Origin: Streptomyces pristinaespiralis
GTDB taxonomy: Bacteria > Actinomycetota > Actinomycetes > Streptomycetales > Streptomycetaceae
Length of the DNA stretch: 64,000 nt
Reading direction: 5' to 3'
Assembly (NCBI RefSeq): GCF_001278075.1
Contig: NZ_CP011340.1
Coordinates: 5,763,501-5,827,500, forward strand
Translations under genes and position numbers: made by a program
In this document: one piece after another, positions 1 to 64,000 of the stretch
Layout of the letters: each line of letters opens with the position of its first letter
How positions within the stretch are numbered: the first letter of the stretch is position 1
The notes under the pieces: model-generated
The model's database searches: none
The model's input: only the letters and a program-made list of their open reading frames with translations
What the model was told of the DNA's origin: nothing

Positions 1-1034
1 GTCACCGTGATCCGGCCGTCGGTCTCCCACCGCACGTTCTCGAGCCGTGCGGAGCCCTTGACGGACGCACCGAGACGGGCGAGCCGCACCAGCCCTTCCG
101 CGTTGTTCTCACGCAGCAGCGTGGAGCGCATCCGCAGCATCGGCCCGAGGCCGTCGTGCACGGAGTCGTCCATGTACTCCAGTGCGAGCGGCCGTACGGC
201 GTCGACCATCTCGCGCAGATAGTCGTCCTCGTACTTGAGCACCGCCGGCTCACTGAGGCGGCCCAGCATCTCCACCCGGTAGAAGCGGCGCAGCACCCGG
301 TCCCGCAGCGCACCCGGCTCGGTGTTGGCGACGACGACGTCGAGGACCTCGCGGAGGTTGCCGTAGTAGCCCTCGGGGACGAGCTTCGCCGACCCGGCGT
401 TCTTGCCGTCGTCCCGCTTCGAGTAGTGGTAGCAGGTGTACGTGCCGAGGATCGAGACGACCTTGGCGGGGAAGTACGCCCGCATCATGTACAGCTGGTC
501 CTCGAGGCGGCGCTTGCCCTCGGGATAGGCGATGCCGTGCTCGCGCAGGAACGCGGTGCGGAACATCTTGTGCGGCGTGAGGCTGTCGAAGAGCGGAGCG
601 TCCCGCAGCGTGCACTTCTCGCGGTTCGTACGGAAGACGCCGTGCGGCACACCGCGGAAGTTGCTGGCCACCTTGCCGATGACGATGTCGGAGCCGTTCC
701 TGTGCCCCATGTCGTAGAGGCGGCGCAGCGCGTCCGTGCCCAGGTGGTCGTCCTGGTCGAGGAACTGGACGTACTCACCGAGGGCTTCGGCGACCCCGAT
801 GTTCCGCGGCTTGCCGGGCCAGCCGGAATTGGGGATGTGGATCACCCGGAAGTGGGGGTGCTCGGCCGCCAGCTTGTCGAGCCGCTCCGGGGTGTCGTCG
901 GTGGAGCCGTCATCGACGAAGAGGACCTCGAACTCCCCGGCCGGAAGGGTCTGGCGGACCAGGGAATCGATGCACGGGTCGATGTACTTCCCCGGGTTGT
1001 ACACCGGGATGACGACACTCACTTTGACCGACAC
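1..1034 (-). CDS. Family 2 glycosyltransferase (partial, C-terminus off the window)
   Basis: The reading frame opens at a GTG at 1034 and runs off the left edge, giving about 344 visible residues. The N-terminus (VSVVIPVYNPGKYI) and the DDGSTDDTPE and LDQDD segments are the nucleotide-sugar-binding and metal-binding motifs of a GT-A fold family 2 transferase. No membrane segment is seen in the visible part. The region after about residue 230 resembles the non-catalytic tail of large envelope glycosyltransferases and teichoic-acid-type enzymes, so the full protein could be bifunctional. It lies divergently from proB, beside the LCP and membrane genes implicated in envelope assembly. The acceptor and donor cannot be told from sequence. 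The ribosome-binding site before the GTG is weak, so the start is moderately certain. Confidence 0.9.
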   Translation of the reverse strand, partial: MSVKVSVVIPVYNPGKYIDPCIDSLVRQTLPAGEFEVLFVDDGSTDDTPERLDKLAAEHPHFRVIHIPNSGWPGKPRNIGVAEALGEYVQFLDQDDHLGTDALRRLYDMGHRNGSDIVIGKVASNFRGVPHGVFRTNREKCTLRDAPLFDSLTPHKMFRTAFLREHGIAYPEGKRRLEDQLYMMRAYFPAKVVSILGTYTCYHYSKRDDGKNAGSAKLVPEGYYGNLREVLDVVVANTEPGALRDRVLRRFYRVEMLGRLSEPAVLKYEDDYLREMVDAVRPLALEYMDDSVHDGLGPMLRMRSTLLRENNAEGLVRLARLGASVKGSARLENVRWETDGRITV

Positions 1035-1443
1035 AGCTGCGCCCCGTCTGTTGTGGGAACCGGAGTCGAAGGTGGCGGGCCGGAGACAGGCATGCGCCGG
1101 TACGGGCGCGGGCCACCGCCCACCGGCCACCCTAGCGGTTGGCCGGATCGAACAACCATCGCCACAGTCAACTCACGTCACGCGGCAGGCCCTTCCGGCG
1201 TGGCACCCTCCTTCCCGGGCCGGTGGCGACAGGTGCCGCCGGCCGGATGCTGCTGTCCAGCGAGCGGAATGCCCGCGCACACGAGCGGGGCGCTGGCATA
1301 CATTCGGCCTTGTGACAGAGGCGAGGCACGGCGTGACAGGACAGAGCCCGGAACAGCAGGCCGCGGGGCGTTCGGGAGGAGCCCCGGCGGGGCAGCCACC
1401 CGCCGCCCCCGCACCGGCGGGCACGGTTCCGGCGAGGGCCCAC

Positions 1444-2550
1444 GTGACCGCCGCCCGCCGGATCGTCGTCAAGGTCGGCTCCTCCTCCCTGACCACCGCC
1501 GCCGGAGGGCTCGACGCCGACCGGGTGGACGCCCTGGTCGACGTGCTGGCCAAGGTCCGCAGCGGCGGCGAGAAGGAGATAGTGCTCGTCTCCTCCGGCG
1601 CCATCGCCGCAGGTCTCGCGCCGCTCGGGCTCACCCGCCGGCCCAAGGACCTGGCCCGTCAGCAGGCCGCCGCCAGCGTCGGCCAGGGCCTGCTCGTCGC
1701 CCGCTACACCGCGTCCTTCGCCCGCTACGGCGTCCGCGTCGGCCAGGTGCTGCTGACCAGCGACGACACCAGCCGCCGCGCCCACTACCGCAACGCGTAC
1801 CGGACCTTGGACCAGCTCCTGGCCATGGGCGCCCTCCCGGTCGTCAACGAGAACGACACCGTCGCCACCGACGAGATCCGCTTCGGCGACAACGACCGGC
1901 TCGCCGCGCTCGTCGCCCACCTCGTACGGGCCGACCTGCTGATCCTGCTCTCCGACGTCGACGGCCTGTACGACGGCGACCCGGCCCGTCCCGACACCAG
2001 CCGCATCGAGGAGGTGCACGGCCCCGAGGACATCGCCCATGTGCAGATCGGCAGCGCGGGCAAGGCGGGCGTCGGCACCGGCGGCATGGTCACCAAGGTC
2101 GAGGCGGCCCGGATCGCCGCGGCCGCCGGCGTACCCGTGGTCCTGACGTCCGCGAGCCGCGCCGCCGACGCGCTCTCGGGCCGTGACACCGGCACGTACT
2201 TCCACGCCACCGGACGCCGCTCCGCCGACCGGCTGCTGTGGCTGGCGCACGCCTCCACGCCGCAGGGTTCCCTCACCCTCGACGAGGGCGCCGTACGGGC
2301 CGTCGTCGAGAACAGGAAGTCGCTGCTGCCCGCGGGCATCGCCGCCGTGGACGGCGAGTTCAGCGCCGGGGACCCGGTGGAGCTGCGCGACGCCGCAGGC
2401 CGGCCGGTCGCGCGAGGGCTGGTGAACTTCGACGCCAAGGAGATCCCCCGGATGGCCGGCCGCTCCACCAGGGAACTGGGCAAGGAGCTCGGCCCGGAGT
2501 ACGAGCGGGAAGTCGTACACAGGGACGATCTGGTCGTCCTCCAGACGTGA
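1444..2550 (+). CDS. proB: Glutamate 5-kinase
   Basis: ProB phosphorylates glutamate to glutamyl-5-phosphate with ATP, the first and feedback-controlled step of proline synthesis in the cytoplasm. The protein (368 residues from this start) has the amino-acid-kinase motif VVKVGSSSL near residue 7, VSSGAIAAG near 49, NENDTVATDEI near 134, and a C-terminal PUA domain from about 283. I chose GTG 1444 because GAGGG lies 5 bases upstream, the length matches the family, and the upstream codons (1333-1443) are Pro/Ala/Gly-rich with weaker third-position GC bias. In-frame GTGs at 1333 (GAGG nearby) and 1312 would add 37 or 44 residues and cannot be excluded. proA follows after one small gene, so the two proline genes are close but not strictly adjacent. 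Confidence 0.96.
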   Translation: MTAARRIVVKVGSSSLTTAAGGLDADRVDALVDVLAKVRSGGEKEIVLVSSGAIAAGLAPLGLTRRPKDLARQQAAASVGQGLLVARYTASFARYGVRVGQVLLTSDDTSRRAHYRNAYRTLDQLLAMGALPVVNENDTVATDEIRFGDNDRLAALVAHLVRADLLILLSDVDGLYDGDPARPDTSRIEEVHGPEDIAHVQIGSAGKAGVGTGGMVTKVEAARIAAAAGVPVVLTSASRAADALSGRDTGTYFHATGRRSADRLLWLAHASTPQGSLTLDEGAVRAVVENRKSLLPAGIAAVDGEFSAGDPVELRDAAGRPVARGLVNFDAKEIPRMAGRSTRELGKELGPEYEREVVHRDDLVVLQT

Positions 2551-2871
2551 AAAGGCGGAAAGTCCCGCCATCTGGCAGAGACCTTTACCAAAACCGCCCC
2601 ACGCCCCGCCGTGGGCTGGTCAACTTTGTTGCGGGGGAACGCGGGGTTCGGCACGACGACGCAGCACGACGCAGCAGCAGGGAGGCCGCCGGTGAGACGA
2701 GCGCGCCCAGGGGATGCGCCCCGAGGGAACGGGAAGCTGCCGGGCGTCCGCCGGTCGGTGGGCGAGGAGCGGGCTCTGACCAGCGTCGGGGCAGGGGCCG
2801 ACTTCGGCGACGGACACGGTGACGCGCGCGGCGAGGGGCGGGCCGACGGCGACACCGCCCGCGGGGACCGG
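2551..2871. other. Intergenic region with a weak hairpin
   Basis: This stretch of about 320 bases after proB contains a short inverted repeat, CCCACG at 2598-2603 and CGTGGG at 2610-2615 with a 6-base loop, that may end the proB message, though no T-run follows. An open frame crosses the rest but is rich in Gly/Arg/Ala and shows weaker third-position bias than the gene that starts at 2872, so I treat it as noncoding. I see no clear promoter. Confidence 0.4.
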
Positions 2872-3294
2872 ATGAAGATCCAGGAGCAGGGGACCGGGAC
2901 CGGCACCGCGGAGGCCGGGACACGGCCGGACGCCGCCGGCGAGGAGCGGGTGCTGTCCCGCCTCTGGCACATCACGCTCAGCGTCTCCGGCCGGGAGGCC
3001 CCCCTCAAGGAGGTCCGCCGCGGCCTCGAACAGCTGGCTCACGACCACCCCTTCCTGCTCACCAGCCGGTACGCCAACGACCACGCGGAGATCCGCTACT
3101 GGGAGGAGGCGCGCGACCTGCACGACGCGGCCGCGGTCGCCCTGCGGCTGTGGGGCGAGCACCGTTCCACGGCCAACCTGCCGCCGTGGGAGATCGTCGG
3201 CCTCGAGGTCATCGACCGGCAGACCTATCACCAGCGCGTCGCGGAGGGTTACGGCCCGCCGCCGGCCGCGCGGGTGGGAGTGCACCCCTTCTGA
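2872..3294 (+). CDS. Conserved hypothetical protein between proB and proA
   Basis: This 140-residue soluble protein is not one I recognise by function. The first 25 residues are a Gly/Thr/Ala-rich segment. From about residue 26 a compact domain begins ([11 protein letters not shown]) with a His/Asp/Glu-rich middle ([19 protein letters not shown]) and an aromatic C-terminal part ([13 protein letters not shown]). No signal peptide or membrane helix is visible. ATG 2872 is preceded by GGGGACC and is where strong coding bias begins; the same frame is open upstream to 2611 but looks noncoding. Position between proB and proA suggests shared expression with the proline genes but does not prove a role there. 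Confidence 0.75.
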
Positions 3295-3416
3295 GGGCCG
3301 GGGGGTGCCGGGTCGTCGAGCTTCGCGACGTCGACGAGCCGGGCGCCGCGAGGCGGTCCGTCTCGGACTGCGGGATACGGGAGGGACGCCCGCGGGCGGC
3401 GCATTACGCTTCCTGT

Positions 3417-4709
3417 ATGACGTCGCTCTCTTCGGTTTCGCCCTACGACAACATGTCCCCGGTCGCCCAGGTGGCCTACCGGGCCCGCGCAGCGGCCGCC
3501 GACCTCGCGCCGCTGCCGCGCTCGGCCAAGGACGACGCGCTGCTCGCGATGGCCGACGCCCTGGAGGTCCGCACCAGCGAGATCGTCGAGGCCAACGCCG
3601 AGGACGTCGCCCGCGCCCGTGAGGCGGGGACCAGCGAGACGGTCATCGACCGGCTGACGCTCACTCCCGAGCGGGTGCGTGCCATCGCCGCCGATGTGCG
3701 TCACGTGGCGGCGCTGCCCGACCCCGTCGGCGAGGTGGTGCGCGGCTCGACCCTGCCCAACGGCATCGACCTTCGCCAGGTGCGGGTGCCGCTCGGCGTC
3801 GTCGGCATCATCTACGAGGCCCGGCCGAACGTCACCGTGGACGCCGCCGCGCTGTGCCTGAAGTCGGGCAACGCGGTGCTGCTGCGCGGCTCGTCCTCCG
3901 CCTACTCCTCCAACACCGCCCTGGTGCGGGTGCTGCGGGACGCCGTCGGCGGCTCCGGGCTGCCGGCCGACGCCGTACAGCTGGTGCCGGGCGAGAGCCG
4001 GGACTCCGTACGCGAACTGATGCGGGCCCGCGGCATGGTCGACGTGCTGATCCCCCGGGGCGGCGCCTCGCTGATCCGCACGGTCGTCGAGCAGTCCACC
4101 GTGCCGGTCATCGAGACGGGCACCGGTAACTGCCATGTCTACGTGGACGCCGAGACCGACATCGACATGGCCGTCGAGATCCTGATCAACTCCAAGGCGC
4201 AGCGGCCGAGCGTCTGCAACGCCGCGGAGACCCTCCTCGTCCACAAGGACATCGCGGCCGCCTTCCTGCCGCGCGCCCTCGACGCACTCGCGGACGCCGG
4301 GGTGACTGTGCACGGCGACGAACGCGTCATCGAGTACGCGGACGCCACCAAGGCCACGATCGTGCCCGCCACCACGGAGGACTGGGAGACGGAGTACCTC
4401 TCCTACGACATCGCCGCCGCCGTCGTCGAGTCCCTGGAGTCGGCCGTCGCCCACATCCGTCTCTGGTCCTCCGGTCACACCGAGGCGATCGTCACCACCT
4501 CGCAGGCCGCCGCCCGGCGATTCACCCAGTTGGTGGACTCCACGACGGTCGCGGTCAACGCGTCCACCCGTTTCACCGACGGCGGTCAGTTCGGATTCGG
4601 CGCCGAGATCGGCATCTCGACGCAGAAGCTGCACGCGCGCGGTCCGATGGGGCTGCCCGAGCTGACCTCGACGAAGTACATCGTGACGGGTGACGGCCAC
4701 ACACGGTGA
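3417..4709 (+). CDS. proA: Gamma-glutamyl phosphate reductase
   Basis: ProA reduces glutamyl-5-phosphate to glutamate-5-semialdehyde with NADPH, the second step of proline synthesis. The 430-residue protein has the aldehyde-dehydrogenase-like fold motifs [16 protein letters not shown] (NADPH-binding half), PRGGASLI and the catalytic cysteine in [12 protein letters not shown] near residue 267. No Shine-Dalgarno sequence precedes ATG 3417. Instead TACGCT at 3405-3410 sits exactly 6 bases before it, the spacing expected if transcription starts at the A of ATG, so I predict a leaderless mRNA. An internal ATG at 3453 would give a protein closer to the E. coli start and is an alternative. Confidence 0.97.
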
Positions 4710-4727
4710 CCGTCAGCGGGGCGCCGC

Positions 4728-4742
4728 CCCGGGTCACCCGGG
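4728..4742 (+). terminator. Possible proA terminator hairpin
   Basis: CCCGGG, a three-base loop TCA, then CCCGGG forms a six-pair stem 18 bases after the proA stop. There is no T-tract, so termination efficiency is uncertain. Confidence 0.35.
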
Positions 4743-4799
4743 CGGGGAGAGTTTGCGCACTCCCTGCCCAAACCGGGCCCCCCGGTCTACTCTGAGAAC

Positions 4800-5429
4800 G
4801 TGCCGGACGACGTGGGGGGCAAGCCGTTCCAGGACGGCGGGGACCCTGAGGACTCTGTCGACCGCGGGGGCGCGGACGAGGACTTCGCCACCGTGGTGTT
4901 CGACGAGGACTTCGTACGGGCCGCCAAGATCCACGAGCCGAGCGCGGTGGAGCGGCTGCTGGCCGCCGCCGAGGCCCGCGCCGAGGCGGACGCCGCCCGG
5001 TCCGGCACACGGGGACACTCTCCCGACGACGACCTCTACGACAGCCGCCACGCCCCCGGCCACCGTCGCCGCGGCTACGACCACGACGACGAGGACGACG
5101 AGGACGCGGGCCCCGACGGCGACTGGTCGGGCCCCTACGGGCGGCACGGCGGCGCCCTGCGCCCCTATCGCGGCACCGCGCGCTGGCACCGGCCGGTGGC
5201 CTGGCTGCTGGCCCTGCTGATGGGCATAGGGATGGTCGCCCTCGCCTTCACCGCCGTGTACCGCGGAGCCTCGAACAGCAACCGGCAGGATCCGGTCCCG
5301 CAGCCGGTACGGACGGGTGTGGACGCGCCCCCGACGGGAGCCACGGTCAGCGGGCGGGGCAACGGCCCCGTCGCCACACCGCTCGAGCGCTCCGCCCCGC
5401 CGGTCTCCGCGGTGCCGCCGGCTCCCTGA
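4800..5429 (+). CDS. Single-pass membrane protein with VVFDE/SAVER motif (tandem paralogue A)
   Basis: This 209-residue protein starts at GTG 4800. The cytoplasmic part carries the motif VVFDEDFVRAAKIHEPSAVE (about residues 32-51), then an acidic, His/Tyr/Arg/Asp-rich linker. One membrane helix follows (about 135-156, LLALLMGIGMVALAFTAVY) and then a short Pro/Thr-rich outer tail of about 50 residues. The next gene carries the same motif followed by a helix, so the two are tandem paralogues. TACTCT at 4788-4793 lies 6 bases before GTG, suggesting a leaderless transcript. Function is unknown. The S. coelicolor counterpart neighbourhood around SCO2578 has been tied to spore-envelope synthesis, which is only contextual support for an envelope role. 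Confidence 0.88.
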   Translation: MPDDVGGKPFQDGGDPEDSVDRGGADEDFATVVFDEDFVRAAKIHEPSAVERLLAAAEARAEADAARSGTRGHSPDDDLYDSRHAPGHRRRGYDHDDEDDEDAGPDGDWSGPYGRHGGALRPYRGTARWHRPVAWLLALLMGIGMVALAFTAVYRGASNSNRQDPVPQPVRTGVDAPPTGATVSGRGNGPVATPLERSAPPVSAVPPAP

Positions 5430-5551
5430 GACCCCCGCGTCTGCCGGGGCTCCCGCGCTCCGTGAGGCCCACGCGCCGGCCGCCGATACCCCTCGGGGAC
5501 CCGGTGCGCAACTTGGTGAGAACTCGTCAGAACTTGTCGTGTACCAGGGCG

Positions 5552-5579
5552 TTTACCGCGTGCCCGCCAGACCTACCCT
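5552..5579 (+). promoter_or_regulatory. Predicted promoter producing a leaderless mRNA
   Basis: A -35-like TTTACC (5552-5557), a 16-base spacer and a -10-like TACCCT (5574-5579) end 6 bases before ATG 5586. Initiation at or next to the A of the start codon is predicted. Confidence 0.55.
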
Positions 5580-5585
5580 GAAAGT

Positions 5586-6662
5586 ATGGCTGGGCGTGGA
5601 GACCCGCCCGAGGGGACTCCCGAGGGGCTCCCCGGCGGTGGAGATGACGAGTACGGATCGGTCGTCTTCGACGAATCGTTCATCCGTGCTGCCCGCGTCC
5701 AGGAATTCTCCGCAGTGGAGCGGATGGGCGAGGACGCGCCGGCCGTGCGCAGCCTCCCCACCTGGAACGCCGGACGGGCCCCCGGCCAGATCCTGCTGCT
5801 GGTCCTGCTCGTCGTCATCGCCTTCGGCACCGCGATCTACCTGGGTGTCCGGCACCCCTACCAGCCGCCCCAGGCCCGGCAGGCCGAGCAGATGCGGGTC
5901 CTCGTCGTCCCGCTCGCACCGCAGGGCCCGGTGCCGGGCGGCTCGCCCGCCGAGCTCTACGCGAGCAGCCCGGCCGGGCAGTTCCGCAAGGGGGCCGCGG
6001 GCATCACCATGCCGCCCGTGCGCCGGACCGAGCACTTCTCCGAGACGCAGGTGATGACCGCGCTGGCGACGGTCAAGGACTACCTGGTGACGTCGTCGCT
6101 CGACCCCGACGTCCTTACCGGTGACGCCGTCCAGCCCGTACGCACCCTGCTCCATCCGGACCAGATGACGCAGTTCGACCGGAGCGTCGCGTCACCGGCC
6201 GCCGACGGCCGGCACGCCGCCACCGGCTGGCTCGTGCGCTTCGACCCCGCGAAGGTCGCCCTCGCGGATCCCGACGTGCGCGTACGGGGCACGCTCACCG
6301 TCACCGAGGCGGGGACCGGAGCCCTGGAGATCGTCTCCGAGCACACCTTCGTCTACGCGCTGCGCCGGGCGGCCGTCAGCGGTCCCGGCACGGACGAGGC
6401 GTCCCTCTTCACCGTCCGCCGCGAGCTCCACTTCCGCTTCGACCGCGACGATCTCGCGCACCATCGCCTGGAGCTGCGGGTCAGCAACCTCCAGGCCGGG
6501 CCGCAGGCCTGCTCGTCCGACGTGTCGGGCGCACTGCATCCGCTGCTGTCAGGACAGCGGGCGGATTCCGACGGCCCGGCCGGCACCGACCCGTATGCGA
6601 CGGGCCGGGCCACCGTGGCGTTGTGCGGGTCCCTCGCCCCGGAGGCTCAGCCCTCGCCCTGA
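5586..6662 (+). CDS. Membrane-anchored protein with VVFDE/SAVER motif (tandem paralogue B)
   Basis: This 358-residue protein repeats the cytoplasmic motif of its upstream neighbour (VVFDESFIRAARVQEFSAVE, about residues 24-43), followed by one membrane helix at about 69-88 (ILLLVLLVVIAFGTAIYLGV). Unlike the neighbour it has a large outer domain of about 270 residues, predicted to face outward, with two cysteines far apart (ACSSDVSG and VALCGSLAP) that could form a disulphide. No enzyme motif is visible. Transcription is likely from the promoter immediately upstream, without a leader. The gene converges on the M48 protease gene with a 16-base overlap of coding ends (6647-6662). Function is unrecognised; conserved position in the envelope cluster is the only clue. 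Confidence 0.9.
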   Translation: MAGRGDPPEGTPEGLPGGGDDEYGSVVFDESFIRAARVQEFSAVERMGEDAPAVRSLPTWNAGRAPGQILLLVLLVVIAFGTAIYLGVRHPYQPPQARQAEQMRVLVVPLAPQGPVPGGSPAELYASSPAGQFRKGAAGITMPPVRRTEHFSETQVMTALATVKDYLVTSSLDPDVLTGDAVQPVRTLLHPDQMTQFDRSVASPAADGRHAATGWLVRFDPAKVALADPDVRVRGTLTVTEAGTGALEIVSEHTFVYALRRAAVSGPGTDEASLFTVRRELHFRFDRDDLAHHRLELRVSNLQAGPQACSSDVSGALHPLLSGQRADSDGPAGTDPYATGRATVALCGSLAPEAQPSP

Positions 6663-7744
6663 GAGCTGCCGCCGCCCGCCGGTCCTGCGCCGTTGCCGTC
6701 GCCGGCGGTCCCGCCCGCCGCGCCGCCGTTGCCCATGAACTTGTCCCGCAGCTTGCCGCCGAGGTCGCCGGCCCCGCCCGCTATGTCGCCGACGAGCTTC
6801 ATCAGCGGGTCCTTGCTGGTGCGCACCGTGTCGGCGTAGTGCGAGGCGGACTCACGGAAGGAGTCGGTGACCGAGGTGTCCTTGTCCTCGGTGCGGCGCG
6901 GGTAGTGGCCGTCCATGATCCGCTGGTAGTCGCGGCTCTCCGCCCACTTCTTCAGCTCGGCGGCGCGCACCGTGGTGAACGGGTGGGACCGGGGGAGCAC
7001 ATTGAGGATCTTCAGGACCGAGTCGCGCAGGTCGCCCGCGGACTCGTACTCCTCCGCCTGCTTCAAGAACGCGTCCACGTTCATCTCGTGCAGGTGGTTA
7101 CCGCCGGCGATCTTCATCAGGCCGCGCATCGAGGCCCGGAGGTCCTGCCCCACGAGCAGGCCCGCCCGGTCCGCCGACAGCTCCGACTTGCGGAACCACT
7201 CACGCAGCGCCGTGACGATCGCCATGATCGCCACATTGCCCAGCGGTATCCAGGCGACCTTCAGCGCCAGTCCGGTGAGGAATAGGAGGACCGTGCGGTA
7301 GACGGAGTGCCCCGAGAGGGCGTGGCCGACCTCGTGGCCGACGACCGCGCGCATCTCCTCCTCGTCGAGGAGCTCCACGAGCCCGGTCGTGAGAACGATG
7401 ATCGGCTCGTCCAGGCCGATGCACATGGCGTTGGGACGCGGGTCCTGCGTCACGTACATCGCGGGGACCTTCTCGAGGTCCAGGATGTAGCAGGCGTCGC
7501 GCAGCATGTCGTTGAGATGCGCGAACTGGGCGTCGCTCACCCGCACCGAGTCGGAGAGGAAGAGCAGTCGCAGGCTGCGCTCGGGAAGCAGCGCGCTGAG
7601 TGCCTTGAAAACGGTGTCGAAGCCGCTGAGCTTGCGCAGGGCGACGAGCGCCGAGCGGTCCGCGGGGTGTTCGTAGGCCCGTGAGGAGATCTCCGGGAAG
7701 CGCTTGCGCTGCCTGCTCGGTACCTGCTCGTGGCTGCTGGTCAT
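6647..7744 (-). CDS. M48-family zinc metalloprotease (HtpX-like)
   Basis: This 365-residue protein has the zinc motif HEVGH in VVGHEVGHALSGHS with a glutamate third ligand in SELSADRAG, the signature of M48 peptidases that degrade membrane or misfolded proteins. A hydrophobic stretch (TVLLFLTGLALKVAWIPLGNVAIMAIV) follows the zinc helix and could embed or contact the membrane. There is no N-terminal signal peptide, so the catalytic domain is probably cytoplasmic. The C-terminal 35 residues are Gly/Ala-rich and disordered. ATG 7744 is preceded by AGGGGG on this strand. The gene converges on paralogue B and is divergent from a small membrane-protein gene, from which it is separated by about 170 bases that include a -10-like TACGCT on the minus strand. 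Confidence 0.93.
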   Translation of the reverse strand: MTSSHEQVPSRQRKRFPEISSRAYEHPADRSALVALRKLSGFDTVFKALSALLPERSLRLLFLSDSVRVSDAQFAHLNDMLRDACYILDLEKVPAMYVTQDPRPNAMCIGLDEPIIVLTTGLVELLDEEEMRAVVGHEVGHALSGHSVYRTVLLFLTGLALKVAWIPLGNVAIMAIVTALREWFRKSELSADRAGLLVGQDLRASMRGLMKIAGGNHLHEMNVDAFLKQAEEYESAGDLRDSVLKILNVLPRSHPFTTVRAAELKKWAESRDYQRIMDGHYPRRTEDKDTSVTDSFRESASHYADTVRTSKDPLMKLVGDIAGGAGDLGGKLRDKFMGNGGAAGGTAGDGNGAGPAGGGSSQGEG

Positions 7745-7915
7745 GGTGCCCCCTGTTGGTGCGAGTCCTCGCTCGTCCCCCTGACGGACCCCAGCGTAGG
7801 GGCTGGGGCCGCGGCACGGTGGGGCCTGTGGACAACTCCGGGAACCCCTGTGACGGCGTCTGCGGTGGGCACAACGACTGAGTCGGCGTGAGCGTGCCCG
7901 GGAGGCCCGCATACG

Positions 7916-8128
7916 ATGTCCGCGAAGTCTCCGACTCCCACTCCCGATCGATTGGTCCTGTTGAAGATGAGCCTCACCGGCACCGCCGCCAACCTGGTCA
8001 CTCTCGCCGAGGGCGCCGAGCACGGCGGCAACCACGAAAGCCTCAGCCCGTACGTGACCGGCATCGGCGCCTTCGTCGCCCTGATGCTGCTGCTGTGGAT
8101 CACCACCCGCTTCAACCGCGACCGCTGA
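7916..8128 (+). CDS. Small single-pass membrane protein
   Basis: This 70-residue protein has a polar N-terminus and one membrane helix near the C-terminus ([19 protein letters not shown]), ending in a basic FNRDR tail that favours a cytoplasmic C-terminus. GGGAGG at 7900-7905 precedes ATG 7916 at 10 bases. It sits just upstream of nadD (38-base gap). No function is recognised. Strong third-position GC bias throughout supports it as a real gene. Confidence 0.75.
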
Positions 8129-8166
8129 TCCCTGGCCGGCGGCCGGTGCCAGTAGGCTCTGCACGC

Positions 8167-8802
8167 ATGGGAGAGCAGATAGTGGCCGACGGCTCCGGCG
8201 CCGGATCCGGTCCGGGCAGACGCCGACTCGGCGTGATGGGCGGGACGTTCGACCCGATCCACCACGGACACCTGGTGGCCGCCAGCGAGGTGGCCGCCCT
8301 CTTCCACCTCGACGAGGTGGTGTTCGTACCGACCGGGCAGCCGTGGCAGAAGAGCCACAAGAACGTGTCACCGGCCGAGGACCGCTATCTCATGACGGTC
8401 ATCGCCACGGCGTCCAACCCGCAGTTCTCGGTGAGCCGTATCGACATCGACCGCGGCGGCCCGACGTACACGATCGACACCCTGCGGGACCTGCACTCCC
8501 TCAACGAGGACTCGGACCTGTTCTTCATCACGGGTGCCGACGCGCTCTCCCAGATCCTCGGCTGGCGGAACGCCGAGGAACTGTTCTCGCTCGCCCACTT
8601 CATCGGGGTGACCCGGCCGGGCCATGATCTGACGGACGACGGCCTGCCCGAGGGCGGAGTCTCCTTGGTGGAGGTTCCGGCGCTGGCGATCTCGTCGACC
8701 GACTGCAGGGAGAGAGTCGCCCAGGGGGACCCGGTCTGGTACCTGGTGCCGGACGGTGTGGTGCGCTACATCGACAAGCGCCAGTTGTACCGCGGCGAAT
8801 GA
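8167..8802 (+). CDS. nadD: Nicotinate-nucleotide adenylyltransferase
   Basis: NadD joins nicotinate mononucleotide and ATP to give deamido-NAD in the last shared steps of NAD synthesis. The 211-residue protein carries the nucleotidyltransferase motif [12 protein letters not shown] (about residues 25-36), the ITGADAL substrate loop, and a C-terminal [10 protein letters not shown] element equivalent to the family's ISST-x-x-R motif. ATG 8167 was chosen because TAGGCT at 8153-8158 lies 8 bases upstream, giving an almost leaderless message. The order nadD, LCP gene, rsfS, phosphatase is the common actinobacterial arrangement, and 19 bases separate nadD from the next start. Confidence 0.97.
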
Positions 8803-8821
8803 GCCGCGGAGAGGGGCACCG

Positions 8822-10657
8822 TTGAACGACCAGCAGAATCCTTACGACCCGTACCACCAGCCGCAGATCATCGGCTACGACGAGTACGGACAGCCGGTCT
8901 ATCAGCAGCCCCAGCAGTACGACCCCTACGCACAGCAGCAGAGCGGCCACGCTGGGCAGCAGGACGGACAGAACGGTCCTGGCTCCGGGGCCTACGGTTC
9001 CACGCAGGACTACGGCCAGGCGCAGGGCTACGCCCCTGGTCAGGGCTACGGCACGGGCGACGGCTACGGCGGCGCCGGCCAGGACTACGGCCGCCACCAG
9101 GCCCCCCAGGACTACGGATACGACCCGTACGCCTCTCAGCCGCAGACGCCGGCGGGCCAGGACCGGGGGTACGACCCTTACGCGTCCGGCCAGGGCGGTT
9201 ACGGCTACGACACCGGCACCCAGCCCGCCGTCGACACCACCGGCCAGTGGGCCTTCCCGCAGCAGCAGGTCTCCGAGCAGCAGGAGCAGCAACAGCAGGC
9301 CGCTCGGCAGCAGGAGCAGCAGCGTCCCGCTCCCGCGGCCCAGGAACCGGCCGGCGTGCCGGAGCAGCGACGGCCGGCCGACGGGCCGGAGCGCCCGTAC
9401 CAGACCGAGCAGTTCTCGTTCATCGAGGAGCCGGACGAGGACTCGGAAGACGTCATCGACTGGCTGAAGTTCACCGAGAGCCGCTCGGAGCGGCGCGAGG
9501 AGGCCAAGCGCCGGGGCCGCAACCGCATCGTCGCGCTCCTGGTCACGCTCGCCCTCGTGCTCGTCGGCGGCGTCGGCTACCTCTGGTACGCGGGCAAGCT
9601 CCCCGGCCTGTCCGGCTCCGAGACGAAGAGCGAGGCGGCCGCCGGCCCTCAGAAGCGCGACGTCATCGTGGTGCATCTGCACAACACCAAGAAGAAGGGC
9701 ACGTCCACCGCCCTTCTCGTCGACAACGCCACCACCGGTCAGGGCACCACCGTCCTGCTGCCCGACAACCTCTCCGTGGCGAACGACGACGGCACGGCCA
9801 CCACTCTCGGCAAGTCCGTCGAGGATGACGGGTCCACCGGTACCCGCGAGGCGATCGGCACCCTGCTGGGCGCCAAGGTCTCCGGCACCTGGCGCCTCGA
9901 CACCCCTTACCTGGAGAACCTGGTCGAACTGGTCGGCACGATCGACCTGACGACCGACACCGAGGTCCCCGGTGAGAAGAAGGGGGAAGAGCCCCTGGTG
10001 AAGAAGGGCGAGAACCAGACACTCAACGGGCGGGCGGCCGTGGCGTACGCCACCTACGTCGGGCCGGAGGAGGCCGAGGAGAAGCAGCTGCTGCGCTTCG
10101 GCCAGGTCATGCAGGCGGTGCTCAAGAAGCTCCCGGACGACCCGAAGTCGGCCACGGTCATCGTCGAGACGCTGGCGCAGATCCTCGACCCGTCCCTCAA
10201 CGAGCGGGACCTCGGCACGTCCCTCGCCAAGCTCGCCGAGCACGCGAAGGGCGGCGACTACAGGACCGCGCTGCTGCCCGTCCAGGACGACGGCACGCTC
10301 AGCGACGAGGCCGCGAGCAGCGTCGTCAAGGACGTCCTCGGCGGCTCCGTCAGCGCACCCGAGCCGGGCGACACCCTCCGCGTGGGGATCAAGAACGGCA
10401 GCGGGAAGGCCGATGCCACGGAGCAGGCCCGGGTCACCCTCATCAACGGCGGCTACAACGTCATCGACGGAGGCAAGGCGGACACGGTCGACGCGTCGCA
10501 GGTCACCTACGGTGACGACGCGCAGAAGGCCAAGGCGGAGGAGGTCGCCAAGACCCTCGGTCTGCCGGCCGGCGCCGTGAAGAAGGGCAAGGCCGCCACG
10601 AACGCCGACGTCTCGGTGGTCCTCGGCCCCGATTTCAAGATCGAGGAGCCGGAGTGA
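8822..10657 (+). CDS. LCP (LytR-CpsA-Psr)-like envelope protein with LytR_C domain
   Basis: Reading from TTG 8822, which is preceded by GGAGAGGGG, the protein has 611 residues. Residues 1 to about 190 are a disordered Gln/Tyr/Gly/Pro-rich segment with repeated DYG and GYG units and a poly-Gln stretch. A membrane helix follows at about 238-258 (ALLVTLALVLVGGVGYLWYA), then an extracytoplasmic LCP-type domain and a LytR_C domain (starting at LRVGIKNGSGKADATEQAR). LCP enzymes attach anionic glycopolymers to peptidoglycan. By position this should correspond to S. coelicolor PdtA (SCO2578), needed for proper spore envelopes. The usual LCP arginines and aspartates are not evident here: the strand reads KKKGTSTALLVDN, and the R-x-R...R-x-x-RQ helix is replaced by TYVGPEEAEEKQLLRFGQV. 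It may be a divergent or non-catalytic member. Confidence 0.88.
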   Translation: MNDQQNPYDPYHQPQIIGYDEYGQPVYQQPQQYDPYAQQQSGHAGQQDGQNGPGSGAYGSTQDYGQAQGYAPGQGYGTGDGYGGAGQDYGRHQAPQDYGYDPYASQPQTPAGQDRGYDPYASGQGGYGYDTGTQPAVDTTGQWAFPQQQVSEQQEQQQQAARQQEQQRPAPAAQEPAGVPEQRRPADGPERPYQTEQFSFIEEPDEDSEDVIDWLKFTESRSERREEAKRRGRNRIVALLVTLALVLVGGVGYLWYAGKLPGLSGSETKSEAAAGPQKRDVIVVHLHNTKKKGTSTALLVDNATTGQGTTVLLPDNLSVANDDGTATTLGKSVEDDGSTGTREAIGTLLGAKVSGTWRLDTPYLENLVELVGTIDLTTDTEVPGEKKGEEPLVKKGENQTLNGRAAVAYATYVGPEEAEEKQLLRFGQVMQAVLKKLPDDPKSATVIVETLAQILDPSLNERDLGTSLAKLAEHAKGGDYRTALLPVQDDGTLSDEAASSVVKDVLGGSVSAPEPGDTLRVGIKNGSGKADATEQARVTLINGGYNVIDGGKADTVDASQVTYGDDAQKAKAEEVAKTLGLPAGAVKKGKAATNADVSVVLGPDFKIEEPE

Positions 10658-10752
10658 CGGGGGCGACGCCGGGGGCCTGAGCATCGTTGCGTGGCGTGTC
10701 GGCGGTCCGTGAGACCCTTGAAGGGTTCCTGACCGCCGACGAAAGCCTGCCT

Positions 10753-11187
10753 GTGACCGCCACGGATCGCTCCATCGAGCTCGTCAACGCCGCCGCCCAG
10801 GCGGCGGCCGACCGGCTCGCGCACGACATCATCGCGTACGACGTCAGCGATGTGCTCTCCATCACCGACGCCTTCCTCCTCGCCTCCGCGCCCAACGACC
10901 GTCAGGTCAAGTCGATCGTCGACGAGATCGAGGAGCGGCTGAACAAGCAGCTCGGCGCCAAGCCGGTGCGCCGCGAGGGCGACCGCGACGCCCGCTGGAT
11001 CCTGCTCGACTACGTCGACATCGTGGTGCACGTCCAGCACACCGAGGAGCGGGTCTTCTACGCCCTCGAGCGGCTCTGGAAGGACTGCCCGGAGCTCGCG
11101 CTCCCGGAGGACGCCAGGAAGACCCGCGGCAAGGCCAAGGAGCACGCCGAGCTCACCGGCGGTGACACGGAAGGGGAGCAGCGCTGA
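10753..11187 (+). CDS. rsfS: Ribosomal silencing factor
   Basis: RsfS (formerly Iojap-like) binds uL14 on the large ribosomal subunit and blocks subunit joining when nutrients are scarce. The 144-residue protein has the family core (AHDIIAYDVSDVLSITDAFLLASAPNDRQVKSI) split here between residues 19 and 52, and the conserved WILLDYVDIVVHVQ strand near 83. I started at GTG 10753; the frame is open to 10687 but those codons lie over a small inverted repeat (ACCCT/AGGGT near 10712). The stop codon overlaps the start of the next gene, pointing to translational coupling. Confidence 0.95.
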   Translation: MTATDRSIELVNAAAQAAADRLAHDIIAYDVSDVLSITDAFLLASAPNDRQVKSIVDEIEERLNKQLGAKPVRREGDRDARWILLDYVDIVVHVQHTEERVFYALERLWKDCPELALPEDARKTRGKAKEHAELTGGDTEGEQR

Positions 11188-11867
11188 ACGGCATCAGCAG
11201 CGGCGGCGGCAGCGCCGGGAGCGCCCGGCGTGGGCGCGGCCGGCGCATCGTCCTGTGGCGTCACGGCCAGACCGCGTGGAATCTCGAGCGCCGTTTCCAG
11301 GGCTCCACGGACATCGAGCTGACAGAGGCCGGCGTCGCCCAGGCGCGCCGTTCCGCCCGGCTGCTCGCGTCGCTGAACCCCGACGCGATCGTCGCCTCCG
11401 ACCTCAAGCGGGCCGCGGCGACGGCCGGCGAGCTGGCCGGTGTCACCGGCATCGACATCTCCTACGACGCCGCGCTGCGCGAGACGTACGCGGGTGCCTG
11501 GCAGGGTCTGACCCACGAGGAGATCGTCGAGCGCTACGGCGACCAGTACGCCGCCTGGAAGCGCGGCGAGCCGGTCCGGCGCGGCGGCGGGGAGCTGGAG
11601 ACCGAGGTGGCCGACCGGGCCGCCCCGGTGGTGCTCCACCACGCCGACAAGCTGCCCGACGACGGCACGCTCGTCGTCGTCAGCCACGGCGGCACCATCC
11701 GTACGACCATCGGCCGGCTGCTCGGTCTGGAGTCCCAGCACTGGGAGAGCCTCGGTGGGCTCACGAACTGCTGCTGGTCGGTGCTGGGCGAGGGCGCGCG
11801 GGGTTGGCGGCTGCTCGAGCACAACGCCGGCACCCTGCCGGAGCCGGTCCTCGGCGACGACACCTGA
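11184..11867 (+). CDS. Histidine-phosphatase (phosphoglycerate mutase-like) enzyme
   Basis: This 227-residue protein belongs to the branched histidine phosphatase superfamily. The catalytic RHG motif appears in IVLWRHGQTAWN and the second histidine in VVSHGGTIRTTI. The name phosphoglycerate mutase is customary, but members next to rsfS are more often phosphatases of uncertain substrate. The only in-frame start near the expected N-terminus is CTG at 11184, whose last two bases begin the rsfS stop (CTGA), with AAGGGGAG 5 bases upstream. No ATG, GTG or TTG in this frame fits, so a CTG start with coupling to rsfS is inferred. tRNA-Ala follows downstream. Confidence 0.92.
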   Translation: MNGISSGGGSAGSARRGRGRRIVLWRHGQTAWNLERRFQGSTDIELTEAGVAQARRSARLLASLNPDAIVASDLKRAAATAGELAGVTGIDISYDAALRETYAGAWQGLTHEEIVERYGDQYAAWKRGEPVRRGGGELETEVADRAAPVVLHHADKLPDDGTLVVVSHGGTIRTTIGRLLGLESQHWESLGGLTNCCWSVLGEGARGWRLLEHNAGTLPEPVLGDDT

Positions 11868-11983
11868 GCGGGCCGGGTCCGGCACGCCGCCCGCCCGGGG
11901 TGGTCCCGGACCCGGATTTCACTTTCCGGCAGGTCGCAGGCTAAAGTTCTTCTTGTTCGCAGCGCGGAGCGCGAAGAACACGC

Positions 11984-12056
11984 GGGGCTATAGCTCAGTT
12001 GGTAGAGCGCCTGCATGGCATGCAGGAGGTCAGGAGTTCAATTCTCCTTAGCTCCA
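11984..12056 (+). tRNA. tRNA-Ala (anticodon GGC)
   Basis: The 73-base sequence folds as a cloverleaf with acceptor GGGGCTA/TAGCTCC, a D-arm with AGTTGGTA loop, anticodon stem CCTGC/GCAGG with loop ATGGCAT (GGC anticodon), variable AGGTC and a T-arm AGGAG-TTCAATT-CTCCT. A73 is followed by CAA, so CCA is not encoded and must be added after RNase Z cleavage. A TAAAGT -10-like box is at 11942-11947. Confidence 0.98.
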
Positions 12057-12063
12057 CAATCGG

Positions 12064-12091
12064 ATCCCGTCCCCTTCCAGGGGGGCGGGAT
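12064..12091 (+). terminator. Intrinsic terminator after tRNA-Ala
   Basis: An 11-base arm (ATCCCGTCCCC) pairs with GGGG(G)GCGGGAT, allowing one G-T pair and a slip, around a short loop, and is followed by the T-rich TTCTTCGTT. Confidence 0.85.
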
Positions 12092-12244
12092 TCTTCGTTG
12101 CTCCCGGATCATGGTTGCCTGATCATGCCGCCCTCCTCGCGGTGCGTGGCCGATCTCGTACGCAAACGCCGCTGACCACTGTGCGCGGCCGTGGCAGAAT
12201 CGGACGGCCGGAGGGGACACCGGCGGTACGGGAGGGAGCGCACG

Positions 12245-12418
12245 ATGTCCGCCAGCGGCGAGGAAGCCGGGGAGGCTGCCGATGACCTGCTTGTCACGGC
12301 GGAGGCCGGTGCTCGCCTCAGCTGTCCTTCCTGCGGTTCTGTCCATGTCGCCCAGGTCCTCGGGGACAACGGCGGCGTTTCCTTCGTGTGCACGGCCTGC
12401 GGCCACAGCTGGAGCTGA
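12245..12418 (+). CDS. Small zinc-ribbon protein
   Basis: This 57-residue acidic protein ends in a two-strand zinc ribbon with ligands CPSC and CTAC (residues about 34-51), the kind found in small RNA- or protein-binding factors. GGGAGGGAG precedes ATG 12245. The next gene begins 3 bases after its stop and also encodes a cysteine-rich mini-protein, so the two are co-transcribed. Function is not known. The pair sits between two identical tRNA-Ala genes. Confidence 0.8.
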   Translation: MSASGEEAGEAADDLLVTAEAGARLSCPSCGSVHVAQVLGDNGGVSFVCTACGHSWS

Positions 12419-12421
12419 GTG

Positions 12422-12655
12422 ATGGGTGCACACAGGCGTAAATGCGACTGGTGCGGCAGCGGTACGCCGATCGTCAGGGACATGGATCCGGTCAATCCCG
12501 AGTTCCAGTACTGGTGTGAGGAATGCGCGCGGGCGCTGATCATAAAAGGCGACCCGATCGAGACGTACCGCGAGCTCGAGGGCGAGCCGATCTACGGCCG
12601 GCTCCTGGACGAGCACTGCACCCTGAAACGGTTCTACTCGTTCGCGACGGCCTGA
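12422..12655 (+). CDS. Small cysteine-rich (zinc-binding) protein
   Basis: This 77-residue protein (78 if GTG 12419 is used) has two CxxC pairs, CDWC near residue 8 and CEEC near 32, suggesting one zinc site, followed by a helical region (ETYRELEGEPIYGRLLDEH). GGAG at 12411-12414 best serves ATG 12422. It has no signal peptide or membrane segment. I do not recognise a specific function; its coupling to the preceding zinc-ribbon gene suggests a joint role. Confidence 0.78.
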   Translation: MGAHRRKCDWCGSGTPIVRDMDPVNPEFQYWCEECARALIIKGDPIETYRELEGEPIYGRLLDEHCTLKRFYSFATA

Positions 12656-12736
12656 CGAGCTGCCGGACAAGTCCCCTTTGCCCCCTCGTTCGTAAACGGC
12701 GCACACCGGGACGTTCCGGGCGCGGTCGTAAACGAT

Positions 12737-12766
12737 TTGGAGATGCGGCGACAGGGGCGTTAATGT
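12737..12766 (+). promoter_or_regulatory. Predicted promoter of the second tRNA-Ala
   Basis: TTGGAG (12737-12742), an 18-base spacer and TAATGT (12761-12766) give a plausible housekeeping promoter with about 45 bases of 5' leader before the mature tRNA. Confidence 0.6.
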
Positions 12767-12818
12767 TCTCTACGTCGCCGCCGCGGGGGAAACCCGGGAG
12801 CGGGGCGGCACACAGCAA

Positions 12819-12891
12819 GGGGCTATAGCTCAGTTGGTAGAGCGCCTGCATGGCATGCAGGAGGTCAGGAGTTCAATTCTCCTTAGCTCCA
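12819..12891 (+). tRNA. tRNA-Ala (anticodon GGC), second identical copy
   Basis: All 73 bases match the copy at 11984-12056, including the GGC anticodon and the absence of an encoded CCA. The flanking sequences differ, so this is a gene duplication rather than a duplicated larger block. Confidence 0.98.
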
Positions 12892-12897
12892 CAAGAG

Positions 12898-12940
12898 ACA
12901 GTGAAGCGGGCCACCCGGATCGGGTGGCCCGCTTCACTGT
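12898..12940 (+). terminator. Strong hairpin after the second tRNA-Ala
   Basis: A perfect 20-base inverted repeat (12898-12917 with 12921-12940) with a three-base loop lies between the tRNA and the end of the convergent flavoprotein gene (stop at 12956-12958), so it can act in both directions. Confidence 0.85.
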
Positions 12941-12955
12941 TGTGGGTGACCGCCG

Positions 12956-14551
12956 TCAACTACGGCCGCTGCCAAGGGCCTTGCGGCTGATGCTGGGGAG
13001 CGCCGGGCGTGCGGGAGGCGGCGTCGGGCCCGGGGAGGGCACCTGCTCGATCCGCATGGCGAGTGCGGGACAGCGGCGTACGGCCCGCTGCGCGCGGCCC
13101 CGCATGTGCATGGGAACCATGGCGTCGGCCACCGACGGGTATCCGTCGGGGTTGAGCCGGATCAGCTCCGGGATGATGTCGGCGCACAGACCGTGGCCCT
13201 GACAGAGCGTCCAGTCGACGAAGATCTTCTCGCCGCTGGGGATCGACTCCTCCGCCTCTTCGTAGCCCGGCAGCGGCAGGGGCAGCACACCTGTGGTGTC
13301 ACGCCCGCAGCCGCCGTGCAGCACGTGCGCCGCCAGGTCGTCCGTGAAGGCGGACAGCGTGGAGGCGAAGAACCGCGCAGAACCGTCGGGGTGTTTGCAG
13401 GCGCCACGTCCCTTGACCGCCTGGGTGACCTCACGCAGGGCCTCCAGAGCCGCCGGCCCGCCGCCGTTCATCACATCGGCCAGACCGCCGGCCGCCGCGG
13501 GCAGGCCGAGCTTGCAGGGGCCGCACTGGCCGGCCGTCTCCGCGGCCAGCCAGTTGGCCACCCGCAGCGCCTCGCCCAGCGGGCAGGTCTCCGGACCGAT
13601 CGGCAGGATCGCGCCCGCGCCCAGGGCGCCGCCGACGGAAGCCAGGGACTCCTTGGACACGACCGCCTCGTGGACCGCGGCCGCGTCGATCCAGTTGCCG
13701 TGGTAGCCGCCGGTGAGCACCCCCTGTGGCTGCGGCGGGGCGCCCGCCAGCTGGAGCACGTACCGCAGCGGCACGCCCGTCGGCACCTCGACGACCATCG
13801 GCCGCGCCACCGCGCCGGAGATCGTCAGCATGACCGTGCCCGGTTCGGAGTCGAGGCCGGTGTGGCTGTAGCGGCGGGCGCCGATCCGCGCGGCGACGGC
13901 GAGCTGCGCGAACGTCTCCGCGTTGGACAGCAGCGTCGGAGCGCCGCCGACGCCCGTCTCCGCGGCGCGCACGCGGCGGCCCGGCGGCAGCGCGGGACCG
14001 CCGTTGACGGCGCGGATGACGGAGGACGCCTCGCCGGAGACCATCCGCTCCGGGGTGCGCACCACGCGGGCGCGCAGGGCCTGGCCGCGACGGTCCGAGA
14101 GGCCGCGCTCGGCGAGCGCGGCGCGCATGGAGATCTCGGTCGAGTTGCGGGTGACCGCGACGACGAGGGTCCGTGCGCCGAGCGCCTCAGCGGCGAGCAG
14201 CGCGCCGTCGAGGATGAGGTGCGGCGCCCGGTTGAGCAGCACCGTGTCCTTGCGGCAGGCCGGCTCGCCCTCGCTGCCGTTGACGACGACCACCGGCCGT
14301 ATGCCGCGCCGGATGGCGGACTTGGCGACGGCCCGCAGTTTCTTGCCGAAGGGGAAGCCCGCGCCGCCGCGGCCGGTGAGGGATATGTCCTCCGCGAGCT
14401 GTGCGAGCCGCTCGCCGCTCACGGGCTCGAGCGGCCCGTGCACCTTCAGGTGCATGGGCAGGTCGAGGCGGTCGACGAGGTCGAAACCCTGCGTCAGCTG
14501 GGGGAGGCCGACGACGCGGACCTCCGGGACGTCGGGGAGGGGCGCGTTCAC
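12956..14551 (-). CDS. NuoF-like FMN/NAD(P)H oxidoreductase fused to a P450-type ferredoxin
   Basis: This 531-residue protein resembles the 51-kDa (NuoF) subunit of complex I. It has GRGGAGFPFGKK (FMN/NADH loop, about residue 60), VVVNGSEGEPACRKD (about 87) and an SLBB-like middle. The cluster motif reads ETAGQCGPCKLG near 341; canonical NuoF has ESCGxCxPC, so the first of its cluster cysteines is Ala. One more Cys follows in GRGACKHPDG. The C-terminus adds a ferredoxin of the type that serves cytochromes P450 (CQGHGLCAD near 450, RRCPAL near 495), probably holding a [3Fe-4S] or [4Fe-4S] cluster. GTG 14551 overlaps the stop of the upstream haem-membrane-protein gene (GTGA), so the two are translated together. 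It probably feeds electrons from NAD(P)H to that membrane partner. Confidence 0.88.
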   Translation of the reverse strand: MNAPLPDVPEVRVVGLPQLTQGFDLVDRLDLPMHLKVHGPLEPVSGERLAQLAEDISLTGRGGAGFPFGKKLRAVAKSAIRRGIRPVVVVNGSEGEPACRKDTVLLNRAPHLILDGALLAAEALGARTLVVAVTRNSTEISMRAALAERGLSDRRGQALRARVVRTPERMVSGEASSVIRAVNGGPALPPGRRVRAAETGVGGAPTLLSNAETFAQLAVAARIGARRYSHTGLDSEPGTVMLTISGAVARPMVVEVPTGVPLRYVLQLAGAPPQPQGVLTGGYHGNWIDAAAVHEAVVSKESLASVGGALGAGAILPIGPETCPLGEALRVANWLAAETAGQCGPCKLGLPAAAGGLADVMNGGGPAALEALREVTQAVKGRGACKHPDGSARFFASTLSAFTDDLAAHVLHGGCGRDTTGVLPLPLPGYEEAEESIPSGEKIFVDWTLCQGHGLCADIIPELIRLNPDGYPSVADAMVPMHMRGRAQRAVRRCPALAMRIEQVPSPGPTPPPARPALPSISRKALGSGRS

Positions 14552-16146
14552 GGTCGTTCTCCTGCTGGTGCGTGCCAGGGCTCTCCGGCCGGGGGCGGGA
14601 AGAGGGGGCCGGGCATTGGCGCCGTCTCGTCGTACGCAGGGACGTTTCCGTTGTCGTACGAGGACCGGTCGCCGTACGGGGCTGCGGGTGCGGGATCGGT
14701 CAGAGGTGTGTCGTAGGCCGCGGGCGGCGGGTAGCCGCCGGTGGCGTCGTACGCGGCGGAGGGCGCCGCGTAGGCGGCCGTCGCGTCGGGGGCGGGGAAG
14801 GCGCCGGTGTCGTAGGTGGGGACGCCGGTGTCGTAGGAGGCGGGCGCATCGAGCGGTGAGGAGCCGCCGTACGGTGCCGGCGGCGCGTCGTACGAGGGTG
14901 CGGCGTCGAAGAGCGGCGGGGGAGGGGTGTCGTAGAGGGGCCGGGCCGGGTCGGGCCGCACCGACTGCGCCGGGCGGGGCGGCGAGGGCGTCGGCCAGCT
15001 GCCCGTCCGCGGGCCGGTCTCCGACACCACGGGTATCTCCTCGGTCATCGGCACGCGCTCGGCGAGCGGCGCCGACGGTTCGCCCGCCAGCGAGACCGCG
15101 CGGTAGGCGGCGGACATGCCGGTGCGGCGGCCGCCGGTGAGGTTGCCGCCGTCAGGCGCGAACGCCGGCTCCTCCTCCTGAGGGCGCGGGGCCTCGTAGA
15201 GCTGCGGCGAAGGGGCGGCGAGCCGCGGGGGCTGCGCGCGCGCCTGGCCGAGGGGCGGCTGGAAGTCCTGTTCGTACGGGCGCTGTGACGGCACGCCGTT
15301 CATTGCGCCGGTCATACGGTCCACGCGGTCCATGCGGTCCATGCCTGCGGGTACGGTCGCGCGGCCCGTCCCGTTCATTCCGCTGACGCCGGGAAGAGGG
15401 GCGGTGGCGAGATCGCGCTGCGCCTGCTCGTCCGCGGCGGCCGGTCCGGCGGCGCCGGTCAGGGACATGATCTTCGCGGCGATCCGGCGCTGAACCGGAC
15501 GCGGCATCATGCGTACGGAGACCGCCGCGGCGACTCCGAGGAGGGCCAGGCAGTACATGGTCACGACCCACGTCGCGGCCGGCCGGCCGGCGTAGAGGCC
15601 GTGGACCAGGGCGAAGCACCAGGCCGGGTACGCCAGCATGTGCAGCGGCCGCCAGCGGCCGGCGACCTTGATGTTGCCTGCCAGCGCGCTGCGGAGGGCG
15701 CCGGTCGTGCCGGCCACGACCATGAGGAACCCGGCCAGCGAGCCGAAGCCGATGAGTGCCTCCGTGCCGGTGACGCCCAGGCCGAACGGGATCATCGCGC
15801 CGAGCAGTGACACATGTCCCAGCGACACCTTCACCGTGGCGTGCAGCAGCAGGAACCCGAGCGAGGCGATGGCGGTCGCCCGGTGGATGCCCTGCGCGAG
15901 CAGCCGGTGGCGGGGCGAGAGCAGCAGCCGGTCGGTGGCGATCAGGCCCCAGGCGACGGAGGCGGTCAGGGACACCAGGGAGAGGACCCCGGTGGTGAAG
16001 TCGAGCGCGGCGCGGAAACTGTCGCTTCCTCCGACGGCGAGCAGGGGTAGGAGCACCAACGCGGCCACGGAGATGCCGCCTTGCACCTGGCGGCTGAGTC
16101 CGCGGCCCGGACCGGGCGACAAACGCATCTTGAGACGAGGGTTCAT
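14548..16146 (-). CDS. Ferric-reductase-like haem b membrane protein with long Pro/Tyr-rich tail
   Basis: This 532-residue protein has about six hydrophobic helices in its first 220 residues. Two histidine pairs with ferric-reductase/NADPH-oxidase spacing are visible: HRATAIASLGFLLLH (H-x13-H) and HMLAYPAWCFALVH (H-x12-H), which predict two stacked b-haems across the membrane. The flavin domain normally fused to such proteins is absent. Instead a disordered tail of about 300 residues rich in Pro, Ala, Tyr and Asp follows, with recurring YDT and YDA units. The overlapping downstream gene encodes a flavin/iron-sulphur protein that could supply electrons. ATG 16146 has GGAG 8 bases upstream on the minus strand. 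Confidence 0.88.
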   Translation of the reverse strand: MNPRLKMRLSPGPGRGLSRQVQGGISVAALVLLPLLAVGGSDSFRAALDFTTGVLSLVSLTASVAWGLIATDRLLLSPRHRLLAQGIHRATAIASLGFLLLHATVKVSLGHVSLLGAMIPFGLGVTGTEALIGFGSLAGFLMVVAGTTGALRSALAGNIKVAGRWRPLHMLAYPAWCFALVHGLYAGRPAATWVVTMYCLALLGVAAAVSVRMMPRPVQRRIAAKIMSLTGAAGPAAADEQAQRDLATAPLPGVSGMNGTGRATVPAGMDRMDRVDRMTGAMNGVPSQRPYEQDFQPPLGQARAQPPRLAAPSPQLYEAPRPQEEEPAFAPDGGNLTGGRRTGMSAAYRAVSLAGEPSAPLAERVPMTEEIPVVSETGPRTGSWPTPSPPRPAQSVRPDPARPLYDTPPPPLFDAAPSYDAPPAPYGGSSPLDAPASYDTGVPTYDTGAFPAPDATAAYAAPSAAYDATGGYPPPAAYDTPLTDPAPAAPYGDRSSYDNGNVPAYDETAPMPGPLFPPPAGEPWHAPAGERP

Positions 16147-16188
16147 GGGGCGACTCCGAATGGTGCGGGAAAGCTGTCCCGTTGACGC

Positions 16189-16194
16189 ACTCTA
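16189..16194 (-). promoter_or_regulatory. Candidate -10 box for the redox operon
   Basis: On the minus strand this reads TAGAGT and lies about 43 bases upstream of ATG 16146. No convincing -35 is seen. The remaining bases to 16393 contain only a small hairpin (GCCCT/AGGGC, 16268-16282). Confidence 0.35.
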
Positions 16195-16405
16195 GGTCGA
16201 CCCATACCAACCAGTACGAGGTTTCAGGGTTTATCGAGGTGAAGTCAGCGAACCTGACTCGGGGGTTGCCCTGGATAAGGGCGATACGCGGAGTAACCCG
16301 GACGCCTTGATCGCCGGAGTCGGCCGGAACCCGCCCCTGACGGCTTCCGGAGGCCCGGAACGGACACTCATGCGGGCTGTTCCCCCGCTGCGGTACCCTG
16401 ACGCC

Positions 16406-16444
16406 ATGCGTGCCGTACGCCTTCTGCTTAGCGAGCCGCGCTGA
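16406..16444 (+). CDS. Leucine leader peptide of leuS (MRAVRLLLSEPR)
   Basis: The 12-residue frame has three consecutive Leu codons (CTT CTG CTT at 16421-16429) just before its end, and stops 44 bases before an intrinsic terminator that precedes leuS. CTT is a rare leucine codon in such GC-rich genomes, making stalling more likely when leucyl-tRNA is short. TACCCT at 16394-16399 is 6 bases before the ATG, so the leader peptide itself is probably leaderless. Classical attenuators ahead of Streptomyces leuS have been predicted by comparative genomics. Confidence 0.85.
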   Translation: MRAVRLLLSEPR

Positions 16445-16450
16445 TCAGCC

Positions 16451-16512
16451 CCGACGGATGAGAAATCCGGTCGGAATCGGCGCGGCGTCCCCTCCTGTGC
16501 GAGGGGATTTTT
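16451..16512 (+). promoter_or_regulatory. leuS transcription attenuator
   Basis: Two hairpins follow the leader peptide. The first is CCGAC-GGAT (16451-16459) with ATCC-G-GTCGG (16465-16474). The second is an intrinsic terminator, CCCCTC (16489-16494) with GAGGGG (16501-16506), followed by ATTTTT. A leader segment, GCCGCGC (16435-16441), can also pair with GCGCGGC (16480-16486), and this helix would be blocked by a ribosome stalled on the Leu codons. The exact antiterminator needs folding to resolve. Confidence 0.75.
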
Positions 16513-16576
16513 CATTTCCCCTGGTACGTGAATCGGCTGGCAGTCGGCAGAGACGATCGATGGAGCTTCAAGGATC

Positions 16577-19429
<2,853 letters not shown>

Positions 19430-19512
19430 CGACGGACGGGTCCGCAAGCCGCGTGACAGGGGCGGGAACAGGCCTCTGATCGGGGTTGCGGGCCCGCCGG
19501 GGGGTTTCCCCT

Positions 19513-19555
19513 ACGGGCAGGTTGGGGGTTCCGAAGGAACCTACGGCCTGCCCGT
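19513..19555 (+). terminator. Two-tier hairpin after leuS
   Basis: An outer nine-pair stem (ACGGGCAGG 19513-19521 with CCTGCCCGT 19547-19555) encloses an inner six-pair stem (GGTTCC 19527-19532 with GGAACC 19536-19541). A short TCCGTTT follows. Confidence 0.75.
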
Positions 19556-19599
19556 TCCGTTTACCGTGGAAGGACCACAACCGACGCCGGAGGGCGCAC

Positions 19600-20352
19600 A
19601 TGGAAGCCGCGATCATGATCCTGGCGCTGCTCTTCTTCGCCTTCGTGGCACTTGGGGTGTACGTGAGCGTGAAAGCCGTGAAGGCCGCCAAGCGCGGTGT
19701 CGAGCGCACCGTCACCCAGGCACGGCGCACGGTCGAGGACACCGCGCTGCGCGCCAAGAGCTACGGGCAGACCGGCGTGACCGGCGAGCTGGCGCAGCTG
19801 CGGCTGAAGCTCCGCACCTCCATGCGGGCGACACAGGAGGCGCTGAACGCCGGCGCGGCGGAGGACGCCTCCCTGTCCGAGTCGCTGGCCCTCTTCCGGC
19901 GGCTCAGCGCACACGGACACGAACTCGACGACGAGCTCAGGCGTCTCGAGCGCGAGCCCGACCGTGTCACGGTCGCCGGACTGATGCCGGGCCTGCGTGA
20001 GCGTACGGAGCGGATCACCCACTCCGCCGATTCGCTGCGCTGGGCGGCACGTGACCGCGCCCAGAAGTTCGCCGAGGACGATCTCGACGTACTGAGCTCG
20101 CAGATCGACATGGAGGCGGGAGCGCTGCGGCACTGGTCCGCGACCGACGGCGGCGGGACCGCGGAGCCGGCGGCATGGCCCGAGGAGCCGGAGTCCGGGC
20201 GTCCGGCGGCGGCACGGCCCGAGCCGGAGGCCCGCACACGGCCCGAGCCGGAGGACGAGACATCCGGCCGGCCACAGGCGATCACCGCTCCGGACCCGCG
20301 GCAGACCACCTACCCGTGGCAGAAGACCGCCCGCCCGGAAACGACGAACTGA
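19600..20352 (+). CDS. Membrane-anchored coiled-coil protein of unknown function
   Basis: This 250-residue protein begins with a membrane helix (AIMILALLFFAFVALGVYV, residues 4-22) without a cleavage site, so it is anchored with the bulk in the cytoplasm or outside. Residues about 25-165 are charged and helical (RTVTQARRTVEDTALRAK, LDDELRRLEREPDRVTV), suggesting a coiled coil. The last 80 residues are Pro/Glu/Arg-rich and disordered. ATG 19600 is preceded by GGAGGG at 8 bases. I do not recognise a family function. It lies between leuS and a DegV gene on the same strand. Confidence 0.88.
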   Translation: MEAAIMILALLFFAFVALGVYVSVKAVKAAKRGVERTVTQARRTVEDTALRAKSYGQTGVTGELAQLRLKLRTSMRATQEALNAGAAEDASLSESLALFRRLSAHGHELDDELRRLEREPDRVTVAGLMPGLRERTERITHSADSLRWAARDRAQKFAEDDLDVLSSQIDMEAGALRHWSATDGGGTAEPAAWPEEPESGRPAAARPEPEARTRPEPEDETSGRPQAITAPDPRQTTYPWQKTARPETTN

Positions 20353-20581
20353 CGCGGCTCCCGCGACTGCCCGACCACCCCTGCGCCGGGCGGGCCGCGC
20401 CCCGCGGTGAACGACTGGCCGGCCACGTGTGCACGGCAGCCCGACGCCGCTGCGCAAGGTGGGCCGGTACTGCTATGCACGGCGGGACGCGCTCCCTGCG
20501 CAGTGCGTAGGGACAGCCCGCGCACGGCCTGTGGACAGGTCGGGCTGCCGTACGGTGCCGCCTGCGGGTAACCTCCCGCTC

Positions 20582-21427
20582 ATGTCCCGCCATGTCGCGA
20601 TCGTCACCGATTCAACGGCCTACCTGCCGCCACCGGCGATGGAACGGCACGGCATCACGGCGGTGCCGCTGACCGTCGTGCTCGGCGACCAGGCGCTGGA
20701 AGAGGGCACCGAGATCTCGGCCCGTTCGCTCGCCACCGCCCTGCAGAAACGGCGGCCGGTCACCACATCGCGGCCGAGCCCCGCGATGTTCGCGCAGGCC
20801 TACCGCGAAGCCGCGGCCGCCGGCGCCACGGGAATCGTCTCGCTGCACCTCTCCTCCGAACTGTCCGGGACCCACGACGCGGCCGTCCTGGCCGCGAAGG
20901 ACGCACCCGTGCCGGTCAGGGTCGTCGACACCGGGATGATCGCCATGGCGCTGGGATTCTGCGCTCTCGCGGCGGCGGAGGTGTCGGAGGCGGGCGGTTC
21001 GCTGGACGAGGCGGTGGCCGCGGCGGAGAAGCGGGCGGCGGACACCGCCGCGTATTTCTATGTCGACACGCTGGACTACCTGCGTCGCGGTGGGCGGATC
21101 GGGGCCGCACAGGCGCTGCTCGGTTCCGCGCTCGCCGTGAAACCGCTGCTCCAGCTGGTCGACGGCCGCATCGACATGCTGGAGCGGGTGCGGACGGCTT
21201 CGCGGGCGATCGCACGGCTGGAGGAGATCGCCGCCGAACGGGCCGGCACGGCTCCGGTGGACATCGCGGTGCACCACTTGGCCGCGCCGGAGCGGGCGGC
21301 CGCACTCGCGGACCGGCTGCGGAACCGGGTGCCGGGGCTGGCCGACCTGCATGTGAGCGAGGTGGGCGCGGTGATCGGGGCGCACACCGGGCCGGGGCTG
21401 CTGGGCGTCGTCGTCGCGCCGCGCTGA
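20582..21427 (+). CDS. DegV-family fatty-acid-binding protein
   Basis: DegV proteins bind a long-chain fatty acid and, as FakB, present it to the kinase FakA for phosphorylation. The 281-residue protein has the family motifs IVTDSTAYL (residues 7-15), TSRPSPAMF (about 63), SSELSGTHDAA (about 91) and RRGGRIGAAQALLGSALAVKP (split near 170-190). No fakA gene is present in this window. TAACCT at 20569-20574 lies 7 bases before ATG 20582, predicting a leaderless transcript. The 230 bases upstream contain no other recognisable element. Confidence 0.94.
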   Translation: MSRHVAIVTDSTAYLPPPAMERHGITAVPLTVVLGDQALEEGTEISARSLATALQKRRPVTTSRPSPAMFAQAYREAAAAGATGIVSLHLSSELSGTHDAAVLAAKDAPVPVRVVDTGMIAMALGFCALAAAEVSEAGGSLDEAVAAAEKRAADTAAYFYVDTLDYLRRGGRIGAAQALLGSALAVKPLLQLVDGRIDMLERVRTASRAIARLEEIAAERAGTAPVDIAVHHLAAPERAAALADRLRNRVPGLADLHVSEVGAVIGAHTGPGLLGVVVAPR

Positions 21428-21779
21428 GAGGGCGAGGTGCTGGTCGGGGTGGGCCGGTCCCCAGGGCCGGGCGGGCTGGTAGCTGTGCTGGAGCGGGTGG
21501 CTGTAGGGCTGGGCGGGCCGGGCGCTGACGAGTCGGTCAGGTGTAGGGCTGGGGCGGGCCGACCGCTGGGGCGAGTTGGTCAGACGTAGGGCTGACGCGC
21601 GGGCCGACCGCTGGGACGAGTCGGTCAGGCGTAAGGGCTGGCGCGGGCCGGCCGGGGGCCGGGGTGGCTGGTTCCCGACTCACTCGTGAGGGTGGTCGAG
21701 TTATCCACAACCGGCTCTCTTTCCACCGGAATCGGGCGGGCTCGGCGGGTGCCGGCGAATGTGCCTACCGTCCTGTGAC
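21428..21779. other. Intergenic region with tandem repeat and one DnaA-box match
   Basis: These 352 bases hold the direct repeats listed below and one TTATCCACA (21701-21709), identical to the E. coli DnaA box. A single box without clustering is not evidence of an origin. No gene is seen. Confidence 0.6.
21530..21660. repeat. About 44-bp tandem repeat, three copies plus a partial
   Basis: Imperfect units begin with GAGTCGGTCAG or GAGTTGGTCAG at 21530, 21573 and 21618, each continuing with a GTAGGGCTG-like core and GGGCCGACCGCTGGG. A degenerate partial unit precedes them at about 21497-21529. Unit lengths are 43, 45 and about 43 bases. Confidence 0.8.
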
Positions 21780-23363
21780 ATGGCTCTTCGATCACGTTCC
21801 GCAACCAGTGGCCCGGGCCGCGCCCCGGCCTCCGACAGCCGCGCACGCTCCCACGGTCACGGCCGACCGCGTGCCCTGACCGGGCACGCGTATCGGCCGG
21901 GGGCGGGAGTGGGGGCAGGAGCGGCGGGTCCGGGGAGGCAGGGACAGCAGACGTACGGGCAGGGGCAGCGGTGGGGACCGGTGCAGGGGGCGGCGCAAGG
22001 CGTCAGGGGAGGGGCGCCTGCGGGTGCGGGGGCGGGTGACGGTGTTGGTGCCGGAAGCATTGGCCGCGTCTTACGACCTTCTCGTCTGCGGGGCGGCCGC
22101 GCCCCGACCGCGGAGGCCGCCGCCCTGCGACGGCGGGCGGACGCCTTGTTCACGGCTCCGGCGGTTCTGGAGGGCGTGGACGGCGGCGTGGGTACTGCGG
22201 GCAGTCCGCGCGGCATCCCGCCGCGGGCCGGGCGGCCGCCGCGCCTGCCCCGGCGTCATTTGACGCACCTCGCGGCGCACTCGCCGCCGCACCTGCCGGC
22301 GCCTTTGCTCTCGGGTCCGGTAACGCGCCCGCCCTCGCGCCCGGTTCCAGGGGGACGGCGGACGGGCGCGGGGACCGGCCCAGGACGCGGCGGCCACAGG
22401 GGGCGGGTGCGGCCGGCAGTGCGGACCGGACTGCCGGAGCCGACCGCCCGGACGACGGCACCGCGGGCCGGCGACCATGGACGGAGCGAGGCGGGAGAGG
22501 CGGCCGGGGCCGGAACCGTCCGAGCCGGCACCGACGCCGGTGCACGCGGCGGTGCGCTCTTCCCGAGCGCCAGGACGGACGACCCGCCCGTGCCGGGTGC
22601 CGACAGGGACGCCCCAGCTACCCGCACCGACAGGCACGTGGCCGGGGCCGGGCCGTCCCCCTTAGGGCTCGCGATCCGGGACCGGCTGCCGGTCTGGGTG
22701 CAGCTGCGATGCGGCCTCGAGCCGAAGACGCTCGCGGCGCTGGCCGTGGTCCTTGTGGCGGCGGCAGTGTTCGCCGCCCAGCACTTCTGGGTGGGCCGGC
22801 CGCAGGCGGTACGGGCCCCGGAGCTGGTCCAACATGGTTCGGCCCAGCCGCAGTCCGACTCCGGGCCCGCCGCAGGACCGGCGGACGAGCCGTCACCTTC
22901 GCCGGGACTGCCGCCCGTCGGCCCGCAGCAGGCGGCCCCGATCGTGGTCGACGTGAGTGGCAAGGTGCGGCGGCCCGGAGTGCTCGAACTGCCCGCCGGA
23001 TCGCGGGTGGCCGACGCGCTCGAGGCGGCCGGTGGCGTGAAGCCGGGCACGGACCTGAGCGGGCTCAACCGGGCGCGGGTACTGAGCGACGGCGAACAGG
23101 TCGTCGTGGGCGGTCCCGCGCCGCCCGCACCGGGCGGGGCCGGGGCAGGCACTGCCACAGGCGCCGCCACCGGTCCGATCAGCCTCAACTCGGCGACGGT
23201 GGAGCAACTCGAGACGCTGCCAGGAGTGGGCCCCGTGCTCGCGCAGCACATCATCGACCACCGCATGCAGAACGGCGGCTTCCGGTCGATCGACGAACTG
23301 CGTGACGTCAACGGGATCGGCGACCGCCGGTTCGAGGACCTGCGGAACCTGGTGCGGCCATGA
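21780..23363 (+). CDS. comEA: ComEA-like DNA-binding membrane protein
   Basis: ComEA captures double-stranded DNA at the cell surface for uptake in competent bacteria. The 527-residue protein has a membrane helix at about 320-341 (LAALAVVLVAAAVFAAQHFWV), an SLBB domain (PIVVDVSGKVRRPGVLELPAG) and a C-terminal helix-hairpin-helix pair (ISLNSATVEQLETLPGVGP through NGIGDRRFEDLRNL). The first 310 residues are a very long Gly/Arg/Pro/Ala-rich low-complexity cytoplasmic region not found in classical ComEA (about 200 residues). ATG 21780 follows TACCGT (21766-21771) by 8 bases. The stop overlaps comEC (ATGA). Natural competence is not established in most Streptomyces, so the biological role is open. 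Confidence 0.9.
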   Translation: MALRSRSATSGPGRAPASDSRARSHGHGRPRALTGHAYRPGAGVGAGAAGPGRQGQQTYGQGQRWGPVQGAAQGVRGGAPAGAGAGDGVGAGSIGRVLRPSRLRGGRAPTAEAAALRRRADALFTAPAVLEGVDGGVGTAGSPRGIPPRAGRPPRLPRRHLTHLAAHSPPHLPAPLLSGPVTRPPSRPVPGGRRTGAGTGPGRGGHRGRVRPAVRTGLPEPTARTTAPRAGDHGRSEAGEAAGAGTVRAGTDAGARGGALFPSARTDDPPVPGADRDAPATRTDRHVAGAGPSPLGLAIRDRLPVWVQLRCGLEPKTLAALAVVLVAAAVFAAQHFWVGRPQAVRAPELVQHGSAQPQSDSGPAAGPADEPSPSPGLPPVGPQQAAPIVVDVSGKVRRPGVLELPAGSRVADALEAAGGVKPGTDLSGLNRARVLSDGEQVVVGGPAPPAPGGAGAGTATGAATGPISLNSATVEQLETLPGVGPVLAQHIIDHRMQNGGFRSIDELRDVNGIGDRRFEDLRNLVRP

Positions 23364-26002
23364 CCGCCGTCGCGGCCCACCCTGACCTGGATCATCCGCC
23401 GGGCCCTGCCGGCCGCCCTCCGGAAGGCCCGACCGATCTGCGGCTCGTCCCGCCCGCGCTGGCGGCCTGGGCGGCGTCGGCTCTCGCACTGGGAGCGCCG
23501 GGCTGGTGGACGGCGACCGGTGTGGCGGCCTGCCTCGCCGCGGCAGCACTGCTGCCGCTGTGGGCTGCGGCATCACGGCGCAGGGAACGGCGTGAGACTG
23601 CGTCGGTAGCGGTAGCGGTAGCGGCTGCGGCTGCCGGGCGCGGGGACGACCGGGACACGGAACGGACTGCCTCGTCGCGGCGCGGGGGCCGATGGAACAC
23701 GGCGCCGGTCGCCGGCAGGACGGCCACGCAAACACCCTCTGCCCGTTCACCGCGGTGGCGGCGGGGCGCGACGGCCCTCACCGGCGCGTTGTTGTGCGCG
23801 GCGGCGGGAGCGGCCTCCGCCGGGCTGCACGGCGCGGACCTCCACCGGGGGCCGTTGCCCGGCCTGGCGGACCGGCAGGCGCGGGTCACGGTCGAGTTGA
23901 CCGTCACCTCCGATCCGCGTCCCACGCGTTCCAAGGCCGCGGGCGACCCGGCGGCCCCGGCAGCACTGCTGCTGAACGCCGACGCGCGGCGGGTCAGCGT
24001 GCCCGGCGGGGCCGTCACAGAGACCCGCACCCCCGTCCTGGTGATCGTGTCCCCCGGCGAAGTGGAAACGGCCTGGCAGCGCCTCCTGCCTTCCACGCGC
24101 CTGAGGGTGGGCGGACGACTGGTGAAGCCGCTCCGCGAGGACGATCCGTTCGCGGCCGTATTACGGGCCGACGGCGGCCCTCCTGCGATCGTCCGCCCGC
24201 CGACCGAACTGCAACGCACGGCCGGTCACCTGCGCGCCGGCCTGCGCGAGGCCACGGACGGGCTGGCACCGGACGCCCGTGCGCTGTTGCCGGGGCTGGT
24301 GGTGGGGGACACCTCCCGCATCCCCGCCGACCTCCACAACGCCTTCGAAGCAACGGACCTGACCCACTTGTTGGCCGTGTCAGGCAGCAATCTCACCATC
24401 GTGCTGATCCTCCTGATCGGACCACCGGGCACGGCTCTGCTGGCCGAACGTCGAGGGCTGGCACCCCGCCTCGGCATCACGCTGCGCGGCGCGGCGCTGC
24501 TCGGAGGCGCGCTCACCCTCGCGTTCGTGGTCGTGTGCCGCCCGGAGCCGAGTGTGCTGCGGGCAGCGGCCTGCGGACTCGTCACCCTGCTCGCCATCGG
24601 CACCGGCAGACGCAGGTCCCTCGTACCGGCCCTGGCCGCCGCAGCCCTTCTGCTGGTGCTCTACGACCCGTGGCTGGCGCGGAGTTACGGCTTCCTGCTC
24701 TCCGTCCTCGCCACCGGCGCCCTCCTCACCATCGGCCCCCGCTGGAGCGAGGCGCTCCAGCGGCGACGGGTACCGGCCCGGCTCGCGGAGGCGCTCGCCG
24801 CGACGGCCGCGGCGCAGGCCGTGTGCGCACCGGTGGTGGCGGTGTTCGCGGCCAGAGTCAGCCTGGTCGCGATTCCCTGCAACCTCGTCGCCGAACTCGC
24901 CGTCGCTCCCGCCACCGTCCTGGGCTTCGCGGCACTGGCCACCGCGCCCGCGGCCATACCGGTCGCCGAACTGCTGGCGCACGTGGCCGGCTGGCCCGCG
25001 GGCTGGATCGCGACCGTGGCACGCACGGGAGCGGCCCTGCCCGGCGCCCAAGCAGACTGGCCGGGCGGCTGGCGCGGCGGGCTGCTGCTCGCCGGAGTGA
25101 CCGTGGTGCTGATCGTCGTGGCCCGTCGGCTGACCCGGCACCCGTGGGCGGTGGCGGTCTGCGTGCTCCTGCTCGTGCTCGCCGTGGTGCGCCCGGCCCC
25201 GCTGACCTCGAACCTGACCGGATGGCCTCCGCCCGGCTGGGCGTTGGTCATGTGCGATGTGGGGCAGGGCGATGCCATGGTGCTCGCGGCCGGGGACGGC
25301 GCTGCGGTGGTCGTGGACGCAGGACCCGACCCGGGTGTCACCGACCGGTGCCTGAGTGAGCTGGGCGTCACCGAGGTGCCGCTCGTGCTGGTGACCCACT
25401 TTCATGCCGACCATGTGGCCGGACTGGAAGGAGTGCTCCGCGGGAGGGCGGTGGGCGCGGTCCAGACGACCGCGTACGAGGAGCCGCGTTGGCAGGCCAC
25501 GTTCGTCCGGCGCACGGCCGCGGCGCACGGGGTGCCGTTGATCCACGCGATACCGGGGGAGCGACGCAGGGCGGGGCGGCTCAGCTGGCAGGTCCTGTGG
25601 CCCGACCTGTCCCGCGGCGCGGCACCGGAAGGCCCGAACGACGCCAGCGTCGCCCTGCTCGTCCGGGCGGCGGGCGGGCTGTCCATGCTGCTCCTCGGCG
25701 ACCTCGAACCGCCGTCCCAACAACGGCTGATACGGGCGCACCCGGCCCTTCCGGCTGTCGATGTGCTCAAGGTCGCCCACCACGGCTCCGCCTATCAGGA
25801 GCCCGCGCTGTTGGCGGGAGCCCGGCCGCGGCTGGCGCTCATCTCCTGCGGCAGGGACAACGATTACGGGCATCCCGCGCCCCGCACGGTCTCGGCGCTG
25901 CAGGCAGGGGGCGCGCTGGTGATGCGCACGGACCGGGACGGCGCGATCGCGGTGACGGGCGCCGGCGCGGAGCTGAGGGCGGTGGCGCGCGGCGCCGGCT
26001 GA
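23360..26002 (+). CDS. comEC: ComEC/Rec2-type DNA uptake channel protein
   Basis: ComEC forms the membrane channel that takes up single-stranded DNA. This 880-residue protein has an N-terminal soluble domain with low-complexity inserts (residues about 75-130), a competence domain with about ten helices (LLAVSGSNLTIVLILLIGPP near 340) and a C-terminal metallo-beta-lactamase-like domain (MCDVGQGDAMVLAAG, THFHADHVAG, VAHHGSAYQEP) that may cut the incoming strand. The start ATG overlaps the comEA stop. The gene ends just before a block of intergenic tandem repeats. A downstream partner for uptake (ComFA-type) is not in the window. Confidence 0.95.
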   Translation: MTAVAAHPDLDHPPGPAGRPPEGPTDLRLVPPALAAWAASALALGAPGWWTATGVAACLAAAALLPLWAAASRRRERRETASVAVAVAAAAAGRGDDRDTERTASSRRGGRWNTAPVAGRTATQTPSARSPRWRRGATALTGALLCAAAGAASAGLHGADLHRGPLPGLADRQARVTVELTVTSDPRPTRSKAAGDPAAPAALLLNADARRVSVPGGAVTETRTPVLVIVSPGEVETAWQRLLPSTRLRVGGRLVKPLREDDPFAAVLRADGGPPAIVRPPTELQRTAGHLRAGLREATDGLAPDARALLPGLVVGDTSRIPADLHNAFEATDLTHLLAVSGSNLTIVLILLIGPPGTALLAERRGLAPRLGITLRGAALLGGALTLAFVVVCRPEPSVLRAAACGLVTLLAIGTGRRRSLVPALAAAALLLVLYDPWLARSYGFLLSVLATGALLTIGPRWSEALQRRRVPARLAEALAATAAAQAVCAPVVAVFAARVSLVAIPCNLVAELAVAPATVLGFAALATAPAAIPVAELLAHVAGWPAGWIATVARTGAALPGAQADWPGGWRGGLLLAGVTVVLIVVARRLTRHPWAVAVCVLLLVLAVVRPAPLTSNLTGWPPPGWALVMCDVGQGDAMVLAAGDGAAVVVDAGPDPGVTDRCLSELGVTEVPLVLVTHFHADHVAGLEGVLRGRAVGAVQTTAYEEPRWQATFVRRTAAAHGVPLIHAIPGERRRAGRLSWQVLWPDLSRGAAPEGPNDASVALLVRAAGGLSMLLLGDLEPPSQQRLIRAHPALPAVDVLKVAHHGSAYQEPALLAGARPRLALISCGRDNDYGHPAPRTVSALQAGGALVMRTDRDGAIAVTGAGAELRAVARGAG

Positions 26003-26165
26003 GGACGGTCCCGTGCCGTGCGACGGGGAGGTCCCGTGCTGCCCGGGAGGTAGGGGGGAGGTGCCTTGCCGTGCGGCGGGGAAGTGCCGTGCCGCGCGCG
26101 TCGGGGAGGTGCCGTGCTGCCCGGCGGGGAAGTGCCGTGCCGCGCGTGTCGGGGAGACGCCGTGC
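26003..26165. repeat. Short GC-rich tandem repeats downstream of comEC
   Basis: Degenerate units of about 23-27 bases built on a GGGGAGGTGCCGTGCCGC-like core recur about six times directly after the comEC stop. An open frame crosses the array but is an artefact of the absence of stops in repeated GC-rich DNA. Confidence 0.7.
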
Positions 26166-26319
26166 CGGCTGGCGCCGGGGCACAGAGGTCGCGTGGCACC
26201 TGGCGCCGGTCGGCGACGCAGGGCCGTCGGCCGAGCACTCGTCGGTCGAGGACCGGCCCGTCGGCCGAACGCCCTCCGACGGGACCGGTCCCGACGGCCC
26301 GGTGGTCCGCCGGGCCGGT

Positions 26320-26530
26320 GCCCGTCGGTCGGGCTCGTCGCGTCAACGGCGGCCTCTCGTCCGAGCGCCCGTCGGTCGGGCTCGTCGCGTCAACGGGGCC
26401 TTTCGCCCGAGCGCCCGTCGATGGCGGCTCACCGCGCCAAGGGGGCCTCTCGGCCGAGCGCCCATCGGTCGCGGCTCGTCGCGTCAACGGGGCCTCTGGG
26501 CGCGCAGCGCCCGTCGGCCACGGCTCGTCC
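26320..26530. repeat. 47-bp tandem repeat, four copies plus a partial
   Basis: Units beginning GCCCGTCGG (or variants) start at 26320, 26367, 26413, 26460 and 26509. Each contains GGCTCGTCGCGTCAACGG and GGCCTCTCG-type segments. The array lies between the comEC stop and the convergent PPOX gene. The stretch 26166-26319 between the two arrays has related CGTCGGNCG words but no clear gene. Confidence 0.85.
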
Positions 26531-26542
26531 CCCGGCCGGCAG

Positions 26543-26998
26543 TCAGTCCAGCCAGCGGCCGTCGCTCATGATCAGCCGGTCCTTCAGTTCGTTCTCCTCA
26601 CGCCATGCCTTCACCACACGGGGGGTGATCCGCAGATACACCCACGTCTGCCGGTTCCGCGGGTCCCAGCGCAGCTTCGTGGCGAAGGTGTCGGCCGACT
26701 CCTTCGCCAGGGCCGAGCCCTCGACGACCTCGGCGGTCCCTTCGATGTGCACGACGTCGCGGGTGTGGCCGAGGGTTACGACGACCTCGCCCCGGGATGC
26801 CACGTTGCGGGCGGTGGGATTGCTGCGCCGCGTGCACATCACAAGGGTGGCGCCGTCCCATGCGAACGAGAGGGGGACCAAGCACGGCTGCCCGTCCGGG
26901 GACGCTGTCGCGATCCACGAGTCCTTGTCGTCCGTCAGCCGGGCGAGGGTGTCCCGCCGGCGCTCCTTCCGGCTGCGTGCCTGCTCATGGGTCGTCAT
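26543..26998 (-). CDS. PPOX-fold flavin or F420-binding protein
   Basis: This 151-residue protein matches the split-barrel pyridoxamine-5'-phosphate-oxidase-like fold, which binds FMN or, commonly in actinobacteria, F420. Visible elements are SWIATASPDGQPCLVPLSF (strands 1-2), MCTRRSNPTARN (cofactor-phosphate region) and VVHIEGTAEVVEG. The substrate cannot be inferred. TAGCTT on the minus strand (27005-27010) lies 6 bases before ATG 26998, predicting a leaderless message. The gene is divergent from the arylamine N-acetyltransferase and converges on comEC. Confidence 0.88.
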   Translation of the reverse strand: MTTHEQARSRKERRRDTLARLTDDKDSWIATASPDGQPCLVPLSFAWDGATLVMCTRRSNPTARNVASRGEVVVTLGHTRDVVHIEGTAEVVEGSALAKESADTFATKLRWDPRNRQTWVYLRITPRVVKAWREENELKDRLIMSDGRWLD

Positions 26999-27119
26999 GG
27001 CGGCAAGCTATGCGGGGGCCGTGCCGCGCCGCGTCGGGCCGGGGGAGGAGCCGTCTCCGCCTTCCGGACCAGGACCAGCGACCCTGGCGGGGCGTGGGAG
27101 CGCGCAGGAGACTGCGTTC

Positions 27120-27953
27120 ATGGACACGTTCCCGCCCTCCGTACCCGCCGTGACCCGGCCCGGCCTCTCGTCACGGGACACCGACGCCTACCTCGCTCGC
27201 ATCGGCTGTGCTCGGCCGGAGCGGGCCGACGCCGAAGCGCTGCGGGAGCTCCAATTGCGGCACCTGCTGTCCGTGCCGTTCGAGAATCTGTCGATCCATC
27301 TCGAAGAGCCACTCGTCCTGGAGGAGGGCCGGCTTCTCGACAAGGTCGTCGGCGCTCGCCGCGGCGGTTTCTGCTACGAACTCAACGGCGCGTTCGCCGT
27401 GCTGCTCCGCGGCCTCGGCTTCGGCGTGACCCTGCTCCAGGCCAGGGTCTTCGGCGACGGCGGACGCCTCGGCATCCCCTACGACCACATGGCGCTGCGG
27501 GTGGAGACGTCGGACGGCAGCGGCCCCTGGCTGGCCGACGTCGGCTTCGGCGACCACAGTCATCACCCCCTCCTCCTCGCGGAGCGGGGTGAACAGGACG
27601 ACCCGGCGGGCACCTTCCGTATCGCAGAGGCTGCCGACGGGGACCTCGACGTGATCCGGGACGGCAAGCGGCAGTTCCGGCTCGACACCAGGCCGCGTGA
27701 GCTGCCGGACTTCGAGGCGGGCGCCTGGTGGCACCGCACCTCGCCCCTCTCGCACTTCACCAGGTCGCTGGTGTGCTCCCTGCTGACGGACAACGGCCGG
27801 GTCACGCTGACCGGCCGCAAGCTCGTCACGACCGTGGCCGGTGAGCGGAACGAGCGGCAGCTGGGCAGCGACGAGGAGGTACTCGCCGCATACCGCGAGC
27901 ACTTCGGCCTCGAGCTCGACCGGGTGCCGGAGGTCCGGTCCGCGGCGTCCTGA
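27120..27953 (+). CDS. nat: Arylamine N-acetyltransferase
   Basis: NAT enzymes transfer acetyl from acetyl-CoA to arylamines and hydrazines, or act as amide synthases in secondary metabolism. The 277-residue protein has the catalytic triad Cys in RGGFCYELN (near residue 84), His in PYDHMAL (near 123) and Asp in LADVGFGD (near 140). GGAG lies about 9 bases before ATG 27120. No secondary-metabolite genes adjoin it, so a detoxifying or housekeeping role is more likely. It is divergent from a PPOX-fold gene with 121 bases between the starts. Confidence 0.95.
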   Translation: MDTFPPSVPAVTRPGLSSRDTDAYLARIGCARPERADAEALRELQLRHLLSVPFENLSIHLEEPLVLEEGRLLDKVVGARRGGFCYELNGAFAVLLRGLGFGVTLLQARVFGDGGRLGIPYDHMALRVETSDGSGPWLADVGFGDHSHHPLLLAERGEQDDPAGTFRIAEAADGDLDVIRDGKRQFRLDTRPRELPDFEAGAWWHRTSPLSHFTRSLVCSLLTDNGRVTLTGRKLVTTVAGERNERQLGSDEEVLAAYREHFGLELDRVPEVRSAAS

Positions 27954-28043
27954 AGCCGTCGCCTGCCGGGTCGCCGGACGGGTCGGCGGACCGGTCGCCG
28001 GGCACGGTGACGACGTGGCCACGGGCCCCGGCACAATGTGCCG

Positions 28044-28289
28044 GTGAGCGATGTGAGACATGTGCTGGTGCTGCCCGACCGCGACGCCGCGGAGGAGGTG
28101 GCCGAGACGATCGGCGAAAGCTTCCCGGTGACGGAGGAGCCCCAGCTCGTGCGGGACGCACTGGCGGGCGAGGACGACGCGGAGGACGCCCAGTGGCTGG
28201 TGGTCGTCGAGGACCCGGAGGGCGCCATGGACGCCGCCGCGCTCGACGCGTTCGTGGCGACCTGGGACGGGTGGCGCGAGGCGCACTGA
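28044..28289 (+). CDS. Small acidic hypothetical protein
   Basis: This 81-residue acidic protein (HVLVLPDRDAAEEVAETIGE near the N-terminus, WLVVVEDPEGAMDAAAL in the middle) looks like a small alpha/beta fold with no membrane or metal motif. GTG 28044 is chosen because CACAAT (28032-28037) ends 6 bases upstream; GTG 28038 in the same frame would add two residues but overlaps the promoter box. It lies 45 bases before holA. Function unknown. Confidence 0.78.
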   Translation: MSDVRHVLVLPDRDAAEEVAETIGESFPVTEEPQLVRDALAGEDDAEDAQWLVVVEDPEGAMDAAALDAFVATWDGWREAH

Positions 28290-28334
28290 CCGTTCGCCCT
28301 GGACTGTCGGCGGGGCGTGGGATGCTGGAGCGCG

Positions 28335-29318
28335 ATGGCCACCAAAAACTCGACCGACGATCCGCTCGCCCCCGTCACTCTCGCCGTGGGCCAGGAGGAT
28401 CTGCTTCTCGACCGTGCCGTTCAACAGGTTGTGGCGGCGGCGAGGGCCGCCGACGCCGACACCGATGTACGGGACCTCACCGCCGATCAGCTCCTGCCCG
28501 GCACGCTCGCCGAGCTGACCAGCCCGTCGCTCTTCGCCGAGCGCAAAGTGGTGATCGTGCGCAACGCGCAGGATCTCTCCGCCGACACGGTGAAGGACGT
28601 CAAGGCGTATCTCGGCGCTCCCGCCGAGGAGATCACCCTGGTGCTGCTGCACCCCGGTGGCGCCAAGGGCAAGGGCCTGCTGGACGCCGCCCGTAAGGCG
28701 GGGGCGCGGGAGGTCGCCTGCCCCAAGACGACCAAGCCGGCCGAGCGGCTGGGCTTCGTGAGGTCCGAGTTCCGGGCGCTGGGCAGGTCCGCCACCCCCG
28801 AGGCGTGCCAGGCCCTCGTCGACGCCATCGGTAGCGACCTGCGGGAGCTCGCCTCCGCGGTGTCGCAGCTGACGGCGGACGTCGAAGGCACCGTCGACGA
28901 GGCGGTCGTGGGCCGTTACTACACGGGCCGCGCGGAGGCCTCGAGCTTCAACGTCGCCGACCGGGCCGTGGAGGGCCGGGCCGCGGAGGCGCTGGAGGCG
29001 CTGCGCTGGTCACTGTCGACCGGCGTCGCGCCCGTGCTGATCACGAGCGCGCTCGCGCAGGGCGTGCGGGCGATAGGCAAGCTGTCCTCCGCGCGCGGTG
29101 GTCGGCCGGCCGATCTGGCGCGCGAGCTGGGCATGCCGCCGTGGAAGATCGACCGTGTCCGCCAGCAGATGCGCGGCTGGACGCCCGACGGTGTGGCCAT
29201 GGCCCTCCGCGCGGTGGCCGAGGCCGACGCGGGGGTCAAGGGCGGCGGCGACGATGCGGAGTACGCCTTGGAGAAGGCGGTCGTGACGATCGCGACGGCG
29301 GCGCGCTCACGCCGCTGA
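28335..29318 (+). CDS. holA: DNA polymerase III delta subunit
   Basis: HolA opens the sliding clamp within the clamp loader during chromosome replication. The 327-residue protein shows the family pattern: TLAVGQEDLLLDRAVQQVV at the N-terminus, LTSPSLFAERKVVIVRNAQ, and a C-terminal collar domain (GMPPWKIDRVRQQMRGW). GGAG lies 4 bases before ATG 28335. The last codons and stop fall inside the first unit of a 64-bp intergenic direct repeat, so the very C-terminus may vary among strains. Confidence 0.95.
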   Translation: MATKNSTDDPLAPVTLAVGQEDLLLDRAVQQVVAAARAADADTDVRDLTADQLLPGTLAELTSPSLFAERKVVIVRNAQDLSADTVKDVKAYLGAPAEEITLVLLHPGGAKGKGLLDAARKAGAREVACPKTTKPAERLGFVRSEFRALGRSATPEACQALVDAIGSDLRELASAVSQLTADVEGTVDEAVVGRYYTGRAEASSFNVADRAVEGRAAEALEALRWSLSTGVAPVLITSALAQGVRAIGKLSSARGGRPADLARELGMPPWKIDRVRQQMRGWTPDGVAMALRAVAEADAGVKGGGDDAEYALEKAVVTIATAARSRR

Positions 29319-29491
29319 GCCCGGCCCGGCCGTGCTGGCGAAGCCCGCCGGTGCACGCACCCCCCGGCGCGCCGCCCGCTGAGCCCGCGCCCGGCCGGTC
29401 CGGCAAGGCCCTTCGGTGCACGCACCCCCCGGCGCGCCGCCGCTGAGCCCGGCAAGGCCGTTCCGTTCAGGCTCCCCCGGCGCGCCGCCCC
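29314..29491. repeat. 64-bp direct repeat beginning inside the holA stop codon
   Basis: Units start with GCTGAGCCCG at 29314, 29378 and 29442, with exact 64-base spacing. Each contains GGCGCGCCGCC, and the first two share GGTGCACGCACCCCCCGG. The first unit contains the holA TGA. The third is partial and divergent. Confidence 0.85.
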
Positions 29492-29665
29492 ATTGCGCCG
29501 GGCTCGTACAGCACCCGCGCCCCGGTGGCCCGGAAAACCCCGGCTCGCCGCAGGACCCGGCCGGCCGGGAACGCGGCCCACGGGCCCCGACCGCGCCCGC
29601 ATCACGCCATGACCAAGGCCCGGCCCGGACCACGCCCGGATCGCACCCCGCGCCGATCGCGCCCC

Positions 29666-29773
29666 GCACGGCCAAGTCCCCGGCAGACCGGGATCAGGTC
29701 CCAGGCCCGACACCGTCCGGCACGGCCCCGTCCCCCGACAGACCGCGATCAGGCCGCAGCCCCCGACCGCGCG
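29666..29773. repeat. 54-bp direct repeat, two copies
   Basis: Units at 29666-29719 and 29720-29773 both begin GCACGGCC and contain CAGACCG-G/C-GATCAGG. With the 64-bp repeats and the rpsT terminator these account for most of the 653 bases between holA and rpsT; I see no gene there. Confidence 0.7.
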
Positions 29774-29801
29774 CCCAGCTCCCGGCCCGGCCCGGCCCAT
29801 G

Positions 29802-29853
29802 ACGAAGGCCCCGTACCGCCGTCCTGGGGAAGGACGGAGGCCGGGGCCTTCGT
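29802..29853 (-). terminator. Nested hairpin downstream of rpsT
   Basis: A perfect 12-base outer stem (ACGAAGGCCCCG, 29802-29813, with its complement 29842-29853) encloses an inner seven-base stem (CCGTCCT 29819-29825 with AGGACGG 29831-29837). It is the likely rpsT terminator and could also stop holA transcripts. Confidence 0.75.
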
Positions 29854-29971
29854 GGTGAAACCTGGTGCGCCGCACCCGCGTGGCGAACGCAGGCCGCGTG
29901 CGGCGCCGGGTGTGCCGACCGGGAGCGGATGAGAGGGCCCGCTTGATCCCTGCCGGCGATCAGTCAGTAGC

Positions 29972-30238
29972 TCAGCCCTGGAGGGAGCCAACCTTGGCAG
30001 CCAGCGCCGACTTCTTGTTGGCGGCGGCGTTCTTGTGGATGACGCCCTTCGAGACGGCCTTGTCGAGCTGACGGGAGGCCGCACGGGCCGCCACGGTCGC
30101 CGACTCGACGTCGCCGGCGGCGACAGCCTCACGGGCCTTGCGGATCGCGGTCTTGAGCGAGGACTTGACGGCCTTGTTGCGCAGGCGCGCCTTCTCGTTC
30201 GTCTTGTTCCGCTTGATCTGGGACTTGATGTTCGCCAC
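29972..30238 (-). CDS. rpsT: 30S ribosomal protein S20
   Basis: S20 binds 16S rRNA at the foot of the small subunit. The 88-residue, strongly basic protein begins [20 protein letters not shown] and contains [19 protein letters not shown], both diagnostic. AAAAGGCTCTT upstream on the minus strand holds the AAGG ribosome-binding site. It is divergent from lepA, a pairing conserved in many actinobacteria, with about 250 bases of shared upstream DNA. Its codons are mainly C/G-ending, as expected of a highly expressed gene. Confidence 0.99.
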
Positions 30239-30491
30239 GAAAGAGCCTTTTCAGGTTCGATGATCTCTGAGGTTGCGTCCCTCCCCCGTAACCCCGCGGG
30301 CACGGAAGGCGCCTCCGGAGAGGAAACGAGACACAGCTGCTCAGGCTACCAGCCGCCCCACGGGCGGCCCAAACCCGGCACAGTCGCCGACCCGTGGGAC
30401 CATGGAGCCTACGTATCGATCCGACAAAGAGCCGAGCCGAGCCCGAGCCGAGCTCACCGACCCGGCGTCTGCCAAAGAATCAGGACCCTGC

Positions 30492-32354
30492 GTGCCCGCG
30501 ACTCCTATCCACGTGCCCGAGCCGAGCCGTACCGACCCGGCTCTGATCCGCAACTTCTGCATCATCGCGCACATCGACCACGGCAAGTCGACCCTTGCCG
30601 ACCGGATGCTCCAGCTGACGGGTGTGGTCGAGCAGCGGCAGATGCGCGCCCAGTACCTCGACCGGATGGACATCGAGCGCGAGCGCGGCATCACGATCAA
30701 GTCCCAGGCGGTCCGTCTGCCGTGGGCCCCCACCGAGGGAGAGGGGCAGGGGAAGACCCACATCCTCAACATGATCGACACCCCGGGTCACGTCGACTTC
30801 ACGTACGAGGTGTCCCGGTCCCTGGCCGCCTGTGAGGGCACCGTCCTGCTGGTCGACGCGGCCCAGGGCATCGAGGCGCAGACCCTCGCCAACCTGTACC
30901 TGGCGATGGAGAACGACCTCGCGATCGTCCCGGTGCTCAACAAGATCGACCTGCCGGCCGCCCAGCCGGAGAAGTTCGCCGAGGAGCTGGCGAACCTGGT
31001 CGGCTGCGACCCGGACGACGTGCTCAGGGTGTCCGCCAAGACGGGTCTCGGTGTCGAGGCGCTGCTCGACCGGGTGGTCCGGGAGGTGCCGGCCCCGGTC
31101 GGCGTCGCCGACGCGCCCGCCCGCGCGATGATCTTCGACTCGGTCTACGACTCGTACCGGGGCGTCGTCACGTACGTCCGTGTCATCGACGGCCAGCTCA
31201 ACAAGCGTGAGCGGATCCGGATGATGTCGACCGGCGCCACGCACGAGCTGCTGGAGATCGGCACCAACTCGCCGGAGATGCTGCCGGCCGACGGCCTCGG
31301 TGTCGGTGAGGTGGGTTACCTCATCACCGGCGTGAAGGACGTCCGCCAGTCCAAGGTCGGTGACACGATCACCACCCTGCACAAGGGGGCCACGGAGGCG
31401 CTCGGCGGCTACAAGGACCCGAAGCCGATGGTCTTCTCCGGTCTGTATCCGCTGGACGGCTCGGACTATCCCGAGCTGCGTGACGCCCTCGACAAGCTCC
31501 AGCTCAACGACGCCGCGCTGGTGTACGAGCCGGAGACCTCCGCGGCGCTGGGCTTCGGTTTCCGTGTGGGCTTCCTCGGCCTGCTGCACCTGGACGTGAT
31601 CCGGGAGCGGCTGGAGCGCGAGTTCGGCCTGGACCTGATCGCCACCGCACCGAACGTGGTCTACCGCGTGACGATGGAGGACGGCACCGAGCACACGGTG
31701 ACCAACCCGAGCGAGTTCCCCGAGGGGAAGATCGCCGACGTCCACGAGCCGGTCGTGCGGGCCACGATCCTCGCGCCCAGCGAGTTCATCGGTTCGATCA
31801 TGGAGCTGTGCCAGACCCGCCGCGGCACCCTCCTCGGCATGGACTACCTCTCCGAGGACCGGGTCGAGATCCGCTACACCCTGCCGCTGGCGGAGATCGT
31901 CTTCGACTTCTTCGACCAGCTGAAGTCCAAGACCCGCGGCTACGCCTCCCTGGACTACGAGCCCACCGGTGAGCAGGCCTCCAGCCTGGTCAAGGTCGAC
32001 ATCCTGCTGCACGGCGACAAGGTGGACGCCTTCTCGGCGATCACCCACAAGGACGCGGCCTACGCGTACGGCGTGCGGCTCGTCGCCAAGCTGCGCGAGC
32101 TGATCCCCCGGCAGGCGTTCGAGGTGCCGATCCAGGCGGCCATCGGCTCCCGGGTCATCGCCCGCGAAACCATCCGCGCCATCCGCAAGGACGTCCTCGC
32201 CAAGTGCTACGGCGGTGACATCTCCCGTAAGCGGAAGCTGCTGGAGAAGCAGAAGGAAGGCAAGAAGCGGATGAAGATGGTCGGTTCCGTGGAGGTCCCG
32301 CAGGAGGCCTTCATCGCGGTGCTGTCCAGCGACGAGGGTGGCAAGAAGAAGTAG
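30492..32354 (+). CDS. lepA: Elongation factor 4 (LepA)
   Basis: LepA is a ribosome-binding GTPase that back-translocates stalled ribosomes or aids initiation-complex biogenesis. The 620-residue protein has G1 AHIDHGKST (near residue 28), G3 DTPGHVD, G4 NKID and the LepA-specific C-terminal domain ending [23 protein letters not shown] (shown in part: [12 protein letters not shown]). GTG 30492 has AGGA about 6 bases upstream and gives the family length. The frame is open further upstream but that sequence belongs to the promoter region shared with rpsT. A strong terminator follows. Confidence 0.98.
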
Positions 32355-32376
32355 CCACCGCGTCGCCCTGGGTCCG

Positions 32377-32413
32377 CGAAAGCGCCCGTCCCGTGCCGGG
32401 ACGGGCGCTTTCG
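32377..32413 (+). terminator. lepA terminator
   Basis: A perfect 17-base inverted repeat (CGAAAGCGCCCGTCCCG and its complement) around a three-base loop begins 22 bases after the lepA stop. Confidence 0.85.
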
Positions 32414-32443
32414 GCCTTCCGGAACCGCAGCGAAATGTAGGTG

Positions 32444-32488
32444 CAGAGTGCATCCACCCGTTCCGCCAACCGGTGGACCTGCGCTCTG
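32444..32488. promoter_or_regulatory. Long imperfect inverted repeat upstream of the acyl-CoA synthetase
   Basis: CAGAGTGCATCCACC (32444-32458) pairs with GGTGGACCTGCGCTCTG (32472-32488) with one two-base bulge and one G-T pair, around a 13-base loop. It lies about 135 bases before the start codon and could be an operator or an RNA hairpin. It is separate from the lepA terminator. Confidence 0.5.
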
Positions 32489-32622
32489 TTCGTTATGAAG
32501 CGGCAGCCCGCAGGCACTTACGCGCCGGTCCCACGGGCTTTACCCTGAGCACGGCTCGATGGTTACTCGCCAGTTAAACAACCAGCCAGTCGTGCAGTGT
32601 TGCCGCAGGCCCGGAGGACGTC

Positions 32623-34512
32623 GTGAGCGAAACCCAGACCCTGATCGAGAACCGGCCGCCTTCGGTGGCGACCCTCTTCACCGAGCGCGTGGCAGCCACG
32701 CCGGACGGTGAGGCCTACCGGTACCCGGTGCCCCCCGCCTCGGGCTCGGGCCCCGACGACTGGAAGTCCCTGAGCTGGGGCCAGGCCGCCGAGCGGGTCT
32801 ACGCCGTGGCGGCCGGACTGATCGACCTGGGCGTGAACGCCGAGGAACGGGTCGCGCTCGCCTCCTCCACCCGGGTCGAGTGGATCCTCGTCGACCTCGG
32901 CGTGATGTGCGCGGGCGGGGCCACCACGACGATCTACCCGTCGACCAACGCGGAGGAGTCGGCGTACATCCTCGCCGACTCCTCGAGCCGGGTGCTGATC
33001 GCCGAGGACGCCGCCCAGCTGGCCAAGGCGCGCGAGAAGCGCACCGAGCTGCCCGAGCTGAAGCACGTCGTGGTCATCGACCCGGCCGGCGTCGAGCCGG
33101 ACGGCTCAGAGCCGGAGGGCTGGGTCCTCACCCTGGCCGACCTCGAGGCACGCGGCGCGAAGTACCTGGCCAAGAACCCGGACGCGGTGAAGGACCGGGT
33201 CGCGGCCATCACCGCCGACCAGCTGGCGACGCTCATCTACACGTCGGGCACCACGGGCCGCCCGAAGGGTGTGCGCCTGCCGCACGACAACTGGTCCTAC
33301 ATGGCGAAGGCCATCGCCGCGACCGGTCTGGTCACCAAGGACGACGTGCAGTACCTCTGGCTGCCGCTCGCCCACGTCTTCGGCAAGGTGCTGACCTCGG
33401 GGCAGATCGAGGTGGGCCACGTCACGGCGGTCGACGGTCGCGTCGACAAGATCATCGAGAACCTTCCGGTGGTCCAGCCGACGTACATGGCTGCCGTTCC
33501 CCGCATCTTCGAGAAGGTCTACAACGGCGTCGCGGCCAAGGCGCGCGCCGGCGGCGGCGCCAAGTACAAGATCTTCCAGTGGGCCGCGGGAGTCGCCCGC
33601 GAGTACGCGAAGGTCACCCAGGACAACTTCCGCCGCACCGGTAACGCGTCCGCCCCCTTCGGTCTGAACGCCAGGCACAAGGTCGCCGACGCGCTCGTCT
33701 ACTCCAAGCTGCGCGAGGCGTTCGGCGGGCGGCTGCGCGCCGCCGTCTCCGGTTCCGCAGCGCTCGCCCCCGACATCGGCTACTTCTTCGCCGGCGCCGG
33801 CATCCACATCCTCGAGGGCTACGGCCTGACGGAGTCGAGCGCCGCCTCCTTCGTCAACCCGGGCGAGGCCTACCGCACCGGCACCGTCGGCAAGCCGCTG
33901 CCCGGCTGCGAGGTGCGCATCGCGGACGACGGCGAGATCCTGCTCCGCGGCCCCGGGATCATGGAGGGCTACCACAACCTGCCCGAGAAGACCGCCGAGG
34001 TCCTCGAGCCCGACGGCTGGTTCCACACCGGCGACATCGGCGAGCTGTCCGCCGACGGCTACCTGCGGATCACGGACCGCAAGAAGGACCTGATCAAGAC
34101 GTCGGGCGGCAAGTACATCGCGCCCGCAGAGGTCGAGGGCCAGTTCAAGGCCGTCTGCCCGTTCGTCTCCAACATCCTGGTGCACGGCGCGGACCGTAAC
34201 TTCTGCACCGCGCTCATCGCCCTCGACGAGCCGACGATCCTCGGCTGGGCCGAGGAGAACGGCCTGGGCGGCAAGAGCTACGCGGAGGTCGTCGCCTCCC
34301 CGCAGGCCGAGCAGCTCATCGAGGGCTATGTGAAGCGCCTCAACGAGGGGCTCCAGCGGTGGCAGACCATCAAGAAGTTCCGGCTGCTCCCGCGTGACCT
34401 GGACATCGAGCACGGCGAACTGACGCCCAGCCTCAAGCTGAAGCGCCCGGTCGTGGAGCGGGAGTACAAGAACCTCATCGAGGAGATGTACGCGGGTTCC
34501 CGCGAGGCGTGA
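32623..34512 (+). CDS. Long-chain acyl-CoA synthetase (AMP-binding)
   Basis: The 629-residue enzyme activates fatty acids with ATP and CoA through an acyl-adenylate. It shows the P-loop YTSGTTGRPKG (about residue 206), the GYGLTESSA motif (about 400), the hinge aspartate region TGDIGELSADGYLRITDRKK, and the C-terminal lysine element SGGKYIAPAEVE. Length and motifs match the FadD15 type of actinobacterial long-chain synthetase. GTG 32623 is preceded by GGAGG at 6 bases. A DegV-family fatty-acid-binding protein is encoded about 11 kb away, but no other lipid genes adjoin. The upstream inverted repeat may be regulatory. Confidence 0.95.
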   Translation: MSETQTLIENRPPSVATLFTERVAATPDGEAYRYPVPPASGSGPDDWKSLSWGQAAERVYAVAAGLIDLGVNAEERVALASSTRVEWILVDLGVMCAGGATTTIYPSTNAEESAYILADSSSRVLIAEDAAQLAKAREKRTELPELKHVVVIDPAGVEPDGSEPEGWVLTLADLEARGAKYLAKNPDAVKDRVAAITADQLATLIYTSGTTGRPKGVRLPHDNWSYMAKAIAATGLVTKDDVQYLWLPLAHVFGKVLTSGQIEVGHVTAVDGRVDKIIENLPVVQPTYMAAVPRIFEKVYNGVAAKARAGGGAKYKIFQWAAGVAREYAKVTQDNFRRTGNASAPFGLNARHKVADALVYSKLREAFGGRLRAAVSGSAALAPDIGYFFAGAGIHILEGYGLTESSAASFVNPGEAYRTGTVGKPLPGCEVRIADDGEILLRGPGIMEGYHNLPEKTAEVLEPDGWFHTGDIGELSADGYLRITDRKKDLIKTSGGKYIAPAEVEGQFKAVCPFVSNILVHGADRNFCTALIALDEPTILGWAEENGLGGKSYAEVVASPQAEQLIEGYVKRLNEGLQRWQTIKKFRLLPRDLDIEHGELTPSLKLKRPVVEREYKNLIEEMYAGSREA

Positions 34513-34526
34513 CCCCAGCACGCACA

Positions 34527-34564
34527 GCGGCGGAACGGTGCCGGACCGGCGGCCGTTCCGCCGC
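34527..34564 (+). terminator. Terminator after the acyl-CoA synthetase
   Basis: A perfect 12-base inverted repeat (GCGGCGGAACGG with CCGTTCCGCCGC) around a 14-base loop lies 15 bases after the stop. Confidence 0.75.
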
Positions 34565-34700
34565 CTGCGTGTGTGCGCTTTACGCCTTCCTGCCGGATTC
34601 CTTCCGCCCAGTTCGGTGACTCCGCGCTTATGAGCGCCCTCGGTCTGTCACTCTGTCGGTGTCATAAGCGGCGCACGCCAGCACCGACCAGGAGCCGCAG

Positions 34701-36803
34701 GTGGGGTCCATTCCGATGCAGCGCGAGACCGGCAACTCCTCGATTCCCGTGTGGCCGGCACGGTCCGACCCCGGGCTGGTCGCGCGCACCAGCCTGCCCG
34801 GCAACCTCCTGGCCCCGGCCGCCGCACGCCGTTTCGTGCGCGACGCCGTCGCCGAGTGGACGGGTCTCGGCCTCCTGACGGGCGGCACCTGCGCCGACCG
34901 GCTGGCCGACGACGCGGCCGTCGTCGTCAGCGAACTCGTCACCAACGCCGTCGTGCACGCGGGCACCGCGGCGGAACTGCTCTGCCGCTTCGAGGAGTCC
35001 ACGCACGAGGAACCGGCCGCGCTGGTGGTCGAGGTCTCCGACCACCACCCCGCCAGCGCCGTCACCGGCGGGCCGCACAGCGCCGACGAGTCGGGCACCG
35101 CGGACTACGGCCGTGGCCTCCAGCTCGTCGCCTCCCTCGGCGAACGCTGGGGCATCACCTTCCACGCCGCGCTGAAGACCGTCTGGGCCCGCCTCCCGCT
35201 CGACGGCCGTGACATCCGCCCGCCCGCCGCCGTGTACTCCGCGCCTCCCGCGCGCCGGGGCGCGGACGGGACGGAGACGTCCGCGCCGGGGCGCGACGGA
35301 CGTGACGACCTGGAGTGGGTGAGCCGCGGGGCGCCCGCGTTCCTCGCCGAGGCGTCCGACCTGCTCGCCGGGCAGCTCGACGAGGACATGGTCGCCGCGC
35401 TGGCGGGCCAGCTGCTGGTGCCTCGGCTGGCGGACCGGTGCGCGATCTGGCTGGACGGCGGTACGAAGGGCCACGGACGCGGGACCGGGCCAGGGTCGGG
35501 GGCCAGGCTCGTCGGGGTGTGGCACAGCGACGAGGCCCGGGTCGGACCGCTGCGGGACGCCCTGGGCGAGGAGCCGCCCCCGCTGCCTCTGACCTCGGAC
35601 GGCGGACCGGTTCCCGTGGCGTGGCCCGACGGGACGACCCGAGGCCCCCACCACGCGCTCCCGCCCGGGCCGGCCGCGCAGGACGCCTCCGGGAGGTGGG
35701 GGACGGCCGGGGTGCCGCATCCGCCCGCGCCCGGCGCCGCCACGCCCTACCCGGGCGTGGCCGGGCCGCCCGCCGTCACCGGCGCCCAGGAGCCGGCCGG
35801 GCCGCCGACCGCCGACAGGGAACCGGCCACCGCCCTCGCCTACCGCCTCGGCGTCGGCGGCCACAGTCTCGGCGTGCTGCTCGTCGCCCGGAACGGCGCC
35901 GCGGGCGTCCCCGCCGAGGTGGCCGCCCTCATCGAGGACTTCGCCCGGCGGGTCGCCCTGGCCGTCAGCGCCGCCCGCCGGTACACCCGGCAGGCCACCA
36001 TCAGCCGGGTCCTCCAGCGCGGCCTGCTGCCCAGCAGGGTGGGTCAGATCCCGGGCGTCGACACGTACCTGGTCTACGAGCCCAGTGACGACGGGGTCGC
36101 CGGCGGCGACTTCTACGACGTCTTCCCCGCCGGGTCCGGCGGCCGCTGGTGCTTCATGCTGGGCGACGTCCAGGGCAGCGGCCCGGAGGCCGCCGTCGTC
36201 ACCGGGCTCGCCAGGCCCTGGCTGCGGCTGCTCGCCCGTGAGGGCTACGAGGTCGGCCAGGTCCTCGACCGGCTCAACGGCCTCCTCCTCGACGACGCGA
36301 TGGAAGCGGCGGAGGCGGCGGCCCTGATCGTCACCGGCGGGCACGGACCGGGCCTCCCGGACGGGCAGCACGCGCGGTTCCTGTCGCTGCTGTACGGGCA
36401 GGTCGTGCCGTCACCGTCCGGCGACGGCGGCGCCCGCTGCACCCTGGCGAGCGCCGGGCATCCGCTGCCCCTGCTGCTCAGGCCCGACGGCACCGTGACC
36501 GCCCTGGCCGAGCCGCAGGTACTGCTCGGCGTCGTCGACGACGTCGCGTACCAGAGCCACACCTTCGACCTGGAGCCCGGTGACACGCTGCTGTGCGTCA
36601 CCGACGGGGTGACCGAGCGGCGTTCCGGACCGCGGATGTTCGACGACGAGGACGGTCTCGCGGCCGTCCTGTCCGGATGCGCCGGGCTCACCGCGCAGGG
36701 CGTCGCGGAACGGATCAGGGCCGCGGTGCACGCGTTCGCGCCGACGCCGCCCGGGGACGATCTGGCGCTGCTCGTGCTCCAGGCGGGGCGACCTGCCGGG
36801 TGA
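34701..36803 (+). CDS. RsbW-like ATPase / GAF / SpoIIE phosphatase signalling protein
   Basis: This 700-residue protein joins a switch kinase and a phosphatase. Residues about 30-170 form a GHKL ATPase of the anti-sigma-kinase type (N-box SELVTNAVVHAG, G-box DYGRGLQLVASLGERWG). Residues about 225-430 form a GAF-like sensor split by a Pro/Gly-rich insert of about 90 residues. Residues about 450-695 are a PP2C/SpoIIE phosphatase (GGDFYDVF, GDVQGSGPEAA, SAGHPLPLLL, VTDGVTERR, PGDDLALLVL), which dephosphorylates an anti-anti-sigma factor. Both ends of a partner-switching cycle are therefore in one chain. GTG 34701 has GGAG 6 bases upstream. No cognate sigma or antagonist gene is adjacent. Confidence 0.93.
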   Translation: MGSIPMQRETGNSSIPVWPARSDPGLVARTSLPGNLLAPAAARRFVRDAVAEWTGLGLLTGGTCADRLADDAAVVVSELVTNAVVHAGTAAELLCRFEESTHEEPAALVVEVSDHHPASAVTGGPHSADESGTADYGRGLQLVASLGERWGITFHAALKTVWARLPLDGRDIRPPAAVYSAPPARRGADGTETSAPGRDGRDDLEWVSRGAPAFLAEASDLLAGQLDEDMVAALAGQLLVPRLADRCAIWLDGGTKGHGRGTGPGSGARLVGVWHSDEARVGPLRDALGEEPPPLPLTSDGGPVPVAWPDGTTRGPHHALPPGPAAQDASGRWGTAGVPHPPAPGAATPYPGVAGPPAVTGAQEPAGPPTADREPATALAYRLGVGGHSLGVLLVARNGAAGVPAEVAALIEDFARRVALAVSAARRYTRQATISRVLQRGLLPSRVGQIPGVDTYLVYEPSDDGVAGGDFYDVFPAGSGGRWCFMLGDVQGSGPEAAVVTGLARPWLRLLAREGYEVGQVLDRLNGLLLDDAMEAAEAAALIVTGGHGPGLPDGQHARFLSLLYGQVVPSPSGDGGARCTLASAGHPLPLLLRPDGTVTALAEPQVLLGVVDDVAYQSHTFDLEPGDTLLCVTDGVTERRSGPRMFDDEDGLAAVLSGCAGLTAQGVAERIRAAVHAFAPTPPGDDLALLVLQAGRPAG

Positions 36804-36818
36804 CGGACAATGGGGGGC

Positions 36819-38051
36819 ATGCCTTCCGTACTGCCTGACGGCGAGCCCATGCCCGAGGACGGCGCGCTGCCCGCGTCCGCCCTCCACGGCGCCGAAGCCC
36901 GGCCGCTGGCCTTCTACCTGCACGTGCCGTACTGCGCGACGCGTTGCGGCTACTGCGACTTCAACACCTACACGGCCACCGAGCTGCGCGGCTCCGGGGG
37001 AGTGCTCGCCTCCCGCGACAACTACGCGCAGACCCTGGCCGACGAGGTCCGCCTCGCCCGCAAGGTCCTCGGCGACGATCCGCGGCCGGTGCGGACGGTG
37101 TTCGTCGGCGGGGGCACGCCGACCCTGCTCGCCGCCGGTGATCTCGTACGGATGCTGGACGTGGTGCGTCAGGAGTTCGGTCTCGCCGACGACGCGGAGA
37201 TCACGACGGAGGCGAACCCGGAATCCGTCGACCCCGCCTATCTGGCGGCCCTGCGGGAGGGTGGCTTCAACCGCGTCTCCTTCGGTATGCAGAGCGCTCG
37301 GCAGCATGTGCTGAAGGTGCTCGACCGCACCCACACCCCCGGCCGGCCGGAGGCGTGCGTGGCGGAGGCGCGGGCCGCGGGCTTCGACCATGTGAACCTC
37401 GACCTGATCTACGGCACACCGGGGGAGAGCGACGACGACTGGCGGGCCTCGCTGGAGGCCGCCGTGGGCGCGGGACCGGACCACGTGTCGGCGTATGCGC
37501 TGATCGTCGAGGAGGGCACTCAGCTGGCGCGCCGCATCCGCCGCGGCGAGGTGCCGATGACGGACGACGACGTCCACGCCGACCGCTATCTGATCGCCGA
37601 CGAGGTGCTCGGCGCGGCCGGCTTCGACTGGTACGAGGTCTCCAACTGGGCCACTTCGCCGGAAGGCCGCTGTCTGCACAACGAGCTGTACTGGCGCGGC
37701 GCCGACTGGTGGGGCGCGGGTCCGGGCGCGCACAGCCACGTCGGCGGCGTGCGCTGGTGGAACGTGAAGCACCCGGGCGCGTACGCGGCGGCACTCGCTC
37801 AGGGCCGCTCGCCCGGCGCTGGCCGGGAGATCCTCGCGGACGAGGACCGCCGCGTGGAGCGCATCCTGCTGGAGCTGCGGCTGCGCGAGGGCGTACCGCT
37901 GTCCCTGCTGCGCGAGGCGGGCCTCGCGGCCGCGGCCCGCTCCCTGGCCGACGGCCTGCTGGAGCCCGCCCCGTACGAGGCGGGCCGCGCGGTCCTGACC
38001 CTGCGGGGGAGGCTGCTGGCGGACGGGGTGGTGAGGGATCTCGTGGACTGA
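36819..38051 (+). CDS. hemW: Haem chaperone HemW (radical SAM, coproporphyrinogen oxidase-like)
   Basis: HemW binds haem and inserts it into respiratory proteins; it was long mislabelled as oxygen-independent coproporphyrinogen oxidase. The 410-residue protein has the radical SAM motif CATRCGYC with the following F and NTYT (residues about 40-52), FVGGGTPTLL and a C-terminal HemW domain. The motif CxxxCxxC lacks the extra cysteine of true HemN. ATG 36819 follows GACAAT (36806-36811) by 7 bases, a leaderless arrangement; ATG 36810 in the same frame overlaps that box. Confidence 0.94.
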   Translation: MPSVLPDGEPMPEDGALPASALHGAEARPLAFYLHVPYCATRCGYCDFNTYTATELRGSGGVLASRDNYAQTLADEVRLARKVLGDDPRPVRTVFVGGGTPTLLAAGDLVRMLDVVRQEFGLADDAEITTEANPESVDPAYLAALREGGFNRVSFGMQSARQHVLKVLDRTHTPGRPEACVAEARAAGFDHVNLDLIYGTPGESDDDWRASLEAAVGAGPDHVSAYALIVEEGTQLARRIRRGEVPMTDDDVHADRYLIADEVLGAAGFDWYEVSNWATSPEGRCLHNELYWRGADWWGAGPGAHSHVGGVRWWNVKHPGAYAAALAQGRSPGAGREILADEDRRVERILLELRLREGVPLSLLREAGLAAAARSLADGLLEPAPYEAGRAVLTLRGRLLADGVVRDLVD

Positions 38052-38157
38052 TCACTCGCCGGAGTGAGTCCGTGCGGACGGGAGGCCCGAATCCTGCGCC
38101 GTCCCTGAACGGCCCGACGCCGGACACGTCCGAGGTCCGGACCCTGGCGGGCCCCCG

Positions 38158-38964
38158 CTAGTCGGACACCGTCACGAAATCGATCAGCTCCTCCACCCGT
38201 CCCAGCAGCGCCGGCTCCAGGTCCTTGTACGAATGGACCTTCGACAGGATGTGCTGCCAGGCCGCGCCCGTGTTCTCCGGCCAGCCGAGGGCGCGGCACA
38301 CGCCCGTCTTCCAGTCCTGACCGCGCGGGACCGTGGGCCACGCCGGGATGCCCACGGAAGAGGGCTTCACCGCCTCCCACACGTCGATGTACGGGTGGCC
38401 GACGACCAGCACGTGCGGGTCCGTGACCGAGGCCGCGATGCGGGACTCCTTGGAGCCCTCGACCAGGTGGTCCACCAGGACGCCGAGGCGGGCGTCCGGG
38501 CCCGGGGAGAAGTCCGCCACGATCGACGGCAGGTCGTCGACGCCCTCCAGGTACTCGACGACCACGCCCTCGATCCGCAGGTCGTCGCCCCACACCCGCT
38601 CCACGAGCTCCGCGTCGTGGCGGCCCTCCACGTAGATGCGGCCGGCGCGGGCCACCCGGGCGCGGGCGCCGGGAACGGCGAGGGAGCCGGAGGCCGTACG
38701 GGACGGGCGGGACGGGGCCGCCGGGGCCGGCCGGACCAGCGTGACGACCTTGCCCTCCAGCAGGAAGCCCCGCGGCTCGAGCGGGAACACCCGGTGCTTG
38801 CCGAAGCGGTCCTCCAGGGTGACCGTCCCCGCCTCGCAGCGGATCACCGCGCCGCAGAAGCCGGTCGACACCTCCTCCACCACGAGCTCGGGGTCGGCCG
38901 GGACCTCGGGGACGGGCTTGTTCCGCTTCCACGGCGGCGTGAGATCAGGGCTGTAGCTGCGCAT
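38158..38964 (-). CDS. DUF3097-family protein
   Basis: This 268-residue soluble protein is a conserved actinobacterial family of unknown role (DUF3097). The segment [17 protein letters not shown] near residue 110 followed by an acidic stretch ([15 protein letters not shown]) recalls a TOPRIM-like nucleotidyl/hydrolase fold, which is only a suggestion. On the minus strand TATCGT (38972-38977) lies 7 bases before the ATG, predicting a leaderless mRNA. It converges on hemW with a 106-base gap. Its C-terminus ([11 protein letters not shown]) is intact. Confidence 0.88.
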
Positions 38965-38990
38965 TCGCACGACGATACGGCCGCACGCCG

Positions 38991-39713
38991 CTACGACACG
39001 CCGAAACGCGCGGCCAGTCCGTCCCGCTGGGCCCGGACGAACGCCGCGTCCACCACCGCGCCGTGCCCGGGGACGTACAGGGCGTCCTCGCCGCCGAGGG
39101 CCAGCAGCCTGTCCAGGGCGGCGGGCCACCGGGGCCCGATGGCGTCCTGGCCGGCCTGCGGCTCCCCGGACTCCTCCACCAGGTCTCCGCAGAACACCAC
39201 TTCCCGTTCCGCGGGCACGAGCAGCACCAGGTCGTGGCCCGAGTGTGCGGGCCCCACATTGGCCAGCAGCACCTGGCGGCCGCCCAGGTCGAGCGTGCAC
39301 TCCCCGGAAACCGGATGGTGCGGCGCCACCACCATGTCCGCGGCCTCCGCCGCCTCGTCGGCGTCCACCCCGTGCCGGATCGCCGACGCGCGGATCGAGT
39401 CCCGCTCGCGGCGCAGCAGAGTGTCCATGCCCACGGCCCCGTACACCTCCGCCCCCGCGAACGCCGCCGTGCCGAGGACATGGTCGAAATGGGGATGGCT
39501 GAGTGCGATGTGCGTCACGCGGCGGCCGCCCAGCAGCGCCTGCGCCTGGGCCCGCACCTCGGCCCCCTCACGCAGCGTGGAGCCCGTGTCGTACAGCAGC
39601 ACGGCGTCCTCGCCGACGATCAGGCCGACGGTCGCGTCCCACCCCGGGAGGCGGCGGCGGCCCACCCCGTCTGCCAGCCGTTCCCAGCCGAAGTCTTCCC
39701 AACTGACGTCCAT
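38991..39713 (-). CDS. Metallo-beta-lactamase-fold hydrolase
   Basis: The 240-residue protein has the zinc motif [10 protein letters not shown] (HxHxDH, near residue 74), a His in GPAHSGHD, an Asp in [10 protein letters not shown] and the terminal His in PGHGAVV. This is the generic two-metal hydrolase fold; a lactamase activity is unlikely and the substrate is unknown. No signal peptide is seen. TAGCGT on the minus strand (39720-39725) ends 6 bases before the ATG, again a leaderless pattern. It lies 26 bases upstream of the DUF3097 gene on the same strand, but that gene has its own -10 box. Confidence 0.92.
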
Positions 39714-39794
39714 ACGGCGACGCTATCGGCATCACATCCGCATCGACCTGCGCGGGCCGCACGAGCGCGTGTCCGACCGCACGGTCGGCCGCCC

Positions 39795-39825
39795 TTGCTA
39801 CCCGCGTACCCCGCAGCCGTACACT
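39795..39825 (+). promoter_or_regulatory. Predicted hrcA promoter
   Basis: TTGCTA (39795-39800), a 19-base spacer and TACACT (39820-39825) place the transcription start about 39832, just upstream of the CIRCE operator. Confidence 0.55.
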
Positions 39826-39838
39826 GGCCGGGGGAATG

Positions 39839-39865
39839 CTGGCACTCGGGCGCACCGAGTGCCAG
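39839..39865 (+). promoter_or_regulatory. CIRCE operator (HrcA binding site)
   Basis: CTGGCACTC, a 9-base spacer and GAGTGCCAG form a perfect 9+9 inverted repeat, matching the CIRCE architecture and differing from the classical TTAGCACTC only in the outer bases. It overlaps the start of the hrcA-dnaJ transcript, 34 bases before ATG 39900. Confidence 0.95.
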
Positions 39866-39899
39866 GACAGACAGAGGAACCACAGCTGGAGGTGCGCGA

Positions 39900-40925
39900 A
39901 TGCTCAGCGAACGCAGGCTCGAGGTGCTGCGCGCAATCGTCCAGGACTACGTCGGCACCGAGGAGCCTGTCGGCTCCAAGGCCCTCACCGAGCGTCACAA
40001 CCTCGGCGTCTCCCCGGCCACCGTCCGCAACGACATGGCCGTGCTGGAGGAGGAGGGCTTCATCGCCCAGCCCCACACGAGCGCCGGACGGATCCCCACG
40101 GACAAGGGGTACCGGCTGTTCGTCGACCGGCTGGCCGGCGTCAAGCCGCTGTCGTCGCCGGAACGCCGCGCCATCCAGAACTTCCTGGACGGGGCGGTCG
40201 ACCTCGACGACGTCGTGGGACGTACGGTGCGGCTGCTGGCGCAGCTGACCCGGCAGGTCGCCGTCGTGCAGTACCCGTCGCTGACCCGGTCCACGGTCCG
40301 GCACGTGGAACTCCTCTCCCTCGCGCCCGCCCGCCTGATGCTCGTGCTGATCACGGACACGGGCCGGGTCGAGCAGCGCATGATCGACTGCCCCGCCCCG
40401 TTCGGCGACACCTCGCTCGCGGACCTGCGGGCCCGGCTCAACAGCCGGGTCGTGGGACGCCGCTTCGCGGACGTGCCGCAGCTGGTGCAGGACCTTCCCG
40501 AATCCTTCGAGCACGAGGACCGCGGCACCGTCTCCACGGTGCTCTCCACACTGCTCGAGACCCTGGTCGAGGAGACAGAGGAGCGGCTCGTGATCGGCGG
40601 CACCGCCAATCTGACCCGCTTCGGGCACGACTTCCCGCTGACCATCCGGCCGGTGCTTGAGGCGCTCGAGGAGCACGTGGTGCTCCTCAAGCTGCTAGGC
40701 GAGGCCAATGAGTCGGGCGGTATGGGCATGACCGTACGTATCGGTCACGAGAACGCCCATGAAGGCCTCAACTCCACGTCCGTGGTCTCGGTCGGCTACG
40801 GTTCGGGCGACGAGGCAGTAGCGAAACTCGGCGTGGTCGGACCGACCCGCATGGACTACCCCGGAACGATGGGAGCGGTACGCGCAGTGGCACGTTACGT
40901 CGGACAGATCCTGGCGGAGTCGTAA
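39900..40925 (+). CDS. hrcA: Heat-inducible transcription repressor HrcA
   Basis: HrcA represses chaperone genes by binding CIRCE and releases it on heat shock. The 341-residue protein has an N-terminal winged helix ([37 protein letters not shown]) and the HrcA dimerisation core ([20 protein letters not shown]). The CIRCE element immediately upstream shows autoregulation. GGAGG at 39881-39885 lies 14 bases before ATG 39900. dnaJ starts directly after the stop, so the pair is one operon under HrcA control. Confidence 0.98.
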
Positions 40926-42062
40926 GTGGCCACGGACTATTACGCCGTACTCGGCGTACGCCGCGACGCATCGCAGGACGAGATCAAGAAGGCCTTCCGC
41001 CGCCTCGCGCGCGAACTCCACCCGGACGTGAATCCGGACCCGAAGACGCAGGAGCGCTTCAAGGAGATCAACGCCGCGTACGAGGTGCTCTCGGACCCGC
41101 AGAAGAAGCAGGTCTACGACCTCGGCGGCGACCCGCTCTCGCAGGCCGGAGGCGGTGGCGCCGGGGGCTTCGGCGCGGGCGGCTTCGGCAACTTCTCCGA
41201 CATCATGGACGCCTTCTTCGGCACGGCGTCGCAGCGCGGGCCGCGCTCGCGCACGCGCCGTGGCCAGGACGCGATGATCCGGCTGGAGATCGAGCTCAAC
41301 GAGGCGGCCTTCGGCACCACGAAGGACATCCAGGTCGACACGGCCGTCGTCTGCACCACCTGCTCCGGCGAGGGCGCGGCGCCCGGCACGTCCGCGCAGA
41401 CCTGTGACATGTGCCGCGGGCGCGGCGAGGTCTCGCAGGTGACCCGGTCCTTCCTGGGCCAGGTCATGACGTCGCGGCCCTGCCCGCAGTGCCAGGGCTT
41501 CGGCACGGTCGTGCCGACCCCGTGCCCCGAGTGCGCCGGCGACGGCCGCATCCGGTCGCGGCGGACGCTGACCGTGAAGATCCCGGCCGGTGTGGACAAC
41601 GGCACCCGGATCCAGCTCGCGGGCGAGGGCGAGGTCGGCCCCGGCGGCGGCCCCGCCGGTGACCTGTACGTCGAGATCCACGAGGTCGCCCATCCGGTCT
41701 TCCAGCGGCGCGGGGACGACCTGCACTGCACGGTGACGATCCCCATGACCGCGGCGGCGTTGGGCACGAAGTGCCCGCTCGAGACGCTCGACGGTGTGGA
41801 GGAGGTCGACATCCGTCCGGGCACGCAGTCCGGTCAGTCGATCCCGCTGCACGGCCGCGGCATCACACACCTGCGCGGCGGCGGCCGGGGCGACCTGATC
41901 GTGCACGTCGAGGTGACGACGCCCACGAAGCTGGACGTGGAGCAGGAGCGGCTGCTGCGGGACCTGGCGAAGCTCCGGGGCGAGGAGCGACCGCTGGGCC
42001 AGTTCCAGCCGGGCCAGCAGGGGCTGTTCTCGCGACTGAAGGACGCGTTCAACGGGCGTTAG
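40926..42062 (+). CDS. dnaJ: Chaperone DnaJ (second DnaJ type)
   Basis: DnaJ stimulates the ATPase of DnaK and delivers unfolded clients. The 378-residue protein has a J domain with HPD in LHPDVNPDPK (residue about 36), a Gly/Phe-rich linker, four zinc repeats (CTTCSGEG, CDMCRGRG, CPQCQGFG, CPECAGDG) and C-terminal substrate-binding domains. It starts at GTG 40926 with no gap after hrcA. Because dnaK is not adjacent, this is the HrcA-linked DnaJ rather than the dnaK-operon copy that streptomycetes also carry. A seven-pair hairpin follows the stop. Confidence 0.98.
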   Translation: MATDYYAVLGVRRDASQDEIKKAFRRLARELHPDVNPDPKTQERFKEINAAYEVLSDPQKKQVYDLGGDPLSQAGGGGAGGFGAGGFGNFSDIMDAFFGTASQRGPRSRTRRGQDAMIRLEIELNEAAFGTTKDIQVDTAVVCTTCSGEGAAPGTSAQTCDMCRGRGEVSQVTRSFLGQVMTSRPCPQCQGFGTVVPTPCPECAGDGRIRSRRTLTVKIPAGVDNGTRIQLAGEGEVGPGGGPAGDLYVEIHEVAHPVFQRRGDDLHCTVTIPMTAAALGTKCPLETLDGVEEVDIRPGTQSGQSIPLHGRGITHLRGGGRGDLIVHVEVTTPTKLDVEQERLLRDLAKLRGEERPLGQFQPGQQGLFSRLKDAFNGR

Positions 42063-42079
42063 CCCGTGCGGAGCCGCAC

Positions 42080-42096
42080 GCCCCGCCACGCGGGGC
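42080..42096 (+). terminator. Hairpin after dnaJ
   Basis: GCCCCGC, loop CAC, GCGGGGC is a perfect seven-pair stem 18 bases after the stop. A second small inverted repeat (GTGCGG/CCGCAC, 42066-42079) precedes it. Confidence 0.65.
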
Positions 42097-42185
42097 CTGC
42101 CGCCCTGCCTCCTGCGGGGGCAGGGCGCGAGCTCAGGCGGAATGGAGGATTCGGCCCCGTCGCGGGGACGTGGCACGATGCGTGC

Positions 42186-43262
42186 ATGTCGTCCTCCGCG
42201 CTGACCGGCCTCTGCCGTCATCCGATCGTGCAGGCCCCCATGGCCGGCGGCGCTTCCTGTCCGCAGTTGGCCGCCGCCGTGTCGGAGACCGGCGGGCTGG
42301 GCTTCCTGGCCGCCGGGTACAAGACGGCCGACGGGATGTACGAGGAGATCAAGCAGGTCCGCGGGCTGACCGCGCGGCCCTTCGGCGTCAACCTGTTCAT
42401 GCCGCAGCCCGGCAACGCCGACCCCGCCGCCGTCGGCGTCTACCGGGTTCAGCTGGCCGGCGAGTCCACCTGGTACGAGACGCCGCTCGGTGATCCGGAC
42501 CGGGGACGGGACGACGGCTACGACGCGAAGCTCGCGATCCTGCTCGACGACCCCGTCCCCGTCGTCTCGTTCACCTTCGGCTGCCCTCCGCGCAGCGTCC
42601 TCGAGTCGTTCGGCAAGGCGGGCACCTTCACGATCGTGACCGTCACCACGCCGGAGGAGGCACAGGCGGCCCAGTGGGCCGGTGCCGACGCGGTGTGTGT
42701 GCAGGGCATCGAGGCCGGCGGACATCAGGGCACGCACCGGGACGACCCCTCGGCCGACGGGTCCGGCTACGGACTGCTCGCGCTTCTCGCACTGGTGAAG
42801 GAGACCGTACAGATGCCTGTCATCGCCGCCGGCGGACTGATGCGCGGCAGCCAGATCGCCGCGGTCCTGGCGGCCGGGGCGAGCGCCGCCCAGCTCGGCA
42901 CCGCGTTCCTGGTGTGCCCCGAGTCGGCGGCGCACCCTTTGCACAAACAGGCCATGACCAACCCGCTGTTCGTGCGCACCGAGATGACCCGGGCCTTCTC
43001 CGGGCGTCCCGCGCGGGGCCTGGTGAACAGGTTCATGCGGGAGCACGGACCGTACGCGCCCGCCGCGTACCCCGAGGTGCACCATCTGACGAGCGGACTG
43101 CGCAAGGCCGCGGCGAAGGCGGGCGACGCGCAGGGCATGTCGCTGTGGGCGGGCCAGGGGCACCGGCTGGCGCGGGAGATGCCCGCCGCCCAGCTGGTCG
43201 GGGTGCTCGCCGCGGAAGCGGACTCCGCACGGGCCGCGCTGGCGCTCGGCGGTGGTGTGTGA
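42186..43262 (+). CDS. Nitronate monooxygenase-like flavoenzyme
   Basis: This 358-residue TIM-barrel flavoprotein resembles nitronate monooxygenases (2-nitropropane dioxygenases), which oxidise toxic nitronates with FMN. Visible motifs are PIVQAPMAGGAS at the N-terminus, VQGIEAGGHQGTH (catalytic His region) and VIAAGGLMRGSQIAAVLAAG (phosphate grip). ATG 42186 follows CACGAT (42174-42179) by 6 bases, suggesting its own leaderless promoter and independence from hrcA-dnaJ. The stop overlaps the rsmE start (TGATG), so rsmE is coupled to it. Confidence 0.93.
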   Translation: MSSSALTGLCRHPIVQAPMAGGASCPQLAAAVSETGGLGFLAAGYKTADGMYEEIKQVRGLTARPFGVNLFMPQPGNADPAAVGVYRVQLAGESTWYETPLGDPDRGRDDGYDAKLAILLDDPVPVVSFTFGCPPRSVLESFGKAGTFTIVTVTTPEEAQAAQWAGADAVCVQGIEAGGHQGTHRDDPSADGSGYGLLALLALVKETVQMPVIAAGGLMRGSQIAAVLAAGASAAQLGTAFLVCPESAAHPLHKQAMTNPLFVRTEMTRAFSGRPARGLVNRFMREHGPYAPAAYPEVHHLTSGLRKAAAKAGDAQGMSLWAGQGHRLAREMPAAQLVGVLAAEADSARAALALGGGV

Positions 43263-44005
43263 TGACCGCTCCCGTCTTCCTCGTCGAATCGCTCGACGGC
43301 GTCGCGCCCGGGGCGACCGTCACCCTGGACGGGCCGGAGGGGCGGCACGCCGTCTCCGTGCGCAGGCTCCAGCCGGGTGAGGACATCGTCCTCACGGACG
43401 GCGGCGGCCGCGGAGCGTCGGGCACCGTCGTGACCACCGAGGGCAAGGACCGTCTGACCGTCGAGGTGCGTGAGTGCCGGAAGGAGCCGCAGCCGGAGCC
43501 CCGCATCACCGTCGTGCAGGCGCTGCCCAAGGGCGACCGCGGCGAACTCGCCGTGGAGACCATGACCGAGACCGGTGTCGACGCGGTGGTGCCGTGGTCG
43601 GCGGCGCGCTGCATCACGCAGTGGAGGGGTGAGCGGGGCGCGAAGTCGCTCGCCAAGTGGCGGGCGACGGCCCGTGAGGCGGGCAAGCAGTCGCGCAGGC
43701 TCCGCTTCCCGGAGGTCTCGGAGGCGGCAACGACCAAGCAGGTCGCGGCACTTCTGGCGGACGCGGATTTCGCCGCGGTGCTCCACGAGGAGGGCGCGCT
43801 GCCGCTCGCCACGGCCGAACTCCCCACAGCGGGCTCCATCGTGCTCGTGGTCGGCCCTGAGGGCGGTGTGTCGCCGGAGGAACTCGCCCTGTTCGCGGAG
43901 GCGGGCGCCAGGCCGTACCGGCTGGGACGCAGCGTGCTGCGCACGTCCACGGCCGGCACGGCGGCGACGGCTCTCCTGCTGGGGCGCACCGGCCGCTGGG
44001 CCTGA
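43262..44005 (+). CDS. rsmE: 16S rRNA (uracil-1498-N3)-methyltransferase
   Basis: RsmE methylates U1498 in helix 44 of 16S rRNA using S-adenosylmethionine. The 247-residue SPOUT-fold protein has an N-terminal PUA-like part (GPEGRHAVSVRRLQPGE), the QALPKGDRGELAVE motif and the knotted SAM site (VVGPEGGVSPEEL, YRLGRSVLRTSTAG). In many actinobacteria rsmE follows dnaJ directly; here a nitronate-monooxygenase-like gene separates them and shares a one-base overlap with rsmE. Confidence 0.97.
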   Translation: MTAPVFLVESLDGVAPGATVTLDGPEGRHAVSVRRLQPGEDIVLTDGGGRGASGTVVTTEGKDRLTVEVRECRKEPQPEPRITVVQALPKGDRGELAVETMTETGVDAVVPWSAARCITQWRGERGAKSLAKWRATAREAGKQSRRLRFPEVSEAATTKQVAALLADADFAAVLHEEGALPLATAELPTAGSIVLVVGPEGGVSPEELALFAEAGARPYRLGRSVLRTSTAGTAATALLLGRTGRWA

Positions 44006-44068
44006 GCCGGGACGCCGCGTACGTCGCGGAGGTCTCGAGGAGGTCGTCGCGGTCGTCCGACGGCTCAG

Positions 44069-44458
44069 CTAGGCCGGAGCCGCCGGGGCGTTGCCGGCCA
44101 CCGCGTCGAACAGCGGCCATCCGTCGGTCTCGACCGTCCTCTGCGTCTCGGGCAGGAGCCCGCGGGCGGTGGCCTCGTCGAGGAACCGCCGTGCCACGCC
44201 CGGCTCGTGGAGATTCAGCCAGGCCCCGCCGGCGACCACGGCACCCGCCTCGAAGTAACCCCCGGAGACGGCCCGGCCAGGACCTTCCCGGAAGACGACC
44301 GCCAGGCGCCGCTGCGTTCCCTCGCGCCACAGCGACAGCGTCGTACGGCATTCACGGGTGCCGGACCCGTCGCGTGTGTGCCGGTGCCGCACCGACCACA
44401 TGTACACGTTGTCGCTGTCCACGACGAGGCGGCGGGCGCGCCGAAGCTTCCTGGCCAT
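44069..44458 (-). CDS. Hypothetical protein, 129 residues
   Basis: The protein starts with a basic segment (MARKLRRARRLVVDSDNVYMW) and contains a mixed alpha/beta core (RRLAVVFREGPGRAVSGGYF, AWLNLHEPGVARRFLDEATA). No signal peptide, membrane helix or enzyme motif is seen. TACGGT on the minus strand (44465-44470) ends 6 bases before ATG 44458, a leaderless layout. It converges on rsmE and is divergent from a lipoprotein gene. I do not recognise a function. Confidence 0.8.
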   Translation of the reverse strand: MARKLRRARRLVVDSDNVYMWSVRHRHTRDGSGTRECRTTLSLWREGTQRRLAVVFREGPGRAVSGGYFEAGAVVAGGAWLNLHEPGVARRFLDEATARGLLPETQRTVETDGWPLFDAVAGNAPAAPA

Positions 44459-44532
44459 GGTTCGACCGTACGGGCCGCACCATGGCCGCAACCACTCTTT
44501 TACGAGCGGGGCCGTGCTGGCACTCTGGCGTC

Positions 44533-45057
44533 ATGCCCGCCCGGACCGGAGCACTGCGCCCCTTGGCCGCGATCGCCGTCGCGGCGGCGGCGGTTCCCGC
44601 CCTCGTGGCGTGCGAGCCCACGGCGGGAGGGCTGAACACCGGTGCTGTGGCGGTCACCACCGACCGGACGGTGACCAGCACGCTCGAGCGGCTCGAGTTC
44701 GAGGTCGGCTGGCTCAGCTGCACGGCGAAGGCCGACACTCCCGCCACCGCCTCGTCCGGTTCCACCGCCCCGTCCGCCGCCGGTCCGAGCCGTGCCTCCG
44801 TGGACTGCCAGGGTGAGACCGGTTCCGCTCAGGACATCACCGTCACCGGCAAGGTGACGGAGGAACGCGGCGGGAAGTGCGTCCGAGGCGATCTGACCGC
44901 CAGGATCGAGAAGAAGATCGTCTTCCGGGCGACCATGCTCGGCGACTGCAGCGCCGCGCCGAGCAGCGCGCCGGCCGGCGACCCTCCCGCTCCGGGGACC
45001 CCGTACCCGACCGTCACGGTCACCGTCACCGAAACGGTGACCGCGCAGGCCAAGTGA
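44533..45057 (+). CDS. Predicted secreted lipoprotein
   Basis: The 174-residue protein has a signal peptide ending in a lipobox (LVAC, cysteine about residue 27), so it should be lipidated and held on the outer face of the membrane. The mature part has three more cysteines (LSCTA, DCQGE, KCVRG, with a fourth in GDCSA) that may form disulphides, and a Pro/Ser linker to a Val/Thr repeat tail (PTVTVTVTETVTA). CACTCT (44521-44526) lies 6 bases before ATG 44533. Function is unknown. The gene precedes the tricorn protease gene but that has its own predicted promoter. Confidence 0.85.
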   Translation: MPARTGALRPLAAIAVAAAAVPALVACEPTAGGLNTGAVAVTTDRTVTSTLERLEFEVGWLSCTAKADTPATASSGSTAPSAAGPSRASVDCQGETGSAQDITVTGKVTEERGGKCVRGDLTARIEKKIVFRATMLGDCSAAPSSAPAGDPPAPGTPYPTVTVTVTETVTAQAK

Positions 45058-45102
45058 TCCAAACACCACACCTTGAGCCTCTCACCTGCCTAGGGTGACG
45101 GT

Positions 45103-48100
45103 GTGACGCACCCTGCCTACCTCCGGTATCCGCATCTGCACGGCGAGTTGATCGCCTTCACCGCCGAGGACGACGTCTGGGTGGCGCCGCTCGACGGCGG
45201 CCGGGCGTGGCGCGTGAGCGCCGACAACATGCCCGTGAACCACCCCAGGATCTCGCCCGACGGCACCCGCATCGCCTGGTCCTCGTACCGCGACGGCACG
45301 CCGGAGGTGCACCTGGCACCCGTCGACGGCGGCCCCTCCGAGCGGCTCACCCACTGGGGCAGCCACAAGACCTCCGTACGGGGCTGGACCCCCGACGGCC
45401 GGGTCCTGGCGCTCACCAGCAGCGGGCAGGCGTCGCTGCGCCGCACCTGGGCGCACGCGGTGCCGCTCGACGGCGGGCCGGCCGACGTCCTCCCTTACGG
45501 GCCCGTCGGCGGTGTCGCGTACGGCCCGCGCACCCTGCTGCTGTCGGCCACCATGGGGCGCGAGGCGGCCGCCTGGAAGCGCTACCGGGGCGGCACCGCG
45601 GGCAAGTTGTGGATCGAGGGGGAGACGGAGGGCGAGTTCGTCCGCCTCCACGAGGACATCGACGGCAACGTGGAGTACCCCCTGTGGGTGGGCGAGCGGG
45701 TCGCGTTCCTCTCCGACCACGAGGGTGTCGGCGCCCTCTACTCGTCCCTTCCCGACGGCTCCGACCTGCGCCGCCACACCGGTCTCGACGGCTTCTACGC
45801 CCGCCACGCGGCGACCGACGGCATCCGTGTCGCCTACGCCTGCGCCGGCGAACTGTGGCTGCTCGACGGCCTGGACGGCGAGCAGCCCCGCCGCCTGGAC
45901 ATCCGGCTCGGCGGCCAGCGCACCGACCTCCAGCCACGGCCGATCGACGCCGGCCACCACCTCGGCGCGGCGGACCCCGACCACACCGGCCGCGGCAGCG
46001 CCGTGGAGATCCGTGGCGGCATCCACTGGGTCACCCACCGCGAAGGGCCCGCGCGTTCCCTCGCCGTCGAGCCGGGCGTACGGGCCAGGCTGCCGCGTAC
46101 GTTCGGCGTCGAGGGCGAGCAGTACGTCGTGTGGGTGACCGACGCGGAGGGCGACGACGCGCTCGAGTTCGCGCCCGCCACCGGTACCGCCGCCGGCGCC
46201 ACTCCGCGCAGGCTCGCCGCGGGCCGGCTCGGCCGGGTCCTGGCGCTCGCCGTCGCCCCCGACGGCAGCCGTGCCGCCGTCGCCTCGCACGACGGCCGGG
46301 TGCTGCTCGTGGAGCGCGAGACGGGAGAGGTCCGGGAGGTGGACCGCAGCGAGCACGGCGACGCCGACGGCCTCGTGTTCTCGCCCGACTCGGCATGGCT
46401 CGCCTGGTCGCACCCCGGTCCCAGCCCGCTGCGGCAGATCAAGCTCGCCAACACCGGTGATCTGAGCGTGTCCGAGGCGACACCGCTGCGGTTCGCCGAC
46501 TTCCAGCCCGCCTTCACCCTGGACGGCAAGCACCTCGCGTTCCTCTCGGAGCGCGCCTTCGACCCGGTCTACGACGCGCACGTCTTCGACCTCGCCTTCG
46601 TCGGCGGGTGCCGGCCGCACCTGATCACGCTGGCGGCGACCACGCCCTCGCCGTTCGGCCCGCAGCGGCACGGCCGGCCCTTCGAGGCGGACAAGGACGG
46701 CTCGTCGGACGGCGACGAGGGCTCGGCGCCCGTCACCCGTATCGACCTCGACGGGCTCGCCGACCGGATCGTGCCCTTCCCGGTCGAGGCGGCCAGCTAC
46801 TCCACCCTGCGCGCAGCCAAGGACGGCCTGCTGTGGCTGCGCCACCCGCTGCGCGGCGTCCTCGGCGCAGGCCGCGCCACCCCCGACGACCCGGGGCCGC
46901 GGACCACCCTGGAGCGGTACGACCTCGGGCAGCAGCGGGTCGAGGAACTCGCCTCCGACGCCTCCTACTTCCGCGTCAGCGGCGACGGCAAGCGGGTGCT
47001 GCTGTACACCGGCGACAAGCTCAAGGTCGTACCCAGCGACCGTGAGGCCTCCCACGACGACGGCAACGACAGCGCCGCGAGCATCACCGTCGACCTGTCC
47101 CGGGTCCGCCGCACCGTCGAACCGGCCGCCGAATGGCGGCAGATGTACGACGAGGCCGGGCGGCTCATGCGCGACCACTTCTGGCGGCCCGACCTCGGCG
47201 GTGTCGACTGGGCGGGCGTCCTCGAGCGCTACCGCCCCGTCCTCGACCGCGTCGCCACCCACGACGACCTCGTCGACCTGCTGTGGGAGGTGCAGGGCGA
47301 GCTCGGCACCTCGCACGCGTACGTCGTTCCGCACGGCGGCCACGGCGACGCGTCCACCCGGCAGGGGCTGCTCGGCGCGGACATCTCCCGTACCGAGGAG
47401 GGCAGTTGGCGCATCGACCGCATCCTGCCGTCCGAGTCCTCCGACCCCCACGCGCACTCGCCGCTGGCCGCGCCGGGCGTCGCCCTGCGCGCCGGTGACA
47501 CGCTGCTCGCCGTGGACGGCCGGCCCGTCGACCCGGTCAGGGGCCCCGGACCGCTGCTCGTCGGCGCGGCCGGCAAGGCGGTCGAACTGACCGTCTCACC
47601 GGCGGGCGGCGGCGATCCCCGGCACGCGGTCGTCGTCCCCATCGCCGACGAGGAACCCCTGCGCTACCACGCCTGGGTCGCCGACCGGCGGGCCTATGTG
47701 CACGAGAAGTCCGGCGGGCGACTGGGCTATCTGCACGTGCCGGACATGCAGGCCCCCGGCTGGGCGCAGATCCACCGCGACCTGCGCGTCGAGGTGGCGA
47801 AGGACGGCCTGGTCGTGGACGTACGGGAGAACCGCGGCGGGCACACCTCGCAGCTCGTCGTCGAGAAGCTGGCCCGCCGCATCGTGGGCTGGGACCTGCC
47901 ACGCGGCATGCGGCCTTCCAGCTACCCGCTGGACGCGCCGCGGGGACCGGTCGTCGCCGTGGCCAACGAGTTCTCCGGCTCCGACGGTGACATCGTCAAC
48001 GCGGCGATCAAGGCGCTGGGCATCGGCCCCGTGGTCGGTACCCGCACCTGGGGCGGCGTCGTGGGCATCGACAGCCGCTACTCCCTCGTGGACGGCACGC

Positions 48101-48303
48101 TGGTCACCCAGCCGAAGTACGCCTTCTGGCTGGAGGGTTACGGCTGGGAGGTGGAGAACCGCGGCGTCGACCCCGATGTCGAGGTCGTCCACGCCCCGCA
48201 GGACCACGCGGCGGGACGCGACCCGCAACTGGACGAGGCGGTGCGGCTGGCGCTGGAGGCGCTCGCCTCGACCCCGGCGAAGCAGCCGCCGTCCCTTCCG
48301 TAG
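45103..48303 (+). CDS. Tricorn protease homologue (S41 family)
   Basis: Tricorn is a large self-compartmentalising protease that shortens peptides released by the proteasome. The 1066-residue protein has N-terminal six- and seven-bladed propellers (residues about 1-670, ISPDGTRIAWSS and FSPDSAWLAWSH repeats), a PDZ domain (about 760-850), and a C-terminal S41 catalytic domain with the nucleophile in EFSGSDGDIVN (about residue 960). Its size matches the family. GTG 45103 is 6 bases after TAGGGT (45091-45096), predicting a leaderless message. Streptomyces have proteasomes, so the functional link is plausible. Confidence 0.96.
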   Translation: MTHPAYLRYPHLHGELIAFTAEDDVWVAPLDGGRAWRVSADNMPVNHPRISPDGTRIAWSSYRDGTPEVHLAPVDGGPSERLTHWGSHKTSVRGWTPDGRVLALTSSGQASLRRTWAHAVPLDGGPADVLPYGPVGGVAYGPRTLLLSATMGREAAAWKRYRGGTAGKLWIEGETEGEFVRLHEDIDGNVEYPLWVGERVAFLSDHEGVGALYSSLPDGSDLRRHTGLDGFYARHAATDGIRVAYACAGELWLLDGLDGEQPRRLDIRLGGQRTDLQPRPIDAGHHLGAADPDHTGRGSAVEIRGGIHWVTHREGPARSLAVEPGVRARLPRTFGVEGEQYVVWVTDAEGDDALEFAPATGTAAGATPRRLAAGRLGRVLALAVAPDGSRAAVASHDGRVLLVERETGEVREVDRSEHGDADGLVFSPDSAWLAWSHPGPSPLRQIKLANTGDLSVSEATPLRFADFQPAFTLDGKHLAFLSERAFDPVYDAHVFDLAFVGGCRPHLITLAATTPSPFGPQRHGRPFEADKDGSSDGDEGSAPVTRIDLDGLADRIVPFPVEAASYSTLRAAKDGLLWLRHPLRGVLGAGRATPDDPGPRTTLERYDLGQQRVEELASDASYFRVSGDGKRVLLYTGDKLKVVPSDREASHDDGNDSAASITVDLSRVRRTVEPAAEWRQMYDEAGRLMRDHFWRPDLGGVDWAGVLERYRPVLDRVATHDDLVDLLWEVQGELGTSHAYVVPHGGHGDASTRQGLLGADISRTEEGSWRIDRILPSESSDPHAHSPLAAPGVALRAGDTLLAVDGRPVDPVRGPGPLLVGAAGKAVELTVSPAGGGDPRHAVVVPIADEEPLRYHAWVADRRAYVHEKSGGRLGYLHVPDMQAPGWAQIHRDLRVEVAKDGLVVDVRENRGGHTSQLVVEKLARRIVGWDLPRGMRPSSYPLDAPRGPVVAVANEFSGSDGDIVNAAIKALGIGPVVGTRTWGGVVGIDSRYSLVDGTLVTQPKYAFWLEGYGWEVENRGVDPDVEVVHAPQDHAAGRDPQLDEAVRLALEALASTPAKQPPSLP

Positions 48304-48319
48304 CCGCAGCCGGGCCCCC

Positions 48320-48359
48320 GGCCCGCCCGTCCGGCCCCCGGGGCCCGGACGGGCGGGCC
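48320..48359 (+). terminator. GC-rich terminator after tricorn
   Basis: A perfect 15-base inverted repeat (48320-48334 with 48345-48359) around a 10-base loop begins 17 bases after the stop. No T-run follows. Confidence 0.65.
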
Positions 48360-48436
48360 GCGCCCGGGCGGTGCCGGAGGCGGCGGGGCCGATAGCATGC
48401 GGACGGAAGTGGTCGAGCTCGAGGGAGGACCGGGGA

Positions 48437-48796
48437 ATGGCCGGAGAACCGCAGGCGGACTGTCTGTTCTGCAAGATCGTCTCGGGGGAGGTGCCCGCCA
48501 CGGTCGTCCGTGAGTCGGAGACCACCCTCGCCTTCCGTGACATAAACCCCCAGGCCCCCACGCACGTCCTCGTCATCCCCAAGGCCCACTACCCGGACGC
48601 CGCCTCCCTCGCCGTCGGCGCGCCCCAGCTTGCCGCCGACGTGCTGCACGAGGCCGGGCAGGTCGCCGCCGACGAGAAGGCGGACCGGAGCGGCTACCGG
48701 ATCGTCTTCAACACCGGGTCCGGCGCCGGGCAGACCGTCTTCCACGCGCACGCGCACGTCCTCGGAGGCCGCGGCCTCGAGTGGCCCCCCGGCTAG
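48437..48796 (+). CDS. HIT-family nucleotide hydrolase
   Basis: HIT proteins hydrolyse AMP-lysine, dinucleoside or related nucleotide conjugates. This 119-residue protein begins with an HIT zinc pair ([13 protein letters not shown]) and ends with the catalytic triad [15 protein letters not shown] lies before ATG 48437, and TAGCAT near 48394 marks a probable -10, giving about 30 bases of leader. The gene runs into rnz 16 bases downstream. A dnaJ-rsmE-HIT order is typical of actinobacteria; here the lipoprotein and tricorn genes are interposed. Confidence 0.95.
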
Positions 48797-48812
48797 ACCG
48801 GAGGACCGCGCA

Positions 48813-49721
48813 GTGTCCGTACGCGAACTCGTGGTGCTGGGCACCGCCAGCCAGGTCCCGACCCGGCACCGCAACCACAACGGCTATCTCCTCCGCTGGG
48901 ACGGCGAGGGGCTCCTCTTCGATCCCGGCGAGGGCACCCAGCGGCAGATGCTGCGCGCCGGGGTGTCCGCGCACGACATCAACCGGATCTGCGTCACGCA
49001 CTTCCACGGGGACCACTCCCTCGGGGTCGCCGGTGTGATCCAGCGGATCAACCTCGACCAGGTGCCGCACCCGGTGTCCGCGCACTATCCGGCGAGCGGG
49101 CAGCGGTTCTTCGACCGGCTGCGGTACGCGACGGCGTACCGCGAGACGGTGAAGCTGAAGGAGGTCCCGGTCGCCGCCGACGGCCTCGTCGCGCGGACCG
49201 GCGGGTACACGCTCCACGCGCACCGGCTGTCGCACCCGGTCGAGTCGTACGGCTACCGGCTCGTCGAGCCGGACGGCCGCCGGATGCTGCCGGAGAAGCT
49301 GGCCGCGTACGGGATCAAGGGCCCGGACGTCGGCCGGCTCCAGCGGGAGGGCGAACTCGGCGGCGTCACGCTCGACGACGTGAGCGAGGTGCGCCGGGGA
49401 CAGCGGTTCGCCTTCGTGATGGACACCCGGCTCTGCGACGGCGTGCATGTGCTCGCGGAGGGCTGCGACATGCTCGTCATCGAGTCGACCTTCCTCGACG
49501 AGGACGGCCGGCTGGCTGCGGAGCACGGTCATCTGACCGCCGGTCAGGCGGGCCTCGTCGCGCACCGCGGAGGCGTCCGCCACCTCGTGCTGACGCACTT
49601 CTCGCAGCGCTACACCGACGCCGCCGCCGAGTTCGAGCGGCAGGCCAGGGCGGCCGGCTTCGACGGCGAGGTGACCGTCGCCAGGGACCTGTGGCGTATT
49701 CCGGTGCCCAAGCGGTCCTGA
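48813..49721 (+). CDS. rnz: Ribonuclease Z
   Basis: RNase Z cuts tRNA precursors right after the discriminator base so that CCA can be added. The 302-residue metallo-beta-lactamase-fold protein has the catalytic motif [10 protein letters not shown] (residue about 64), the RNase Z-type insertion ([17 protein letters not shown]), a Ser-Thr-Phe-Leu element in [10 protein letters not shown] and the HFSQRY motif near the end. GTG 48813 has GGAGGA about 8 bases upstream. Both tRNA-Ala genes in this window lack encoded CCA, consistent with a need for this enzyme. Confidence 0.95.
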
Positions 49722-49818
49722 GGCGACGGCCCCTCGCGTCCGTCCGCGGTGCGGTTCTGTGCGCCGAGTCCTGTCGGCGACGTTCCTGAACGGGGATCGC
49801 CGGTCGCGCCGGGCCGGT

Positions 49819-51117
49819 TCAGCGCGTGGCGGGACCAGTCCAGCCGGCCGGCACCTGGGCGATGCGCACCCGCTGCGGATGGTCCCCGACCGTGACGGAG
49901 GCGACCTTCTTCCCGGTGGCGAAGTCGATCGCGGTGACGGAGTCGGAGCCGCTCTCGGAGATGACGCAGGACTTGCCGTCGCCGCTGACGGTCGCCCAGT
50001 AGGGCTTGGACGCGGGCACGGGGGTGCTCTCCTGAAGGGTCGCCCGGTCGACGACGGTGGCGTAGTCGTCCATCGTGCCCGCCACGCACAGCTTGTCGCC
50101 CTGGGGGCTCATGGACATGCCGTGGTGCCGGGAGTCGTTGACCCAGGTGGTGCGGTCCTCGCTGGTCGCCGGGTTCTTCGGCAGGGTCTTGACCCGGGTG
50201 ACGGTGTCCGAGGCCACGTCGTACTCGACGAAGCCGTTGAAGAACGACACCTGGAAGTAGAGCTTGGACTCGTCGGGGGTGAGGGCGACGGGCCGGACGG
50301 AGTCGGAGAGGTCCTTGCGGCCGAAGGCGTCGAGCCGCTCCCGCATGTCGATGACCTTCACCTGCTGATAGGTCCGCGTGTCGACGACGGTGATGCGGCG
50401 GTCGCCCTTGGTCCAGTCGAGCCAGGGGGCGTCGAGCGCGGTGTTGACCTCGCCGATGGACATGTTCCAGAGGTACTTGCCGCCGTCGGTGAAGACGTTC
50501 TCGTGCGGCTTGTCGCCGGTCTTGAACGATCCGGTCTGCTCGCCGGTCCTGATGTCGAGGACGTGCACGGTGTTGGACGTCGAGGCCGAGACGGCGACGC
50601 GCGTACCGTCGGGGGAGACGGCCATGTGGTCGGAGCGGTAACCGGAGACGGGGAACCGCCAGTTGATCCTTCCGGTGGCGAGGTCGATCGAGACGACATC
50701 GGCGAAGCTGGGGCGGGAGACGACCATGGCGGACCCGTCCGGGGTCGAGTACATGTCGTCGACGAACTGGTCGTGCCCCTCGCCGGGACCCTGGCGGATG
50801 CCCAGGAAGAAGGCCAGCTTCAGCGGGTTGAGGTAGATCTCCTTCAGCCGCTCCTCCTTGTCGGGGATGACGTCGACACGGCCGATCTTCGCGAAGTCGC
50901 CCCGGGCCTCGATGACATCGGCGGTGCCGTCCCAGTTGTTGCCGACGAACATCACCTCCCGCAGTCCCGCGGCCTGCTCGCCCGCCGGGACGTCGACGCC
51001 CGCCGGTCCCAGAGTGTCCGGCGCTGCCGCCGCGTTCGCGGTCACCGAACCGGTGGCGGCCAGGGCCAGGGCGGCGACGGCCGCGTACACGGCCCGCCTG
51101 GTGCTGGACAGAGACAT
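49819..51117 (-). CDS. Secreted YncE-like beta-propeller protein
   Basis: This 432-residue protein starts with a Sec-type signal peptide (RRAVYAAVAALALAATGSV, cleavage near AAAAPD) and folds as a seven-bladed propeller of YncE type, shown by repeated elements such as VSPDGTRVAVSAS, HVLDIRTGEQTGSF, LTPDESKLYFQVS and VSGDGKSCVISES. Such proteins act as surface or periplasmic binding scaffolds; the ligand here is unknown. ATG 51117 has AGGAA at 6 bases; ATG 51132 in frame is less well served. It is transcribed divergently from a TetR regulator across a region with several inverted repeats, which suggests control by that regulator. Confidence 0.92.
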   Translation of the reverse strand: MSLSSTRRAVYAAVAALALAATGSVTANAAAAPDTLGPAGVDVPAGEQAAGLREVMFVGNNWDGTADVIEARGDFAKIGRVDVIPDKEERLKEIYLNPLKLAFFLGIRQGPGEGHDQFVDDMYSTPDGSAMVVSRPSFADVVSIDLATGRINWRFPVSGYRSDHMAVSPDGTRVAVSASTSNTVHVLDIRTGEQTGSFKTGDKPHENVFTDGGKYLWNMSIGEVNTALDAPWLDWTKGDRRITVVDTRTYQQVKVIDMRERLDAFGRKDLSDSVRPVALTPDESKLYFQVSFFNGFVEYDVASDTVTRVKTLPKNPATSEDRTTWVNDSRHHGMSMSPQGDKLCVAGTMDDYATVVDRATLQESTPVPASKPYWATVSGDGKSCVISESGSDSVTAIDFATGKKVASVTVGDHPQRVRIAQVPAGWTGPATR

Positions 51118-51159
51118 CGTCGTTCCTTCCATGAAGGCGGCCCCATGGCGCGGGCGCAG

Positions 51160-51240
51160 TCTGAAAACGCATCCGTTCAGATTGGGCTACTGGAAAGTAA
51201 CGAGCGGGTGGCAGGCTTCACAAGACCCGCGACACGTGAA
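51160..51240. promoter_or_regulatory. Cluster of inverted repeats between the propeller and TetR genes
   Basis: Three palindromic elements are visible: TCTGAA-N10-TTCAGA (51160-51181), TACT-GGAA-AGTA (51188-51199) and TTCAC-N14-GTGAA (51217-51240). The first has the size of a TetR operator. They lie between divergent starts at 51117 and 51271. Confidence 0.6.
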
Positions 51241-51270
51241 AATGAGTCCGCGACGACGAGGGAGGCGCCA

Positions 51271-51933
51271 GTGGGGGGCACGGTCAGACAGCCCACCGGC
51301 CGTTACGGAGGCAGATCGGCGGAGGAACGCCGGGCGGAGCGGCGCCGCCGGTTCCTCGACGCCGGCCTCCAGCTGTTCGGCGACACGCCCGGCTACCGCG
51401 CGACGACCGTCGCGGCGCTGAGCGACGCGGCGGGGCTGTCCACCCGTCAGTTCTACGAGGAGTTCCGCAGCCTGGAGGAGGTGCTCGCGGCCCTGCACCT
51501 CCAGGTCAACGACTGGGCGGAGGAGGCGGCGCTCGCCGCGCTGGCGGAGGCCGCGGACCTGCCGCTGGCGGAGCGGGCGACGGCCGTCTTCCGCGCGTAC
51601 GCGGCGAACGTGACGGGCGATCCCCGGCGTATCCGGATCACGTTCCTCGAGATCGTCGGGGTCAGCCCGCAGATGGAGCGTCAGCGGCTGGCCCGCCGGG
51701 CACGCTGGGTGGACTTCATCTGCGCGCAGGCCGCGACGGCCGTCGAACGCGGGGAGGCGGAACCGCGCGACTACCGGGTGGCGGCGGCCGCGTTCATCGG
51801 CAGCGTCAACGGGCTGCTGCACGACTGGACGGTCGGGTGGGTGGACGCGACGCTCGACGACCTCGTCGACGAGCTGGTCCGGATGCTGCTGGGCATCCTG
51901 CGCCCGGCTCCGTGGCGTGCGGCCTCGCCGTAG
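51271..51933 (+). CDS. TetR-family transcriptional regulator
   Basis: The 220-residue protein has an N-terminal TetR helix-turn-helix (RRFLDAGLQLFGDTPGYRAT, then LSTRQFYEEFRSLEEVLAA) and an all-helical ligand domain rich in Ala. GTG 51271 is preceded by GGGAGG at 6 bases. The ligand cannot be predicted. Its divergent arrangement with the propeller gene and the palindromes between them suggest it represses both. The PfkB kinase gene follows 180 bases downstream on the same strand, without a clear operon link. Confidence 0.93.
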   Translation: MGGTVRQPTGRYGGRSAEERRAERRRRFLDAGLQLFGDTPGYRATTVAALSDAAGLSTRQFYEEFRSLEEVLAALHLQVNDWAEEAALAALAEAADLPLAERATAVFRAYAANVTGDPRRIRITFLEIVGVSPQMERQRLARRARWVDFICAQAATAVERGEAEPRDYRVAAAAFIGSVNGLLHDWTVGWVDATLDDLVDELVRMLLGILRPAPWRAASP

Positions 51934-52115
51934 GCCACGGCGGCGGCGCGGCGCGCGGCCCGGACAAAGGCCGGGTACGCGACATGCGAGCGTCAGCGGT
52001 GCCGTCGGGGCGGCGCGGCCCGTGGGCGAGCGGCACGCGAGCCCGTACGGCCGCGGTACCGCCTTCCGGCCGACTGTCGGTGCGGTCGGGCAGACTGGCT
52101 TGAACTGCACCACTT

Positions 52116-53264
52116 ATGGGAGCGCGCACGGTGACCATTCGCAGCGGAGAGCAACTGCCCGGGACGACCTGCCGGAGCGACATCGCGGGCACCTGCCTCG
52201 ATCCCCTCGCGGGCCTCCGCGCGCCCGGCGATCCGGACTGCGACGTCTACCTCACCGGCAGCGTCTTCCTGGACATCATCTTCACCGGCCTCGACTCCGC
52301 CCCGGTGCGTGGCACCGAGTCGTGGGCCAGGGGGATGGGATCCAGCCCCGGCGGCGTCGCGAACATGGCCACCGCGCTCGCCCGCCTCGGGCTGCGCACG
52401 TCCCTCGCCGCCGCCTTCGGCGACGACCACTACGGCGAATACTGCTGGGACGCCCTCGAACAGGGCGAGGGCATCGATCTGGGCCTCTCGCGCACCGTCC
52501 CCGGCTGGCACTCCCCGGTCACCGTCTCCATGGCCTACGAGGGTGAACGGACCATGGTCACCCACGGCCACGAGGCCCCGCCCTCCGAGTCGGCCCCCGA
52601 CTGCCCGCCGCCCGCCCGCGCCGCGGTCGCCTCCCTCACGCCGGGCGCCCGCGCGGAGTGGATCGCCCAGGCCGCCCGGAAGGGCACCCGGATCTTCGCC
52701 GACGTCGGCTGGGACGAGTCCGGCCGGTGGGACCCGGACGACCTGGCCGACCTGGAGCACTGCGAGGCGTTCCTGCCCAACGCGGCGGAGGCGATGCGCT
52801 ACACCCGCACCGACTGCCCGCGCGCCGCCGCCCGTGCCCTCACCGACCGGGTACCCCTCGCGGTGGTCACCCTCGGCGCGGAGGGGGCGTACGCGGTCGA
52901 CGGCGCCACGGGCGAGAGCGCCGAGGTCCCGGCCCTGCGGGTGGAGGCCCTGGACCCGACGGGCGCGGGCGACGTCTTCGTGGCCGGATTCGTCACGGGC
53001 ACGCTGGCGGGCTGGCCGCTCGCCGACCGCCTCGCGTTCGCCGGCCTGACCGCGGCCCTGTCGGTGCAGGAGTTCGGCGGCTCCCTCTCCGCTCCCGGCT
53101 GGTCCGAGATCGCCGCCTGGTGGCAGCAGGTCCGCGCCACGCCGGGCCAGGACCCGGCGGCCGTGCGCCGCTACGACTTCCTCGAGCGGCTGCTGCCGGC
53201 GCCCGCCAGACCGGGGCCGCTGCGCCGTGCTGTCCCGACGATCGGCTTCGGGCGCTCCGTCTGA
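52116..53264 (+). CDS. PfkB-family carbohydrate kinase
   Basis: The 382-residue protein is a ribokinase/PfkB-type sugar or nucleoside kinase. It has the N-terminal Gly-rich motif GSSPGGVANMATALARLGL (about residues 75-93) and the catalytic DPTGAGDVFVAGF near 279-291 with the Asp base. The first 40 residues contain two cysteines and are unusual for the family. The last 40 residues are Pro/Arg-rich. ATG 52116 is the longest start; GTG 52131 with GGGAG 9 bases upstream is an equally good choice. Substrate unknown, and no sugar-transport genes adjoin. Confidence 0.9.
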   Translation: MGARTVTIRSGEQLPGTTCRSDIAGTCLDPLAGLRAPGDPDCDVYLTGSVFLDIIFTGLDSAPVRGTESWARGMGSSPGGVANMATALARLGLRTSLAAAFGDDHYGEYCWDALEQGEGIDLGLSRTVPGWHSPVTVSMAYEGERTMVTHGHEAPPSESAPDCPPPARAAVASLTPGARAEWIAQAARKGTRIFADVGWDESGRWDPDDLADLEHCEAFLPNAAEAMRYTRTDCPRAAARALTDRVPLAVVTLGAEGAYAVDGATGESAEVPALRVEALDPTGAGDVFVAGFVTGTLAGWPLADRLAFAGLTAALSVQEFGGSLSAPGWSEIAAWWQQVRATPGQDPAAVRRYDFLERLLPAPARPGPLRRAVPTIGFGRSV

Positions 53265-53513
53265 GGGAGCGGGTCCGCAGCCGCCCGGCCACCGGTCCGC
53301 CTCCGCCCCGCTTCCTCCCGGCCGCGCAAGGGACCCGCCCCTGAGGGATCGGCGTCCGGGCCCCGGGCCGGGGAAGGCTCGGGCACGGCCCCCGAGCGGG
53401 CCCGTAAAAGCCTTCGGCCTTGTCGGTGGCGCGTCGTACCCTTGGTGTTCCAGAGGTTGTCGAGCAGCGAGAACCCTGCAACGGGAGGTATGTGCAGGCC
53501 ACAGAGCCGGCCC

Positions 53514-54533
<1,020 letters not shown>

Positions 54534-54545
54534 TCAACGCGCACC

Positions 54546-55043
54546 ATGTCGATCGACGTCAACAACGAGTCCGGAACCGAGGTCGACGAGCAGGCGATCC
54601 TCGACATCGCCCGCTACGCCCTCTCGCGGATGCGTATCCACCCGCTCTCCGAGCTCTCGGTGATCGTGGTGGACGCCGAAGCCATGGAGCAGTTGCACAT
54701 CCAGTGGATGGACCTGCCGGGTCCGACCGATGTGATGTCCTTCCCGATGGACGAGCTCCGTCCGCCGTCCAAGGACGACGAGGAGCCCCCGCAGGGCCTC
54801 CTCGGCGACATCGTGCTCTGCCCCGAAGTGGCCAAGAAGCAGGGCGAAGAGGCGCCGACGCAGCACTCCATGGACGAGGAGCTCCAGCTCCTGACCGTCC
54901 ACGGGGTGCTGCACCTGCTCGGCTACGACCACGAGGAGCCCGACGAGAAGGCCGAGATGTTCGGTCTCCAGGCCGCGATCGTCGACGGCTGGCGGTCGGA
55001 GAAGGGCCACACCGGCCCCTCCCCGGCGCCGACCGTCTCATGA
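54546..55043 (+). CDS. ybeY: Endoribonuclease YbeY
   Basis: YbeY is a metal-dependent RNase needed for 16S rRNA 3'-end maturation and removal of defective ribosomes. The 165-residue protein has the zinc motif [13 protein letters not shown] (H-x3-H-x5-H, residue about 119). It is preceded by phoH and overlaps corC by ATGA, a conserved actinobacterial operon. The C-terminal extension (GPSPAPTVS) is short and disordered. Confidence 0.98.
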
Positions 55044-56344
55044 CCGGCCAACTGATCGCCGGCGCGGTCGCGCTGGTCGTCGTGGCCTGGCTGGCCGCCT
55101 GTGCGGAGGCGGGCCTCGCCCGCGTCTCCAGCTTCCGCGCGGCCGAGGCCGTCCGGTCCGGACGCCGTGGGGCGGACAAGCTCGAACAGGTCGCCGCCGA
55201 CCCCACCCGTTACCTCAACGTCGCCCTGCTGGTGCGGGTGGCGTGCGAGATGGCGGCCGGGGTGCTCGTCACCTACGTGTGCCTGGAGGAGTTCGCGGAG
55301 ACCTGGTCGGCGCTGCTCGTCGCCATCGGCGTGATGGTGCTCGTCAGTTATGTCGCCGTCGGCGTCTCCCCGCGCACCATCGGCCGCCAGCACCCGCTCA
55401 ACACCGCCACCGCCGCGGCGTACGTGCTGCTGCCGCTGGCCCGGGTGATGGGCCCCGTACCGCAGCTGCTGATCCTCATCGGTAACGCCCTGACCCCTGG
55501 AAAGGGCTTCCGCAAGGGGCCGTTCGCGTCCGAGGCCGAGCTGCGGGCGATGGTCGACCTGGCCGAGCAGGAGTCCCTGATCGAGGACGACGAGCGCCGC
55601 ATGGTGCACTCCGTCTTCGAACTCGGCGACACCCTGGTGCGCGAGGTGATGGTGCCGCGCACCGACCTCGTCTCCATCGAGCGCTACAAGACCGTCCGCC
55701 AGGCGCTGACGCTCGCGCTGCGGTCCGGTTTCTCCCGCATTCCGGTCACCGGGGAGAACGAGGACGACATCGTCGGCGTCGTGTACCTCAAGGACCTGGC
55801 CCGCAAGACGCACATCAACCGTGACTCCGAGGCGGACGTCGTCTCCACGACGATGCGGCCCGCGGTGTTCGTGCCCGACACGAAGAACGCCGGCGACCTG
55901 CTCCGCGAGATGCAGCAGAAGCGCAACCACGTCGCCGTCGTCATCGACGAGTACGGCGGCACGGCCGGCATCGTCACGATCGAGGACATCCTCGAGGAGA
56001 TCGTCGGCGAGATCACCGACGAGTACGACCGTGAGCTGCCGCCCGTCGAGGAGCTCGGCGACGGCTGCTTCCGCGTCACCGCGCGCCTCGACATCGGCGA
56101 CCTCGGCGAGCTGTACGGCCTCGGGGCCGACGAGCTCGACGACGAGGACGTGGAGACGGTCGGCGGTCTGCTGGCCAAGGCGCTCGGCCGGGTCCCCATC
56201 GCCGGCGCCAAGGCCGTCGTGGACCTGCCGGACGGCCGCGCCCTGCGGCTGACCGCGGAGTCCCCGGCGGGCCGCCGGAACAAGATCGTGACGGTGCTGT
56301 CGGAACCGGTGGAACAGGTGACAGAGGAGCGGATGACCGGGTGA
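55040..56344 (+). CDS. CorC/HlyC-type transporter-associated protein (CNNM-CBS)
   Basis: This 434-residue membrane protein has a DUF21/CNNM domain with about four helices ([41 protein letters not shown]), two CBS domains ([32 protein letters not shown]) and a C-terminal CorC domain ([15 protein letters not shown]). Such proteins take part in magnesium or cobalt efflux. It is coupled to ybeY by a 4-base overlap and to the YjbR gene by GTGA, so the four genes phoH-ybeY-corC-yjbR form one translation unit. Confidence 0.95.
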
Positions 56345-56697
56345 AGGCACAGCAGCTGAGGGCGTTCTGCCTCGAGTTCAACGCCGCGGTGGAGGAGTTC
56401 CCCTTCGGGCCGGAGACCTCGGTCTTCAAGGTCCTGGGCAAGATGTTCGCCCTCAGCGCGCTGGACGCCACCCCGCTCACGGTCAACCTCAAGTGCGACC
56501 CGGACCTCGCGGTCCGGCTGCGCGCGGACCACCCGGGCGTGATCGTGCCCGGCTGGCACATGAACAAGCGCCACTGGAACACGGTGACGGTGGGCAGCCT
56601 CCCGGACCGGCTGGTCCGGGAGCTGGTGGAGGACTCGTACGACCTGGTGGTGGCGGGGCTGCCGCGGGCGGAGCGCCTGCGGCTGGACCGGGCGTAG
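56341..56697 (+). CDS. MmcQ/YjbR-family protein
   Basis: The 118-residue protein matches the MmcQ/YjbR domain (CyaY-like fold, RFCL-type start: LRAFCLEFNAAVEEFPFGPE, then FALSALDATPLTVNLKCDPD and GWHMNKRHWNTV). Members bind DNA weakly or have unknown roles. Its GTG start overlaps the corC stop, so it is the last gene of the phoH operon. It ends 22 bases before the convergent MFS gene. Confidence 0.93.
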   Translation: MKAQQLRAFCLEFNAAVEEFPFGPETSVFKVLGKMFALSALDATPLTVNLKCDPDLAVRLRADHPGVIVPGWHMNKRHWNTVTVGSLPDRLVRELVEDSYDLVVAGLPRAERLRLDRA

Positions 56698-56719
56698 CGG
56701 CCCGCCGCGGGCCCCGGGG

Positions 56720-58123
56720 TCACTTCCGCCCGGCCCCCTTCAGCGCCACTCCCACCACGACCGCCGCCGCGACCACGACGACCGCGTCGATGGCCAGCAC
56801 CAGCCGGACGCCGTCGAACAGCGACTCCCGCGTCGTCGCGAGGACGCCCAGCAGCGGGATGCCCACGGTGATGCCCACCTGCTGCGTCGTGGTGACGAGG
56901 CCCGTCGCCAGGCCCTGCTCCCCGTCCGGGACCCCGGACGTCACGGTCAGGCCGTAGGAGATGATCGCCCCCAGGTGGCACATGCTCGCCAGCGTGACGC
57001 CCACCGTCGCGAGCAGCGCTCCCGAGTCGGTGCCGAGGCCCAGCAGGGCGGCCACGAACAGGCCCTGGCCGGCGAGGGAGAACACCAGGACGCGCGGCGC
57101 GCCGAAGCGTCCGACGACCTTCGGGGCGAACATGCCCGCAACCACGGACAGGACGCCCTGCACCCCGAAGACCAGGCCGGTCACGTGGGCCGGGAGGCCC
57201 AAGGTCTCCTGGAGATACAGCGTGAGGACGAACACGACCGTGCTCATCATCGAGAACGTGACCAGACCGCCGAGGTTGCCGAACGCCACCGTCCGCCGCC
57301 GTAGCGTCGGCAGCGAGACCAGCGGGGCCGGACTGCGCGTCTCCACGACCGCGAAGGCGGTCAGCAGCGCGACGCCCGCGACGAGCGTGACGATCACATC
57401 GGTGCCGCCGAAGCCGCGGTCGGCCGCCGTGGACAAGCCGTAGATCACGGCGAGGAGACCACCGGTGACGGTGACCGCGCCGGGCACGTCGAGCCGCGGC
57501 CGCAGCGGAGTACGGGACTCGGTCAGCAGACCGGGGGCCAGCGGCAGCACGATCAGGGTGAACAGGGCCAGCAGGCCCATGGTGGAGCGCCATCCCAGCG
57601 TGTCCGTCATGACCCCGCCCAGGACCATGCCGACGGTGAAGCCGAGCGACAGCAGCGTGCCGCTGATGCCCAGCGCCCGTTCGCGCTGCGGCCCCTCGGG
57701 GAACGTGGTGGTGAGCAGCGACATGCCCGTGGGGACGATGACGGCCGCGCCGAGGCCCTGGAGCGCCCGGCCGGCGAGGAACGACGCCGGGTCCCAGGCG
57801 AACGTCGCGAGCAGCGACGCCGCGCCGAAGACGGCCAGCCCGGCGAGGAACAGCCTGCGCCGCCCGTAGAGGTCGGCGATCCGGCCGAAGAGCAGCAGGA
57901 AGCCGCCGGACGGCAGGGCGAAGGCGGTGACCGCCCACTGGAGCGAGGACGGGCCGAGCCCGAGGTCCCGGCCCAGTTCCGGCAGGGCGACGTTCAGTAC
58001 GGAGAAGTCGAGCGCGACCATGAACTGCGCGGCGCACAGCACGAACAGGACCAGCCGTGCCCGCCGGTCGAGCCGGGGCGGGGCCGTGCCGGCCGGGGAG
58101 GGAAGCGTGGTGTCGGTAGCCAT
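56720..58123 (-). CDS. MFS drug/proton antiporter (DHA2, 14-helix type)
   Basis: The 467-residue protein has about 14 hydrophobic helices, the motif-A-like loop GRIADLYGRRRLFLAG after helix 2, and motif C-like residues in LGISGTLLSLGFTVGMVLGG (shown in full span near residue 150). Such pumps export drugs or metabolites using the proton gradient. ATG 58123 has GGAGG about 10 bases upstream. It is divergent from an XRE regulator gene with 90 bases between the starts, so that regulator probably controls it. Confidence 0.95.
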   Translation of the reverse strand: MATDTTLPSPAGTAPPRLDRRARLVLFVLCAAQFMVALDFSVLNVALPELGRDLGLGPSSLQWAVTAFALPSGGFLLLFGRIADLYGRRRLFLAGLAVFGAASLLATFAWDPASFLAGRALQGLGAAVIVPTGMSLLTTTFPEGPQRERALGISGTLLSLGFTVGMVLGGVMTDTLGWRSTMGLLALFTLIVLPLAPGLLTESRTPLRPRLDVPGAVTVTGGLLAVIYGLSTAADRGFGGTDVIVTLVAGVALLTAFAVVETRSPAPLVSLPTLRRRTVAFGNLGGLVTFSMMSTVVFVLTLYLQETLGLPAHVTGLVFGVQGVLSVVAGMFAPKVVGRFGAPRVLVFSLAGQGLFVAALLGLGTDSGALLATVGVTLASMCHLGAIISYGLTVTSGVPDGEQGLATGLVTTTQQVGITVGIPLLGVLATTRESLFDGVRLVLAIDAVVVVAAAVVVGVALKGAGRK

Positions 58124-58213
58124 GCCCGTCACCCTCCGGCGGCCCGACCCGCCCCGGGGAGCGAGAACTTATCCTGTTGCCCGCACCACCAGGCATACGG
58201 ACAGGGGGAGTAC

Positions 58214-59107
58214 GTGGCCACGTCGACCGGGCACGACGCGAAGAAGGCGCACCGGCTGCGCGAGTTGCGGGAGTTCCTGATGAGCCGGCGCGCCCGGATC
58301 ACTCCGGCGGAGGCGGGCCTGCCCGACGGCGGCGCCCGACGCCGTACACCGGGCCTGCGCCGTGAGGAGGTCGCCGTCCTCGCGGGCGTCGGCGTCTCCT
58401 GGTACCAGTGGCTGGAGCAGGGGCGTGACATCACCGTCTCGCCGCAGGTCCTGGACTCGGTGGGCCGGGTGCTCAGGCTCAGCAGCGCCGAGCGCCGCCA
58501 CCTGTACGTCCTCGCCGGCCTCAACCCGCCGCCGCCCGAGACCGATCCGGGCGACCGCGACATGTGCGCCGGTCTGCGGCGGCTGATCGACGCGTGGATG
58601 CCGTATCCGGCGCACATCATGGACGGTTACTGGAACACCGTGATGTACAACGACGCGGCGGCCGCGGTCCTTGGCATGCGGCCCGGCATCGTGCAGAACT
58701 GTCTGATCGCGTACTTCACCGACCCCGTCTACCGTGCCCGCAGCTCCGGTTGGGCGGAGAACGCCCCGCAGGTCGTCGCGCAGTTCCGCGCCGCGTGCTC
58801 GGAGGGGCCGGACGACGAGGGTTTCCGGACGGTGGTCGCGGAGGCCAAGGCGGCGAGCCCCGAGTTCGCCGAGCTGTGGGAGCGGCGGGACGTCGCGCCC
58901 GGCGGGCAGATCCGCAAGGAGATGCAGCATCCTCTGGTGGGCCGACTGGTCGTGGAGTCGACGCAGTTGCGGGTGCCGGCCCGGCCGGACCTGGTGATCG
59001 TGATGCACACCCCGGTGCCCGACGCGGCGACGGACACGGCGGCGAAGCTGGAGTGGCTCGCGAGCCCCGAGGGCCGGCGCGGCTCGATGTATCCCGTGGC
59101 GGGCTGA
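58214..59107 (+). CDS. XRE-family regulator with MmyB-type ligand domain
   Basis: The 297-residue protein has an N-terminal helix-turn-helix (RRTPGLRREEVAVLAGVGVS, then WYQWLEQGRDITVS) followed by the MmyB-like PAS-fold domain (MDGYWNTVMYNDAAAAVLGM) that in related proteins binds a fatty acid. GGGGGAG lies a few bases before GTG 58214. Divergent placement with an MFS exporter gene suggests ligand-dependent control of export. It is one of the common paralogues in streptomycetes. Confidence 0.94.
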   Translation: MATSTGHDAKKAHRLRELREFLMSRRARITPAEAGLPDGGARRRTPGLRREEVAVLAGVGVSWYQWLEQGRDITVSPQVLDSVGRVLRLSSAERRHLYVLAGLNPPPPETDPGDRDMCAGLRRLIDAWMPYPAHIMDGYWNTVMYNDAAAAVLGMRPGIVQNCLIAYFTDPVYRARSSGWAENAPQVVAQFRAACSEGPDDEGFRTVVAEAKAASPEFAELWERRDVAPGGQIRKEMQHPLVGRLVVESTQLRVPARPDLVIVMHTPVPDAATDTAAKLEWLASPEGRRGSMYPVAG

Positions 59108-59133
59108 CACCGGGGCCGATCTATGCTCTGGGC

Positions 59134-59487
59134 ATGACGCAGAGCTCCGACCTCGGCCCCGAGGACCGCAAGATCATCACGCTGGCGCGCAGCGCACGGG
59201 CCCGTAACGGTGTCCCCGAGGGCGCGGCCGTCCGCGACGGGACCGGCCGTACCTACGTCGCCGGAACGGTGGCTCTCGACTCGCTGAAGCTGAGCGCGCT
59301 GCAGACCGCCGTGGCCATGGCCGTGGCCAGCGGCGCGACGACGCTGGAGGCCGCCGCGGTCGTCTCCGACGCCGAAGCCGCCTCCGACGAGGACCGTGCC
59401 GCGGTGCGCGACCTGGGCGGCGCCGGGACGCCGGTGCTGCTCGCGGGCCCGGACGGCGAACTGAAGGCCGCGGTCACCGCGGGCTGA
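59134..59487 (+). CDS. Cytidine-deaminase-like protein lacking zinc ligands
   Basis: This 117-residue protein aligns by eye with the cytidine deaminase fold (RSARARNGVPEGAAVRDGTG, RTYVAGTVALDSLKLSALQT). The segment SALQTAVAMAVASG takes the place of the CAERTA helix, and no PCxxC follows, so the catalytic glutamate and zinc cysteines are missing. It contains no cysteine or histidine at all. The gene before era is conserved in actinobacteria, so a non-catalytic role linked to ribosome biogenesis is possible. TATGCT (59122-59127) lies 6 bases before ATG 59134, suggesting a leaderless mRNA. Confidence 0.82.
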   Translation: MTQSSDLGPEDRKIITLARSARARNGVPEGAAVRDGTGRTYVAGTVALDSLKLSALQTAVAMAVASGATTLEAAAVVSDAEAASDEDRAAVRDLGGAGTPVLLAGPDGELKAAVTAG

Positions 59488-59603
59488 AGCACCCGCGCCC
59501 GCGCCCCGCGCGGCGGCCTTCACCGCCGGCCGTGCGGGGCCGGGATGCGCCGGGCGCGGGCGTGCGTGACCGAGGGCCCGTGACATCAGGGACAATGGGC
59601 GCC

Positions 59604-60545
59604 ATGAGCGCTCGTACCCAGTCTTCCGAAGCCCCCCATCGGGCCGGCTTCGCCTGCTTCGTCGGCCGCCCCAACGCGGGCAAGTCCACTCTCACGAACG
59701 CTCTCGTCGGCCAGAAGGTGGCGATCACCTCGACGCGGCCGCAGACGACCCGGCACACGGTGCGCGGCATCGTGCACCGTCCGGAGGCGCAGCTGATCCT
59801 GGTGGACACCCCGGGGCTGCACAAGCCGCGGACCCTGCTCGGTGAGCGGCTGAACGACATCGTGCGCACCACCTGGGCCGAGGTCGACGTGATCGGCTTC
59901 TGTCTGCCCGCCGACCAGAAGCTGGGCCCCGGCGACCGGTTCATCGCCAAGGAGCTCGCCGGGATCAAGAAGACCCCGAAGGTCGCCATCATCACCAAGA
60001 CCGACCTCGTCGACTCCAAGACGCTGGCCGAGCAGCTCATCGCCGTCGACAGGCTCGGCAAGGAGCTCGGCATCGAGTGGGCCGAGATCGTGCCGGTCTC
60101 CGCGGTGGGCGACACGCAGGTGCAGCTGGTGGCGGACCTGCTGATCCCGCTCCTGCCGGAGAGCCCCCCGCTCTACCCGGAGGGCGACCTCACGGACGAG
60201 CCGGAGCAGGTCATGGTCGCGGAGCTGATCCGCGAGGCCGCGCTCGAGGGCGTACGGGACGAGCTCCCGCACTCGATCGCGGTGGTCGTCGAGGAGATGC
60301 TGCCGCGCGAGGACCGTCCCGCGGACCGCCCGCTGCTGGACATCCACGCGAACGTCTACATCGAGCGCCCCAGCCAGAAGGGCATCATCATCGGCCCGAA
60401 GGGCAAGCGCCTGAAGGAGGTCGGCACGAAGTCCCGGAAGCACATCGAGGCGCTGCTCGGTACGCCGGTCTTCCTCGACCTCCATGTGAAGGTGGCGAAG
60501 GACTGGCAGCGCGACCCCAAGCAGCTGCGCAAGCTCGGTTTCTGA
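59604..60545 (+). CDS. era: GTPase Era
   Basis: Era binds the 3' end of 16S rRNA during small-subunit assembly. The 313-residue protein has G1 GRPNAGKST (residue about 21), G3 DTPGLHKPR, G4 TKTD, and a C-terminal KH domain with GIIIGPKGKRLKEVG. ATG 59604 follows GACAAT (59591-59596) by 7 bases, suggesting a promoter of its own with a leaderless transcript. It completes the phoH-ybeY-corC-era set, which is interrupted here by the yjbR, MFS and XRE genes. Confidence 0.98.
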   Translation: MSARTQSSEAPHRAGFACFVGRPNAGKSTLTNALVGQKVAITSTRPQTTRHTVRGIVHRPEAQLILVDTPGLHKPRTLLGERLNDIVRTTWAEVDVIGFCLPADQKLGPGDRFIAKELAGIKKTPKVAIITKTDLVDSKTLAEQLIAVDRLGKELGIEWAEIVPVSAVGDTQVQLVADLLIPLLPESPPLYPEGDLTDEPEQVMVAELIREAALEGVRDELPHSIAVVVEEMLPREDRPADRPLLDIHANVYIERPSQKGIIIGPKGKRLKEVGTKSRKHIEALLGTPVFLDLHVKVAKDWQRDPKQLRKLGF

Positions 60546-60590
60546 TCGCGGGATCCGGGCGGGTGCACGTCGGTCCGCCGGACGGCCGCG

Positions 60591-60857
60591 TCAGGAACCT
60601 TCCTTGAGGACCAGCGAGATCAGCTGACGCTGGGCGTCGGTCAGCCGGGGATCGGAACAGTAGACCGTGCGCCCGTCGACCGTGAGCTGGTAGCTGAACC
60701 CGTCGGGGACGCCGATGGGCGGGGTGTCGCGGGCCTCGGACACCGCCTGTGCGGCGAGGGCATGCACGTCGCCGGCATCGGCCCGGTCCGAGGTGTCGAC
60801 CTCGGCGAGGCGCTCGATCCCGGCGAAGCCTCCTGTACGCCTTACCTGGATACGCAT
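60591..60857 (-). CDS. Emfourin-like inhibitor of M4 protease
   Basis: This 88-residue soluble protein begins MRIQVRRTGGFAGI, the signature of emfourin (M4in), the proteinaceous inhibitor encoded beside protealysin-type M4 proteases in several bacteria. A C-terminal segment (DGFSYQLTVDGRTVYCSDPR, LTDAQRQLISLV) matches the predicted fold. It lies 70 bases downstream of the M4 protease gene on the same strand, so the two are probably co-transcribed. No signal peptide is present, so inhibition would occur inside the cell, unless both are exported by an unusual route. Confidence 0.88.
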   Translation of the reverse strand: MRIQVRRTGGFAGIERLAEVDTSDRADAGDVHALAAQAVSEARDTPPIGVPDGFSYQLTVDGRTVYCSDPRLTDAQRQLISLVLKEGS

Positions 60858-60927
60858 GGTTCCCGTTGTAGTACGGAACGGGGCCGGGCGACAGTCGGGC
60901 CGCCCGGCCCACGGGGGAGCCGGGCCG

Positions 60928-61983
60928 TCAGTCCGACGTCTTCACGCCGACCTGCGACCAGGCCTTGAGCACGGCCTCGTGCTCCTCGCCCTCGCCGTAG
61001 CGTGCCGCGGCCGCGGCCACCGTCAGGCGGGCGAAGCTGCCGAAGTCGGCGTCCACCGTCAGTTCGCCGCCGGTCAGCACGTCGAACCAGATCTGCCCGG
61101 CCCGCTCCCACGCCCGGCCGCCGAGCCGGGTGGCCAGCAGGTAGAAGGCGTGGTTGGGGATGCCGGAGTTGATGTGGACGCCGCCGTTGTCACGGCCGGT
61201 GCGGACATAGCCCTCCATGGTCGCCGGCTGCGGGTCCTTGCCCAGCACGTCGTCGTCGTACGCGGTCCCCGGGGCCTTCATCGACCGCAGCGCGACGCCC
61301 TCGACCCGCGGCGCGAGCAGGCCGGCGCCGATCAGCCAGTCGGCCTCCTCCGCGCTCTGGCCGAGCGTGCGCTGCTTGACCAGGGATCCCAGCACGTCGG
61401 ACACCGACTCGTTGAGGGCGCCGGGCTGGCCGAAGTAGCTCAGGTTGGCCGTGTACTGGGTCAGACCGTGCGCCAGCTCGTGGGCGATGACGTCGACCGC
61501 GACGGTGAAGTCGAGGAAGATCTCGCCGTCACCGTCGCCGAAGACCATCTGTTCGCCGTTCCAGAAGGCGTTCGCGTACTTCTCGTCGTAGTGGACGGAC
61601 GCGTCCAGCGGCAGTCCCGCGCCGTCGACGGAGCTGCGCCCGTAGGCGGTGAGCAGTTCGAAGGTGGCGCCGAGGCCCGCGTACGCGCGGTTGACGGTGG
61701 CGTCCCTGACGGCCTCCTCGCCCTCGCCGCGGGCCCGGACGCCCGGCAGGTCCGTGCCGCCCCGGGCGTCGTAGACGGTCCGGCGCGGGCCGTCGGCCGG
61801 GGCGGCGACCGCCCGCGCCGCGGCGCCCAGGACCGTGGTCAGCCGGCGGCCGGTGCGCTGTGCGGCGTCGGCCTGGAGGGTGCGTCGGGCGGGGCCCGAC
61901 ACGGCGGGGTCGTCGGCCCGGGCGAGCCTGTCGAGGATGTGCGGCGGCACGATGCCGCAGAAGACCGGGGTGCGAATGTCCAT
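60928..61983 (-). CDS. Protealysin-like M4 metalloprotease
   Basis: The 351-residue protein is a thermolysin-family zinc protease. The zinc helix is VIAHELAHGLTQYT, the third ligand lies in GALNESVSDVLGS, and the proton-donor His is in NSGIPNHAFYLLA. It lacks a signal peptide and begins with a short pro-part containing CGIVPPHILDRLA, typical of protealysin-like zymogens that stay in the cytoplasm or leave by non-classical routes. ATG 61983 follows CACATT on the minus strand by 7 bases; TTG 61992 in frame overlaps that box. The inhibitor gene follows. Confidence 0.93.
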   Translation of the reverse strand: MDIRTPVFCGIVPPHILDRLARADDPAVSGPARRTLQADAAQRTGRRLTTVLGAAARAVAAPADGPRRTVYDARGGTDLPGVRARGEGEEAVRDATVNRAYAGLGATFELLTAYGRSSVDGAGLPLDASVHYDEKYANAFWNGEQMVFGDGDGEIFLDFTVAVDVIAHELAHGLTQYTANLSYFGQPGALNESVSDVLGSLVKQRTLGQSAEEADWLIGAGLLAPRVEGVALRSMKAPGTAYDDDVLGKDPQPATMEGYVRTGRDNGGVHINSGIPNHAFYLLATRLGGRAWERAGQIWFDVLTGGELTVDADFGSFARLTVAAAAARYGEGEEHEAVLKAWSQVGVKTSD

Positions 61984-61990
61984 GAGCGGC

Positions 61991-62019
61991 AATGTGGCAT
62001 TGCGTCAAAGGCCTGTCAC
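61991..62019 (-). promoter_or_regulatory. Predicted promoter of the M4 protease-inhibitor operon
   Basis: On the minus strand GTGACA (plus 62014-62019), a 17-base spacer and CACATT (61991-61996) end 7 bases before ATG 61983. The -35 differs from TTGACA by one base. A leaderless message is predicted. Confidence 0.6.
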
Positions 62020-62142
62020 GGAAAGTGAGACCGGTTAGCGGAATGGAGTGATAGGTCATATTTGACCGTTACTGATCGGTCGTCCCGCATACTGGAACGG
62101 GTCCCACGCTCCCGCCGAGGCTCGGCTAGTCTGCTGTGCATC

Positions 62143-62173
62143 ATGCGTTTCGGGCTGCTTCTCCTTAGCTGCC

Positions 62174-62190
<17 letters not shown>
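62143..62190 (+). CDS. Leucine leader peptide of leuA (MRFGLLLLSCRGEGL)
   Basis: The 15-residue frame has four consecutive Leu codons (CTG CTT CTC CTT, 62155-62166) and ends 87 bases before leuA. TAGTCT (62127-62132) is a -10-like box giving a 5' end only a few bases before the ATG. Codons 11-14 overlap the first strand of the pseudoknot that follows. Confidence 0.85.

Positions 62191-64000
<1,810 letters not shown>

Follow-up and report, generated by a model that had tools for sequence, protein, structure and literature searches.

A NuoF-like flavoprotein with a fused ferredoxin and a ferric-reductase-type membrane protein form a predicted transmembrane NAD(P)H dehydrogenase in Streptomyces pristinaespiralis

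Two leftward genes lie next to the divergent leuS gene in the window, by which we mean the whole 64,000-nucleotide stretch that was analysed. The first encodes a membrane protein, here called MEM, and the second a flavoprotein, here called NUO, and their open reading frames overlap by four bases (GTGA). The existence of the pair is confirmed, and the translational coupling that the original prediction read from this overlap is right. The features, all in window coordinates, are as follows.

12956..14551, minus strand: NUO, NuoF-like NAD(P)H-FMN flavoprotein with a C-terminal ferredoxin, 531 aa, GTG start
13049..13225, minus strand: ferredoxin domain (Fer4_15) of NUO, residues 443-501, CxxHxxC...CP (PF13459, E 2.6e-16)
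13325..13570, minus strand: N3-type iron-sulphur domain (NADH_4Fe-4S) of NUO, residues 328-409 (PF10589, E 9.6e-15; alignment)
13730..13828, minus strand: SLBB domain of NUO, residues 242-274 (PF10531, E 7.9e-7)
13901..14389, minus strand: Complex1_51K (FMN/NAD(P)H) domain of NUO, residues 55-217 (PF01512, E 2.7e-30)
14548..14551, minus strand: GTGA stop/start overlap of MEM and NUO, read from the sequence
14548..16146, minus strand: MEM, 532 aa, ATG start, six-TM, predicted di-haem b-type ferric-reductase-domain (FRD) protein ending in a long tail that looks disordered
14551..15471, minus strand: Pro/Tyr/Asp-rich C-terminal tail of MEM, predicted to be cytosolic from the six TM helices
15508..16095, minus strand: membrane-spanning part of MEM, roughly residues 18-213 (AlphaFold model helices; invariant His)
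15601-15603, minus strand: haem ligand H182 of MEM (invariant His)
15640-15642, minus strand: haem ligand H169 of MEM (invariant His)
15841-15843, minus strand: haem ligand H102 of MEM (invariant His)
15883-15885, minus strand: haem ligand H88 of MEM (invariant His)
16577..19429, plus strand: leuS, a conserved address of the pair (divergent leuS in 74/80 best loci), outside the proposed mechanism

NUO has both the domain order (Complex1_51K/SLBB/NADH_4Fe-4S) and the fold of the NuoF-like superfamily, and Pfam bears out the predicted make-up of a NuoF-like core followed by a P450-type ferredoxin. It is nevertheless distinct from the NuoF of complex I: it scores 161 bits against the NuoF equivalog TIGR01959 (NCBIfam; cut-off 558.65), carries an extra ferredoxin domain, and has MEM and leuS as its conserved neighbours. 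Moreover, only three of the four cysteines of the canonical N3 motif of complex I NuoF are present (C343, C346 and C385, matched to the motif by reading alignments), the first being replaced by Ala in all 12 aligned rows. Specificity in E. coli NuoF is influenced by the second Glu of the GEE(T) motif; NUO has Ala at this position, Glu is kept in 2/12 rows, and a literature search on this residue and the preference for NADH or NADPH found nothing. In the ferredoxin domain, C450, H453, C456 and C494-P495 are invariant (54/54 rows), and CQGHGLC...CP fits the motif CXX?XXC(X)nCP, where "?" is a non-Cys residue, given for P450-type [3Fe-4S] ferredoxins in the passages of PMC6237146 that treat it. 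Judged by this motif, the ferredoxin is probably of the [3Fe-4S] type, the cluster type itself being a prediction.

The AlphaFold model of MEM contains six long helices (residues 19-37, 42-70, 78-108, 127-154, 172-185 and 192-213), and the bis-His pairs on TM3 and TM5 that characterize the FRD superfamily are present as HX13H (H88/H102) and HX12H (H169/H182). The histidine pattern originally proposed for a six-helix protein is thus correct; the four residues are invariant in 22/22 rows drawn from three architectures and in 69/69 rows of a larger alignment, the window being counted in both. The profile search on which the original prediction had staked the ferric-reductase domain gave a divided answer: MEM of the window reaches 8.7 bits against Ferric_reduct (PF01794; cut-off 28), and a genome-wide search with the profile at E 0.001 gives no match, whereas two intermediates that align with MEM pass it (L007, 42.2 bits; L012, 31.6 bits). 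Since MEM fails the cut-off alone, we claim its FRD membership only through the intermediates, the four histidines and the apparent fold. The model resembles NOX, STEAP and b561 cytochromes, with weak Foldseek matches in the PDB (best E 0.076), and neither MEM on its own nor its alignment (A1) found a sequence match there. Most short FRD proteins retain just two or three of the histidines, according to the part of PMC3591440 that deals with them, and because MEM keeps four, two haems are expected. The tail carries the motifs S-x-x-YRAVS and P-x-AGEPW in 90 and 113, respectively, of 120 listed relatives. MEM shares the six TM helices and the di-haem motif with NADPH oxidases, bacterial SpNOX and ferric reductases, and its predicted fold appears similar to theirs. 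Unlike these, however, it has no C-terminal FAD/NADPH dehydrogenase domain detectable by Pfam, as originally noted, and the NuoF-ferredoxin protein would replace that domain in trans.

MEM lies upstream of NUO on the same strand in 74/80 best loci, and in the remaining six the contig ends 127-1735 bases upstream of NUO. In a set comprising the window, loci of other genomes and plasmids, MEM accompanies 58 of the 64 NuoF-like matches, a set that leaves out four more distant outgroup matches, all without MEM. The pairing is far beyond chance, and the gene order, plasmids included, upholds the expectation that MEM and NUO stay together beyond close relatives. The loci fall into groups A, B and C. 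The ferredoxin is fused to the NuoF-like protein in groups A and B, whereas in group C it is a separate open reading frame directly behind the NuoF-like gene (19/20 loci), a layout also found in 3/3 plasmid records opened with that architecture. This split and fused occurrence is Rosetta stone support for the function proposed below. In the outgroup-rooted NUO tree, in which long branches are present, group A (96/96) lies within a fused-ferredoxin clade A+B (100/100), which falls among the ApbE-linked group C. No FMN_bind domain was found in the scanned candidate open reading frames near the group C ApbE genes (L067, L068, L023, L022, L043, L012 and L020).

Group B gives the pair a wider gene context. 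Of its 13 loci (L029-L041), 12 contain Lipoprotein_15, 11 DUF1996 and 10 DUF4142, as counted by tblastn with queries from L036 and L039, the families being checked on examples. A Met/His-rich lipoprotein is also present in this group, and on plasmid L065 the pair likewise occurs with such secreted-protein genes. It is a new observation that sister loci put MEM-NUO beside secreted DUF1996, DUF4142 and Lipoprotein_15 proteins. A two-component system considered for group B was dropped, as Pfam shows DUF1996 and DUF4142 there, the exception being the annotated L065.

Two of these families are inherited together with the pair. In the genome studied here the pair lies at 5.78 Mb, Lipoprotein_15 at 0.91 Mb and DUF1996 at 1.59 and 6.16 Mb, that is, 0.4-4.9 Mb away. 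Among 121 genomes of the genus, Lipoprotein_15 (102/121 overall) is found in 95/95 genomes with NUO and 7/26 without (Fisher 1e-16), and DUF1996 (101/121 overall) in 94/95 and 7/26, respectively (Fisher 2e-15). In phylogenetically independent pairs, means of 7.0 of 9 (Lipoprotein_15, median p 0.016) and 7.9 of 9 (DUF1996, median p 0.008) change together with NUO and none oppositely, whereas a DUF1996 paralogue, the single control gene, shows no link (on average 2.0 pairs change in the same direction and 3.1 in the opposite one, median p 1). The three genes are clustered in group B genomes, so that linkage accounts for part of their joint presence there; when the cluster genomes are excluded, the result is borderline (Lipoprotein_15, 5/7, median p 0.06; DUF1996, 6/7, median p 0.03; none opposite). 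A Pagel-type test ran into unbounded rates under the dependent model, and its result is taken as support only. Four genomes without NUO (G004, G015, G114 and G045) retain homologues of both families, which can thus exist without the pair, and no remnant of the pair was found beside leuS in G004, G015 or G114. Co-inheritance of this kind is evidence of a shared process, not of electron transfer as such. In the literature searched we found no redox cofactor, no link to electron transfer and no described bacterial role for either family, and a search for the presumed S. coelicolor tags SCO2570, SCO2572, SCO2573 and SCO2574 returned no paper.

The combination of a NuoF-like and a ferric-reductase-type protein is present as originally predicted, although not as something unprecedented: the sections of Méheust et al. 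2021 (PMC8238504) on flavinylation describe NuoF-like proteins in 31 MsrQ-like (PF01794) gene clusters. The general combination is therefore already in print, and MEM-NUO is a variant of it. As in the MsrQ-like/NuoF-like clusters of Actinobacteria described there, an FRD membrane protein adjoins a NuoF-like NAD(P)H dehydrogenase and electron export to extracytoplasmic partners is inferred. Those clusters, however, have FMN-binding or ApbE genes as their defining feature, and a search of the whole genome at E 0.001 detected neither (0 FMN_bind, 0 ApbE). Special to MEM-NUO are the fusion of the [3Fe-4S]-type ferredoxin, the lack of detected flavinylation machinery, the fixed place beside leuS, and the co-inheritance with unlinked Lipoprotein_15 and DUF1996, which are its candidate partners by comparative evidence.

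Taken as a whole, these observations lead us to predict, with a probability of roughly 55%, that MEM and NUO are the two components of a transmembrane NAD(P)H dehydrogenase that feeds extracytoplasmic secreted proteins. The electron path originally inferred, from NAD(P)H through FMN and iron-sulphur clusters to transmembrane haems, is sound as an inference. NUO, at the cytosolic face, would oxidise NAD(P)H by hydride transfer to FMN and release the electrons singly via the N3-type site and the fused [3Fe-4S] ferredoxin. The ferredoxin, presumably docked under MEM, would then reduce the inner b haem (H88/H169), and the outer haem (H102/H182) would deliver the electrons outside. The recipients in this genome would most likely be secreted proteins whose genes lie elsewhere, namely the four-repeat Lipoprotein_15 protein and the DUF1996 proteins, perhaps together with proteins of the Met/His-rich lipoprotein and DUF4142 types, and they would act in metal or oxidative-stress redox chemistry.

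Other acceptors are conceivable. MEM might be a ferric or cupric reductase that works alone, passing electrons from its outer haem straight to extracellular Fe3+ or Cu2+ without a partner protein. Its relationship to the FRD superfamily, the VIT-family genes near related plasmid systems, the link of MsrQ-like clusters to VIT1 iron transport in the relevant sections of Méheust et al. (PMC8238504) and the Met/His-rich lipoprotein of group B, which suggests copper, all point this way. We consider it unlikely, however, because it would leave the joint inheritance with Lipoprotein_15 and DUF1996 unexplained; in addition, a scan upstream of MEM for patterns of the iron-box, Zur, Nur and Rex-like kinds gave none (0/95 loci), which is weak evidence since simple consensuses were used. 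Electrons might also stay within the membrane, with the pair either reducing menaquinone as an NAD(P)H:menaquinone oxidoreductase or acting as an electron donor of the MsrQ type that is linked to quinol. MsrQ is called a quinone-binding subunit in the lines of PMC8238504 devoted to it, and the four His of MEM are as in di-haem quinone-reactive cytochromes. Yet the first His is an Arg in YedZ/MsrQ, according to the part of PMC3591440 covering it, whereas MEM keeps the His; and another NuoF-type gene, 29% identical and probably of complex I, lies at 3.82 Mb. We regard this possibility as quite improbable. Among known systems, MsrPQ (YedZ) with Fre resembles MEM-NUO in that a separate flavoprotein feeds an FRD protein serving a secreted protein. 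It differs in the Arg just mentioned and in its donor, which is Fre where MEM-NUO has a NuoF-like protein; inspection by eye showed no MsrP beside the pair.

Generation of superoxide or H2O2 by a NOX-like activity is very unlikely. MEM has the NOX-like features described above, but His-119 of NOX2, diagnostic according to the relevant part of PMC3591440 and situated four residues past the second TM3 ligand, corresponds by spacing to Lys in MEM (K106, nearly invariant in alignment A1). His-type [3Fe-4S] ferredoxins also have rather positive potentials, as stated in the portion of PMC6237146 on this type, which would make them poor for one-electron reduction of O2. We give the least credence to a main role of NUO as a cytosolic ferredoxin reductase that serves P450-type enzymes, MEM then being a membrane anchor or electron sink; although the fused ferredoxin carries the CxxHxxC...CP motif of P450 partners, NUO is strictly paired with MEM, and the haem ligands of MEM are conserved.

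Export of electrons to secreted proteins is the reading we prefer. It might extend, as a tentative proposal in which we place somewhat less trust, to a dispersed, flavinylation-independent export system in which the leuS-side pair and the distant Lipoprotein_15 and DUF1996 proteins make up a so far unrecognised machine for redox chemistry or metal handling outside the cytoplasm; its complete gene cluster (DUF4142, DUF1996, MEM, NUO-ferredoxin, Lipoprotein_15 and Met/His-rich lipoprotein) would survive in the sister loci. If true, this would assign a function to the Lipoprotein_15 and DUF1996 families, along with a network of partners that can be tested, and it would mean that a membrane protein of the FRD type, a NuoF module and a ferredoxin of the [3Fe-4S] type have been combined and recombined to export electrons from a Gram-positive cell, standing in for the usual fused flavin domain and ApbE flavinylation.

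The window's minus-strand pair, MEM-NUO, and its surroundings are as follows.

14548..16146, minus strand: MEM, six-helix transmembrane protein of the ferric-reductase-domain (FRD) type, predicted di-haem
12956..14551, minus strand: NUO, NuoF-like NAD(P)H-FMN flavoprotein with a C-terminal ferredoxin
16577..19429, plus strand: leuS, divergent neighbour
16489-16513, plus strand: short G+C-rich hairpin CCCCTC...GAGGGG, then a T run, in the leuS leader
12819-12891: tRNA gene downstream of the pair (70 bits)
about 12000-12059: end of a tRNA-like match ~0.8 kb beyond the first tRNA, clipped by the start of the search range

Architectures of the pair among the loci compared (L-numbers)
Group A: MEM-NUO with ferredoxin fused, leuS divergent alongside; the architecture of the window
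Group B: MEM-NUO-ferredoxin clustered with secreted-protein genes; found in L029-L041 and on plasmid L065
Group C: ApbE-linked; found in L005-L024 and on named plasmids from Cnuibacter, Rhodococcus and Arthrobacter

MEM was found at most 2.5 kb upstream of NUO on the same strand for 58 of 64 NuoF-like matches (from the window, loci of other genomes and the named plasmids), and for none of four more distant NuoF-type outgroup matches outside that count (L149-L152). Three exceptions lie at contig ends (L006, L025, and L010 with a partial MEM) and three have no detected MEM (L005, L028, L042). L042 (G049:C1:132000-146000) is a second NUO copy within its genome, 73-74% identical, located away from leuS. 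Among the best 80 of 541 confirmed named group A loci (79 under the name Streptomyces, the remaining one under 'Actinobacteria bacterium OK074'), 74 showed a same-strand MEM and divergent leuS, their matched stretches separated by 357-627 bases, and in the other six the contig ended 127-1735 bases upstream of NUO. The leader hairpin, largely conserved in an alignment of 95 loci, matched no Rfam family at E 0.1 and is a possible leuS attenuator; two tRNA genes possibly follow the pair.

Group B loci point to candidate partners. Within 13 of these loci, tblastn with queries from L036 and L039 matched Lipoprotein_15 in 12, DUF1996 in 11, DUF4142 in 10 and a Met/His-rich lipoprotein in six, Pfam identity being checked on examples. 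Inspected by eye, Lipoprotein_15 and DUF1996 both have an export signal at the N terminus, and a lipobox and Cx3C pairs are visible in Lipoprotein_15. In the genome of S. pristinaespiralis, where the pair lies at 5.78 Mb, a four-repeat Lipoprotein_15 protein sharing 49% identity with its group B counterpart is encoded at 0.91 Mb and a second (36-39%) at 5.42 Mb, while DUF1996 proteins are encoded at 1.00, 1.59 and 6.16 Mb. The one at 6.16 Mb shares 68% identity over 303 aa with group B DUF1996, and its gene is flanked on one side by a Met/His-rich-lipoprotein homologue (45% identity over 91 aa). On its other side (L166:5791-10045) lie a response regulator and a likely kinase, judged from sequence starts only, which could possibly sense the same process.

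We then looked at presence across one fixed set of 121 genomes of the window's genus, with E up to 1e-100 for NUO and up to 1e-30 for Lipoprotein_15 and DUF1996. NUO was present in 95 (76 of group A type, identity at least 62%, and 19 of group B type only), Lipoprotein_15 in 102 and DUF1996 in 101. All 95 NUO-positive genomes had Lipoprotein_15 and 94 had DUF1996, the exception, G017, being in about 1140 contigs; of the 26 NUO-negative genomes, seven had Lipoprotein_15 (G004, G015, G029, G041, G045, G114, G139) and seven DUF1996 (G004, G015, G041, G045, G112, G114, G139). The Fisher p values were 1e-16 and 2e-15, respectively, for genomes that are not independent. Three NUO-negative genomes retain traces of the pair: decayed pairs at leuS in G029 (L173; NUO fragment, no MEM) and G041 (L176; MEM next to an opposite-strand NUO fragment), and a MEM at a contig edge in G139. 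Because the NUO-negative genomes span about 5.8 to 10.2 Mb, genome reduction is not an obvious cause of the absence.

The association was also evaluated on a LeuS tree that covered 84 genomes of this set, comprising 59 of the 95 NUO-positive and 25 of the 26 NUO-negative ones (G045 gave no LeuS match at 1e-200), on which NUO needs 11-13 changes, depending on remnant coding, and Lipoprotein_15 12. With G139 coded positive and G029 and G041 negative, nine independent pairs differ in NUO; a mean of 7.0 changed in the same direction for Lipoprotein_15 (median p 0.016) and 7.9 for DUF1996 (median p 0.008), and none in the opposite direction. Leaving out the three remnant rows gave 7.1/8 and 6.9/8 (median p 0.016 each). 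The control, a single DUF1996 paralogue from the 1.00 Mb locus, gave 2.0 same versus 3.1 opposite of nine pairs (median p 1), and was present in 37/95 NUO-positive versus 13/26 NUO-negative genomes (Fisher p 0.37). A Pagel-type likelihood-ratio test gave LR 60.5 and 57.2, with some rates running very large, and is of supporting value only. When the 19 group B rows and four rows with both types were removed (61 remaining), 5/7 Lipoprotein_15 and 6/7 DUF1996 pairs agreed and none opposed (median p 0.06 and 0.03), versus 1.9 same and 2.0 opposite for the control; this is consistent with co-inheritance but borderline.

Group C carries ApbE in 16/20 loci, and in 19/20 its ferredoxin is a separate ORF whose motif always includes a non-Cys residue. 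All three plasmid records examined annotate ApbE, 'ferric reductase-like', NuoF-like and 'ferredoxin' consecutively, and in each the displayed region also includes a VIT-family gene. The plasmid systems L066, L067 and L068 lie near VIT-family genes, some records adding a metal P-type ATPase or multicopper oxidase, which suggests metal handling. In L008, L011, L012, L017, L021, L024 and L043, MEM contains one more hydrophobic segment and an added domain at the C terminus that bears a GGVxM(T/S)-like motif; in L012 this domain had no Pfam match. In these systems it could act as ApbE's extracytoplasmic partner. In a NUO tree of 68 rows with author-assigned groups, rooted on the four distant NuoF-type rows, group A (96/96) is nested in a fused-ferredoxin clade A+B (100/100), itself placed among group C, the program warning of long branches. 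The window form is therefore most simply derived from an ApbE-linked system like those of Meheust et al. 2021 (PMC8238504), who place NuoF-like proteins in 31 flavinylation clusters. The S. pristinaespiralis genome itself gave no ApbE or FMN_bind match at E 0.001. The FRD/NuoF combination in general is prior art; in the literature searched we found no account of the fused flavinylation-free form, the fixed leuS address or the co-inherited unlinked partners.

As for the cofactors, the N3-type motif of NUO keeps three Cys, its first Cys being Ala in 12/12 aligned rows, and the ferredoxin motif CxxHxxC...CP is invariant in 54/54. According to one report (PMC6237146), His-type ferredoxins are isolated in the [3Fe-4S] form and have comparatively positive potentials (-31 mV for an M. 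tuberculosis example, -340 to +230 mV for an M. marinum set). By inference, electrons would run downhill from NAD(P)H through FMN, Fe-S and [3Fe-4S] to the haems, and superoxide formation by one-electron reduction of O2 would not be favoured. MEM has all four His, whereas short FRD proteins mostly retain two or three and YedZ has Arg for the first (PMC3591440). In the best-supported reading, the pair acts as a membrane-spanning NAD(P)H dehydrogenase serving a set of extracytoplasmic proteins that includes Lipoprotein_15 and DUF1996, to which electrons would be exported through the two b haems of MEM. A weak lead may come from fungal DUF1996 deletions, which one study describes as more sensitive to oxidation and to several metal ions, Cu2+ excepted (PMC4738358).
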